Source: an uncultured Bacilli bacterium (lineage in GTDB: Bacteria > Bacillota_I > Bacilli_A > RF39 > UBA660). From it: a stretch of DNA of 47,063 nucleotides. Position numbers and translations under genes: made by a program. The notes beneath the pieces were generated by a model. The model did not search any database. It was not told where the DNA came from and saw only the letters and a list, made by a program, of their open reading frames with translations. Positions within the stretch are counted from its first letter, which is position 1. The number at the start of each line of letters is the position of its first letter. The stretch spans positions 1 through 47,063 of the forward strand of contig CANRJV010000007.1 of assembly GCA_947631045.1 (NCBI GenBank). Reading direction: 5' to 3'. Positions 1 through 47,063 of this stretch are shown piece by piece.

Positions 1-254
1 TATTTTTTTGCTTTAAATTTTACATTAAAAAAGGAATGATGATTTTTCTTTCATCACTCCTTAATGTTTAAGAACCAGAAAATTAATTTTTTCTTTTTTT
101 TATGTAATATTCATGACATTCTAAGATTTGTCAAGAATAAATTTTTGTGATATTATAAGCATAACAAAAAGACACGAAATTTCTAAATTTTTAAAAATTT
201 AGAAATAATGTGTTAATTTGTAATATAATAATAAGTGTAGTCAAGTGATGATGA

Positions 255-1436
255 CTACTTATCTAATTGCTTACACAAAGCTAAAATTTGTCGAAGAAGT
301 TTAGTTGTGCAAGCAATAGTGGCGGCGTAATGATGTTTACTTTCATTACGTTTTTTTCTGTAATAAATTTCGATATCATTTTCAATATGACATTTAGAAG
401 ATAATCTAATAATATTTAAACAACAGACAAATAATATTTTTCTAATATATTTGTTACCAGATTTAGAAATAGGGCCATGAACATTAATAGATTTACCAGA
501 TTGTTTAATAGATGGATCTAAACCACAGTAAGCGGTTATTTCTTTAATATTATTAAATCTGTTAATATCACCTAATTCAGCAATAATAATAGAAGTAGTA
601 AACTCACCAATCCCAAAAATAGAATTAATTGGATTAAAATATTTAGATTTTTTAGCCAAGAAAGTAATCTTATATTTAATAATATCAATATTTTTTTGAT
701 ATTCATTAATTAATCTTGCCATTTGAGATAGATTAGAAACTAATTCATCGTTCATATTAACTGCTGGATAAGATTTAGAAGCATATTCTTTAATTATATT
801 TGCCTTTTTCTTCCAATATCTAAATTCATGTTTTTTAAAGAAATTTTGAATCTTATCAATACTAGTATTAGAAATAATATCAGCATGAGGATATTTCTCA
901 ATAAAATCTAAAGCAAGATTAGAATAAATGGTATTTCCTTTAAATATTTCTTCATATTCAGGGAAACATAAGTAAACTAGATTACGATATCTGTTTTTAA
1001 TATTTACACATAATTCATCTAAAGCAAAATATTGTCTAGATAAAGCATTTAGATCCAAATATAATTGATTTGGTTTAATATATTCTTTAAAAGTATTAGT
1101 AAAGAACAAATTTGCTAAATTAAAGCAATCTTCTTTATCAGTTTTAGTCTTTCTTAAATTTCTTTTTTGCATTTTTCCATAAATGGGATTAATAACAAAA
1201 ACTTTGAAATTATTTTCTAAGAAAAATCTTTCAATAGGTCTGTGATAAATCCCGGTAGATTCCATTATTACAGAAATATCATCTAATTTTAAATTTTTAA
1301 TTCTATTAAGTAAATTAGCAAAATCATTAATAGAATGATTAACTTCGTATGGGTCAATTAGGACTTCACCACAAGAACTAATTAAAGTAACCATACTTTT
1401 CTCTTTAGCTACATCAATAGCTAAACAATTGTGCAT
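255..1436 (-). CDS. IS110-family transposase (DEDD N-terminal domain plus transposase_20 C-terminal domain); ORF track start 1445, likely ATG at 1436-1438 (MHNCLAIDVAKEK)
   Basis: AIDVAKE..., MESTGIYHRPIERF, NPIYGKMQKRNLRKTKTDKEDC, and C-terminal GIGEFTTSIIIAELGDINRFNNIKEITAYCGLDPSIKQSGKS..GPISKSGNKYIRKIL are hallmark IS110 motifs; AAAGGATGG ribosome-binding site upstream of the ATG. Confidence 0.93.
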   Translation of the reverse strand: MHNCLAIDVAKEKSMVTLISSCGEVLIDPYEVNHSINDFANLLNRIKNLKLDDISVIMESTGIYHRPIERFFLENNFKVFVINPIYGKMQKRNLRKTKTDKEDCFNLANLFFTNTFKEYIKPNQLYLDLNALSRQYFALDELCVNIKNRYRNLVYLCFPEYEEIFKGNTIYSNLALDFIEKYPHADIISNTSIDKIQNFFKKHEFRYWKKKANIIKEYASKSYPAVNMNDELVSNLSQMARLINEYQKNIDIIKYKITFLAKKSKYFNPINSIFGIGEFTTSIIIAELGDINRFNNIKEITAYCGLDPSIKQSGKSINVHGPISKSGNKYIRKILFVCCLNIIRLSSKCHIENDIEIYYRKKRNESKHHYAATIACTTKLLRQILALCKQLDK

Positions 1437-1445
1437 AAGCACCAT

Positions 1446-1623
1446 CCTTTCTTTTTACGATTGAACTCTTTTGTACCTCTTACTCCTCATCACGCTTGTT
1501 ATATAAGATTCAAAAAGGAATCCTCACATTCTAAAACTAGGAAGATAAAAAGAAAAGAGCTAGGCCGTCATAAAAATGGATACTTAAGACCCTTGCTATA
1601 ATTTGCCTAAACTCAATCGCGTA
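1446..1623 (-). ncRNA. Candidate bridge-RNA-encoding non-coding end of the IS110 element (5' of transposase)
   Basis: About 180-nt non-coding segment directly upstream of the transposase with more GC-containing blocks than its surroundings (GGGTCTTAAGTATCC, GACGGCCTAGCTC, GTGATGAGGAGTAAGAGGTAC on the minus strand). Position fits the IS110-group arrangement; the element ends and RNA fold were not determined. Confidence 0.4.
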
Positions 1624-1742
1624 AATTTTATTCATTTTTATAAAAATGAATAAAATTATTATACTAGTAAATAAATGATTTGCAACTTCATCCGTTTACT
1701 AATCAGTATTATACGTGTTATAATATTCAAAGGTGTTTTGAA

Positions 1743-2354
1743 ATGAATATTGAATTTATTAAATCAGCAGATAACAAAAAATATGTTACTAATCAAAATT
1801 GTGAAATTTTTAAAAGCCTTAATTCTAAAAGAGCGCTTTTGTTAGAAAATAAATTAGAATTATTAGAGGCAATTATTAATAAGTTTCAAAAAGATATAAA
1901 AGATAATAAGTTGACAATTAAAGTTGCTCATTTTCTTTTTTATGTTCATTTAATAAGTCTTATTGGTACTAATTTGGAAATTATAAAAGATATTTTAGAA
2001 TCGTATAATTTATTAACCTTAGCATTATTTGATGGTATTTTTGGAGGACTATGTATCTATTTAAAACATGCGGAACATACTGAAATTAGAGAACAAGAAG
2101 CTAATGAAATTCAACTTTCTAAGGCTTTAGAAATGAAAGATGCAACAGAGCAAGAATTGAAATTATCTAAAGAAGGAAAACTTTATTTAATGGAAGAAAG
2201 AACTATTCCTATAGATGAACCTATATCATTAGTAAAAGAAAATGAACAAATTGAGGATGCAATTACTGAAGAATTAAATAATTACTTAAATCATTCATTA
2301 AAATCTCAAAATGGAAGAGTTTTAAAAAGACGCTATTCCAAAAATAAAAAATAA
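1743..2354 (+). CDS. Hypothetical protein with one or two predicted hydrophobic segments (ORF track start 1680; likely start 1743)
   Basis: ORF; AAAGGTG ribosome-binding site before ATGAATATTGAATTT; hydrophobic stretches FLFYVHLISLIGTNL and LLTLALFDGIFGGLCIYL. Confidence 0.55.
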   Translation: MNIEFIKSADNKKYVTNQNCEIFKSLNSKRALLLENKLELLEAIINKFQKDIKDNKLTIKVAHFLFYVHLISLIGTNLEIIKDILESYNLLTLALFDGIFGGLCIYLKHAEHTEIREQEANEIQLSKALEMKDATEQELKLSKEGKLYLMEERTIPIDEPISLVKENEQIEDAITEELNNYLNHSLKSQNGRVLKRRYSKNKK

Positions 2355-2419
2355 GATAAAAAGATTACATAAATTGTAATTTTTTTTTGATTGTGATATA
2401 TTATTGGCAAGGTGAAACA

Positions 2420-3916
2420 ATGAAAAAGATATTAACGATAATATTAGATGGATTTGGTTTAAGAGAAGAAGCAAAAGGAAATGCTATTAAAGAAGCAGAT
2501 ATGTTATGTTTTAATAAGATATGGAAAGAATATCCTCATTCTGTTTTAGCGGCCTCTGAAGAAGCCGTAGGACTCCATGAAGGACAATTTGGGAATAGTG
2601 AAACTGGACACTCTACCATTGGAGCTGGTCGTTTAATTAAACAAAATGAAACTTTAGTTGATGAATTTTTAAAAAGTAATATTTTAGAAAATGAAACTTT
2701 TCAAAAATTATTATTAAGTAAAGATAAAGATATTCATTTGATGGGCCTTTGTAGTGATGGTAATGTTCATGCGGGTATTGATGATTTTTTAAAACTTTTT
2801 GATATACTTGTTAAAAATGGTTTTAAGAAAATTCATTTTCATCTAATTACAGATGGAAGAGATACAGGAGTTCATGATGCTTATAAATATATTAGTCAAA
2901 TAGAAGAAGCCATTAAAAGTAAAAATACGGGTGATATTGCTACTATATGTGGCCGTTATTTTGCTATGGATAGAGATAAACATTATGACAGAACGAAGAT
3001 GTATTATGAATTAGTTGTTAAAAGTGTAGGTCTTGATGGTAGTGATATTAAGGGAACAATTGAGAAAATGTACGCTAAAGATATTACGGATGAATTTATA
3101 AGGCCTATTGTCGTAAATCGCAATAGTCATATTAAAAATGGTGATGTTTTAATTTGGATGAATTATCGAGCTGATCGGGCTAAACAAATTATTTCGGCTT
3201 TTGTGAATCCGGATTTTGTTGGTTTTAATCCTTATAAAATGGATAATTTGGAGGTTTATAGTTTTTTACCTATAGATGAAAATATTAAAACTAATAACTT
3301 TATTCCAGATCCAGTTATTACTAATCCTTTAGGAAGATATTTAGAACAACTAGATTTAACTCAAGCAAGAATAGCCGAGACAGAGAAATTCCCTCATGTT
3401 ACTTATTTCTTTGATGGCGGTTATAATGGCAAGATAAATAAATGTAGTACTTTTCATATTCCATCACCCCAAGTACCAACATATAATTTAAAACCGGAAA
3501 TGAGTGCGGTACCGGTTACAAAAAAAGTTATTGAATGTATGATGCAAGATTACGATTTTATCTTAGTTAATTTTGCTAATCCTGATATGGTGGGACATAC
3601 AGGCGATTTTGATGCCACTGTTAAGGCTTGTGTTGCTGTTGATTTATGTTTAGACAAAATAATTGAAAAAGCGGAAGAGAACTTTTATAAAGTTATTATT
3701 TTAGCGGACCACGGTAATGCTGATATTATGATAGATGATGAAGGAAACCCTGTAACTACGCATACTTTGAGTAAAGTACCTTTCATTATTATGGATAAGA
3801 ATGTTAAATTAAAAGAAACGGGCGATTTAACGATGGTTGCTCCAACTATTTTGGAATATATGGATATTGCGGTTCCAGAAGAGATGAAAGAGACGGAGAT
3901 TCTTTTAAAAAAATAA
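2420..3916 (+). CDS. gpmI: 2,3-bisphosphoglycerate-independent phosphoglycerate mutase
   Basis: ILDGFGLREEAKGNAI, FGNSETGHSTIGAGR, DGRDT, NYRADRAKQI, VNFANPDMVGHTGDF, ADHGNADIM; internal ATG 2420 preceded by AAGGTG. Confidence 0.97.
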   Translation: MKKILTIILDGFGLREEAKGNAIKEADMLCFNKIWKEYPHSVLAASEEAVGLHEGQFGNSETGHSTIGAGRLIKQNETLVDEFLKSNILENETFQKLLLSKDKDIHLMGLCSDGNVHAGIDDFLKLFDILVKNGFKKIHFHLITDGRDTGVHDAYKYISQIEEAIKSKNTGDIATICGRYFAMDRDKHYDRTKMYYELVVKSVGLDGSDIKGTIEKMYAKDITDEFIRPIVVNRNSHIKNGDVLIWMNYRADRAKQIISAFVNPDFVGFNPYKMDNLEVYSFLPIDENIKTNNFIPDPVITNPLGRYLEQLDLTQARIAETEKFPHVTYFFDGGYNGKINKCSTFHIPSPQVPTYNLKPEMSAVPVTKKVIECMMQDYDFILVNFANPDMVGHTGDFDATVKACVAVDLCLDKIIEKAEENFYKVIILADHGNADIMIDDEGNPVTTHTLSKVPFIIMDKNVKLKETGDLTMVAPTILEYMDIAVPEEMKETEILLKK

Positions 3917-3956
3917 AATATAATTAAATGAGGGGATTATTATTAAAAATGATATT

Positions 3957-4505
3957 TTGCTTTTAGTAAATAAAAGTCATCCACTAGCATCTAGTTATAT
4001 TCCACCTTTAGTATTAATGGATGAGAAGTATGCTAAAAGTAATCATAATAAAATGCATCCTTTAGCCTATATTCATTTTAAAGAAATGGTTTTGGTAGCT
4101 TTGAATGATGGTATCACTTTGTATAGTGTTTCGGCTTATCGTAGTTTTAAAGATCAAGATAAAATCTATCAAAACTATGTCCAAAAAGATGGTGAAGAAA
4201 AAGCTAGTAAATATTCTGCCAAGCCAGGAACATCGGAACATCAAACGGGATTAGCTGTCGATATTAATACTTGCTTTACAAAAGACCATTTTGAAAAGAC
4301 TAAAGAGGCTAAATGGTTAAGTAATAATGCATATAAATATGGTTTTATTTTAAGATATCCAAAAGATAAAGAAAAAATAACGGGTTATATTTATGAACCA
4401 TGGCACTATCGTTATGTAGGAATAAAGGCTTCTGCTTTTATCCATCAAAATAAAATTACATTTGAAGAATATTATGATATAATGATTAAGAATAAGGAAG
4501 TGTGA
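3957..4505 (+). CDS. D-alanyl-D-alanine carboxypeptidase, VanY/M15 family (start codon uncertain)
   Basis: SAYRSFKDQDKIYQNY, SAKPGTSEHQTGLAVDI, EPWHYRYVG are M15B motifs; GAGGGG lies about 21 nt upstream of the TTG, so a start nearer 3942 is possible. Confidence 0.88.
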   Translation: MLLVNKSHPLASSYIPPLVLMDEKYAKSNHNKMHPLAYIHFKEMVLVALNDGITLYSVSAYRSFKDQDKIYQNYVQKDGEEKASKYSAKPGTSEHQTGLAVDINTCFTKDHFEKTKEAKWLSNNAYKYGFILRYPKDKEKITGYIYEPWHYRYVGIKASAFIHQNKITFEEYYDIMIKNKEV

Positions 4506-4508
4506 GTT

Positions 4509-5855
4509 ATGAGTAGTGAAGGACAAAATAGTTCTAAAAAAAATACTGGCTTAGTTGTGGCTTTAAGTATTATCGGGGTTTTAATTGTTTTACTTGGTTG
4601 TTTAAGAGTTTATTATTTCTTCTTTAAACCTACAAATCAAAATGTTTATTATACAGCTATTGATAATGTTACCAGTTATTTTGGTAATAATATCAAAGTT
4701 TTTCAAGATAAAGTAGTTAATCCTTCAAAAGTTACTGGAAGTATTGATTTTAATTTAAAAACTAATGATAGTTCTTTAAAAGATTTAGCTAATATTATTA
4801 ATAGATTAAAAATTAATGTGGAAAATGATATAGACTTTTCTAAAAATTATCTTAGTTCTAATTACAATATAAATTATAATAATAGTAGTTTAATAAATGC
4901 TGGAACTATAATAAACGATAAAGATTTATTAATATCTTTAGGAGAGTTATATCCCAAGAAGATTAAGATAAGTGATTTTAATGCTTCACCAATAATTACT
5001 TTAGCGATTGATGATACTTATAGTCGTTTAATAGATGAACTAGCCGAAATTATCAAAGATAGTTTAAAAGAAAATTATTTTTCTTCTGAAAAAACTACAA
5101 TAACGTATAATAATAAAAAAGTTAACGTTACTGATTATAAGTTAACTTTAAAAAATGAAGAGAATTATGAATTACAATACAATATATTGGATGGAATATT
5201 AAATAATGAATTTATTACTTCTACTTTTAGTTATATTTTAGGTGTTGATGAAAGTGAAATCAAAACTTATTTAGAAGATGCTAGGGACGAAGTTAATCCA
5301 CAAGATTATCAAGATTTCTTTGAAGATAATGATATAATTAATGAATTTAATGTTTATATGGATAATAATAAAGTATTAAAAGTAGAAATAATATCTAATG
5401 ATAATAAAATGGAATTTATTTTAGATAATGATCATTATAATATTTATTTAAATGAAGAAGAAGCGGGAATGCTTAAAATAAATAATCAAAGTATAAGTTA
5501 TGAATTAAATGATGATTTATATAAATTAAAGATTGATATTGGAAATGATAATATAAATATGGAAATAAATAGCGAAGAATATACTTTTAGTTTTAACTTA
5601 AAAGAAGATGAAGATAGTATAACGGGAAGTCTTGTTCTATCAGAAGAAGATGTACCTACAGAGTTAACTATGAGTATTAATCTTAAAAAAGAAAAAGTAA
5701 ATAATATTTCAATTGAAGATATTAAAGATTATGTTGAATCAAATAGTTTAACAGAAGAAGATTATAATATTATTAGTGAAAACATAACCAAAATGCCAGG
5801 CTTATTAAGTTTAGTAAGTGATATCTTAGGTTTTAGTGGTAGTATAGGTTTATAA
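4509..5855 (+). CDS. Hypothetical membrane-anchored extracytoplasmic protein
   Basis: N-terminal hydrophobic anchor VVALSIIGVLIVLLGCLRVYYFFF followed by a long hydrophilic Asn/Asp-rich domain. Confidence 0.6.
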   Translation: MSSEGQNSSKKNTGLVVALSIIGVLIVLLGCLRVYYFFFKPTNQNVYYTAIDNVTSYFGNNIKVFQDKVVNPSKVTGSIDFNLKTNDSSLKDLANIINRLKINVENDIDFSKNYLSSNYNINYNNSSLINAGTIINDKDLLISLGELYPKKIKISDFNASPIITLAIDDTYSRLIDELAEIIKDSLKENYFSSEKTTITYNNKKVNVTDYKLTLKNEENYELQYNILDGILNNEFITSTFSYILGVDESEIKTYLEDARDEVNPQDYQDFFEDNDIINEFNVYMDNNKVLKVEIISNDNKMEFILDNDHYNIYLNEEEAGMLKINNQSISYELNDDLYKLKIDIGNDNINMEINSEEYTFSFNLKEDEDSITGSLVLSEEDVPTELTMSINLKKEKVNNISIEDIKDYVESNSLTEEDYNIISENITKMPGLLSLVSDILGFSGSIGL

Positions 5856-5860
5856 AAGCA

Positions 5861-5888
5861 AAAAATTGGAGCACATTCCAATTTTTTT
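5861..5888 (+). terminator. Rho-independent terminator
   Basis: AAAAATTGGA-gcacat-TCCAATTTTTTT directly after the stop of 4509-5855. Confidence 0.75.
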
Positions 5889-5919
5889 ATAAAATTTTAA
5901 CATAAGAAGTTTAATTATT

Positions 5920-6144
5920 TTAAAACCTTTTGTGAGGTTTTCTTTCATCGGTTAAATATAATAAATAATCAATAGGCACATTATAATAAGTAGCTAATTT
6001 TTTTAATATTTTAGTGGGAGTATCGCATACTCCCGTTTCATAAGATGAATAGCCAGAGCGGCTCATATTGAGAACTTTGGCTATTTTTTGTTGCGTTAAA
6101 TCTCGATCTTCTCTTATTTCTTTTAGCCTATTCATTATTATCAC
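5920..6144 (-). CDS. XRE-family (Cro/CI-type) HTH regulator
   Basis: MNRLKEIREDRDLTQQKIAKVLNMSRSGYSSYETG...YYNVPIDYLLYLTDERKP. Confidence 0.9.
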   Translation of the reverse strand: MIIMNRLKEIREDRDLTQQKIAKVLNMSRSGYSSYETGVCDTPTKILKKLATYYNVPIDYLLYLTDERKPHKRF

Positions 6145-6382
6145 TTTCTAACTCTATTAATGATTTTTTATAGGGTTTTTGTTCATCAGTCATACATAAA
6201 ATATAATCAATGCTTACATTATAGTATTTGGAAAGTTTCTTTAAGACATCAGTAGGAATATCTATTTTTTCAGTTTCGTATTTTGAATAACCTGTTTGTC
6301 CAATATTTAAATATTTAGCAATGTCTTTTTGATAAATATTATTTTGTATTCTGAGTTCTTTTAATCTATTCATAATAATCAC
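6128..6382 (-). CDS. XRE-family (Cro/CI-type) HTH regulator, paralog of 5920-6144, divergent to surface protein copy 1
   Basis: MNRLKELRIQNNIYQKDIAKYLNIGQTGYSKYETEKIDIPTDVLKKLSKYYNVSIDYILCMTDEQKP. Confidence 0.9.
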   Translation of the reverse strand: MIIMNRLKELRIQNNIYQKDIAKYLNIGQTGYSKYETEKIDIPTDVLKKLSKYYNVSIDYILCMTDEQKPYKKSLIELESDNNE

Positions 6383-6421
6383 AAATAAAAAATATCACGA
6401 CGTAAAATGGAATATTGACTT

Positions 6422-6461
6422 TTGACTAAAAATGGCATATATTATATATAATATATGCCAT
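6422..6461 (+). promoter_or_regulatory. Promoter plus operator-like palindrome of surface protein copy 1
   Basis: -35 TTGACT (6422-6427), 17-nt spacer, -10 TATATA (6445-6450); perfect 30-bp palindrome ATGGCATATATTATATATAATATATGCCAT (6432-6461) spans spacer, -10 and likely start site. Confidence 0.65.
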
Positions 6462-6527
6462 AATGGAATATTTAAAGTTTTTTTGTGATATTTATATTAG
6501 TTATTTGCAACATAAAAGGAGCGTAAG

Positions 6528-8096
6528 ATGAAAGAAAAATTAAAGAATAAAAAGGTAATAGTAGTAAGTAGTACATTGTTAATAATGACTATAATTGTAT
6601 TATTAGTAATAACATTAAAAGATAGTTATGCCTATTATGGAACAAGTAATGAATTAGAAATAATGAAGGCTACAATAGGAAAGTTAAAACCCACAATAGA
6701 TAAAGTATATATTGAAGAAGAAAATCAATTATATACCAATAATCCAAATCCAAATGTTACAATAACATGGAGTGATGATAATATAACAGAATATTGTGTA
6801 ACAACAGAAAGTGCATGTACAGAATTTAAACTTATAGATTCAAATAGCAAAAGTGTAACAAATCAAATAACATTAACTGGTGAAAAAGAACATACAGTAA
6901 ATGCCTATATAAAAAATAAATATGGATATACATCAGCAGCAGTACAAAGTAGTATAACATTAGATACAACAGCTCCAACAATAAGTAGTGTTACATCAAC
7001 AGAAATAACTGAGACATCAATAACAGTTAATGTAACTGGTAGTGATGCTAATGGTATTAGTCAATATTGTTATAGTACAACAGGTAGTGATTATACTTGT
7101 ACAAATTCTAATACTCATACATTTAATAATTTAAATTCAGGACAACAATACACATTCTATTTTTACTTAATAGATAATGCAGGAAATGATAATAAAGCAA
7201 GTGCAACCCAAAAACAATTTACAACAATATCAAAATCTGCCAAAGATGTAGTAGTTGCCACTTCTAAGAGCCTTGAGTCAGAGGAAGCAATGCAAAAAAG
7301 AAATGATGCTATAAAGGCTGCTGGTGGAAATGTACCAGATGACTTAAGAAGATTTGTCGGAACATATGAAGAAGTAACAGATAACTTTATTTGCTTTGGA
7401 ACAAGTGATCAAAATCAATGTAAACAAAATATGGATACATACATGTATCGAATAATCGGAATAGATACAAGTGGCAGGTTAAAATTAATTAAGGCAACAA
7501 AAATTAATAATAATGGAGAAGCTACGTTTAAATGGCATAATATGTATTCTACTAATACACCTTGGAACGAATCAGACTTATATAAAGGACTAAATGGCAC
7601 GTCAAGCAAATATTTTAAAGGAAATGCAAAATATAGTTATATGCAAAATGCGCAATGGACTAATTTAATATCACCGGCAACATATTATATAGGAGACGCG
7701 CCAGATGGTACAAATCCTAATTTATTTATTAATGAAAGAAAGTCTAATTTCAGTAGTGGAAATATTAGTTTAATGTATTTAAGTGATTACTTATATGCTA
7801 ATAATGGGAATGCGAATACAAGCAATTGGTTATTTATTCAAAATGGCTTAAATAGAGATAATACAAACTTAGGAAATGGAGCATCTGCTCCAATAGCGGA
7901 ATATGAATGGACAATGACCAGGTATGGTTACAACTCCGGCCTTTACCGTGCGTGGCGTGTGGGTAGTAGCGGGACTGTGTACTGCTACAGTTTGGACGGT
8001 ACGTATGCGGTTCGTCCAGTCTTCTATCTGAAGTCAACTACACGGATATCGAATGGAAATGGAACAATTGGAACTCCGTATATAATTGCTCCTTAA
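6528..8096 (+). CDS. Secreted/anchored surface protein copy 1: signal anchor, Ig/FN3-like repeat, C-terminal C-type-lectin-like domain with hypervariable cassette (putative DGR target)
   Basis: N-terminal hydrophobic segment ending DSYAYYG; ITLDTTAPTISSV... FN3-like domain; DDLRRFVG...YMYRIIGIDTSGRLKLIKAT...; terminal TMTRYGYNSG...AVRPVFYLKS; ribosome-binding site AAAGGAG. Confidence 0.85.
   Translation: MKEKLKNKKVIVVSSTLLIMTIIVLLVITLKDSYAYYGTSNELEIMKATIGKLKPTIDKVYIEEENQLYTNNPNPNVTITWSDDNITEYCVTTESACTEFKLIDSNSKSVTNQITLTGEKEHTVNAYIKNKYGYTSAAVQSSITLDTTAPTISSVTSTEITETSITVNVTGSDANGISQYCYSTTGSDYTCTNSNTHTFNNLNSGQQYTFYFYLIDNAGNDNKASATQKQFTTISKSAKDVVVATSKSLESEEAMQKRNDAIKAAGGNVPDDLRRFVGTYEEVTDNFICFGTSDQNQCKQNMDTYMYRIIGIDTSGRLKLIKATKINNNGEATFKWHNMYSTNTPWNESDLYKGLNGTSSKYFKGNAKYSYMQNAQWTNLISPATYYIGDAPDGTNPNLFINERKSNFSSGNISLMYLSDYLYANNGNANTSNWLFIQNGLNRDNTNLGNGASAPIAEYEWTMTRYGYNSGLYRAWRVGSSGTVYCYSLDGTYAVRPVFYLKSTTRISNGNGTIGTPYIIAP
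7923..8027 (+). other. Putative DGR variable repeat VR1 (variable core 7923-8006, invariant 21-nt 3' end 8007-8027)
   Basis: GC-rich patch in AT-rich gene; codon 1/2-only variation against copies 2 and 3; identical flanks in all three genes. Confidence 0.72.
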
Positions 8097-8259
8097 TACC
8101 GGACAGTTTTAAATAAATGAAGAAAATAAAAAGACACGCCAAAAAATTTTTAACTAAAAATATAAAATTAGTATAAACCAATTATATGCCATAGAGAATA
8201 AAGCGAAAAGGATCATACGTAGAAGAATAAAAAGCTAAAATAATAAAGTAAGACCAGTA

Positions 8260-8632
8260 TTAAAAAAGAAAGACTCTAAGTCTAGAACTGTTGATAAACT
8301 TGTGAGTAGTGATTTTAGCATTTTTGTAGCATTTAAAATTTTTATAATATTCAGCGCCTAAGATAGATAAATAAAGAATACCAAAAGAAGCAAGAGAATG
8401 AATATTTTCAAAATATTTTAAGGAAGAATTACAAGTGGATTCTAAATAAAAAGCCATTAGATTTTTGAAATTTAAAAATAGATTCGATGGTACCGAAACG
8501 ATAACCATAATTTTTAATGGCTCTTTTGGGATTAACATTAGTAACAATTAGCCAAGAATCAGAAGTACCATTTCTTTGAGAAATAGCACTTGCAAAATCA
8601 ACTTGAGTATTATATATTAAATTCATAAACAA
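8260..8632 (-). pseudogene. Frameshifted C-terminal remnant of an IS4-like DDE transposase
   Basis: Two overlapping minus-strand ORFs read as one protein: NTQVDFASAISQRNGTSDSWLIVTNVNPKRAIKNYGYRFGTIESIFKFQKSNGF then (frameshift) FYLESTCNSSLKYFENIHSLASFGILYLSILGAEYYKN, resembling the Y-(2)-R-(3)-E-(6)-K region of IS4-type transposases. Confidence 0.6.
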
Positions 8633-8977
8633 CTACTTTTACTTTAATCTAAATAAAATATAATATAGATGGTTGTTTATAAAAAGGAAAATAAAAGGTG
8701 CTTTACAAAAGGAATAAGCATCTTTTTAATTTACTAATAAAAAAGTTCGAGGGTAAGTAATTTAAGAACCGGTTAAAACAATAAATATATAATATAAAGA
8801 AAAGAGATTTCTTATTAAAGGAAGCTCTTTTCTTATACTATTTAGTTAATGTAAATAAATTTAAGAAAGTCGAAATTTGAACTTAATAGTATTTATAATA
8901 TAATAATAAAAGTAATGCAAGAATTTTTATTATCTATTAATGTCAGACATTTTGTGAAATTTTTGTAAAATTTACTG

Positions 8978-9007
8978 TTGCTTTTCATATAATTATTGTG
9001 TTATAAT
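8978..9007 (+). promoter_or_regulatory. Promoter of the S10 operon
   Basis: TTGCTT-N18-TATAAT with extended -10 (TGTTATAAT). Confidence 0.65.
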
Positions 9008-9014
9008 GTTACTC

Positions 9015-9125
9015 GTATGACTGCGAGGATGCGCGAGGTTGCTGATACACTAGGAAGAGTTGGTAAATATCTTTCTTGAGTTACAGGGAATTCGGGTGGA
9101 GCAAGTCTATACTAGATATAGGCGA
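9015..9125 (+). promoter_or_regulatory. 5' leader of the S10 operon, probably an r-protein autoregulatory structured leader
   Basis: GC-rich structured-looking untranslated region (GACTGCGAGGATGCGCGAGGTTGCTGATACACTAGGAAGAGTTGG...GGGTGGAGCAAG) between a promoter and rpsJ. Confidence 0.5.
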
Positions 9126-9141
9126 AAGGAGGACATGGAAA

Positions 9142-9453
9142 ATGTCAAATAGTAAAGTAAGGATTAATTTAAAAGCCTACGATCATCGTTTACTTGATGT
9201 AGCGGCTTCTAAAATAGTCGAAACTGTAAAAAGAACAGGTGGAGAAGTATCTGGTCCAGTACCACTTCCAACAGAAATTGAGAAGTTTACGGTACTAAGG
9301 GCGGTACATAAATACAAAGACTCTCGTGAACAATTTGAAAGAAGAACACATAAGAGACTTGTAGATATCAAAAAACCTAGTAAAGAAACAATTGATGCTT
9401 TAACTCATTTAGATTTACCAAGTGGTGTTGACATCGAAATAAAAACATATTAG
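9142..9453 (+). CDS. rpsJ: 30S ribosomal protein S10 (ORF track start 9076; true start 9142)
   Basis: [42 protein letters not shown] ribosome-binding site. Confidence 0.97.
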
Positions 9454-9471
9454 TAAAGGAAGGAAATTAAA

Positions 9472-10332
9472 ATGAAAGGAATCTTAGGACGCAAAGTTGG
9501 AATGACTCAAGTATTTACCAAAGATGGTAAACTTATTCCTGTCACAGTAGTAGCTTGTGAACCAAATGTGGTAATGCAAGTTAAGACTGTAGAAAAAGAT
9601 GGTTATAATGCTATTCAACTTGGCGTATTTGAAAAGAAAGAATCAAAATCAAATAAGGCTGAATTAGGCCATGCTAAAAAAGCAAATACTACTCCTAAGC
9701 GCTTCTTAAAAGAAATTAAAGATGTAGAAGCCACTTATAATATAGGAGATAAAATTGATGCTTCAATCTTTGAAGTTGGAGAAATCGTTGATGTAACAGG
9801 AACAACAAAAGGTAAAGGAACTCAAGGTGTTATTAAAAGACACAATCAATCAAGAGGACCAATGGGACATGGATCTCATTATCATAGAGGACCAGGTTCT
9901 TTAGGTACAATGTTACCAAAAAGAGTATTAAAGGGTAAAAAACTTCCAGGTCATATGGGAGTTGAAACTGTAACTATTCAAAATCTAGAAATTATTGAAG
10001 TTAATACAGTTGATAACTACATTTTAGTTAGTGGCAATATTCCAGGTGCTAAAAATTCTTTAGTTTATATTAAGACCTCAGTTAAAAATTCTCGTAAGAA
10101 AGATGCTAAAGAAATCTTATCTTATGAAGAAGTAGAAACTGTTGTTGATAGTGTCGAAGAGGTTAAGGAAGAAGCTCCAGTAGAAGAAGTAGAAAATACT
10201 CCTGCTGAAGAAGAGAATGCTGAAACAACTTCAGAACAAACAGAAGAGACTCCAGCTGAAGAGGCAACTGAAGTAACTGAACCTATCGAAGAAGAAACTA
10301 AAGAAGAAAATCCAGAAGAGGCTAGTAATTAG
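9472..10332 (+). CDS. rplC: 50S ribosomal protein L3 with about 75-aa Glu-rich C-terminal extension
   Basis: [33 protein letters not shown]; tail [33 protein letters not shown]... Confidence 0.97.
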
Positions 10333-10350
10333 TCTAGAGGAGGGTTAAAA

Positions 10351-10974
10351 ATGACAAAGATAAGTGTTAAAAATATTAAAGGTGAAACTGTTAAAGATAT
10401 CACTTTAGAAAATACTATTTGGAATATTGAAGTTAATAATGATGCATTAAAGAAAATGATTCGTTTACAACTAGATAGTATGCGTCAAGGAACAAGAAAA
10501 ACTAAAAGTAGAAGCGAAGTATCTGGTGGTGGAAGAAAACCATGGAAGCAAAAAGGTACTGGTCGTGCTCGTCAAGGTAGTATCAGAGCTACTCAATGGC
10601 GTGGCGGCGGAATTCCTATAGGAGTTGATAACCGCGATTATACATTTAAAATCAATCGTAAAGAAAGAGTTTTAGCTTTAAAAAGCGCTTTAACTGATAA
10701 GGCAAAAGATAAGAAAGTAGTTGTTTTAGACGAAATCAAATTAGCGAATATAAAAACTAAAGAATTTACTAAAATATTAGAAACATTAAAACTTGATGGT
10801 AAAACATTATTTGTTACTGTTGATGAAAATGAAGATTTATATATGGCTTCTAGAAATTTAGGAAATGTCTTAGTTCTAATGGCTGAAGAATTAAATTGTT
10901 ATGATATTGTTAATGCTGATAACTTAGTTTTAACTGAGGATGCAGTTAATAAATTAGGGGAGGTGCTTAAATAA
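10351..10974 (+). CDS. rplD: 50S ribosomal protein L4
   Basis: RQGTRKTKSRSEVSGGGRKPWKQKGTGRARQGSIRATQWRGGG. Confidence 0.97.
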   Translation: MTKISVKNIKGETVKDITLENTIWNIEVNNDALKKMIRLQLDSMRQGTRKTKSRSEVSGGGRKPWKQKGTGRARQGSIRATQWRGGGIPIGVDNRDYTFKINRKERVLALKSALTDKAKDKKVVVLDEIKLANIKTKEFTKILETLKLDGKTLFVTVDENEDLYMASRNLGNVLVLMAEELNCYDIVNADNLVLTEDAVNKLGEVLK

Positions 10975-11249
10975 TGAAACATTATAGTGATATTATTTAT
11001 TCACCAGTTATTACTGAAAAGTCTATGGCTTTGAGAAGTGAAAATGTTTATATTTTCAAAGTTGCGAAAAGCGCAACTAAAGAAGAAATTAAAAAAGCTG
11101 TAGAAGATGCATTTAAGGTTAGTGTAAAATCTGTTAATACACTTAATACTAAAGCAAAGAAAAGAAGAGTTGGAAGATATTCTGGAATGACTAAAACTTA
11201 TAAAAAAGCAATAGTTACTCTAAAAGACGGCTCTCAAATAGATTTATAG
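10974..11249 (+). CDS. rplW: 50S ribosomal protein L23
   Basis: SPVITEKSM...YIFKVAKSATKEEIKKAVE; order. Confidence 0.97.
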   Translation: MKHYSDIIYSPVITEKSMALRSENVYIFKVAKSATKEEIKKAVEDAFKVSVKSVNTLNTKAKKRRVGRYSGMTKTYKKAIVTLKDGSQIDL

Positions 11250-11261
11250 GAGGGATAAAAG

Positions 11262-12095
11262 ATGGCAATAAAACATTATAAACCTACAACTAATGGTCGT
11301 AGAGGAATGACAACACTTGCAAATGAAGAAATTACAACTAAAAACAATCCTACTAAATCTTTAGTTACGAAGGTACGTAAAACTGGTGGAAGAAATAACC
11401 AAGGTAAGATGACAGTTCGTCACATTGGTGGTGGCGCTACTAAAAAGTATCGGGTTATTGATTACAAAAGAAATAAAATTGGTGTTACAGGAAGAGTTGC
11501 AACTATTGAATATGATCCAAATCGTAATGCTAACATCGCTTTAATTAATTATCGTGATGGGGAAAAGAAATATATTATTGCTCCAAATGGTTTAAAAGTT
11601 AATATGATTATTGAAAATGGCGAGAATGCCGATATTAAAGTTGGTAATGCTCTACCAATTCAAAACATTCCCGTTGGTACAATGATTCATTGCATTGAAT
11701 TAAAACCTGGTAAGGGAGCTGAATTATGTCGGGCTGCTGGTTCAAGTGCGCAAATCCTTGGCCGTGATGGTAAATATGTTATCGTTCGTTTACAATCAGG
11801 TGAAACAAGAAAAATTTTAGGTACTTGTATGGCAACAGTTGGTGTTGTTGGTAATGAAGATGCTAACTTAGTAAATTTAGGAAAAGCTGGACGTAAAAGA
11901 CATATGGGTATTAGACCTACTAATAGAGGTAGCGTAATGAACCCTAATGATCACCCACATGGTGGTGGTGAAGGAAGAGCACCTGTTGGTCGTAAGAGTC
12001 CTATGACTCCTTGGGGTAAACCAGCCCTTGGTCATAAAACTCGTAAATCGAAGAAAGCTTCTGAAAAATTAATCATCAGTAGGAAGAGCAAATAG
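11262..12095 (+). CDS. rplB: 50S ribosomal protein L2
   Basis: [32 protein letters not shown]-like and [18 protein letters not shown] motifs. Confidence 0.98.
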
Positions 12096-12104
12096 GAGGA
12101 CAAT

Positions 12105-12374
12105 ATGGCAAGAAGTTTGAAAAAAGGACCTTATGTTGAAGAATCATTATTAAAAAAGGTTCAAAATTTAAATTCAGAAAATAAAAAATCAGTTATTAAA
12201 ACTTGGTCAAGAAGAAGTACCATTTATCCTGATTTTGTAGGACATACAATTGCAGTTCATAATGGTAAAGATTTCATACCTGTTTATATCACTGAAGAAA
12301 TGGTTGGTCATAAACTTGGTGAATTTTCACAAACTAGGAAGTTTACTGGTCATGCTGGTGGAGGTAATAAATAA
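12105..12374 (+). CDS. rpsS: 30S ribosomal protein S19
   Basis: [19 protein letters not shown]. Confidence 0.98.
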
Positions 12375-12727
12375 TGGAAGCTTATGCAATTCATAAAGGA
12401 GCAATTATTAAACCTCGTCTTGCAAGAATGACTATGGATTTAGTTAGAGGTAAAGACGTTAAAACTGCTCGTAATATACTTGAAACCACAAATACAAAAG
12501 CTAGCAGACTAATTTTAAAAGTTTTAAATTCTGCAGTGGCTAACGCTGTTAACAATAATGGGGCTAAAGAAGAAGATTTAGTAATTAAAGAATGTTTTGT
12601 TAATCCAGGACGGACTTTAAAAAGAATCCAATTCGCTAGTCGTGGTAATGTTGATAGACATGATAAAAGAACTAGTCATATTAAAGTTGTTGTTACAGAT
12701 AATGTTATGGAAGGAAGTGAAGCATAA
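12374..12727 (+). CDS. rplV: 50S ribosomal protein L22
   Basis: [20 protein letters not shown]...[13 protein letters not shown]. Confidence 0.97.
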
Positions 12728-13407
12728 TGGGACAAAAGGTTAATCCAGTTGGATATCGTTTAGGCGTTAATAAAGACTGGGATTCACGTTGGTATGCTAA
12801 AAAAGATTATGCCGATTATTTAAATAAAGATATTAAAATTAGAGAATATATCTTAAAAAATCTTAAAGATGCTGGTATTTCTTCTGTAATTATTGAAAGA
12901 AAGAAAAATAGAGCAGATATTACAATTAGAACTGCTAAACCAGGAGTAATCATTGGTCGTGGTGGTGAAGATATCGAAAAATTAAGAAAAAAGATTTCTA
13001 AACTTGTTAATGAAGAAGTATTTATTAATATAGTTGAAGAAAAAAATGCCAATTTAAATGCGAAATTAGTAGCAGATAATATTGCAATGCAAATTGAAAA
13101 TAGAGCGCCATTTAGAGCGGCTCAAAAAAGAGCAATCAGAGATACAATGAAAGCTGGTGCTAAAGGAATTAAGACTTTAGTATCAGGAAGACTTAATGGT
13201 GTCGAAATGGCTCGTAGTGAAGGATATACTGAAGGTACAGTGCCACTACACACTATAAGAGCGGATATTGATTATGCTCAAAGTGAAGCAAATACTACTT
13301 ATGGTAAAATTGGGGTTAAAGTATGGATTTACAAAGATGAAATTTTACCTAGTAAGAAAAAAGTTATGAAGGAGGCGACTTCAGATGTTGATGCCAAAAA
13401 GGACTAA
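12727..13407 (+). CDS. rpsC: 30S ribosomal protein S3
   Basis: [24 protein letters not shown]. Confidence 0.98.
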
Positions 13408-13798
13408 ATATAGAAAGTCGCATAGATTAACATATGATGGTCATGCTAGAGGAAATACAACTCTAACCAAAGGTGAATATGGCTTAATGGCTTTAGAAGG
13501 AGCATGGGTTTCTTCTCGTCAAATTGAAGCCGCTCGTATTGCGATGACTCGTTATATGAAACGTGGTGGAAAAGTTTATATTAACATTTTCCCACACCTA
13601 CCTATAACTAAAAAACCTTTAGAAACTCGTCAAGGTAAAGGAAAAGGTAACGTAGAAGGTTATGTTGCTGTAGTTAAGGAAGGTAAAATTATGTTTGAAA
13701 TAAGTGATGTTGAAGAAGCAGTAGCTAGAGAAGCTTTAAGACTTGCTTCCCATAAACTTCCAATCAAATGTAAATTTGTTAAAAAGGATGGTGAATAA
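13385..13798 (+). CDS. rplP: 50S ribosomal protein L16
   Basis: [15 protein letters not shown]; overlaps rpsC 3' end by 23 nt. Confidence 0.97.
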
Positions 13799-13800
13799 TT

Positions 13801-14004
13801 GTGGATATTAAAGATATTAGAAAATTATCTGATGCTGATTTAAAGAAAAAAATCAGAGAAACAAAAGAAGAATTATTCACAAAAAGAATGCAACAAGCAA
13901 ATGGGACTTTAGAAAATCCAAGTAGTCTTAGAATTTTAAGACGGGATGTTGCAAAAATGAAAACTGTTCTTAGAGAAAGAGAATTAGAGGAGGCGCATAA
14001 ATAA
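13801..14004 (+). CDS. rpmC: 50S ribosomal protein L29
   Basis: size, order and L29 pattern. Confidence 0.95.
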
Positions 14005-14261
14005 TGGCTAAAAGAGTTCAAGAATTAGTAGGTAAAGTTGTAAGTAGCAAAAATGATAAAACAATAACTGTTTTAGTTGAAACTTATAAACGTCATCCTT
14101 TATATAATAAACGTGTTAAATATTCTAAAAAATATGCAACACATGATGAAAAAAATATAGCAAATGTAGGAGATACAGTGAGAATTAGAATGACTAAACC
14201 AATTTCAAAAACTAAAAAATATGAATTAGTAGAAGTTATTTCTAAAGCTGTAGTTCTTTAG
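14004..14261 (+). CDS. rpsQ: 30S ribosomal protein S17
   Basis: [37 protein letters not shown]. Confidence 0.97.
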
Positions 14262-14272
14262 GAGGTATTCTT

Positions 14273-14641
14273 ATGGTAATGCAAGAAACAAGATTAAAAG
14301 TTGCTGACAATACTGGTGCTCGTGAACTATTAGTTATTAAAGTTATGGGTGGCAGTAAAGTCAAAAGTGGAAACATTGGTGACGTTGTTGTTGGTACTGT
14401 TAAAAAAGCCATTCCTAATAGTAATATGCCTAAAGGAAAAGTTGTTAAAGCAGTAATCGTTAGAACAGTTGAAGGTGTACGTCGTGCCGATGGCTCTTAT
14501 ATTAAATTTGATGATAATGCTTGTGTATTAATTAAGGATGATAAAAGTCCAATTGGTACTAGAGTATTAGGACCAGTAGCTAGAGAATTAAGAGAAAAAG
14601 ATTATATGAAGATCGTTTCTTTAGCTCCTGAGGTTTTATAG
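14273..14641 (+). CDS. rplN: 50S ribosomal protein L14
   Basis: [24 protein letters not shown]. Confidence 0.97.
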
Positions 14642-14650
14642 GAGGGAAAT

Positions 14651-14950
14651 ATGAAAATTAAAGTAAATGACACTGTTAAAGTTTTAACTGGTGAAGATAA
14701 AGGTAAAACTGGTAAAGTATTAAAAACTTTAAAAGCCCAAAACAAAGTTGTTGTTGAAGGGATAAATATTTCTAAAAGACATACAAAACCAAGAACGAAT
14801 AATGATAAAGGTGGTATTTTCGATATTGAAATGCCAATTCATGTATCAAATGTAAAATTAGTAGATAGTAAAGCTTCTAAAGAAACTAAGAAAGAAGTAA
14901 AAAAAGAAGTTAAAGAAACTAAAAAATCTACAAAGAAAGCTAGTAAGTAG
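14651..14950 (+). CDS. rplX: 50S ribosomal protein L24 with Lys-rich C-terminal tail
   Basis: KVNDTVKVLTGEDKGKTGKV; KETKKEVKKEVKETKKSTKKASK tail. Confidence 0.96.
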   Translation: MKIKVNDTVKVLTGEDKGKTGKVLKTLKAQNKVVVEGINISKRHTKPRTNNDKGGIFDIEMPIHVSNVKLVDSKASKETKKEVKKEVKETKKSTKKASK

Positions 14951-14957
14951 GTGAGTT

Positions 14958-15497
14958 ATGAGTAATTTTAAAGATTTATATGATTCAAAAATTAAAAAAG
15001 AATTAAAAGATGAGTTTAAATATTCTAGCATTATGCAAGTGCCAAAACTAGAAAAAATTGTTATCAACATGGGTGTTGGTGAAGGATGCCATGATGTTAA
15101 ATTCATCGAAGCTGCGGTTAAAGATCTAGAATTAATTGCTGGTCAAAAAGCTGTAGTTACAAAAGCTCGTAAGTCAATAGCTGGTTTTAAATTAAGAGAA
15201 GGACAACCTGTTGGTGTTAAAGTAACATTAAGAGGTGAAAATATGTACAATTTCATGGAAAAACTTATTAAAGTTAGTCTTCCAAGAGTTAGAGATTTCC
15301 GGGGTATCTCAGCCCATGCTTTCGATGGCAAAGGAAATTATACTCTAGGAATTAAAGAACAATTAATTTTCCCAGAAATTGAATATGATAATGTTTATAA
15401 AATTAGAGGTATGGATATCATCTTTGTTACTTCCGCAAAGAGTAATGAAGAAGCATATGCATTACTTAAGGCATTTGGAATGCCATTCAAAGGTTAG
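14958..15497 (+). CDS. rplE: 50S ribosomal protein L5
   Basis: [15 protein letters not shown]...[25 protein letters not shown]. Confidence 0.97.
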
Positions 15498-15505
15498 GTG
15501 TTAAT

Positions 15506-15691
15506 ATGGCTAAGAAAAGTATGATTATTAAAAATAATAGAAAACAAAAATTTAGTTCTCGGGAATATACAAGATGTGAACGTTGTGGACGTCCTCATGC
15601 AGTATTATCTAAATTCAAATTATGTCGTATTTGTTTTAGAGAACTTGCTAATAAAGGCCAAATACCTGGCGTCAAGAAATCTAGTTGGTAA
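15506..15691 (+). CDS. rpsN: 30S ribosomal protein S14, zinc-binding type
   Basis: MAKKSMIIK...[26 protein letters not shown]. Confidence 0.97.
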
Positions 15692-15707
15692 GGAGGAGGA
15701 ATAATTA

Positions 15708-16106
15708 ATGTTTGTACAAGATAAAATAGCGGATATGTTAACTCGAATTCGTAATGCTAATATTATGAGATACAAAGAAGTTGAAGTTATTGGTACGAAA
15801 ATGACTTTAGGAATTGCGGAAATATTAAAACGTGAAGGTTACATTGAAGATTTTAAATACGAAAAAAGTACTCAAGGTGATAAATTAACTTTAACTTTAA
15901 AATATGGTAATAAAAAAGAAAGAGTTATTACTGGTTTAAAAAGAATTAGTAAATCAGGTTTACGTGTTTATGCCAAAGCAGATGAAATTCCTCATGTTCT
16001 TAACGGCTTAGGTATAGCTATAATTTCGACTTCTAAAGGTCTTATGACTGATAAAGAAGCCAGAAAAGCTAAGTTAGGAGGCGAAGTCCTTGCCTATATT
16101 TGGTAA
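15708..16106 (+). CDS. rpsH: 30S ribosomal protein S8
   Basis: [14 protein letters not shown]...[10 protein letters not shown]-like C-terminus. Confidence 0.97.
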
Positions 16107-16112
16107 GTAATT

Positions 16113-16649
16113 ATGAGTAGAATAGGTGAAAGAAAATTAGTTATCCCTGAAGGTGTTACGGCTACTTTAGAAGGTAGTGAAGTTACTATTAAGGGATCTA
16201 AAGGAGAACTTAAATTAAATGTTAGTCCTTTAATCGAAGTAAAAATTGAAGAAGGTAGTATTAAAACTATTCAAAAAAATCCTTCCAAAGAAGCTAACAT
16301 GGTGCAAGGAACAAGCAATTCTTTAATTAACAATATGTTAATTGGAGTATCCAAAGGTTTTGAAAAAGGATTAGAAGCTGTGGGTGTTGGATATCGTTTC
16401 AATGTTCAAGGCAATAAAATAGTTGTTAACGCTGGTTTTTCTCATCCAGTTGAAGTATTAATTCCCGAAGGACTTAGTGCGGAACTAGTGAGTGCTACGG
16501 AAATAACTATTAAAGGTATTGATAAACAAAAAGTATCTGAATTTGCGGCCAACGTTCGGAAGATAAGAGAACCGGAACCATATAAAGGTAAAGGTATTCG
16601 TTATAAAGATGAAGTTGTTCGTCGTAAAGAAGGAAAGAAAGCGGCTTAA
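16113..16649 (+). CDS. rplF: 50S ribosomal protein L6
   Basis: MSRIGERKLVIPEGV...PEPYKGKGIRYKDEVVRRKEGKKA. Confidence 0.97.
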   Translation: MSRIGERKLVIPEGVTATLEGSEVTIKGSKGELKLNVSPLIEVKIEEGSIKTIQKNPSKEANMVQGTSNSLINNMLIGVSKGFEKGLEAVGVGYRFNVQGNKIVVNAGFSHPVEVLIPEGLSAELVSATEITIKGIDKQKVSEFAANVRKIREPEPYKGKGIRYKDEVVRRKEGKKAA

Positions 16650-16660
16650 GGAGGTAAAGT

Positions 16661-17017
16661 ATGATAAAAAAAGAATCTAGAAATGCAGCTAGAGAAATTA
16701 GACATAAAAGAATTAGAAAAACTTTAAGTGGTACTAAAGAAATGCCAAGATTAAATGTTTTCCGTTCTAATTCTGAAATATATGCCCAAGTTATCGATGA
16801 TGTAACCGGTACAACTTTAGTTTCATCTTCAAGTCGTGAATTAAAACTTAAAAATGGTGGTAATGTTGAAGCTGCTAAAGAAGTAGGTAAAGATATTGCT
16901 GCTAAATGTAAAAAAGCAAAAATTAATAAAGTAGTATTCGATCGTGGTGGCTATTTATATCATGGTCGAGTAAGCGCTCTAGCGGAAGCTGCTAGAGAAG
17001 CAGGATTAGAGATATAG
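16661..17017 (+). CDS. rplR: 50S ribosomal protein L18
   Basis: [12 protein letters not shown]...[27 protein letters not shown]. Confidence 0.97.
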
Positions 17018-17026
17018 GAGGCTTTT

Positions 17027-17545
17027 ATGGATAAGAAAAATGTTACAAGAAAAAATAATGATGCTAAGAAAAACTTATTAGAAGAAAAAGTTATCTCAAT
17101 ATCTAAAGTAACAAAAGTTACTAAAGGTGGTAGACATTTTCGTTTCAAAGCCGATGTTGCTGTTGGAAATAGAAAAGGTTTAGTAGGTATTGGAACTGGT
17201 AAAGCTAATGAAGTTTCTGAAGCTATCAAAAAAGCCATTCAAGCTGCTAATAAAAATGTGGTAAAAATATCATTAATTGATAATCGTACTATTCCACATG
17301 AAGAAACAGGTAAAGTTGGTCGTAGTGTCGTTCTACTTAAACCTGCTAAAGAAGGTCGCGGAATTATTGCTGGTGGTGCAGCCAGAGCAGTTTTAGAACT
17401 TGCTGGCGTTAAAGATATTGTTGCCAAGAGTCTTGGTGCTAATACCCAAATTAATGTTGCTAAAGCTACTCTATTAGGCTTACAAGCCCAAAGAAGTCCT
17501 GAACACATTGCAGAATTACGTGGCAAAAAAGTGGAGGAATTATAA
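17027..17545 (+). CDS. rpsE: 30S ribosomal protein S5
   Basis: [31 protein letters not shown]. Confidence 0.97.
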
Positions 17546-17547
17546 TT

Positions 17548-17991
17548 ATGAGACTAGAAAATTTACCAAAATCAAAAGAAACAAAAGGAATAAAAAGAGT
17601 AGGTAGAGGGCCAGGTTCAGGAATGGGTAAAACTTCAACTCGTGGAGAAAAAGGCCAAAAGGCTAGAAGTGGTGCTAGTATTCCGGCATGGTTCCAAGGT
17701 GGACAATCTCCATTATATAGAAGAATTCCGAAAAGAGGATTTAATAACAAAAGATTTGAAACCGTTTATGCAACTATTAATCTTAGTGATTTAAATAAAT
17801 TTTTCAAAGATGGTGATGTTGTTACTCCAGAAATTTTAAAGGAAAGAGGAATTATTAAAAAACCTTTAGCAGGTATTAAAGTACTTGGTACAGGTAATTT
17901 AGAGCATAAATTAACAATTAAAGCTCATCGTTTTTCAAGTAAGGCTGTAACTAAAATCGAAGAAGCCGGTGGCAAAGCTGAGGTGATTTAG
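17548..17991 (+). CDS. rplO: 50S ribosomal protein L15
   Basis: KGIKRVGRGPGSGMGKTSTRGEKGQKARSG. Confidence 0.97.
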   Translation: MRLENLPKSKETKGIKRVGRGPGSGMGKTSTRGEKGQKARSGASIPAWFQGGQSPLYRRIPKRGFNNKRFETVYATINLSDLNKFFKDGDVVTPEILKERGIIKKPLAGIKVLGTGNLEHKLTIKAHRFSSKAVTKIEEAGGKAEVI

Positions 17992-19254
17992 ATGTTTAGT
18001 GGGTTTACTGGATTATTTAGTAAATCAAATAAAGATGTTAGAAAGAGAATCTACTTCACTCTTGCTTGTTTAGGAATATTTTGTTTAGGAACAACCATTA
18101 CTATTCCTTGGGCCTCAAGGATTTATCAAGATTTAGGCTTCCTAGAAATATTTAACTTAATGAGTGGTGGTGGACTTCAAAACTTTTCCATCTTTGCTTT
18201 AGGAGTTTCTCCTTATATCACAGCGTCTATTATTACGCAATTATTACAAATGGATATTATTCCTTACTTTAGTGAATTAAAAGATGAAGGATATACCGGA
18301 AGACAAAAGATGAATAAAATTACAAGATATTTATCTATTATCTTAGCATTTATTCAAGCTTATGCTTTATGTATTTTCTACATGAATGGTATGAGTACTT
18401 TAGATATGATTAAATCAGCCTTAGTTATGACAGCCGGTACAGCTTTCTGTTTATGGTTAGGTGATGAAATTACTAAAAAAGGTATTGGTAATGGTTCATC
18501 AATGATCATTATGGCTGGTATCATTCAAAGTATGCCAAGAGTCTTTGTGGGAGCTTATAATGCTTTTATCAATGGTTCATATCAATTAGGATTAGGAATT
18601 GTTCTATTTATAATATTTATTTTAGTTTATTTACTAGTATTAGTAGGAATTATTTATACGCAACTTGCGGAAAGAAGAATTCCTATTCAATATTCAAACC
18701 GGACAACAAGTGCTTATGGTGCTCAACAAAGTTATTTACCAATAAAGATTAATGCAGCAGGAGTTATTCCCGTAATATTTGCCCAAATATTACTAACAAT
18801 ACCTTCTACTATTGCGGCATTATTCAAAAATGAAGCGGTTATTAATTTTATTAATAAATATATTGTTTATACGTCTAATACCGGTTTGATACTTTATATA
18901 ATATTAATTATGTTCTTCGGATATTTTTATACATTTATGATAATGAATCCAGATGAAATGAGTAAGAACTTAAATGAAAGAGGAGGATATATTCCCGGAA
19001 TTAGACCTGGGGAAGATACTTCTAAATATATCTCTTCATCAATAAGTAAACTTACTATTGTCGGAAGTTTATTCCTAACTATTATTGCTATTTTACCAGT
19101 ATTAATTAGTAAATTTACGAATTTACCAAGTACAGTTACTATTGGTGGTACCGGCTTATTAATTGTGGTTGGTGTTGCCATTGAAACTTATAAACAAATG
19201 GAAAGTAGCTTAATGGCTAGAAGTTATAAAGAAAAAAGAAGAAGGTTAAGATAA
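17992..19254 (+). CDS. secY: Preprotein translocase subunit SecY
   Basis: multispan protein; GVSPYITASIITQLLQMDIIP, QSYLPIKINAAGVIPVIFA. Confidence 0.97.
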   Translation: MFSGFTGLFSKSNKDVRKRIYFTLACLGIFCLGTTITIPWASRIYQDLGFLEIFNLMSGGGLQNFSIFALGVSPYITASIITQLLQMDIIPYFSELKDEGYTGRQKMNKITRYLSIILAFIQAYALCIFYMNGMSTLDMIKSALVMTAGTAFCLWLGDEITKKGIGNGSSMIIMAGIIQSMPRVFVGAYNAFINGSYQLGLGIVLFIIFILVYLLVLVGIIYTQLAERRIPIQYSNRTTSAYGAQQSYLPIKINAAGVIPVIFAQILLTIPSTIAALFKNEAVINFINKYIVYTSNTGLILYIILIMFFGYFYTFMIMNPDEMSKNLNERGGYIPGIRPGEDTSKYISSSISKLTIVGSLFLTIIAILPVLISKFTNLPSTVTIGGTGLLIVVGVAIETYKQMESSLMARSYKEKRRRLR

Positions 19255-19256
19255 AG

Positions 19257-19898
19257 ATGAAAAGTGTGATTTTTATTGCTCCTCCCGCTGCTGGTAAGGG
19301 AACCCATAGTAAGAGATTAGAAAGTCTAGGCTATATGCATATTTCCACGGGAGATATGTTAAGAGAAGAGATTAAAAAAAATACTCCAATGGGTAAGGAA
19401 ATTGAAAATATTATTAGTAAAGGCAATTTAGTTAGCGATGAATTAGTTCATGGATTAATTAAAAATTGTCTTGTTAATATTCGAACACCATTTATTTTAG
19501 ATGGTTATCCAAGAACCTTAAAACAAGCGGAAATGTTAGATAATTTATTTCAAGAATTAAAGATAACTAATTATGAAGTTATCTACTTAGATGTAAGTTT
19601 AGAAGAAGCAATGAAAAGAGCACTTGGTCGTCTAAGTTGTTCTTGCGGGGAAACTTATAACATTTATGATGAGAAATTTAAACCTCAAAAAGAAGGAATT
19701 TGTGATAAATGTGGTAGTGAGTTAGTTAAAAGAAGTGATGACAATGAAGAATCTTTCAAAGTCCGTTTTGAATCTTTTATAACGAATACGAAACCCATTA
19801 AAGAATATTATGAAAGAAAAAATAAATTACATTGCATTGATACAATGCACGAAAATGAAAAGATTACAGAAAGAATTAAGGAAATTTTAAATGATTAG
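19257..19898 (+). CDS. adk: Adenylate kinase with zinc-type LID and variant P-loop
   Basis: APPAAGKGTHSKRL, STGDMLREEI, DGYPRTLKQAEML, CSCGETYN...CDKCGSELVKRSDD. Confidence 0.95.
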   Translation: MKSVIFIAPPAAGKGTHSKRLESLGYMHISTGDMLREEIKKNTPMGKEIENIISKGNLVSDELVHGLIKNCLVNIRTPFILDGYPRTLKQAEMLDNLFQELKITNYEVIYLDVSLEEAMKRALGRLSCSCGETYNIYDEKFKPQKEGICDKCGSELVKRSDDNEESFKVRFESFITNTKPIKEYYERKNKLHCIDTMHENEKITERIKEILND

Positions 19899-20634
19899 TA
19901 TAAAAAGCGAAAGAGAAATTGAATTAATGAAACATGCTGGGCATATCAATTATTTAACCCATCAGGAGGTTGCAAAAAATATTAAGCCAGGAATTAGTAC
20001 CAAAGCTTTAAATGATATTGCTCATAAGTTTATTATTAAAAATGATTGTGAACCATCATTCTTAGGATTTGAAGGTTACCCAGCAAGTATCTGTATCTCC
20101 ATCAATGACGAAGTTGTCCATGGTATTCCTTCTAAAAGAAAAATTAAAGAAGGAGACGTGGTTTCAGTAGACATTGGTGTTTCATATAAAGGATATCATT
20201 CTGATTCAGCCAATACGTATATTGTTGGACATACTTCTAAAGAAGTCGAAGATTTAGTTGAAAATACTAAAAAATCTTTATACGAGGGGTTGAGTGTTAT
20301 CAAAGATGGTGTTAAAATAAGCGCCATTGGAAGCAAAATTGAAAGTTTTGCAAAGAAAAATAATTTAGGAGTTGTAAGAGAACTTGTGGGGCATGGGGTT
20401 GGTACCAGTGTTCATGAAGATCCGGATGTTCCTAATTATTATACTAGTGATCCAACTAGATTAAAGGCAGGTATGGTAATTGCTGTTGAACCAATGCTTA
20501 ACTTGGGTAGGGAAGATATATACATGGAAGATGATGACTGGACAATTAAAACCGATGATGGCCTTCCAAGTGCCCACTTTGAACATACAGTATTAGTTAC
20601 CAAAGATGGATTTGTTATATTAACAGGAGAGTGA
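19891..20634 (+). CDS. map: Type I methionyl aminopeptidase
   Basis: [58 protein letters not shown]. Confidence 0.97.
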
Positions 20635-20639
20635 GAAAA

Positions 20640-20882
20640 TTGGCAGAATCCAAAAATAAAGACCAAAAAAAGAATGATAAAATTGAAGTAGAAGGCAAGG
20701 TCATTGAAGTATTAAAAGGTTCCGATTATTTAGTGGAACTAGCTAATGGCCATACTGTAAAAGCCTACGTTTCTGGTAAAATGCGCATTAACATGATACG
20801 TATTCTACCAGGTGATACCGTTACAGTACAATTATCGCCTTATGATTTAACACGTGGGATTATAACATGGAATAGAAGATAG
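20640..20882 (+). CDS. infA: Translation initiation factor IF-1 (probable TTG start at 20640)
   Basis: [71 protein letters not shown] ribosome-binding site upstream of TTG. Confidence 0.95.
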
Positions 20883-20893
20883 GAGAGTTATTT

Positions 20894-21007
20894 ATGAAAG
20901 TTAGACCATCAGTAAAGAAAATTTGTAAAAAATGTAAAATTATTAGAAGAAATGGAAAAGTTATGGTTATTTGTGATAACCCTAAACATAAACAAGTACA
21001 AGGTTAG
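20894..21007 (+). CDS. rpmJ: 50S ribosomal protein L36 (too short for the ORF track)
   Basis: Translated by eye: [44 protein letters not shown] ribosome-binding site. Confidence 0.97.
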
Positions 21008-21017
21008 GAGGATTTAG

Positions 21018-21392
21018 ATGGCAAGAATTAAAAATATCGATTTACCAAACGAAAAACATACTTGCATTGGGCTTACCGCTATTTATGGTATAGGTCGTCC
21101 ACTTGCAAAAACTATTTGTAAAGATGCAAAAGTCGATCCAGAAAAGAAAATTAAAGATTTAACTGATGATGAAATTAATAATTTACGTAAAGAAGTAGAT
21201 AAATATGTTGTTGAAGGTGATTTACGTAGAGATGTTCAAATGAACATTAAAAATAAAATGGAAATTAATTGTTATGAAGGAATTAGACATAAAAAAGGTC
21301 TACCAGTAAGAGGTCAAAGAACTAGTCGTAATGCGAGAACTCGTAAAGGTAGAGGTAAAGTTGTGGCTAATAAGAAAAAGGTTGGAAAGTAG
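21018..21392 (+). CDS. rpsM: 30S ribosomal protein S13
   Basis: [27 protein letters not shown]...[18 protein letters not shown]. Confidence 0.97.
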
Positions 21393-21402
21393 AGGTTAAC
21401 TT

Positions 21403-21786
21403 ATGGCATATAATAGAAGAAAAAGAAAAGTTAAAAAGAATATTCCAGAAGCTATTGCCCATATTCAAGCAACTTATAATAACACCATTGTTACTATTTC
21501 TGATAAAGATGGAAATGCTATTAGTTGGTCAAGTGCTGGAAGAATTGGTTATTTAGGAAGTAAAAAGAAAACTCCTTATGCTGCTGGACTTACTGCTGAA
21601 GCTGCTGCAGCCGCTGCCATTGAACAAGGGGTTCAAAAAGTAGAAGTACATGTTAAGGGACTAGCACCAGGAAGAGAAAACGCAATCAGATCTTTACAAA
21701 GTGCCGGACTTGAAGTTACAAGTATAATTGATGAAACTCCAGTTCCTCACAATGGTTGTCGTCCACCAAAAAGACCAAGAAATTAA
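21403..21786 (+). CDS. rpsK: 30S ribosomal protein S11
   Basis: [28 protein letters not shown]...[13 protein letters not shown]. Confidence 0.98.
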
Positions 21787-21810
21787 TAATAGAAAGGGAA
21801 TTATTGTATT

Positions 21811-22758
21811 ATGATGATAAAATTTGAAAAACCAGAATACAAAATTACTGAATATCAAGAAAACAATTTTTATGGAAAATTTGAAATTGATCCATTAGAA
21901 AGAGGATTTGGTACCACTTTAGGAAATGCTTTAAGAAGAGTGCTTTTATCTAGCCTTCCTGGTAGTGCTGTTACTAGTATTAAAATCGATGGCGTTTTAC
22001 ATGAATTCCAAAAAATTGAAGGGGTTGTAGAAGACGTTACCTCAATCGTTTTAGCAATTAAGAACTTAGTTGTTAAAAACCATTCTGATGAACCTAAAAC
22101 TTTAAGACTTAGTGCTTCAAGTGAAGGACCTGTTACGGCTTCCATGATTGAAAAAGATGCTGAAGTAGAAGTTATTAATGGTGATTTAGTTATTTGTAAT
22201 CTTGTTAGTGGTGGTAAAATCAATATGGAAATGACTGTGGAAAATGGTCGTGGCTATGTTGAAGCCAAAGAAAATAAGAAAAGATTAGAAGATGCTTCAG
22301 TAGGAACTATTGCTATTGATTCATCTTATTCACCAATCGAACTTGTTAAATATGAAGTTGTTGATACACGGGTTGGTCAAAATGAAAATTATGATAAATT
22401 AATTATGGAAGTATCTACTAATGGTAGTATGTCTCCTGAAGAAGCGCTAGCCTTAGCGGCAAAAATATTAGTAGAACATTTCAACATTATTGCTGATTTA
22501 AATTCTATTAGTGATTTCTCAGGATTAATGCAAGAGAAGAAAGTAGATACAATTACCAAGACACTAGAAACCCCAATTGAAGAAGTTGAATTTAGTGTTA
22601 GAGCATACAATTGCTTAAAAAGAGCGGGTATTCATACCGTTCAAGATTTAGTTGATAAAAGAGAAATAGAAGTTACGAAGATTAGAAACTTAGGAAAGAA
22701 GAGTCTAAAAGAAGTTCTTGATAAAGTTGCTGATTTAGGACTTACATTTAAGGAGTAA
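21811..22758 (+). CDS. rpoA: RNA polymerase alpha subunit
   Basis: FEIDPLERGFGTTLGNALRRVLLSSLPGSAVTSIKIDGVLHEF; alpha-CTD. Confidence 0.98.
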   Translation: MMIKFEKPEYKITEYQENNFYGKFEIDPLERGFGTTLGNALRRVLLSSLPGSAVTSIKIDGVLHEFQKIEGVVEDVTSIVLAIKNLVVKNHSDEPKTLRLSASSEGPVTASMIEKDAEVEVINGDLVICNLVSGGKINMEMTVENGRGYVEAKENKKRLEDASVGTIAIDSSYSPIELVKYEVVDTRVGQNENYDKLIMEVSTNGSMSPEEALALAAKILVEHFNIIADLNSISDFSGLMQEKKVDTITKTLETPIEEVEFSVRAYNCLKRAGIHTVQDLVDKREIEVTKIRNLGKKSLKEVLDKVADLGLTFKE

Positions 22759-22763
22759 TAACT

Positions 22764-23102
22764 ATGTATAGAAAATTAGGAAGAGAAACAAGAATAAGAA
22801 GAAGCATTTTAGCAGGACTTACTAAAGATGTTATTATGCATGAATCTATCGTAACAACTGAAGCAAGAGCTAAAGAAGTTCGTAAATTTGTTGATAAAAT
22901 GATTACTTATGGTAAAAGAGGTACTTTAGTATCTCGTCGTAAAGCATTAGCTTTCTTACATAATGATAATGAAGTAGTTAGCAAAGTATTTAACGAACTT
23001 GCTCCAAAATATCAAGATCGTAATGGTGGTTATACAAGAATTATTAAAATTAATGAGCGCCGTGGCGATGATGCTTTAGAAGTTAGATTAGAATTAGTTT
23101 AG
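22764..23102 (+). CDS. rplQ: 50S ribosomal protein L17
   Basis: MYRKLGRETRIRRSILAGLTKDVI. Confidence 0.97.
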   Translation: MYRKLGRETRIRRSILAGLTKDVIMHESIVTTEARAKEVRKFVDKMITYGKRGTLVSRRKALAFLHNDNEVVSKVFNELAPKYQDRNGGYTRIIKINERRGDDALEVRLELV

Positions 23103-23109
23103 AAAAATT

Positions 23110-23137
23110 ACTACTAGCCTATGTTAGTAGTTTTTTT
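23110..23137 (+). terminator. Rho-independent terminator of the ribosomal super-operon
   Basis: ACTACTA-gcctatgt-TAGTAGTTTTTTT. Confidence 0.8.
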
Positions 23138-23141
23138 GTGG

Positions 23142-23357
23142 CTATTTTTTAGACTCAATAATTATATTTAAATTTTCCTTTTTTGCAATTTCTAATAATA
23201 ATTCAAAATCAAAATTTCTTTGTCCATATTCATAATATTGAATGGCTGTTTTAGTTCTGTTAATATTTGCTCCAAAGTCTTTTTGAGTTTTACCAGTATA
23301 TTCTCTAATCATTTTAAAAACTTCATTTGCTTTATAGTTATTTGCTACTATTTTCAA
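23142..23357 (-). CDS. XRE-type HTH regulator, divergent to surface protein copy 2 (ORF track start 23384; likely TTG start at 23357)
   Basis: FKMIREYTGKTQKDFGANINRTKTAIQYYEYGQRNFDFELLLEIAKKENLNIIIE; GAGGTGATTAATTTG on the minus strand. Confidence 0.85.
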   Translation of the reverse strand: MKIVANNYKANEVFKMIREYTGKTQKDFGANINRTKTAIQYYEYGQRNFDFELLLEIAKKENLNIIIESKK

Positions 23358-23369
23358 ATTAATCACCTC

Positions 23370-23423
23370 TTGACAAGCATACAATATGTTGGTATTATTT
23401 TATTGAAAATGCCAACATATTGT
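23370..23423 (+). promoter_or_regulatory. Promoter plus operator-like inverted repeat of surface protein copy 2
   Basis: TTGACA (23370-23375)-N17-TATTAT (23393-23398); ACAATATGTTGG (23381-23392) and CCAACATATTGT (23412-23423). Confidence 0.65.
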
Positions 23424-23514
23424 TGGCCACAATATAAAAGTATTGAATATATACAAGATAGAATTTTTTTAATTTGTTATTAATATTCGGTATTATAAAC
23501 AAGGAGAAAAAAAT

Positions 23515-25122
23515 ATGGAAGAAAAATTAAAGAATAAAAAGGTTATAGTAGTAAGTAGTATTATACTAGTAATAACTATAGTTGTATTATTAGTAATAAC
23601 ATTAAAAGACAGTTATGCTTATTATGGTGGTAGTAATGAATTACCAATAATAGAAGCTACAATAGGAAAATTAAAACCCACAATAGATAAAGTATATATT
23701 GAAAATGAAAATAAACAATATACCAATAATCCAAATCCAAATGTTACAATAACTTGGAGTGATGATAATATAACAGAGTATTGTGTAACATTAGATAGTA
23801 ACTGTACTGAATTTAATCAATTATCCGATACTGATACAAGTAAAAAAAGTGTAACTGCAACAAATCAAATAACATTAAGTGGAGAAGGACCCCATACAGT
23901 AAATGTCTATATAAAAAATAAGTATGGATATACATCAGAAGTTAAAAGTGATCAAATAACCTTAGATACAACACCACCAGCAATAAAGAGTTTATCAACA
24001 ACCGAAATAAAAGAGACAAGTGTAACAATAAAAGTAACAGCCAATAGTGGAGATATAAGTGGAATAAAACAATATTGTTATAGTACAACAGGAAGTGATT
24101 ATAAATGTGAAAATATGGTAAATGGAGAGAAGACATTTACTATAAGTGGATTAGAGGGTGGAAAAAGTTATACATTATATATTTATTTAACAGATAATGC
24201 AGGAAATAATAGTGTTCCAACCCAACAAAAATTTACAACAATATCAAAATCGGCCAAAGATGTGGTAGTTGCTACTTCTAAGAGTCTTGAAACAGAAGAA
24301 AAGATGAAATCAAGAAATGCTCAGATAAGTGGCACACAAGATGATTTAAGAAGATTTGTCGGACCATATACAACAGTAAATGATAACTTTATCTGTTTTG
24401 GAACAACTGATAAAGATGAATGCACAAGTAATAGAGATACCTATATGTATCGAATAATGGGGATAGATACAAGTGGTAGATTAAAATTAATCAAAGCAAC
24501 AAAAATAGTAACAGATAATCGAAAGACATTTCAATGGAATTTTATATATAATAGTATTGTAAAATGGAATGCATCAGATTTATATAAAGGATTGAATGGT
24601 GAAAGCCCACAACCTTCAAATAGTTCTGCATGTAATCAATGCTTTGTAGGTAATAGCAAATATAGTTATATGCAAGAGGTTCAATGGACAGATTTAATAG
24701 ATCCAACAACATATTATATAGGAAACTCAAAAGTCACTAATAATCCGACAGTATTTCAAAATGAAAGAGGAGAAAGTTTTGATAATGCAAAAATAAGCTT
24801 GATGTACTTAAGTGATTACTTATATGCTAATAATGGAGCAGCAGATAAAAGCAATTGGTTATTAATGGCAAATGGATTAAATGGAGTGACCAATACACCA
24901 AACGGCACAGATGCTCCTTCTGCGGAGAATGAATGGACAATGACTAGGCATGATTACGACACCGACCATTACACTGCGTGGTATGTGGTTAAAAACGGGA
25001 CATCGAGTTGGGATGGTTTTCGCGATACGTGGGCGGTTCGTCCAGTCTTCTATTTGAAGTCAACTATACAAATATCAGATGGAAATGGACAAATAGAAAC
25101 TCCGTATATGATTGCTCCTTAA
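23515..25122 (+). CDS. Secreted/anchored surface protein copy 2 with C-terminal hypervariable cassette (putative DGR target)
   Basis: Paralog of 6528-8096; GAWTM-like block EWTMTRHDYDTDHYTAWYVVKNGTSSWDGFRDTWAVRPVFYLKS. Confidence 0.85.
   Translation: MEEKLKNKKVIVVSSIILVITIVVLLVITLKDSYAYYGGSNELPIIEATIGKLKPTIDKVYIENENKQYTNNPNPNVTITWSDDNITEYCVTLDSNCTEFNQLSDTDTSKKSVTATNQITLSGEGPHTVNVYIKNKYGYTSEVKSDQITLDTTPPAIKSLSTTEIKETSVTIKVTANSGDISGIKQYCYSTTGSDYKCENMVNGEKTFTISGLEGGKSYTLYIYLTDNAGNNSVPTQQKFTTISKSAKDVVVATSKSLETEEKMKSRNAQISGTQDDLRRFVGPYTTVNDNFICFGTTDKDECTSNRDTYMYRIMGIDTSGRLKLIKATKIVTDNRKTFQWNFIYNSIVKWNASDLYKGLNGESPQPSNSSACNQCFVGNSKYSYMQEVQWTDLIDPTTYYIGNSKVTNNPTVFQNERGESFDNAKISLMYLSDYLYANNGAADKSNWLLMANGLNGVTNTPNGTDAPSAENEWTMTRHDYDTDHYTAWYVVKNGTSSWDGFRDTWAVRPVFYLKSTIQISDGNGQIETPYMIAP
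24949..25053 (+). other. Putative DGR variable repeat VR2 (core 24949-25032, invariant end 25033-25053)
   Basis: Same boundaries as VR1; first nine codons differ from VR1 only at codon positions 1 and 2. Confidence 0.65.
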
Positions 25123-25231
25123 TTCTGGACAGTTTTATATGGAGATGGATGAATAATGAAAAAAATCAATATTTTTTCTTTTCCTAAATTTAAATTTAAA
25201 AATAATAAATTTGATAATTAATTTTAAAAAA

Positions 25232-25288
25232 ATCTTAACACTTTTTTTCTAGTTTAATCTTTACAAAATAGAGATAAAGTGTTAAGAT
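25232..25288. repeat. 13-bp perfect inverted repeat upstream of sigma/alpha-CTD-like genes
   Basis: ATCTTAACACTTT (25232-25244) / AAAGTGTTAAGAT (25276-25288). Confidence 0.7.
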
Positions 25289-25315
25289 AACAAGCGTATT
25301 TTTAAGGGGGATATT

Positions 25316-25792
25316 ATGGAATTTGTAGAGGAATTAAAATCAGAAGTTTTTAAACAATTTCCTGAATTGGAACAAGAATATGATATTAATGTAGATTTAC
25401 AAAGAAACTTTATTAAACTTTGTTATGCTTTGATGCATTTGGAATTAAAAAGTACTAGTCCTTTTTTAGAAAGAGAATTTACCTTTTTAAGAAAAAGATT
25501 TGGTATTTTACCAAGTGGGGCTAAGATATATGCTGTCGTAGGAAGAGAGCTAGGTTATAACGAAGCGCAATCTTATTTGCAAAAGAAAATAATTTTTGAA
25601 AAGATCCAACATGTTATTTTATATGGTATTTATGTGCCTGATGAATATTTATATTTTAAAAGATCTAAAGAATATCAAGAATATGCTAATTTGGATATGC
25701 AATTAAGGAAAGTCTTTTATAAACAATACTATGATTATATTAATGGGGTAGCAGCTGAAGAAATTGTTGAAGATTCGAAAAGAAGTAGATAG
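25316..25792 (+). CDS. Hypothetical protein, paralogous to the N-terminal part of 25798-26790; weak sigma region-4-like HTH
   Basis: LKSEVFKQFPELEQEYD...EFTFLRKRFGILPSGAKIYAVVGRELGYNEAQSYLQKKIIFEKI. Confidence 0.55.
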   Translation: MEFVEELKSEVFKQFPELEQEYDINVDLQRNFIKLCYALMHLELKSTSPFLEREFTFLRKRFGILPSGAKIYAVVGRELGYNEAQSYLQKKIIFEKIQHVILYGIYVPDEYLYFKRSKEYQEYANLDMQLRKVFYKQYYDYINGVAAEEIVEDSKRSR

Positions 25793-25797
25793 ATCTT

Positions 25798-26790
25798 ATG
25801 GAAAATAGAATTTATGAAGCCTTAAAAAGTGAAATGTTTTCATTATATCCAGATTTAAAAGTTATATTTGATGAAAGAATAGAAAATGTTTTTCAAAAAT
25901 TTACTAATATTTTATTAAATGAAAAAATTAATAAAACAGATAAATTTAGTGCAGAAGAATTATTAATCTTAAGAAAACGTTTTGGGGTTTTTGATGAGCG
26001 AGTTATTCCTTATGATGACATAGCCTTATGGATGCATAAAAGAAGACATGTTATTTTAGAAATAAAAAATAAAGCTTTAAAAAAGTTAGATAAATTGATA
26101 TATACTTATATTCATGTTAAAGGTTGTCAAAAAATAATGCCTAGTCTTTTAAATATTTCTTTAAAATCTTCTCTTTTTGATTTTTCACCCATTATTTTAG
26201 AGTTATTAGAAATTGAAGGAATAAATACTTTTGGAGAATTAATTAATATGTCAACTAAGGAAATATATGCTATTTATAATATTAGTGATGCTCGAGGAAA
26301 AGAAATAATTGATTATGTCCATTTTTTAGGTTATTCTTTTCGAGATGAATTAATTGGAAGTGATTTAGATGCAACGAGATATACATTCTTAGATGATTTA
26401 AATTTATCTTCTAATTTAAGTAAGCTTTTACACAGTTGGAAAATATATACGGTTAATGATTTTATGACTAAAGATATAAATACTTTTAGGTTAAGAAAAA
26501 ATGTTGGGATTAAAACTTATGAAGAGTTAAAAAGTCTTTATATAAGATGTGCAGCCATCTTAAGAAATGAACGAGATAAAGAATTAAATCCTTCCGCTGT
26601 TTCTTATGTTCCTACCAGAGAAACAATTTTAAGTAAGCAATTTAGTACCTATACTGCTTTAGAAGAACAAATTAGGACTTTAGGAAAAAGAAGAAGTAAG
26701 TTAGTAAAAAGAAATACCGAATTAGATTTAGAAATAGAAAATACTATTCAAAAATTAGAAGCTACTAAAATAAGAAGAAGGAGGAAGTAA
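25798..26790 (+). CDS. Hypothetical DNA-binding protein: sigma region-4-like segment plus two RNAP alpha-CTD-like helix-hairpin-helix modules and a C-terminal coiled coil
   Basis: LLILRKRFGVFDERVIPYDDIALWMHKRRHVILEIKNKALKKL; ELLEIEGINTFGELINMSTKEIYAIYNISDARGKEIIDYV; LHSWKIYTVNDFMTKDINTFRLRKNVGIKTYEELKSLY. Confidence 0.6.
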   Translation: MENRIYEALKSEMFSLYPDLKVIFDERIENVFQKFTNILLNEKINKTDKFSAEELLILRKRFGVFDERVIPYDDIALWMHKRRHVILEIKNKALKKLDKLIYTYIHVKGCQKIMPSLLNISLKSSLFDFSPIILELLEIEGINTFGELINMSTKEIYAIYNISDARGKEIIDYVHFLGYSFRDELIGSDLDATRYTFLDDLNLSSNLSKLLHSWKIYTVNDFMTKDINTFRLRKNVGIKTYEELKSLYIRCAAILRNERDKELNPSAVSYVPTRETILSKQFSTYTALEEQIRTLGKRRSKLVKRNTELDLEIENTIQKLEATKIRRRRK

Positions 26791-26811
26791 CAATTGTTAC
26801 TATAGAATATT

Positions 26812-26976
26812 ATGAATGATAAATTATTAAAAGATGTAATTTTAGATATGGAAATATTAGAAAAACATGCTAATGATTTAGAAGAGGAAGTTACTGATTT
26901 AGAAAAATTAATAGAGTTAAAAGAAAAGTATTTAAATCGGTTAAAACTTATTTTAGAGGCTAGTGAAAATAAATAG
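26812..26976 (+). CDS. Small coiled-coil protein (54 aa; below ORF-track cutoff)
   Basis: MNDKLLKDVILDMEILEKHANDLEEEVTDLEKLIELKEKYLNRLKLILEASENK; downstream of 25798-26790. Confidence 0.45.
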   Translation: MNDKLLKDVILDMEILEKHANDLEEEVTDLEKLIELKEKYLNRLKLILEASENK

Positions 26977-27012
26977 TAGATGATATAATTATTTATTAGG
27001 GAGGCCAGGAAA

Positions 27013-28407
27013 ATGATTAACAAAGTAATATTTGAAAAATTAAAAGAAATATTAAAAGAAACTAGTGATAATAGTGTATCTTATGGATGTGCTAATCCAA
27101 GAGCTATTACTTCTAAAGACATGGAAGTATTTAAAATGGCTCTTGCAACTTTCAGAGATTTACTAAAATCTTATAAATCTAAAGTTTTTAATCGGGAAGA
27201 AGACCGCAAATTTTTAAGAGAGGTTTGTTCATTATTAATTCAATTTAATAATAATATTAATAAAATGTTAAATAAGAATTTTCAAAGATTTAAAATGCAA
27301 AAAGATTTAAATATTAAAGAACCTTTAAAAATATTTGAATCTTTTAGTAAAGCAGTAGAGGATGAAGAATATACTTGTAAAAGATTTGAATTAGTATCAT
27401 CTAATGGAAAGAAATCAAGTTTAGCATATCTTTTAGGAGATGCAAGTAGTATTGAATTTATCGAAGATGATGGACATCTTACGGAAAGAGAATTTAAAAT
27501 TTTAATAAATAAATTAAAATATAATCAAAAATCTTATATGTTTTATAGTGAATGTGATTTTATTAATTTTTGGCCATTTTTTACTCATCATTTTAATGGG
27601 ACCAACAATATTTGGTATGAGCAATGTGATGATGAATTAGGTAAAGTTATTGATAATTTTACTAATTTAGCTATTAGTGATGGTTATGATATTGAAGGTA
27701 TAGCAAAATCAGATATGACCGAGGCTATTAAAGTAAGAAAACCAGATTTAGGGCCAACAGAATTGGAACTTCGTTATTTACTTGAGTCTCCTAAAGAAGG
27801 ATTAATGGATGAACTTATAAAATCATTTTTAAATCATGGCTTTAAAATTAATAATATGGTAAATAAAGAAAATAAAGATGTTTATTATGATACTCCGGAT
27901 ATGAGTTTAATGAGAAGTGAATCAGTACTTAGATTAAGAAGTATAAAAAGTGTTGATGGGGAAAGATATATAGGAACTTATAAAAAGCCTTTAAAAAGTG
28001 AAGGAGTATATCATAAGAGATTAGAATATAATATGTCTTTAGATAATCCAACTTTTGAAAATTTGCAAAATGCTTTAAGTGAACAAGTTGAATTTTCGAA
28101 TAAATTTGAACCATCTTTAAATATAACAACGGAAAGAAATGATATATATTTAGAAAAAGATGGCATCACTTATGCTTTATCAATTGATAATGTAGAATAT
28201 GTTGGTGAAAGAGGGACTTATCAAGAGGTAATGGTGGAAGTAGAACTTAAAACTAAAGATAAAGAGGGTCATTTATTAGATATTATTCATGATTTCTTAT
28301 CAAGAGATGTTAAAGGACTAATTCTTATTAAAGAAGGAAAATATCAAAGAGGAGTGAGATATACTTCATCTAAAGTTAAAGATTTAAAATTAATTCCCAA
28401 TGTATAA
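27013..28407 (+). CDS. Hypothetical protein with C-terminal CYTH/triphosphate-tunnel-like domain
   Basis: ELRYLLES...DVYYDTPDMSLMRSESVLRLRSIKSVDGERYIGTYKKPLKSEGVYHKRLEYN...VMVEVELKTKD. Confidence 0.65.
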   Translation: MINKVIFEKLKEILKETSDNSVSYGCANPRAITSKDMEVFKMALATFRDLLKSYKSKVFNREEDRKFLREVCSLLIQFNNNINKMLNKNFQRFKMQKDLNIKEPLKIFESFSKAVEDEEYTCKRFELVSSNGKKSSLAYLLGDASSIEFIEDDGHLTEREFKILINKLKYNQKSYMFYSECDFINFWPFFTHHFNGTNNIWYEQCDDELGKVIDNFTNLAISDGYDIEGIAKSDMTEAIKVRKPDLGPTELELRYLLESPKEGLMDELIKSFLNHGFKINNMVNKENKDVYYDTPDMSLMRSESVLRLRSIKSVDGERYIGTYKKPLKSEGVYHKRLEYNMSLDNPTFENLQNALSEQVEFSNKFEPSLNITTERNDIYLEKDGITYALSIDNVEYVGERGTYQEVMVEVELKTKDKEGHLLDIIHDFLSRDVKGLILIKEGKYQRGVRYTSSKVKDLKLIPNV

Positions 28408-28436
28408 ACCGTTCAATTAAGTTTTGAACGGTTTTA
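28406..28436 (+). terminator. Rho-independent terminator
   Basis: AACCGTTCAA-ttaagtt-TTGAACGGTTTT. Confidence 0.75.
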
Positions 28437-28511
28437 TGTTTTAAAAAGTGTGGGAATGAAAACTTAAAAAGTGATGGATTAAAATATAAAAAAGTGCAGG
28501 AATAAAAATGT

Positions 28512-28761
28512 AAAATTTTTAAATAGAGAAATTGATAGTGTTATAGAACTTGAAGATGGCGAATGGTGTGCATTTGAAATAAAATTAGGAGTTAATCAAA
28601 TAGAAGAAGCCGCCAATAAATTGATAAATTTTAAAAATTCGTTACTAAATAATGAAGGTAAAGTTCCTCGTGTTTTATGTGTAATTTGTGCTATGACAAA
28701 TAGTGCCTACATAAGACCAGATGGTGTTTATGTAGTGCCACTAATAGCTTTAAAAAATTAA
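28512..28761 (+). pseudogene. C-terminal remnant of a DUF4143-type AAA ATPase
   Basis: In-frame NREIDSVIELEDGEWCAFEIKLGVNQIEEAANKLINFKNSLLNNEGKVPRVLCVICAMTNSAYIRPDGVYVVPLIALKN* with no start or N-terminal domain upstream. Confidence 0.6.
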
Positions 28762-28864
28762 AGTAGAGAAAGAATTTGGGAATATTCTTTCTTTTTTCTA
28801 GTGCTATTAAGTTTTATGTGTTAAAATAGTAAGTAGTGAGTGTTAAAAATTAGAGGTGTTTTTT

Positions 28865-29650
28865 ATGGCTAAAGTAATTTCATTAGTTAATCAAAAAGGA
28901 GGAGTTGGAAAAACCACTACAAGTATCAATTTAGCAGCTGCCTTAGGTAAAGAAGACAAAAAAGTTTTGCTTATTGATTTGGACCCCCAAAGCAATGCTA
29001 CTACGGGTCTAGGTTTAACTTCTTCAGATTTTGAACATGACATTTATGAAGTTATTACGGGTAAATGTCCTATTGAAGAAAGTATTATTAAAACTGAATT
29101 TGAAAATTTAGCCATTATTCCATCAACTTTAAATTTAGCGGGAGTTGATGTTGAGTTTGTTAAAAGAATGTTAGATGATCAAACATTCCATCAAAATGAG
29201 CAATTAAAAAAAGCTATTAATGATATAAGAGGAGCCTTTGATTATATTATAATCGATTGCCAACCATCTCTAGGACTAGGAACAATGAATGCTTTAGTAG
29301 CTAGTGATTCAGTTATTATTCCAGTTCAATGTGAATTTTTTGCTCTAGAAGGAATTACCCAACTTTTAAATTCTATTATTATGGTTCAATCTAGTATGAA
29401 TCCGAATTTAAGAATTGAGGGTGTGTTACTTACAATGCTTGATGGTAGAACTAACATTGGTTTAGAAGTTATTGAAGAAATTAGAAAATATTTTAAAGAT
29501 AAAGTATTTAACACAATTATTCCCAGACTAGTAAGATTAGTTGAAGCTCCAAGTCATGGTAAACCAATAAATGAATATGATCCTACTAGTAGAGCCACCG
29601 AAGCTTATCATAATTTAGCAAAGGAAGTGATTGAGCGTAATGGAGACTAA
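28865..29650 (+). CDS. parA: Chromosome partitioning ATPase ParA/Soj
   Basis: VISLVNQKGGVGKTTTSINLAAALG, LLIDLDPQSNATTGLG. Confidence 0.97.
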   Translation: MAKVISLVNQKGGVGKTTTSINLAAALGKEDKKVLLIDLDPQSNATTGLGLTSSDFEHDIYEVITGKCPIEESIIKTEFENLAIIPSTLNLAGVDVEFVKRMLDDQTFHQNEQLKKAINDIRGAFDYIIIDCQPSLGLGTMNALVASDSVIIPVQCEFFALEGITQLLNSIIMVQSSMNPNLRIEGVLLTMLDGRTNIGLEVIEEIRKYFKDKVFNTIIPRLVRLVEAPSHGKPINEYDPTSRATEAYHNLAKEVIERNGD

Positions 29651-30524
29651 GAAAAAAGCTTTAGGTAGAGGATTAGAACAACTATTTACTAATAACAATG
29701 TTATTGATTTTGACAACTTTGAAAAAGAAATTGTTAAAGAAAATAAGAATGATGTTGTTAATATTAAAGTTGAAGAAATTAGAAGAAATCCTTATCAACC
29801 TCGAACTAACTTTAATGAAGAAAGCTTACAAGAATTAGCGGCTTCCATTAAGGAATATGGGGTAGTGCAACCAATTTTGATTAAACAAAGTATTAAAGGT
29901 TATGAATTAATCGCTGGTGAAAGAAGACTTAGAGCTTCTAAACTAGCTGGTTTAAAAGAAATACCCGCCATTATTAAAGATTTTACCGATCAAGAAATGA
30001 TGGAAATAGCCTTACTTGAAAACATTCAAAGAGAAGATTTGAATGCGATTGATGAGGCTAAAAGTGTTTTAAATATTATTAATCTAAGAGGAATGACCCA
30101 AGAAGAATTTGCAAATAAATTTGGGAAAAGTAGAAGTTATATAACCAATTTATTAGGACTTTTAAAATTACCAGAACCAGTGCAAAAAATGTTAATAAAT
30201 AAAGAAATATCAACATCTCATGGCCGGGCTTTAAGTAAATTAGAAGATGAAAATCAAATAATTGATTTAGCCAAAAGAATTGTTAATGAAAACTTAAATG
30301 TTCGCGATATTGAGAAAATTGTTAGTGGTAAAGAGATGATTAAAAGAAAACCACTAAGAGAAAAAGATATTAACCCTAAATATGAAATGTATGAAAGAGT
30401 TATTAGTGATAAAGTAGGAAATAAAGTTAAAATAAATAAAAATAAAGTGGAAATTACTTTTGATTCTCTTAAAGATTTAGAAAGAATAATGGAAATTTTA
30501 AATATTTCTATTGGTGAAGAATAA
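29640..30524 (+). CDS. parB: Chromosome partitioning protein ParB/Spo0J
   Basis: KKKALGRGLEQLF, RRNPYQPRTNFNEESLQELAASIKEYGVVQPI, GERRLRASKLAGL. Confidence 0.97.
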   Translation: METKKKALGRGLEQLFTNNNVIDFDNFEKEIVKENKNDVVNIKVEEIRRNPYQPRTNFNEESLQELAASIKEYGVVQPILIKQSIKGYELIAGERRLRASKLAGLKEIPAIIKDFTDQEMMEIALLENIQREDLNAIDEAKSVLNIINLRGMTQEEFANKFGKSRSYITNLLGLLKLPEPVQKMLINKEISTSHGRALSKLEDENQIIDLAKRIVNENLNVRDIEKIVSGKEMIKRKPLREKDINPKYEMYERVISDKVGNKVKINKNKVEITFDSLKDLERIMEILNISIGEE

Positions 30525-30721
30525 TGGATAAAGATTTTTCTCTAAATGATGAAGTTATTATGCGGAAAAACCATGCTTGTGGGACTAACTTGTGGACAAT
30601 AACGAGAGTGGGAGTCGATGTTAAAATTAAGTGTAATAACTGTGGGAGAGAAATAATGATGGATAGATTAGAGTTTCAGAAGAAACTAAAGAAGGTGCTT
30701 AAAGATGAGAAGAAGAGCTAG
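30524..30721 (+). CDS. DUF951 family protein
   Basis: LNDEVIMRKNHACGTNLWTITRVGVDVKIKCNNCGREIMMDR. Confidence 0.85.
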   Translation: MDKDFSLNDEVIMRKNHACGTNLWTITRVGVDVKIKCNNCGREIMMDRLEFQKKLKKVLKDEKKS

Positions 30722-32246
30722 AAAAAATAGAAGTGGATTGCATCCACTGATGACGTATGTTGTCCTAATTGTGATAACGATTGTTTTAAGTGGAATACTT
30801 CATTTATTAGATGTTCAAGCTACTTATTATCATATTAATAATATTACTTCTGATATAACACCAGTAACTGAATTAGTTAAATCTTTATTTTCTTTAAGCG
30901 GAATAAAATACATATTTACAAATACAGTAGCTAATTTTGCAAATTTTACAGTTTTATCTAATTTAATAATTCTTTTAATGGGAATTAGTATTATGGACAA
31001 AAGTGGTTTTTTACAAACAGCCATTACTTTGACAACTAAAAGATTAAAGAAAAAGACTGTTACTTTCTTTTTTGTCTTCTTTTGTGTTATAGCAAGTTTA
31101 TTTGGTGATTTATCTTACTTAATATTTATTCCTTTAGGAGCTTTGCTTTTCTATTATGGAAAACGAAATCCAGCGATTGGCATAATTTGTTCTTTTGCTG
31201 CCTTATCTTGTGGTAATGCCATTAATATTTTCTTTACTAGTTCCGATTCAGCTTTATCAACTTACACTAATTTAGTATCTTCAACTATTGATTCTGTCCA
31301 TACTGTTAATGGCTTATCTTTCTTCATCATTATGGCAGTGGCCGTTATATTAGTTTCTTATATTATTACGGTTATTACCGAAAATATTATTGTTAAGAAA
31401 TTACCTAAATATGAATTTACGGAAAGTGAACTTGAAGAAGATATTGTTACTAAAGATGAAAAGAAGGGTATGATTTATGCTTGTTTTAGTGCCTTTATTT
31501 ACTTAATAATTTTTATTTATAGTATTATCCCTGGTTTACCTTTAAGTGGGGCTTTACTTGATTATAGTCAAACAGCTTATATAGATAAATTATTTAGTGT
31601 TAATTCTTTCTTTAGTAATGGGTTTGTTTTCATTGTTACTTTACTATTTATTATCTTAGGTTTATTCTATGGTATAGGTGTTAAAACAATTAAAAATCAT
31701 GAGGACTTCTGTGATAATTTTGGCCATTCCTTAGATGGTATTGGTAATATGTTAGTTATGATATTCTTAGCCTCTATATTTATCAGTATTTTAAAACAAA
31801 CAAATATTGGTAATGTTATTGTGGCTTTTATGAGTGATATAATTACCAAGAGTGGATTTACCGGGTTTCCATTAATAATTTTAGCTTTCCTTGGGGTGAT
31901 GATTTCGACGATTGTAGTGCCATCTAGTACTATTAAATGGTCAATGTTATCATCTACGATGGTTCCATTATTCATGCAAAATGGCATGACTCCTGCCTTT
32001 GCTCAAATCGTTTTTCGTTTTGCCGAAGCCGGAGTTATGAATATTACACCAGTTTTAGCTTATTTTATTGTTTATTTGGCCTTTTTAGAAAAATATAATC
32101 AAAGTGAAGAAAAAATTCATTTAATTGAGTCTATTAAATATCAAATTCCCTATACAATTGTTATTAGTTTAACGCTACTCGTTTTAGTAATTGTCTGGTA
32201 TATTATAGGTATACCACTTGGTATAGGGACATTTCCAACTATGTAG
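30705..32246 (+). CDS. AbgT-family transporter
   Basis: HPLMTYVVLIVITIVLSGILHLL, multispan protein, VVPSSTIKWSMLSSTMVPLFMQ, ITPVLAYFIVYLAF. Confidence 0.85.
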   Translation: MRRRARKNRSGLHPLMTYVVLIVITIVLSGILHLLDVQATYYHINNITSDITPVTELVKSLFSLSGIKYIFTNTVANFANFTVLSNLIILLMGISIMDKSGFLQTAITLTTKRLKKKTVTFFFVFFCVIASLFGDLSYLIFIPLGALLFYYGKRNPAIGIICSFAALSCGNAINIFFTSSDSALSTYTNLVSSTIDSVHTVNGLSFFIIMAVAVILVSYIITVITENIIVKKLPKYEFTESELEEDIVTKDEKKGMIYACFSAFIYLIIFIYSIIPGLPLSGALLDYSQTAYIDKLFSVNSFFSNGFVFIVTLLFIILGLFYGIGVKTIKNHEDFCDNFGHSLDGIGNMLVMIFLASIFISILKQTNIGNVIVAFMSDIITKSGFTGFPLIILAFLGVMISTIVVPSSTIKWSMLSSTMVPLFMQNGMTPAFAQIVFRFAEAGVMNITPVLAYFIVYLAFLEKYNQSEEKIHLIESIKYQIPYTIVISLTLLVLVIVWYIIGIPLGIGTFPTM

Positions 32247-32255
32247 GAGGTAATT

Positions 32256-33356
32256 ATGAGTTTACAAGCAGGCATAGTAGGTTTACCAAATGTTGGTAAA
32301 TCAACCTTATTTAACGCTATTACAAAAAAACATATTCTAGCAGCCAATTATCCTTTTGCGACGATTGAACCTAATGTGGGTGTCGTTGTGGTTCCGGATA
32401 CAAGACTTGATTATTTAGTGAGTTTATATAATCCCAAAAGTGTTGTACCGACAACTTTTGAATTCATCGATATTGCAGGTCTTGTGAGTGGGGCATCAAC
32501 AGGTGAAGGTTTAGGAAATAAATTTTTATCGCATATAAGAGAAGTTGATGCTATTGTCGAAGTGGTAAGATGCTTTGATGATGAAAATATTACCCATGTT
32601 GAGGGTAAAACGGATCCAATTAGAGATGTCGAAATAATTAATACCGAATTAATTTTATCGGATTTAGAAATTGTGGCTAATAGGCTTGGTAAAATTGAGA
32701 AAAAAGCCGAAACAACAAAAGATAAAGAGGCTCTAAAAGAAGTAAGTGTTTTAAAAAGAATTAAAGATAGTCTCGAAAAAAGTATTCCGGTAAGATTATT
32801 AGAATTTACCGAAGATGAAATTGATATAATTAAGAATTTTAATTTAATAACTTTTAAAAAAATTATTTATGTTGCCAATGTATCAGAAGAGAGTGCTTCG
32901 GCGGGAGATAATGAATATTCTCTAATCTTAAAAGAATATGCGGCGAAAGAAAAGGCTAGTGTGGTGGTAATGTGTGCCAAATTAGAAAGTGATTTAGCCG
33001 ATTATCCTGATGAAGAAAAAGAGGCCTTCTTAAAAGATTTAGGGATTGCCAATAGTGGTTTAGATAAATTAATTTTTGCTACTTATGATTTATTAGGTCT
33101 CGCAACATTTTTTACATCTGGACCTGATGAATGCCGGGCATGGACTTTTAGAAAAGGCATGAAAGCTCCTAAGTGTGCGGGCATAATTCATAGCGATTTT
33201 GAAAGAGGATTTATTAAAGCCGAAGTTATGAGTTTTGATGATTTAAAAGAATTAGGTAGTGAACTGAAAGTTAAAGAAGCTGGTCGTTTAAGACTGGAAG
33301 GCAAAGACTATGAAGTAATGGATGGCGACATTTGTTACTTTAGATTTAATGTTTAG
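32256..33356 (+). CDS. ychF: Redox-regulated ATPase YchF (Obg-family GTPase)
   Basis: AGIVGLPNVGKSTLFNAITKK, NYPFATIEPNVG, TSGPDECRAWTFRKGMKAPKCAGIIHSDFERGFIKAEV. Confidence 0.97.
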   Translation: MSLQAGIVGLPNVGKSTLFNAITKKHILAANYPFATIEPNVGVVVVPDTRLDYLVSLYNPKSVVPTTFEFIDIAGLVSGASTGEGLGNKFLSHIREVDAIVEVVRCFDDENITHVEGKTDPIRDVEIINTELILSDLEIVANRLGKIEKKAETTKDKEALKEVSVLKRIKDSLEKSIPVRLLEFTEDEIDIIKNFNLITFKKIIYVANVSEESASAGDNEYSLILKEYAAKEKASVVVMCAKLESDLADYPDEEKEAFLKDLGIANSGLDKLIFATYDLLGLATFFTSGPDECRAWTFRKGMKAPKCAGIIHSDFERGFIKAEVMSFDDLKELGSELKVKEAGRLRLEGKDYEVMDGDICYFRFNV

Positions 33357-33370
33357 AAAGGGGTATTATA

Positions 33371-34540
33371 ATGGCTAAAAATATGGTAAATGATATTATT
33401 GAAAGAATCGTAGAAATAATTAATTTAAGCGAAAAGAAAGAAAAAGAGTTAGCAAATTCGGGTAGCGAAGAAGTCTTAACCGAAGAATTTTTAGGTTATT
33501 ATATTCTTAAAGAATACTTAAAAGAATTTAAAGATTTATGTGATGCTGAAAGAACTATTTTGATTTTTCAAAATACCTCGGCTCCTTTAGCGTTAAATAA
33601 AAAATTAATTGATAAATGCGATTCAGTAATTGCGGCCAAAGAAGAAAATGCATCTTTATATGAAGAGTTAAAAAATCTTCTTATGAACGCTCTTGGTAAA
33701 AGTTTAGAAGAATTAGCCGAAATAAATGGGTATTATATTGAAAGAAAAAGTTTGTCTAAATTTCATGAATTAGACCATAAATTAAAATTTACCAATGCCA
33801 TTAATTATACTCCCGAAGAAGTTACGGAACAATTAAATCATGCTGCCATTAATAATCCAGCCGCTCGGAAAAGAAGAATTGACCGGTATCGGGTTGTTAA
33901 TAAAATTATTAGTTTTAATGCTTATAAGAATAAAGGAAATCTTTCTTTAGGAATGGCGAATATTCGGCAAGATTTACTTGATTCTAAACATTTAGAAATT
34001 GTTTGTCTTGGTTTATTTGGGCATTTAGATTTAGATGGGGTTAGAAGTTTAGGCTATATTTACCCTGAAAAAGAGTATACCGAGTTATTAAGCGAACTTT
34101 CCACTTGGGGATTTTTTGAACCCGAAGAATTATTAGATTTAAAAGATAATCATGCAATTGTGGAAAATCCTAAATTAACGGAAATTATTGGGCAACTTGC
34201 TTTACAAAAAGATTTAACTTTTGCAGGTATTTACGAATTTAGAAATATCGAAGGAATTGGTATGGAAGGGGTTAAAACCATGATTAATATTCTTCATATG
34301 ATTAAAGCTTTATCAGATGAAGAATATCGGAAATATACAACTTTTGAAATATCAAGAGAATTAGGAGTACCTTTTAATACCTTTAAAAGTCCGGAAGAAG
34401 AGGTCAATCCGGAATTTATGAATGCTCTTATGGCTTATGCAGAAAGTATGGGCTTAGGAAAGACCAAAGAAGAAATTTTACAAAATTTACAAAATTCTTC
34501 TTTAGAAAATCCGGAACTTAAAAATGGAACCAGTTTATAG
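33371..34540 (+). CDS. Hypothetical protein
   Basis: 389-aa ORF with no recognisable family by eye. Confidence 0.5.
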   Translation: MAKNMVNDIIERIVEIINLSEKKEKELANSGSEEVLTEEFLGYYILKEYLKEFKDLCDAERTILIFQNTSAPLALNKKLIDKCDSVIAAKEENASLYEELKNLLMNALGKSLEELAEINGYYIERKSLSKFHELDHKLKFTNAINYTPEEVTEQLNHAAINNPAARKRRIDRYRVVNKIISFNAYKNKGNLSLGMANIRQDLLDSKHLEIVCLGLFGHLDLDGVRSLGYIYPEKEYTELLSELSTWGFFEPEELLDLKDNHAIVENPKLTEIIGQLALQKDLTFAGIYEFRNIEGIGMEGVKTMINILHMIKALSDEEYRKYTTFEISRELGVPFNTFKSPEEEVNPEFMNALMAYAESMGLGKTKEEILQNLQNSSLENPELKNGTSL

Positions 34541-34632
34541 CTGTTTTTTCATATTTTAAAATCTCTTTTAATATAAATAAATAGGGCATTTAATTGTTTA
34601 CAATTAAGGTTATTTTTGATATACTATATGGC

Positions 34633-34685
34633 GAGTAAATTGATTACTCCTTGCTTTTTTATAAAAGCCAAAAGACCATAAGGAG
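34633..34685 (+). promoter_or_regulatory. rpsF leader with possible alternating structure sequestering the Shine-Dalgarno
   Basis: GAGTAA/TTACTC hairpin overlaps CTCCTT (34647-34652), which is complementary to the rpsF SD AAGGAG (34680-34685); second hairpin GCTTTT/AAAAGC between. Confidence 0.5.
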
Positions 34686-34693
34686 GTGGAAAG

Positions 34694-34984
34694 ATGACTA
34701 ATTATGAAATTATGTTTATTGTTAAAGCAACTTTAGATGATGCAGCATTAAATAATGTTGTTAAAGAAACTCAAAAATTAATTACTGACAATAAATCAAA
34801 AGTTATCGAATTCAAGGATATGGGTAGAAAAAAACTTGCTTATCCAATTAACAAAGAAGTTAGTGGTTTTTACTATTTAATGAATGTAGAGGCTACTCAT
34901 GAAGTAATCCGTGAATTTGATCGTAAACTTCGTATTAATGAAAATATTTTAAGACATTTAATCTTAAAAAAAGAAAGCGAGTAG
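34694..34984 (+). CDS. rpsF: 30S ribosomal protein S6
   Basis: NYEIMFIVKATLDD...DMGRKKLAYPINKEVSGFYYLMN. Confidence 0.96.
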   Translation: MTNYEIMFIVKATLDDAALNNVVKETQKLITDNKSKVIEFKDMGRKKLAYPINKEVSGFYYLMNVEATHEVIREFDRKLRINENILRHLILKKESE

Positions 34985-34987
34985 AGC

Positions 34988-35461
34988 ATGAATAAAGTAT
35001 TATTAGTAGGAAGACTAACAAGAGATCCAGAGTTAAGAACAACTCCAAGTGGAATGGCTGTAACAAGATTTACTATAGCTGTTTCCCAAAACTTTACCAA
35101 TAAAAATGGGGAAAGAGGAGCGGACTTTATAAATTGTAGTGCTTGGGGAAGACAAGCTGATAATATTTCGAAATATTGTCATAAGGGTTCATTAGTATCA
35201 GCAGAAGGTCGAATTAGAACGGGAAGCTATGATGCTCAAGATGGTACCAAAAGATATACAACTGAGGTTGTATGTGATACAGTTAACTTCTTAAGTTCTA
35301 AGAATAATACTGATGGTATTGGTACCAATAGAGAAGCATCACCAATGCCTAATGACGATGTTATTCCTGATATGAATTTAGAAAGTGCTGACTTAACGGA
35401 AGATCCTTTTAAGAGTTTTGGCGAAGAAATTACTTTAAGTAGTGATGATCTACCATTCTAA
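34988..35461 (+). CDS. ssb: Single-stranded DNA-binding protein
   Basis: MNKVLLVGRLTRDPELRTTPSGMAVTRFTIAV; acidic tail DDLPF. Confidence 0.97.
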   Translation: MNKVLLVGRLTRDPELRTTPSGMAVTRFTIAVSQNFTNKNGERGADFINCSAWGRQADNISKYCHKGSLVSAEGRIRTGSYDAQDGTKRYTTEVVCDTVNFLSSKNNTDGIGTNREASPMPNDDVIPDMNLESADLTEDPFKSFGEEITLSSDDLPF

Positions 35462-35480
35462 TTGAAGGAGGGAAAATAAA

Positions 35481-35696
35481 ATGGCTGAATTTTATCGTAA
35501 GAAAAAGAAAATATGTCAAATGTGCGCTGGTAAAAGTGTTGATTATAAAGATGTTATGATTATTAACAAATATATAAATGAAAAAGGTAAAATATTACCT
35601 AGACGAGTAACTGGTGCTTGTGCTAAACATCAAAGACATATTGCTGAACAAGTTAAATATGCTAGATTTATGGCTTTAATACCATATGTTAAATAA
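35481..35696 (+). CDS. rpsR: 30S ribosomal protein S18
   Basis: DYKDVMIINKYINEKGKILPRRVTGACAKHQRHIAEQVKYARFMALIPYV. Confidence 0.97.
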   Translation: MAEFYRKKKKICQMCAGKSVDYKDVMIINKYINEKGKILPRRVTGACAKHQRHIAEQVKYARFMALIPYVK

Positions 35697-35700
35697 TTTA

Positions 35701-35728
35701 ATTCACAATTAATTTTGTGAATTTTTTT
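35701..35728 (+). terminator. Rho-independent terminator after rpsR
   Basis: ATTCACAA-ttaatt-TTGTGAATTTTTTT. Confidence 0.75.
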
Positions 35729-35865
35729 AATTCTAAAAATTGTTAGACTTACCACATTTGATGCCAATTCCTATAGAATTGGCAAAAAAGTTTTAAAAAC
35801 TAATTAAAAATTAATTTTAAAAAAAGGAAATCACTCCCTAAACTACTATATATATAAGTGAAGGG

Positions 35866-36102
35866 GTGAAAAAGATGAAAAAATTAAATTTTAAAATTTT
35901 TTATTACATTATTAAAGAAATGAGGAATAATAATGTAATTACGGAAAATGCTTTAGCGGAAAATTTAAATGTTTCCGAAAGGACAATCAGAAGGTATATT
36001 AAAATCCTTAAAGATAAGGAGATAATTTTTTTAGAAGGGTATGGCGAAAAAAGAATATGGATGGTAAATGATAAATTTTTTAAAGATAATTTACTTAAAT
36101 AG
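35866..36102 (+). CDS. HTH-domain protein (winged-helix HTH_11-like)
   Basis: ITENALAENLNVSERTIRRYIKILKDKEIIFLEGYGEKRIW. Confidence 0.7.
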   Translation: MKKMKKLNFKIFYYIIKEMRNNNVITENALAENLNVSERTIRRYIKILKDKEIIFLEGYGEKRIWMVNDKFFKDNLLK

Positions 36103-36145
36103 CAGTTACATGATATAATATAAGAGACATTTTAGAGGAGGAAAT

Positions 36146-36586
36146 ATGAAAGTTATTTTACTTAAAGATGTTAAGGGGAAAGGTAAAAAAGACGATATTA
36201 TTGAAGTATCAGATGGTTATGGTAATAATTATTTAATTAAAAATAAATTAGGAGTTTCTTATACTAAAGGAAGTAAAGAAGTTTTAGATAAAGAAATAAA
36301 GTTAAGACAAGAAGAAGAGGATACATTAGTAAAAAGTTTAGAAGAAGTAAAGAAAAAATTAGAAAATAAGACCTTTAGTTTTAAAGTTAAAACAGGGGCT
36401 CAAGATAAAGTATTTGGAAATATTTCTACTAAACAAATAAGTGATGAACTTAAGAAAAAAGGTTTTGATATTGATAAAAAAAATATTAATACATTTGGTA
36501 ATATCGATTCTTTAGGAATTCATAAAGTCGAAATTACTTTGCATAAGAAAGTGAAATTTAATATAAATATTGAAGTTAGTAAGTAG
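36146..36586 (+). CDS. rplI: 50S ribosomal protein L9
   Basis: MKVILLKDVKGKGKKDDIIEVSDGYGNNYLIKNKLG. Confidence 0.96.
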   Translation: MKVILLKDVKGKGKKDDIIEVSDGYGNNYLIKNKLGVSYTKGSKEVLDKEIKLRQEEEDTLVKSLEEVKKKLENKTFSFKVKTGAQDKVFGNISTKQISDELKKKGFDIDKKNINTFGNIDSLGIHKVEITLHKKVKFNINIEVSK

Positions 36587-36594
36587 GTGATAAA

Positions 36595-37938
36595 ATGGCT
36601 AGAGTAATGCCTTCAAATAAAGAAGCCGAAATGAGTGTTTTAGGAGTTGCATTCATTGATAATAGTTTAGTGGATACAATAGTTGAGGAAATAAACTCAG
36701 ATATGTTTTTTGATGAAAGAAATAAATATTTATTCGAAGCCATTAAAGAACTACATGATAATAACATTCCGATAGATGCAGGAATGATTAAAGAAGAATT
36801 AGATAAAAAGAAAAGATTAAATGCTATTGGAGGTCTTCCTTATATTAGTGAAGTAATAGATTCTGTTATTACAACCGCTAATTTAAGTTATTATTTAAAT
36901 ATTATTAAAGAGCATGCAACAAGAAGAAATTTAATTAATACGGCAACAGAGATAATTAATGAAGCCTATGATGAAGAGAATATTACGAATGTTTTAGATG
37001 ATGCCGAAAAAAATATTTTAAATGTTGTTAAAACCAGAACAGTTAAAGACTTTGTTCCTATTCATGAAATACTTAGAAGAGCCCAAGAAAAATTAGAAGA
37101 ACTAGCCAGAACTAAAAAATTAATAACTGGCTTAGAAACAGGATTTTATGATTTTGACCGGATAACAACTGGTTTTCAACCAGGCGAATTAATTATTCTA
37201 GCGGCTCGTCCTGGTATGGGAAAAACAGCGCTAGCTTTAAATATGGCAACTTATGCGGCGAGGACAACAGATAAAGCGGTGGCCATATTCAACTTAGAAA
37301 TGCCTGCAGAACAATTAGTTAACCGAATTATTAGTGCTCAAGGAGGCATTGATAGTTATAAACTCCAAACTGGATCTATGCAAGAAAGAGATTGGAAAAG
37401 ATATAATGAGGCCATGAATAATTTAGCCGAGACTAATCTTTATATTGAAGATAATTCGGGGATAACTATTTCGGAAATAAAGGCTAAATGTCGAAGACTA
37501 TACAATATGCCTAAAGGTTTAGGTCTAGTTGTTATCGATTACTTACAATTAGTAACAACCGGTAATAAGAGAGTGGAATCAAGACAAGTAGAAGTATCAG
37601 AAATTAGCCGTAATTTAAAAACTATGGCTTTGGAATTTAATGTTCCGATTATTGCTTGTGCCCAACTATCCAGAAATGCCGAAAGACGGGAAAGCAATAT
37701 GCCAATGCTTGCCGATTTAAGAGAATCTGGTTCTATTGAACAAGACGCCGATATTGTTTTATTTATTAATAGAAAAGACTACTATGAAGCCAAAAAAGAT
37801 CAAAATGAAAAAATTGTTCCAGCTGAACTTGTCATTGCTAAACATCGGAAGGGTTCTTTAGGAACAGTCGATTTATTATTTGAACTCAATATGAGTGCTT
37901 TTCGAAATGTAGCTCATGAAAATAAGGATGAAGATTAA
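36595..37938 (+). CDS. dnaB: Replicative DNA helicase
   Basis: MPSNKEAEMSVLGVAFID, LIILAARPGMGKTALALNMA, VIDYLQLV, QLSRNAERR. Confidence 0.97.
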   Translation: MARVMPSNKEAEMSVLGVAFIDNSLVDTIVEEINSDMFFDERNKYLFEAIKELHDNNIPIDAGMIKEELDKKKRLNAIGGLPYISEVIDSVITTANLSYYLNIIKEHATRRNLINTATEIINEAYDEENITNVLDDAEKNILNVVKTRTVKDFVPIHEILRRAQEKLEELARTKKLITGLETGFYDFDRITTGFQPGELIILAARPGMGKTALALNMATYAARTTDKAVAIFNLEMPAEQLVNRIISAQGGIDSYKLQTGSMQERDWKRYNEAMNNLAETNLYIEDNSGITISEIKAKCRRLYNMPKGLGLVVIDYLQLVTTGNKRVESRQVEVSEISRNLKTMALEFNVPIIACAQLSRNAERRESNMPMLADLRESGSIEQDADIVLFINRKDYYEAKKDQNEKIVPAELVIAKHRKGSLGTVDLLFELNMSAFRNVAHENKDED

Positions 37939-39449
37939 TGAAAATAAGTGAAAAAATAATTACAGAAATGCTTTGTTTAATTGTTATCTTTTTATTCTTT
38001 TTATTTAATAGTGTCCATGTTGTTAATAACCCTATTAATAAAATGTATAATGTTTATTTAGATGGGGAAGTAATTGGCAGTATTAAAGATAAAGATGCTT
38101 TATACAAATTAATTGATGAAAGACAACAAGTAATCAAAGATAAATATCATGTTAAGAATGTTTACCCTCCTAATGGTCTTCAAATAGTGGAAGAATATTC
38201 TTATAATTCAAAAGTTTCCGATTTAAATGAAATTTATAATAAAATTGAAGAAACGCAAGATTTTACTATTTATGGCTATGAAGTTCAAGTCTCCGCCTAT
38301 AATGAGCATGAAGCTTTTACATTTAATATTTTAGATAAAAATATTTTAAAAGAAGCTATTGAAAAATTTGTGTTAGCTTTTATTAATGAAGAAGATTATG
38401 AAGATTATATTAATGGAACCCAAGAGGAATTAGATGATATTGGTTTAACTTATGAAGATATGGATATTTTAGAAGATATATCCATAAGAGAAAGATATAT
38501 TAGTATTAATGATAAAATATATGAAGATAGTGATTCATTAGCTCAAGAGTTATTATTTGGTTTTGATTATGATGAACATAGTTATACGATTAAAGAAGGC
38601 GATACCATTGAGTCTATCAGTGATGCCAATACTTTAAATACGCAAGAATTTTTAATTGCTAATCCGCAATATACTAGTAAAGATTCTCTTCTTACTGTGG
38701 GAGATACTGTTAATATTACTCTTATTAATCCCCAAATATCATTTAGTTATAACATTAATGAAATAGAAGAAGTCGTAACGGAATTTACAACTAAAATTGA
38801 AAGAGATAATAGTAAACCACCTAGTTATTCTGAGGTAACGGTTAATGGAATGAATGGTTTAAAAATTCAAGAAAAACATTATAATGTTATCAATGGTGAA
38901 CCAAATAGTAATGTTGATGTTAAAGATAAAGAAATAATTAGAGAAGTTGTCGATAGAGTAATAACGAGAGGAAGAGTTGATAAATCTTGGGGTACTCAAA
39001 GTATTCAAGATACGGGTTCTGGATGGCGTTGGCCTACAGGTAATCCATTCTCAGTTACTTCAGAGTTTGCTCCTCGTTGGGGTAAACATCACAATGGTAT
39101 CGATATTTCTGGTACTGGTTTTGGTTCTAAGATTTATGCTGCCAATGATGGTAAAGTGGTAACAGTTTCTAAAGGCTGTGCTGATTATGGTTATTATGGT
39201 AGTACCTGTGGTGGTGGATTTGGTAATTATGTTGTGATTGAACACGATAATAATATTTATACTACTTATGCCCATATGTTAGGAACTATCCCGGTTAAAG
39301 TAGGTCAAACCGTATCAAGAGGTACAGTAATAGGTTATATGGGTGATAGTGGTTCTTCCACAGGTACGCATCTTCACTTTGGTTTCTCAATGGGTAATCC
39401 AAATGCTGGCGGAACTTACTACAATCCGAGGGAATTATATCGACAATGA
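37938..39449 (+). CDS. M23 peptidase with LysM and G5-like domains
   Basis: SYTIKEGDTIESISDANTLNTQEFLIANPQ; HHNGIDISGTGFGSKIYAANDGKVV, HLHFGFSMG. Confidence 0.92.
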   Translation: MKISEKIITEMLCLIVIFLFFLFNSVHVVNNPINKMYNVYLDGEVIGSIKDKDALYKLIDERQQVIKDKYHVKNVYPPNGLQIVEEYSYNSKVSDLNEIYNKIEETQDFTIYGYEVQVSAYNEHEAFTFNILDKNILKEAIEKFVLAFINEEDYEDYINGTQEELDDIGLTYEDMDILEDISIRERYISINDKIYEDSDSLAQELLFGFDYDEHSYTIKEGDTIESISDANTLNTQEFLIANPQYTSKDSLLTVGDTVNITLINPQISFSYNINEIEEVVTEFTTKIERDNSKPPSYSEVTVNGMNGLKIQEKHYNVINGEPNSNVDVKDKEIIREVVDRVITRGRVDKSWGTQSIQDTGSGWRWPTGNPFSVTSEFAPRWGKHHNGIDISGTGFGSKIYAANDGKVVTVSKGCADYGYYGSTCGGGFGNYVVIEHDNNIYTTYAHMLGTIPVKVGQTVSRGTVIGYMGDSGSSTGTHLHFGFSMGNPNAGGTYYNPRELYRQ

Positions 39450-40210
39450 AAGTTTGTGTATTTGCCAGTGGCTCTAAAGGAAATGTCACTTATATAGAAA
39501 CTAAAAATCATCATATATTATTGGATATGGGAAAAACCAAAAAATACATTGTTGATGCTTTGAAAAAAATAGACGTTAAGCCGGAAGATATTGATATTAT
39601 TCTTATTAGCCATTTACATACTGATCATATTTCGGCTTTAGAAACGTTTATTAAAAGTTATAAAGCAACAGTCTGTATGCCGGAAGAAATGTTTTTAAGC
39701 CTAGATAGTCTTAAAAATTATGACCATATAAAAATATATGATGATGAAATAGATTTTGAAGATTTAAAAATATATGCGATAAAATCTAGTCACGATGCCG
39801 TGGCCTCTCGAAACTTTATTATTGAAGAAGGAAATTCTTCTATTGTTCAAATAACGGATACTGGTTATATAAGAAGTAAGTATTTTAACCTATTAAAAAA
39901 CCGAGATATCTATTTAATGGAAAGTAACCACGATGTTGAAATGTTAACTCATGGTCCTTATCCGGAATGGACAAAAAAAAGAATATTAAGTGATGAAGGC
40001 CACTTATCTAATCAAGCCAGTGGATTTTATTTAGCCAAATTAATTGGGGATAAAACGAAAAAAGTATATTTAATGCACTTAAGTGAAATAAATAATACAC
40101 CTGATGCCGCCTTAGAAACTGTTAAGGATAGTTTAAAAGAGTATAATGTTAATTTTGATAATATTGAATGTGCTAAACCAAATGAAATAAGTGAAGTGAT
40201 AGTATTATGA
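39446..40210 (+). CDS. walJ: MBL-fold metallohydrolase, WalJ/YycJ family
   Basis: MKVCVFASGSKGNVTYIE, LISHLHTDHISAL; adjacent to rlmH. Confidence 0.85.
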   Translation: MKVCVFASGSKGNVTYIETKNHHILLDMGKTKKYIVDALKKIDVKPEDIDIILISHLHTDHISALETFIKSYKATVCMPEEMFLSLDSLKNYDHIKIYDDEIDFEDLKIYAIKSSHDAVASRNFIIEEGNSSIVQITDTGYIRSKYFNLLKNRDIYLMESNHDVEMLTHGPYPEWTKKRILSDEGHLSNQASGFYLAKLIGDKTKKVYLMHLSEINNTPDAALETVKDSLKEYNVNFDNIECAKPNEISEVIVL

Positions 40211-40644
40211 TTAGAATAATTGCTCCTGGAAAAATTAAAGAAAGTTATTTAACAGATTTGATAAATGATTATTCAAAACGAATTACCAAGTATCATAAAA
40301 TAGAAATTATTGAATTAAAAGATAATGAAGATATTAAAAAAGAAACTATGGAAATTTTAAAATGTTTTAATTCAAAAGATTATAATATTGCTTTAACTAT
40401 TGAAGGAAAAAAATATGATAGCATTTCTTTTGCTAAACATTTAGATGAGACATTTAATCATCATAGTACAATAACTTTTATTATTGGAGGCTCTAATGGT
40501 CTAGATAAAGAAATTCTTGATTTATGTGATGAAGAGATTAGTTTTGGTACTTTTACTTTTCCTCATGGTTTATTTAGAGGAATATTATTAGAGCAAATTT
40601 ATAGAGCATTTAAAATAAATAATAACGAACGTTACCATAAGTAG
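40207..40644 (+). CDS. rlmH: 23S rRNA (pseudouridine1915-N3)-methyltransferase
   Basis: IRIIAPGKIKESYLTDLINDYSKRITKYHKIEIIEL, FIIGGSNGL, LEQIYRAFKINNNERYHK. Confidence 0.95.
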   Translation: MIRIIAPGKIKESYLTDLINDYSKRITKYHKIEIIELKDNEDIKKETMEILKCFNSKDYNIALTIEGKKYDSISFAKHLDETFNHHSTITFIIGGSNGLDKEILDLCDEEISFGTFTFPHGLFRGILLEQIYRAFKINNNERYHK

Positions 40645-40660
40645 AAAAGAAGTAGATATT

Positions 40661-41320
40661 ATGATAGGAAATGATTGGGATAAAGTTTTAGAAGTTATTG
40701 AAAAAAGTCCCGGATTTAAAAAATTTTTACAAATGATTAATGATAAATATAATACGAGTATTGTCTATCCACCCAAGAATTATATTTTCAATGCTTTGAA
40801 ATTAACTAGTTATGAAAATACAAAGGTGGTTATTGTAGGTCAAGATCCTTATCATGGTGAAGGAGAAGCCCATGGACTTTCCTTTAGTGTTCAAAAAGGA
40901 ATTAAAATTCCACCTTCACTTCAAAATATTTATAAAGAACTTAATGATGATTTAGGAATTGCTCTTTCAGAATATGGTGATTTAACAAAATGGGCGGAGG
41001 AAGGTGTTTTACTTCTTAATGCTGTTTTAACTGTCGAAAAAGATAAACCTGCATCGCATCGTAATATTGGGTGGGAGTTATTAACAGATTATATAATCAA
41101 AGCCTTAAATGCTAAAGGAAGTCCAGTAGTGTTTATTCTTTGGGGAAATTTTGCTAAAGAAAAAAGAAAATATATAACAAACCCCAAACATTTAGTTTTG
41201 ACTAGTCCTCATCCCTCTCCATTTTCCGCTAATAGTGGTTTCTTTGGTTCTAAACCATTTTCTAAAACTAATGAATTTTTAATTAAAAACAATTTAAAAC
41301 CGATAGATTGGAAGCTTTAA
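40661..41320 (+). CDS. ung: Uracil-DNA glycosylase
   Basis: VVIVGQDPYHGEGEAHGLSFSV, LLLNAVLTVEKDKPASH, SPHPSPFSANSGFFGSKPFSKTNEFL. Confidence 0.97.
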   Translation: MIGNDWDKVLEVIEKSPGFKKFLQMINDKYNTSIVYPPKNYIFNALKLTSYENTKVVIVGQDPYHGEGEAHGLSFSVQKGIKIPPSLQNIYKELNDDLGIALSEYGDLTKWAEEGVLLLNAVLTVEKDKPASHRNIGWELLTDYIIKALNAKGSPVVFILWGNFAKEKRKYITNPKHLVLTSPHPSPFSANSGFFGSKPFSKTNEFLIKNNLKPIDWKL

Positions 41321-41343
41321 AAAACTTCTTCACTATCGGTTTT
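41296..41343. terminator. Bidirectional terminator embedded in the 3' ends of two overlapping convergent genes
   Basis: AAAACCGATAG (41296-41306) / CTATCGGTTTT (41333-41343), 11-bp perfect stem; both stop codons lie in the loop. Confidence 0.75.
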
Positions 41344-41850
41344 ATTATTAGTACTATAAAAACTTCTAATACGCATTTTGGCTATTTTAGCAATTATATT
41401 ATAAGGAATAGTTTTAATTAATTGATTAGATTTTAAAGCATTTTGATTAAAGGTATTTTTAGCAGAAACTAATAATTCATCTATTTCTCTTAAATTTTGC
41501 ATTTTTTTATTAAATTCTTTATCGTTATTAAGCTCTTCATAGTCATTAGTTAAATCATTTATTAATTTAACAGCTTCATCTAATTTAAAATCTTTTTCAT
41601 TGTTCGTAATAATTAAATCTCTTATAGAAACATAATCTTTTAAATAATCTTTTTTACCAGTTACTTTTTTTACTTCACCATTTAAACTAATGATTAAATC
41701 TAATTTTTTATTTAAATTAGCATCAATAATGGTTTCGGCTCGATCCATTCTTTCTTTATATTCTTTTAATCTTGTAAGAGAACTAAAATAGATTAAAGCA
41801 AAAATGGCAATTAAAGTTATGATAAGAACTATTATTATAATACTATTCAT
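41317..41850 (-). CDS. Hypothetical membrane protein (LemA-like topology: N-terminal TM then helical domain)
   Basis: IIIIVLIITLIAIFALIYFSSLTRLKEYKERMDRAETIIDANLNKKLDLI. Confidence 0.6.
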   Translation of the reverse strand: MNSIIIIVLIITLIAIFALIYFSSLTRLKEYKERMDRAETIIDANLNKKLDLIISLNGEVKKVTGKKDYLKDYVSIRDLIITNNEKDFKLDEAVKLINDLTNDYEELNNDKEFNKKMQNLREIDELLVSAKNTFNQNALKSNQLIKTIPYNIIAKIAKMRIRSFYSTNNKTDSEEVF

Positions 41851-43462
41851 TATTATCCCTTTTCTTTCTAAATTTATTAATTATACTTTTTCCTAACATT
41901 TCCTCAATTTCTTTTTTATTTAAGAAATAATATAAAACTATTAAAATAATTCCAATTATTCCAATTAGAGGTATAAGCATAATTCTACTTTTAATATTAA
42001 TAATTATACCACGATATAACAAAGATAAGAATATCATTAAAGCATAAACTAGAAATAATTTTGGTAATTTTTTTAAGGTGTTTGAATAGTTCAAATTAAT
42101 TTTAATTTTTAAGGCCACAAGGGGAATAGTTAAAGATACTAAATAACCAATTAAAGTAGCTGTAATAGCGCCATAATAAGGATAAATATTTAGTTTATTA
42201 AATAAAAGCATTAAAGGAATATCTAATATTAAATTTAGTAAAAGTCCAGTAATTACTGAAATATAAATAAGTTTTGATTCATTTAATCCTTGAAGGCCAT
42301 TACATATCATTATATATAAAGCATCAATGGAAGCCACAATAACTGAGAATTGGAAAATTACTGGGCCAAACTCACTTGGACCATAGAATACTTGCCAAAT
42401 GCTATTTGCAAATATACTCATAAATATGGCTAAAGGTAAAATGATATAAAAGAATACTTGTAAAATTTTATTAAATTTATCATTAATACCTTTAGTATCA
42501 CCTTTAATATTATTTTTTGCTAAAGTGGGAATAAGACTAATAGCAAGTCCAGTGGCAAAACTTGTAATTATAGTATTAAGTTTACTTCCCCAAGTAGTAA
42601 AGATACTACTAATTGTTTCAATATCGGTATCTTTAAAACCAATTGTATATAATCCTCGATTAAGTAAAATCATATCAGTTGTTTGATATATGGAATTAGC
42701 AATATTAATAATAATAAAAGGAGTAGCATACATTATAATTCTATGAATAATGGCTTTTTTTTCAGCCTTAGATAAAGTTTTAGTGTCTTCTTTATTTTCT
42801 CTTTTCGCTTTAATATTTTTTTTGATTAAGTAGGTATAAGCAGAAATGGCTCCGATAGTGGCTCCAAAGACCGCGACGCCAACAGCAGTTTTTAAACTTA
42901 AATGAAAGACTTTCAAAATTGTAAAACTACCAAAAATAATAACTAAAACTCTAACAATTTGTTCAATAACTTGGCTAAATGAAGATGCTCCAATATAACC
43001 ATGTCCTTGTAAATAACCTCTTCTAATGGCTAAAAGAGGAACAACTAAAATAGCAAAAGATACACATCTAATTACAAAAGCAATATCTTGAACACTATTA
43101 CCTTCTGTAACTTCACCAATAATTAATTTAGCAATTGGATTTGCAAAAACAAAACAAATTAAAAAGCAAACAACCGAAAAAATAAAAATTATCTTTTTGG
43201 TTATTTCAAACATATACTCTTTTTCTCTTTTTTGTTTTAAAGCATCATATTCGCTAGTAAGTTTACTTATAGCTAAAGGAATTCCGGCACTTGATATTAT
43301 TAAAAACAAATTATATATATTATAAGCATAACCATATAAGGCTCCGCCTTGACTTCCTACAATACCATAAAAAGGAATAACATAAATGATACCTAAAAAT
43401 TTAGAAAAGAAGATAGCTAGGGTAGCAATAATTGCTCCTTCCATAAATCCACTTTTTTTCAT
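41843..43462 (-). CDS. Polysaccharide biosynthesis/lipid II flippase-like protein (MOP superfamily, SpoVB/MurJ-like)
   Basis: 14-TM-like ORF; MKKSGFMEGAIIATLAIFFSKFLGIIYVIPFYGIVGSQGGALYGYAYNIYNLFLIISSAGIPLAISKLTSEY. Confidence 0.9.
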   Translation of the reverse strand: MKKSGFMEGAIIATLAIFFSKFLGIIYVIPFYGIVGSQGGALYGYAYNIYNLFLIISSAGIPLAISKLTSEYDALKQKREKEYMFEITKKIIFIFSVVCFLICFVFANPIAKLIIGEVTEGNSVQDIAFVIRCVSFAILVVPLLAIRRGYLQGHGYIGASSFSQVIEQIVRVLVIIFGSFTILKVFHLSLKTAVGVAVFGATIGAISAYTYLIKKNIKAKRENKEDTKTLSKAEKKAIIHRIIMYATPFIIINIANSIYQTTDMILLNRGLYTIGFKDTDIETISSIFTTWGSKLNTIITSFATGLAISLIPTLAKNNIKGDTKGINDKFNKILQVFFYIILPLAIFMSIFANSIWQVFYGPSEFGPVIFQFSVIVASIDALYIMICNGLQGLNESKLIYISVITGLLLNLILDIPLMLLFNKLNIYPYYGAITATLIGYLVSLTIPLVALKIKINLNYSNTLKKLPKLFLVYALMIFLSLLYRGIIINIKSRIMLIPLIGIIGIILIVLYYFLNKKEIEEMLGKSIINKFRKKRDNNE

Positions 43463-43550
43463 TTCAACACTCCTCGTATACTTATTATATTTTAGTTAAA
43501 CAAGTAAATACAAGAAATAATCATAAATTAAGTAAATTTTATGTAAAAAA

Positions 43551-43781
43551 TTAGTTTAATTTGCTTTTAGGATAACATCTTCTTTCATCAGTTCGGCATA
43601 CTAAATAATCAAGACTTACATTATAATAGTCAGCAAGAATACATAATCTATCAATGGGTATTAATTGAATTCCTAATTCATATTTTGAATATTGTTGTTG
43701 AGTTGTTTCTAAAATTTTAGCAATTGCATCTTGTGATATTTCTCTATCTTCTCTTATTTCCTTCAGCCTTAAAAGTAGCAT
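43551..43781 (-). CDS. XRE-family (Cro/CI-type) HTH regulator, divergent to surface protein copy 3
   Basis: RLKEIREDREISQDAIAKILETTQQQYSKYELGIQLIPIDRLCILADYYNVSLDYLVCRTDERR. Confidence 0.9.
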   Translation of the reverse strand: MLLLRLKEIREDREISQDAIAKILETTQQQYSKYELGIQLIPIDRLCILADYYNVSLDYLVCRTDERRCYPKSKLN

Positions 43782-43829
43782 TATCCCACTTCCTTATTAA
43801 TATTATAATTTCATCTTCATTTTAAATCG

Positions 43830-43890
43830 TTGACATTACACCTTATCAGATGTAAAATTTAGAATATAATATACATCTTATAAGATGTAA
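43830..43890 (+). promoter_or_regulatory. Promoter plus two operator-like palindromes of surface protein copy 3
   Basis: TTGACA (43830-43835)-N17-TAAAAT (43853-43858); imperfect operator TTACACCTTATCAGATGTAA (43836-43855) fills the spacer; perfect TACATCTTATAAGATGTA at 43872-43889. Confidence 0.7.
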
Positions 43891-43942
43891 TAATTTTTTT
43901 GAAATTTATTTTCGGTAAAAGCAACATAAATAGGAGAAATGT

Positions 43943-45514
43943 ATGAAGAAAAAGTTATATGAAAAAAGAATAGTAATATCTTGTGGAATTCTTTTGCTAG
44001 TAGTAGTTTTTACTTTAATAAGAATGACATTAAAAGATAGTTATGCTTATTATGGTGGTAGTAATGAATTACCAATAATAGAAGCTACAATAGGAAAGTT
44101 AAAACCCACAATAGATAAAGTATATATTGAAGAAGAAAATAAACAATATACCAATAAAACAAATCCAAGTGTCACAATAGAGTGGCCTGATGATAATATA
44201 ACAGAGTACTGTGTAACGACTGGGAGCACATGTGATGTATTTATACAATTATCAGATCTAAATAATAAAAGTGTAACTGCAACAAATCAAATAACATTAA
44301 GTGGAGATGGATTAAAAACAGTAAATGCCTATATAAAAAATAAGTATGGATATACATCAGCAGCTAGTAGCGATACTATAACATTAGATACAACAGCACC
44401 AACAATAAGTAGTGTTGCATCAACCGAAATAACTGAGACAACAATAACAGTTAGTGTAAGTGGTGATGATACTAACGGTATTAGTCAATATTGTTATGGA
44501 ACAATCCAAAATGATTATACATGTATAGATTCTAATACTTATACATTCAGCAATTTAGGTGCAGGGAAAGAATATACATTCTGGTTCTATTTAGTAGATA
44601 ATGCAGGAAATAATAGTGTTACATCTCAGTATACATTTACAACAATATCAAAATCTGCCAAAGATGTTATAGTTGCTACTTCTAAGAGTCTTGAGTCAGA
44701 GGGAGCAATGCAAGCGAGAAATGCTCAAATAAGTGGCCCAAAAGATGATTTAAGGAGATTTGTCGGAACATATCAGACAGTAACAGATAACTTTATTTGC
44801 TTTGGAACAAGTGATCAAAATCAATGTAAACAAAATATGGACACATATATGTATCGAATAATAGGAATAGATACAAGCGGTAGATTAAAATTAATCAAGG
44901 CTACTAAAATAGTTAGTGATAAATCCGGTATCTTTGAATGGTGTAGTTGGTATTCTGCCGATATAAAATGGAATGCATCAGATTTATATAAAGTATTAAA
45001 TAATACCGATGGAAAAAAATATTTTATAGGAAACATCAAATATAGTTATATGAGCGATAGTACATGGACCAATTTAATATCACCAGTAACATATTATATA
45101 GGAAAAGCAACAGATAGTACAAATCCTAATTTATTTATTAATGAAAGAAAAGATAATTTTAGTAGTGAAAGTATTAGTTTAATGTATTTAAGTGATTACT
45201 TATATGCCAATGATGGAACAGCAAATACAGATAATTGGTTATTTATTCAAAATGGATTAAATAGAGATAATACAAACTTGGGAAACGGAGCAACTGCTCC
45301 AACAGCAGAAGATGAATGGACAATGACCAGGTATGGTTACTACAGCGACGGCGATAACTATGCGTGGACTGTGTATGATAACGGGCCTGTGGACTACGAC
45401 TATGTGAACAATTCGTATGCGGTTCGTCCAGTCTTCTATATTGACTCATCTAGGATTAATTTGAAGGGAACTGGTATTATAACTGATCCGTATTATATAA
45501 CTAATGTTAATTAG
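43943..45514 (+). CDS. Secreted/anchored surface protein copy 3 with C-terminal hypervariable cassette (putative DGR target)
   Basis: Paralog of copies 1 and 2; EWTMTRYGYYSDGDNYAWTVYDNGPVDYDYVNNSYAVRPVFY. Confidence 0.85.
   Translation: MKKKLYEKRIVISCGILLLVVVFTLIRMTLKDSYAYYGGSNELPIIEATIGKLKPTIDKVYIEEENKQYTNKTNPSVTIEWPDDNITEYCVTTGSTCDVFIQLSDLNNKSVTATNQITLSGDGLKTVNAYIKNKYGYTSAASSDTITLDTTAPTISSVASTEITETTITVSVSGDDTNGISQYCYGTIQNDYTCIDSNTYTFSNLGAGKEYTFWFYLVDNAGNNSVTSQYTFTTISKSAKDVIVATSKSLESEGAMQARNAQISGPKDDLRRFVGTYQTVTDNFICFGTSDQNQCKQNMDTYMYRIIGIDTSGRLKLIKATKIVSDKSGIFEWCSWYSADIKWNASDLYKVLNNTDGKKYFIGNIKYSYMSDSTWTNLISPVTYYIGKATDSTNPNLFINERKDNFSSESISLMYLSDYLYANDGTANTDNWLFIQNGLNRDNTNLGNGATAPTAEDEWTMTRYGYYSDGDNYAWTVYDNGPVDYDYVNNSYAVRPVFYIDSSRINLKGTGIITDPYYITNVN
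45332..45439 (+). other. Putative DGR variable repeat VR3 (core 45332-45418, invariant end 45419-45439; one extra codon)
   Basis: 17 codons before GCGGTT align to VR1 with 13 codon differences and no third-position change. Confidence 0.72.
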
Positions 45515-45534
45515 GAAGCAAAGGCTTCCTTTTT
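45513..45534 (+). terminator. Rho-independent terminator after surface protein copy 3
   Basis: AGGAAGC-aaag-GCTTCCTTTTT. Confidence 0.8.
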
Positions 45535-45625
45535 GGATGTTTTTCGACAAAATAAAAGAAATATCGACAAATGTTGTCAAAACTTCCTATGGACTTTTAA
45601 TATATAATTGTGCTTTAATAGTAAG

Positions 45626-45840
45626 TCGAGACGAGAAGTCTTGCCTACTTTCAGGGGGTTTGGGGAAACCGAAATCATATGAAGTAGAGTGGTTTTGATA
45701 AAATTAAATATCTTCGGATTTTTAAAAGTAATGATTTTTCTGTCTAGTCAGATGACGAAACAAAAAAAGACTATCCTTATTCGGATTGAGTTTCGAATAG
45801 GATAGCAAAATAACCTTTAGGCAACGATTTCTCGTCTCCT
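45626..45840 (+). ncRNA. Putative multibranched structured non-coding RNA, about 215 nt
   Basis: Long-range 10-bp closing helix GAGACGAGAA (45628-45637)/TTCTCGTCTC (45829-45838) encloses several hairpins; promoter-like TGGACT-N18-TTTAAT with extended TGC ends just upstream; no credible ORF. Confidence 0.6.
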
Positions 45841-45867
45841 AATAAAGATTATAACATTTTTTGCTCA

Positions 45868-45892
45868 TAAAAAAAAGAGCCTAAGCTCTTTA
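45868..45892 (-). terminator. Rho-independent terminator of 45890-46945
   Basis: minus strand AAAGAGC-TTAG-GCTCTTTTTTTT. Confidence 0.8.
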
Positions 45893-46945
45893 ATTTGAAA
45901 GATTATAAGGATTAGATATATAAACTCTTTTACCATTACTATCTAATTTATAGTCTGCTACGGTTGTTGATTTACCTTCATCAGAAATTGCAACAGTCAT
46001 TCTAAGTTCATAGCCAACAACTCCATCGCCAGTTTTATTTATAACAGCGGTCATCAATCTATTTAATGAAGGAGTTCCTTTAATATTTAAAGCTTGAACA
46101 TCTTTTTGAATTCTAATAGTTTCAGCATCCATCATCTTATTTATTTCGGCTGCAATAGTTGGATTTTTATATAAATCTAGACTAACAGCACAATTATTAG
46201 TAGTAATATTAACTGCTAATAGATAATTATCTGTATCATATTCTCCATTACCATATTTACAAGTAATTGGTTCACTTGGAGTAGAAGGAGTTGATGGAGT
46301 GCTTGGTGTTTCTGGTTCTTGTGTAGTTGTACCATTATTATTAATAATTAATCTTGTCTCACCAACAGCTTGATTACCTGATTCATCTTTAGCCTCAATT
46401 TTGATTGGGTAAGTTCCTGGTTCTTTATAAACTGAATAATCAACTGTTTGGCCTTCTTCATCAATACCAGCATAGAAATTTATTTCACAATCAAGACCAC
46501 TGTTGTCTTTACAATTATCAATAAAATCATTAGCGCTATAAGATGAATTATGATTTATAGTAACTTCTTTTAAATTCAATTCTGGTTTAGTTGTATCCAC
46601 TACTGTTAAATTAGAAGTATAAGTTTTGCCATCAACGACGATACCTATTTCATATTTACCGATTTTTTTAACATCGAAATTGTCAGGATAAACTATTTCA
46701 ATATCTTCTAATTGCATATTTTCAATTTGGGAAAAGAAAATATCTTTGGTGAATTTTTCGTTCACTTCGACAGTTACATCACTTTTAATACTTAATTTGG
46801 CTTCCGGCTTTCGTTGATCTTCGCCTTGGAAGTTACTAGTTAAAACAAAACAAATAATAATTCCAATAACACAGACTGATATTATTACAATATTAATAAT
46901 TGTTTTTTTAGAATTATAAACTTTATTATAAAAAAACTTTGCCAT
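45890..46945 (-). CDS. Membrane-anchored protein with Ig-like (DUF5011-type) domain and Thr/Pro/Ser linker
   Basis: N-terminal TM IINIVIISVCVIGIIICFVL; VDTTKPELNLKEVTINHNSSYSANDFIDNCKDNSG...GTYPIKIEAKDESGN; PETPSTPSTPSTPSEP linker. Confidence 0.75.
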   Translation of the reverse strand: MAKFFYNKVYNSKKTIINIVIISVCVIGIIICFVLTSNFQGEDQRKPEAKLSIKSDVTVEVNEKFTKDIFFSQIENMQLEDIEIVYPDNFDVKKIGKYEIGIVVDGKTYTSNLTVVDTTKPELNLKEVTINHNSSYSANDFIDNCKDNSGLDCEINFYAGIDEEGQTVDYSVYKEPGTYPIKIEAKDESGNQAVGETRLIINNNGTTTQEPETPSTPSTPSTPSEPITCKYGNGEYDTDNYLLAVNITTNNCAVSLDLYKNPTIAAEINKMMDAETIRIQKDVQALNIKGTPSLNRLMTAVINKTGDGVVGYELRMTVAISDEGKSTTVADYKLDSNGKRVYISNPYNLSN

Positions 46946-47063
46946 ATAAAAAACCTCTTATTCTTAATATAGTTTAATAATATCATATTATGTGTTTAAA
47001 AAACAATAATTATTATCTATTTTACACTTTTTGCATACAATTTTAATGCCTAAAAGTATTGCA

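Follow-up and report, generated by a model that had tools for sequence, protein, structure and literature searches.

A variable repeat in a probable surface-protein gene of a gut Bacilli bacterium and the multi-template DGR to which it almost certainly belongs

Target genes in the window and the DGR locus on contig C21

The window, that is, the whole 47,063-nucleotide stretch analysed here, constitutes contig C7 of an uncultured Bacilli genome (81 contigs, 1.31 Mb, 93% complete), and it contains three of about 13 scattered genes that carry a variable repeat (VR) of one family (Table 1). The product of target gene 1 begins with an N-terminal hydrophobic segment, continues through an FN3-like middle part (its Pfam fn3 match lies below the cut-off), and ends in a conserved domain whose C-terminal end is occupied by VR1. 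The repeat has a GC content of 55%, against 29% for the remainder of the gene, and the portion shared with the template repeats (TRs) is slightly shorter than the 7911-8036 proposed by the initial annotation. The hydrophobic segment suggests that the protein is exported or anchored, and on this reading of their sequences the targets are probably surface-located proteins.

In this genome the VR-bearing C-terminal region has 37 matches, and other genomes of the genus hold up to 80; not every match carries a VR, and several may fall in one gene. In an alignment of 36 members the hypervariable stretch is preceded by EWTMTR and followed by AVRPVFYL. A model of the target domain (window 7230-8093; 288 residues, pLDDT 95.6) resembles DUF6273 phage proteins, and four family members match PF19789 (DUF6273). 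Foldseek relates the domain to part of an IgA peptidase structure from Thomasclavelia ramosa (9qa6; E 1.4e-5, TM 0.51). Its matches to C-type lectins, whose fold (or else an Ig fold) is expected of a DGR target, are weak (8q4e, for example, with prob 0.72 and E 0.31), and no PDB sequence was matched by a profile of the domain. For a gut genome of such small size, the family of related, probably surface, proteins is large.

When VR1 was used as a DNA query against the whole genome, 19 places were matched. Four of them are non-coding stretches of contig C21, located upstream of a reverse transcriptase (RT) gene that had been found independently through PF00078. A genome with neither an AAY-rich template nor the RT of a diversity-generating retroelement (DGR) would have refuted the initial annotation; contig C21 instead holds four such templates, Avd and the RT. 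On the strength of its IGxxxSQ motif and YxDD active site the enzyme is of the DGR type; the actual motifs, IGNMTSQ and YMDD, are invariant across nine relatives. Its best PDB sequence match is 8ub7, an entry labelled ‘Reverse transcriptase’, which we take to be the RT of the BPP-1 DGR, and its closest named database relatives are uncultured Bacilli from rabbit (Lapin) and goat-rectum metagenomes. The reading frames of RT, Avd and MSL are intact in this genome. MSL (PF01624) has been named, with HRDC, as a known DGR accessory protein (PMC10053308). The small ORF overlapping the end of the RT gene, and its equivalents in relatives, had no match in Pfam, NCBIfam or PHROG. A second RT fragment (C76 141-722, L023) contains an in-frame TGA, matches PF00078 strongly, and is probably another kind of RT.

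Table 1. Features of the window (contig C7) and of the DGR locus (contig C21).
Feature	Contig	Coordinates	Strand	Description
Target gene 1	C7	6528..8096	+	522 aa; ORF, domain family alignment and model
VR1	C7	7920..8027	+	matches template TRc (C21 6489-6595)
IMH-like 3' end of VR1	C7	8010..8027	+	GTTCGTCCAGTCTTCTAT; GTC in VRs vs GCC in templates
Target gene 2	C7	23515..25122	+	535 aa; ORF; domain 63% identical to target 1
VR2	C7	24946..25053	+	third repeat copy in window; no clean template in assembly
Target gene 3	C7	43943..45514	+	523 aa; ORF; domain 72% identical to target 1
VR3	C7	45329..45439	+	matches template TRb (C21 5023-5126)
Target gene with own VR	C21	1633-2862		first in locus order
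TRa	C21	2990-3096		adenine-rich, AAY-rich template repeat
Nuclease gene, PDDEXK_2/Rpn type	C21	between TRa and TRb		two short ORFs from its family come next
TRb	C21	5023-5126		adenine-rich, AAY-rich template repeat
Second nuclease gene	C21	between TRb and TRc		followed by a short one
TRc	C21	6489-6595		adenine-rich, AAY-rich template repeat
TRd	C21	6819-6928		adenine-rich, AAY-rich template repeat
MSL-type gene	C21	7201-7590		MutS domain I, PF01624 above cut-off
Avd	C21	7574-7954		NF033474 E 1e-9 (under curated cut-off); phrog_3206 E 3e-16
DGR-type RT	C21	7923-9065		PF00078 match; IGNMTSQ, YMDD
Small ORF	C21	9034-9354		overlaps RT end; conserved in many DGR loci of relatives

Adenine specificity and the assignment of templates

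The initial annotation compared 17 codons of VR1 and VR3 and noted that 13 of them differ while all third bases are identical. These codons are present as quoted (from 7956 in VR1 and from 45368 in VR3), and the comparison stands: 18 base differences separate the two cores, of which 11 fall at codon position 1 and the other seven at position 2, position 3 being unaffected. The scaffold upstream of the repeat in the same two genes shows 118 differences over 222 aligned codons, 49 of which fall at third positions (Fisher p = 1.6e-4 for the contrast with the repeat core). As the third positions of the scaffold do differ, the pattern between VR1 and VR3 does not reflect ordinary divergence between the two genes.

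Comparison with the real templates bears out the signature of adenine mutagenesis that had been read into VR1. Relative to TRc, VR1 is changed at 20 of 36 A sites and at one of 71 non-A sites (Fisher p = 5e-11); relative to TRb, the corresponding figures for VR3 are 13 of 36 and one of 68 (Fisher p = 2e-6). Within the 17-codon cores there are no non-A changes at all, with 14 of 23 A sites changed in VR1 and 10 of 24 in VR3. The sole non-A difference of each repeat lies near the 3' end, where the TR has C and the VR has T (GCCTTCTAT against GTCTTCTAT), and the base at this position is uniform throughout the genome, being T in 13 of 13 clear VRs and C in four of four TRs. Judged by sequence, this C/T difference is as expected of IMH* in the TR and IMH in the VR.

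If the targets were simply paralogues whose binding surface is under positive selection, without any retroelement, they would likewise form a large paralogous family and concentrate their variation in one segment, as is seen here. Selection on the protein, however, cannot spare all non-A template bases, silent ones included; moreover, the scaffold third positions do change, and templates and an RT are present and predict the variable sites. As the main explanation, positive selection is contradicted by the template match, and we consider it exceedingly improbable. Gene conversion between targets, rather than mutagenic retrohoming, would be another source of variation, and some secondary conversion of this kind would fit the 5' segments of several VRs, where matches are mixed and codon-length differences occur. 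Conversion alone, on the other hand, cannot make new changes limited to template adenines; in view of the 20 A-site changes that separate VR1 from TRc we reject it as the main explanation, and its probability is very small. VR1 is thus almost certainly a variable repeat belonging to a cellular DGR, the core of which is located outside the window, on contig C21.

The template that had been reconstructed from VR1 and VR3 before any template was seen matches TRb at 75 of 78 bases and differs from TRc at four, so that the signature of adenine mutagenesis could be read from two VRs alone. The reconstruction failed in its ATG codon and in its premise of a single template common to both repeats: each VR fits its own, and the assumption of one template led to the ATG call where TRc actually has TTG and TRb has GTG, codons that are kept in VR1 and VR3, respectively. 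Since the templates differ at non-A bases, it can be seen that the targets do not all draw on the same template: TRc supplies the sequence of VR1, and TRb that of VR3.

Other repeats are less clean. VR2 differs from TRb at 18 of 36 A sites and 14 of 68 non-A sites, and an A-confined pattern was obtained for it with no assembled TR; in the ten additional VRs located on other contigs, A sites are changed more than the remaining sites, each repeat having three to eight non-A differences. Such repeats may be older copies, alignments shifted by indels, or products of templates absent from the assembly. For VR2 and several of the remote VRs (3-14 non-A differences), this means either that templates are lacking from the assembly or that updating has ceased for some targets. 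Short-read assembly of such similar repeats could hide or merge templates; the C21 contig runs through all four, and an independent genome (G025) likewise has four.

Structure of the template RNA cassettes

The four TRs are embedded in cassettes that share about 300 bases, comprising a promoter-like box, a leader, the TR, a spacer, and a terminal hairpin; a search of the assembly turned up no further copy of the spacer. TRb, TRc and TRd are each preceded by a promoter-like TTTAAA-18-TATAAT, and TRa by a TATAAT. Promoter-like sites near the cassettes are overall no commoner than in shuffled sequences, and the argument for promoters therefore rests on their fixed position. The leader, GGTAATCTTGA, begins 7-8 bases past the -10 box, and the cassette ends in the hairpin followed by TTATTTTT; the hairpin received no score in a strict terminator scan. 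An Rfam search with the cassettes returned no match. Viewed as a whole, the sequence of each template looks like an RNA gene of its own, with promoter, leader, repeat, structured spacer, and terminal hairpin.

Covariation was assessed on 31 cassettes, aligned with MAFFT on sequence only, and six helices were named on this alignment. Helix 1 joins the leader to AAGATTATC of the spacer, closing over the TR; helix 2 is formed between the IMH* region and the spacer, and helix 3 is a hairpin within it; helix 4 is a small hairpin, and helices 5 and 6 make up the terminal hairpin. Across the 31 cassettes 93.5% of the cells pair, and changes on both sides are found in 35 of 45 pairs. None of 500 shuffles reached any of the five measures, and sliding the structure along the alignment lowers pairing to 43-50%, a control that is biased in favour of the fold because the structure was drawn from the same sequences, the covariation being the stronger evidence. 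Helix 1 by itself contains six pairs with changes on both sides, and it was predicted unprompted in most cassettes by single-sequence folding. The pairing of leader and spacer that closes over the template is hence supported by strong covariation. It may have a counterpart in the BPP-1 RNP structures. The 31 cassettes make a natural data set with which to test the presentation of the template to the enzyme by DGR RNAs. In the open-access literature we found no description of a covarying helix enclosing a TR.

Proposed mechanism, known systems, and relatives

These elements would fit together as follows. Each of the four template RNA genes would be transcribed, probably from its own promoter, and the leader of the RNA would pair with the downstream spacer to close over the template, the spacer presumably recruiting the RT-Avd complex into an RNP. 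The RT would then copy the template with misincorporation opposite adenines, and in retrohoming the mutated cDNA would supplant the homologous repeat that a target gene carries at its 3' end; target and template would be kept distinct by the T-for-C difference at the IMH. In this way an RNA template, copied with errors, would serve to rewrite surface proteins at their tips, and the outcome would be proteins, probably displayed at the surface, with a randomised face for ligand binding on a conserved scaffold. At least a dozen members of the family would be rewritten by a single retroelement drawing on several templates, and the four putative, separate template RNA genes can be matched to different surface proteins, two of them in the window.

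That the C21 system belongs among the DGRs is clear, and multi-target, multi-template, and trans-acting DGRs have already been described. With the DGR of the Bordetella phage BPP-1 (bRT, Avd, TR, VR) it shares the RT family, Avd, A-specific changes from TR to VR, and the IMH/IMH* difference, as well as a structured spacer downstream of the TR (PMC12875486). BPP-1, however, has a single target and a single TR, which lies between avd and the RT gene, whereas here four TR cassettes, apparently separate transcription units, lie upstream of MSL-Avd-RT, and the targets are scattered over a cellular genome. The cellular DGR of Treponema denticola has several remote surface-protein targets, with seven VRs per genome (PMC4891356), but one TR per genome in place of four. 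Stenotrophomonas sp. SKA14, with two TRs and six VRs, likewise uses more than one template for several targets; the account available does not present each TR as an RNA gene standing apart, with a promoter and a spacer to itself, nor does it assign targets to single templates by fixed non-A bases (PMC6642488). In Thiohalocapsa PB-PSB1 targets are diversified in trans from a template elsewhere in the genome (PMC10907252), but that genome has nine loci of four classes with mostly conflict-system targets, in contrast to the single DGR RT, the putative surface proteins, and the 1.3 Mb genome described here. Separate transcription of RT and TR RNAs was suggested as probable from a DGR survey (PMC3521204). 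Within the open-access literature we found neither a system of the C21 type described among the DGRs of rabbit-gut Bacilli or Tenericutes, nor separate template RNA genes that serve one RT with targets assignable per template.

The module of TR cassette, MSL, Avd and RT is conserved in about 25 loci of relatives, and with nucleotide profiles the cassette was detected at most DGR loci of this genus and its close relatives, four cassettes being present in G025 and two each in G003, G008, G014 and G023. A genus-wide reading, about which we are evenly divided, is that DGR templates have become a family of stand-alone RNA genes (each having a promoter, TR-enclosing helix, spacer, and terminator to itself) that have been duplicated and have diverged, such that several separate programmes of diversification, each directed at another subset of a large surface-protein family, are run by one RT-Avd machine.

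The system evidently decays in parts of the genus, as the RT gene of G017 (there C21 1240-5779, L078) is split by an insert of about 3.4 kb, and those of G006, G019 and G026 (L075, L077, L046) contain frameshifts or stops. In G033 (72% complete) no DGR RT was found, yet there are 44 target-domain matches. The interrupted genes, together with the non-A differences accumulated in many VRs of the present genome, would be compatible with a genuine but fossil DGR, inactive now in this strain. Against this, the frames of RT, Avd and MSL are intact here, the structure of the template RNA is maintained, and the cores of VR1 and VR3 are free of non-A change (outside the cores only the IMH difference is found), which indicates recent rewriting; a fossil system is thus unlikely.

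Target genes, too, come and go: the closest relative, G023, has the same ribosomal operon as the window in the 6528-9470 region (L3 96% identical), and a search beside that operon (C11, L194) for an orthologue of VR1 found no target gene there. The VRs of G023 fit its two assembled templates poorly (4-23 non-A differences), probably because its template set is incomplete or the automatic alignments are poor, and they were left out of the support for A-specificity. A minor observation concerns the PDDEXK_2/Rpn-type nuclease genes, which lie between or beside TR cassettes, often with short C-terminal duplicates (C21 3335-6434; L063-L067, L070), and which may have helped to duplicate the cassettes.

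Follow-up and report, generated by a model that had tools for sequence, protein, structure and literature searches.

Three homologous genes, T1, T2 and T3, are found in the stretch of DNA analyzed here (the window, 47,063 nucleotides), and VR1, VR2 and VR3 of a sequence-only reading form their respective 3' ends. VR2 is a variable repeat of a diversity-generating retroelement (DGR) and raises the question of whether one template repeat (TR) or several wrote it. The sequence and position of VR2 were as that reading had given them. Seven of the first nine codons differ between VR1 and VR2 with zero third-base changes, again in agreement with it.

The window is contig C7 of the source genome G000 (1.31 Mb, 81 contigs, 93% complete). 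In the record collection, its nearest relatives are MAGs of uncultured Bacilli, the majority from the 'Lapin' sample series, which makes the gut, namely the rabbit caecum, a likely source. All of the genomes compared are MAGs or draft assemblies. An own-genome search located approximately 10 further loci resembling T1, T2 and T3, which brings the related targets to 13 in total. The T2 product is probably a surface protein and consists of an N-terminal membrane anchor, Ig-like repeats and a C-terminal variable domain. In the T2 backbone, 29–38% of the third bases differ from those of the paralogues. As to a possible C-type-lectin-like fold around the VR, the AlphaFold model of the domain (pLDDT 39) was too poor for comparison, and a weak match to Pfam DUF6273 was obtained for 9 of 18 relatives (best E = 0.005). 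The positions of the features are collected in Table 1.

Table 1. Features of the window, of the DGR core contig C21 and of related genomes. Positions are those of the window unless a contig or locus is named.
Feature	Position	Strand	Remarks
T1 target gene	6528..8096	+	VR1 at 7920-8027
T2 target gene	23515..25122	+	535 aa; carries VR2 in the C-terminal variable domain
T3 target gene	43943..45514	+	VR3 at 45329-45439
Small HTH_3-type regulator ORF, divergent from T2	23142..23384	-	score just under the Pfam cut-off
Similar small ORF upstream of T1	6128-6382		
Similar small ORF upstream of T3	43551-43781		Pfam scan covered T1 and T2 ORFs
Small Xre-type HTH ORF on C21	L019:122-553		
VR2	24946..25053	+	homologous to TR_A-TR_D; own-genome TR search
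VR2 5' segment, TR_C-like	24949..24990	+	3/27 non-A mismatches, 0/14 third-base changes, 7/15 A changed
VR2 centre	24991..25020	+	fits no template; 9/18 non-A mismatches to TR_C
VR2 3' tip	25021..25035	+	AAC AAT ACG TGG GCG -> CGC GAT ACG TGG GCG; A-compatible exact to TR_D only among resident templates
Candidate IMH of VR2	25033..25053	+	GCGGTTCGTCCAG, common to VRs and TRs
Local C21 target gene	C21 1633-2862		
Template unit TR_A	C21 2992-3096		
Template unit TR_B	C21 5022-5126		
Template unit TR_C	C21 6491-6595		
Template unit TR_D	C21 6824-6928		
MutS-domain-I ORF	C21 (L019) 7201-7590		between the last template and Avd
Avd-like ORF	C21 7574-7954		NF033474 DivGenRetAVD E=9.8e-10; PF22296 E=2e-6; both below curated cut-offs
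RT ORF	G000:C21:7923-9065		RVT_1 E=1.8e-17; motifs LPIGNMTSQ, YMDD
Dispersed stand-alone template units	loci L268-L327		in G023, G008, G032, G027, G003, G037

The DGR core, made up of the RT, Avd-like and MutS-domain-I ORFs, is located on C21, a contig separate from the window. The best PDB sequence match of the RT is 8ub7, 'Reverse transcriptase' (E = 3e-24), which we take to be the BPP-1 DGR RT. The MutS-domain-I ORF is retained next to the RT in G008 and G003 and is a candidate DGR accessory. Four template units are present on the same contig, and no TR unit was detected within the window itself. The four are mutually 93–96% identical across ~270 nt, and a short-read assembly could collapse or mix templates so nearly identical; TR_A, TR_B and TR_C are supported as real by exact matches to independent VRs. 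The intervals separating the templates contain Rpn/PDDEXK_2 nuclease genes together with truncated copies of the 3' ends of these genes (L019:3335-6434). Such genes adjoin templates in G023 also and are absent in G003. Movement of the templates with these nuclease genes is not general, since G003 has six templates and zero such genes.

Each VR was scored against every template, with changes permitted at template adenines only. Before the IMH, VR1 differs from TR_C at 20 of 35 A sites and at 0 of 55 non-A sites (p = 6e-11), and a 90-nt 3'-anchored tract of VR1 is exact to TR_C. The last (3') 77 nt of VR3 equal TR_B at every non-A site. The common template that had been assumed for VR1 and VR3 therefore resolves into two, and the proposal that at least two template repeats exist is borne out by four in the genome, different ones fitting different VRs. 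The VR of the C21 target is of TR_B type in its 5' half and of TR_A type in its 3' half, with a 65-nt exact TR_A tract. The VRs of C59 and C2a have TR_B 3' halves, each with a 56-nt exact tract. Exact 3'-anchored tracts of at least 30 nt were obtained for 7 of 13 VRs with own-genome templates and for 0 of 13 when the templates came from the other species examined. These matches indicate that several templates are in use and that VRs can be mosaic. A dedicated neighbouring template for every target was considered and rejected, because in most cases another template matches better than the adjacent one.

The segment GCGGTTCGTCCAG is followed by GTCTTCTAT (GTC TTC TAT) in the VRs versus GCCTTCTATAAC (GCC TTC TAT AAC) in the TRs. 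By analogy with the BPP-1 model (PMC3240598), this segment probably acts as the IMH. The RT, the Avd, a TR/VR pair differing at template adenines only and a 3' IMH with a mismatched TR counterpart identify the system as a DGR. The DGR is presumably active.

The best whole-length template for VR2 is TR_C, yet 13 of 55 non-A sites differ, and adenine-only change thus fails for VR2 itself. Judged by homology and position, VR2 is a DGR member without a matching resident template. Change in the 5' segment is A-biased (p = 0.014 for the counts in Table 1). The 5' end is imperfect versus every template, and its three non-A changes are T->C, G->A and G->A. The centre is without A bias, with 6 of 12 A and 9 of 18 non-A template positions changed. 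As had been read from the letters alone, the central codons AAA AAC GGG ACA TCG AGT TGG GAT GGT TTT depart at third bases; 6 of 10 differ from TR_C, versus 0 of 14 for codons 2–15 (Fisher p = 0.0016, with the boundaries of the sequence-only reading). When VR2 is divided into plain halves, third-base changes number 0/15 in the 5' half versus 7/15 in the 3' half (one-sided hypergeometric, ~0.003). A scan with freely chosen window boundaries gave p = 0.10, so the exact borders of the central block are weakly supported. The proposed split thus holds by halves and not at its exact borders. The match of VR2 to TR_D is short (15 nt) and depends chiefly on a single codon; TGG at codon 29 is found in TR_D alone among the resident templates. 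The claim that both ends conform stands for the 5' third bases and for these last 15 nt and falls short at the three 5' non-A changes. At codon 22, VR2 also carries TGG, as do the C36 VR and a template of the sister species G023 (L269/L270), where the resident templates have AAC.

A template for the centre of VR2 was sought among 57, namely the 4 resident ones and 53 others extracted from the genus. The centre is no nearer to any of the 57 than shuffled codons are, and the best leaves 8 non-A mismatches. A degenerate pattern for any possible template of the centre, applied to 38 genus genomes, returned only VR2 itself and A-rich low-complexity matches at control level. VR2, C14 and three VRs of G023 hint at a template with ACG for GTG (an [A/G]CG codon); none was found, and the W-type G023 template leaves the mismatches of the centre in place. 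The second template invoked for the centre was thus not recovered from this set; within the sampled data, this is the outcome that the sequence-only reading had named as refuting a second template. Template-by-half testing assigned the 5' half to a TR_C-like template and, within the 3' half, only the last 15 nt to TR_D. The templates of other genomes are typically 5–15 mismatches from their nearest neighbour; a template differing from TR_C by at least 13 mismatches would lie near the top of this range and is conceivable. In a 93%-complete assembly, missing templates are indistinguishable from lost ones. We lean towards reading the codon-22 TGG of VR2 and C36, as in the G023 template, as a hint of an unseen (lost or unassembled) template; a third-codon change could also come from drift.

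A search of the genus with one template unit revealed dispersed template units, 4–13 per genome. Four are present in G000, six in G023, where they occupy five contigs, and 10 in G037; 13 were extracted from G008, and other genomes have several. A TATAAT/GATAAT (-10) box appears in 58 of 58 units, and in 55 a distance of 13–14 nt separates it from the downstream leader GGTA[AG]TCTT (background 5%). The spacer 3' of the TR contains five helices with compensatory changes in 13 of 32 pairs, and 99.1% of spacer cells pair versus 39–45% in slid controls. The last spacer stem and its T-run look like an intrinsic terminator. The template transcript would be ~270 nt long, with its 5' end near GGTAATCTT and its 3' end at the predicted terminator. 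The template RNAs gave no Rfam family match. In G003, three VRs are each accounted for by a different template, the exact tracts measuring 58, 67 and 91 nt. Target-like loci number up to 26 in a genome (G008). Most VRs of G023 and G008 are without a matching resident template, which suggests that a state like that of VR2 is common in the genus.

In G037, about 10 template units were detected together with targets (L312-L320, L326, L347). The RT was not found there at E <= 1e-10 in a 94%-complete assembly and is either lost or in an assembly gap. In G016 (C12, L218), the site orthologous to T2 holds a different target with two tandem variable domains, which suggests an exchange of target cassettes at one fixed position.

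For the genus as a whole, we judge it reasonably probable that a DGR has divided into a single RT/Avd/MutS-like machine acting in trans and a family of template-RNA genes (4–13 per genome) that are dispersed and transcribed separately. These template genes would diversify many surface-protein genes, and their turnover would leave patchwork or orphan VRs such as VR2. For VR2, the preferred explanation starts from a single RT locus, four templates, A-biased VR/TR differences and different templates for different VRs. The T2 target would be diversified in trans by the single RT, with Avd and the MutS-domain-I protein, using several template RNAs. Error-prone cDNAs of different templates would integrate at the common 3' IMH and overwrite target stretches of differing length, which would produce mosaic VRs. 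The 5' half of VR2 would trace to a TR_C-like template and the last 15 nt to TR_D, by a replacement very short at most. The centre would have been copied long ago from a template since lost or unassembled and would then have drifted. We give this sequence of an old rewrite from a missing template, later drift and at most a tiny TR_D replacement at the tip about an even chance of being correct. It is favored by the 5' half, which keeps 15 of 15 third bases despite the 29–38% divergence of the backbone. A drifted centre between better-conserved ends is, however, not predicted by simple 3'-anchored replacement. In the published BPP-1 model, the IMH fixes the 3' integration point and short homology is enough on the 5' side (PMC3240598), so the 3' parts of VRs should be the freshest. 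VR3, C59, C2a and C30 fit this pattern; VR2 departs from it, its 3' half being the least conforming among the VRs of the genome.

Drift alone is a tentative explanation of the same data. VR2 would have been last rewritten from a TR_C/TR_D-like template and, no longer retrohomed, would have collected ordinary substitutions, mostly in the centre. The third-base divergence of the centre is at least at the level of the paralogue backbone, as expected from drift, and the missing A bias, the failure to find a centre template and the abundance of untended VRs in G023 and G008 point the same way. Uniform drift would not spare the IMH, which is intact, or the 5' half, where ~5 of 15 third bases should have changed at the backbone rate and 0 did. 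The independent TGG of VR2 and C36, where the resident templates have AAC, also argues against it. T2 might instead have acquired its C-terminal segment by recombination with a paralogue or with the target of a relative, together with a VR made from the template of that lineage; such an origin has been proposed for Treponema denticola SP32 (PMC4891356). The exchanged cassette in G016, beside the same neighbour gene, and the similarity of the DNA downstream of VR2 to the C30 target are compatible with it. The C-terminal part of T2 is, if anything, closest to own-genome paralogues (56–61% versus 54–58% identity), and no other-species template matches the centre, so that we regard this origin as improbable. 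Chance or the common ancestry of a repetitive lectin-like domain might mimic a DGR pattern, and VR2 alone is the weakest case in this respect. The RT, the Avd, the templates with conserved structured spacers and the adenine-restricted changes of VR1 make this very improbable for VR2, and for the DGR system as a whole it is refuted.

The system resembles the Bordetella phage BPP-1 DGR (brt, avd, mtd VR) in its RT, its Avd, its adenine-specific transfer from TR to VR and a 3' IMH-like segment with divergence beyond it. Unlike BPP-1, where one TR lies beside one target, it has four TRs, a MutS-domain ORF and 13 VRs, of which 12 lie on other contigs. The DGR of Treponema denticola likewise combines one core locus with several remote targets, and one remote VR there fits the TR of another strain, a leftover; in contrast to its one TR per core locus, several templates per genome are found here, dispersed in sister species (PMC4891356). 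Both DGRs with more than one template and orphan VRs at remote targets have been described before (PMC6642488; PMC4891356). In a genome survey, ~20% of multi-VR DGRs have more than one TR, and one DGR with 6 TRs and 91 TR-VR pairs was called atypical, with few A substitutions; scattered template genes that are separately promoted and terminated were not found described there (PMC6642488). In the DGR network of Thiohalocapsa PB-PSB1, targets are also diversified in trans by a TR and RT encoded elsewhere (PMC10907252). That network comprises several DGR loci, at least two of which encode an RT of their own, in contrast to the one RT locus and many template genes here. Dispersed stand-alone template-RNA genes in such number were not found in the open-access literature searched. 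The usual picture of a DGR is one template with one or few targets. With a repertoire of template genes, one kind of receptor could be rewritten from different initial sequences and mosaics could be built, which is nearer to immune segmental repertoires. With template, target and RT unlinked and the VRs recording their last template, replacement length, template choice and template turnover would become measurable directly from strain sequences of this genus.

Additional observations concern the target genes. One locus (L222, G000:C2:11842-13485) contains two tandem variable domains in a single open frame; the second is a good fit to no template, and the 3' part of the first is TR_B-derived. 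T1 and T2 border a ribosomal protein block (L3 9472 ... rpoA 21811, L17 22764), and target genes seem to be located at operon edges. The small Xre-type HTH ORFs of Table 1 lie upstream of the targets and divergent from them, and they possibly control target expression.
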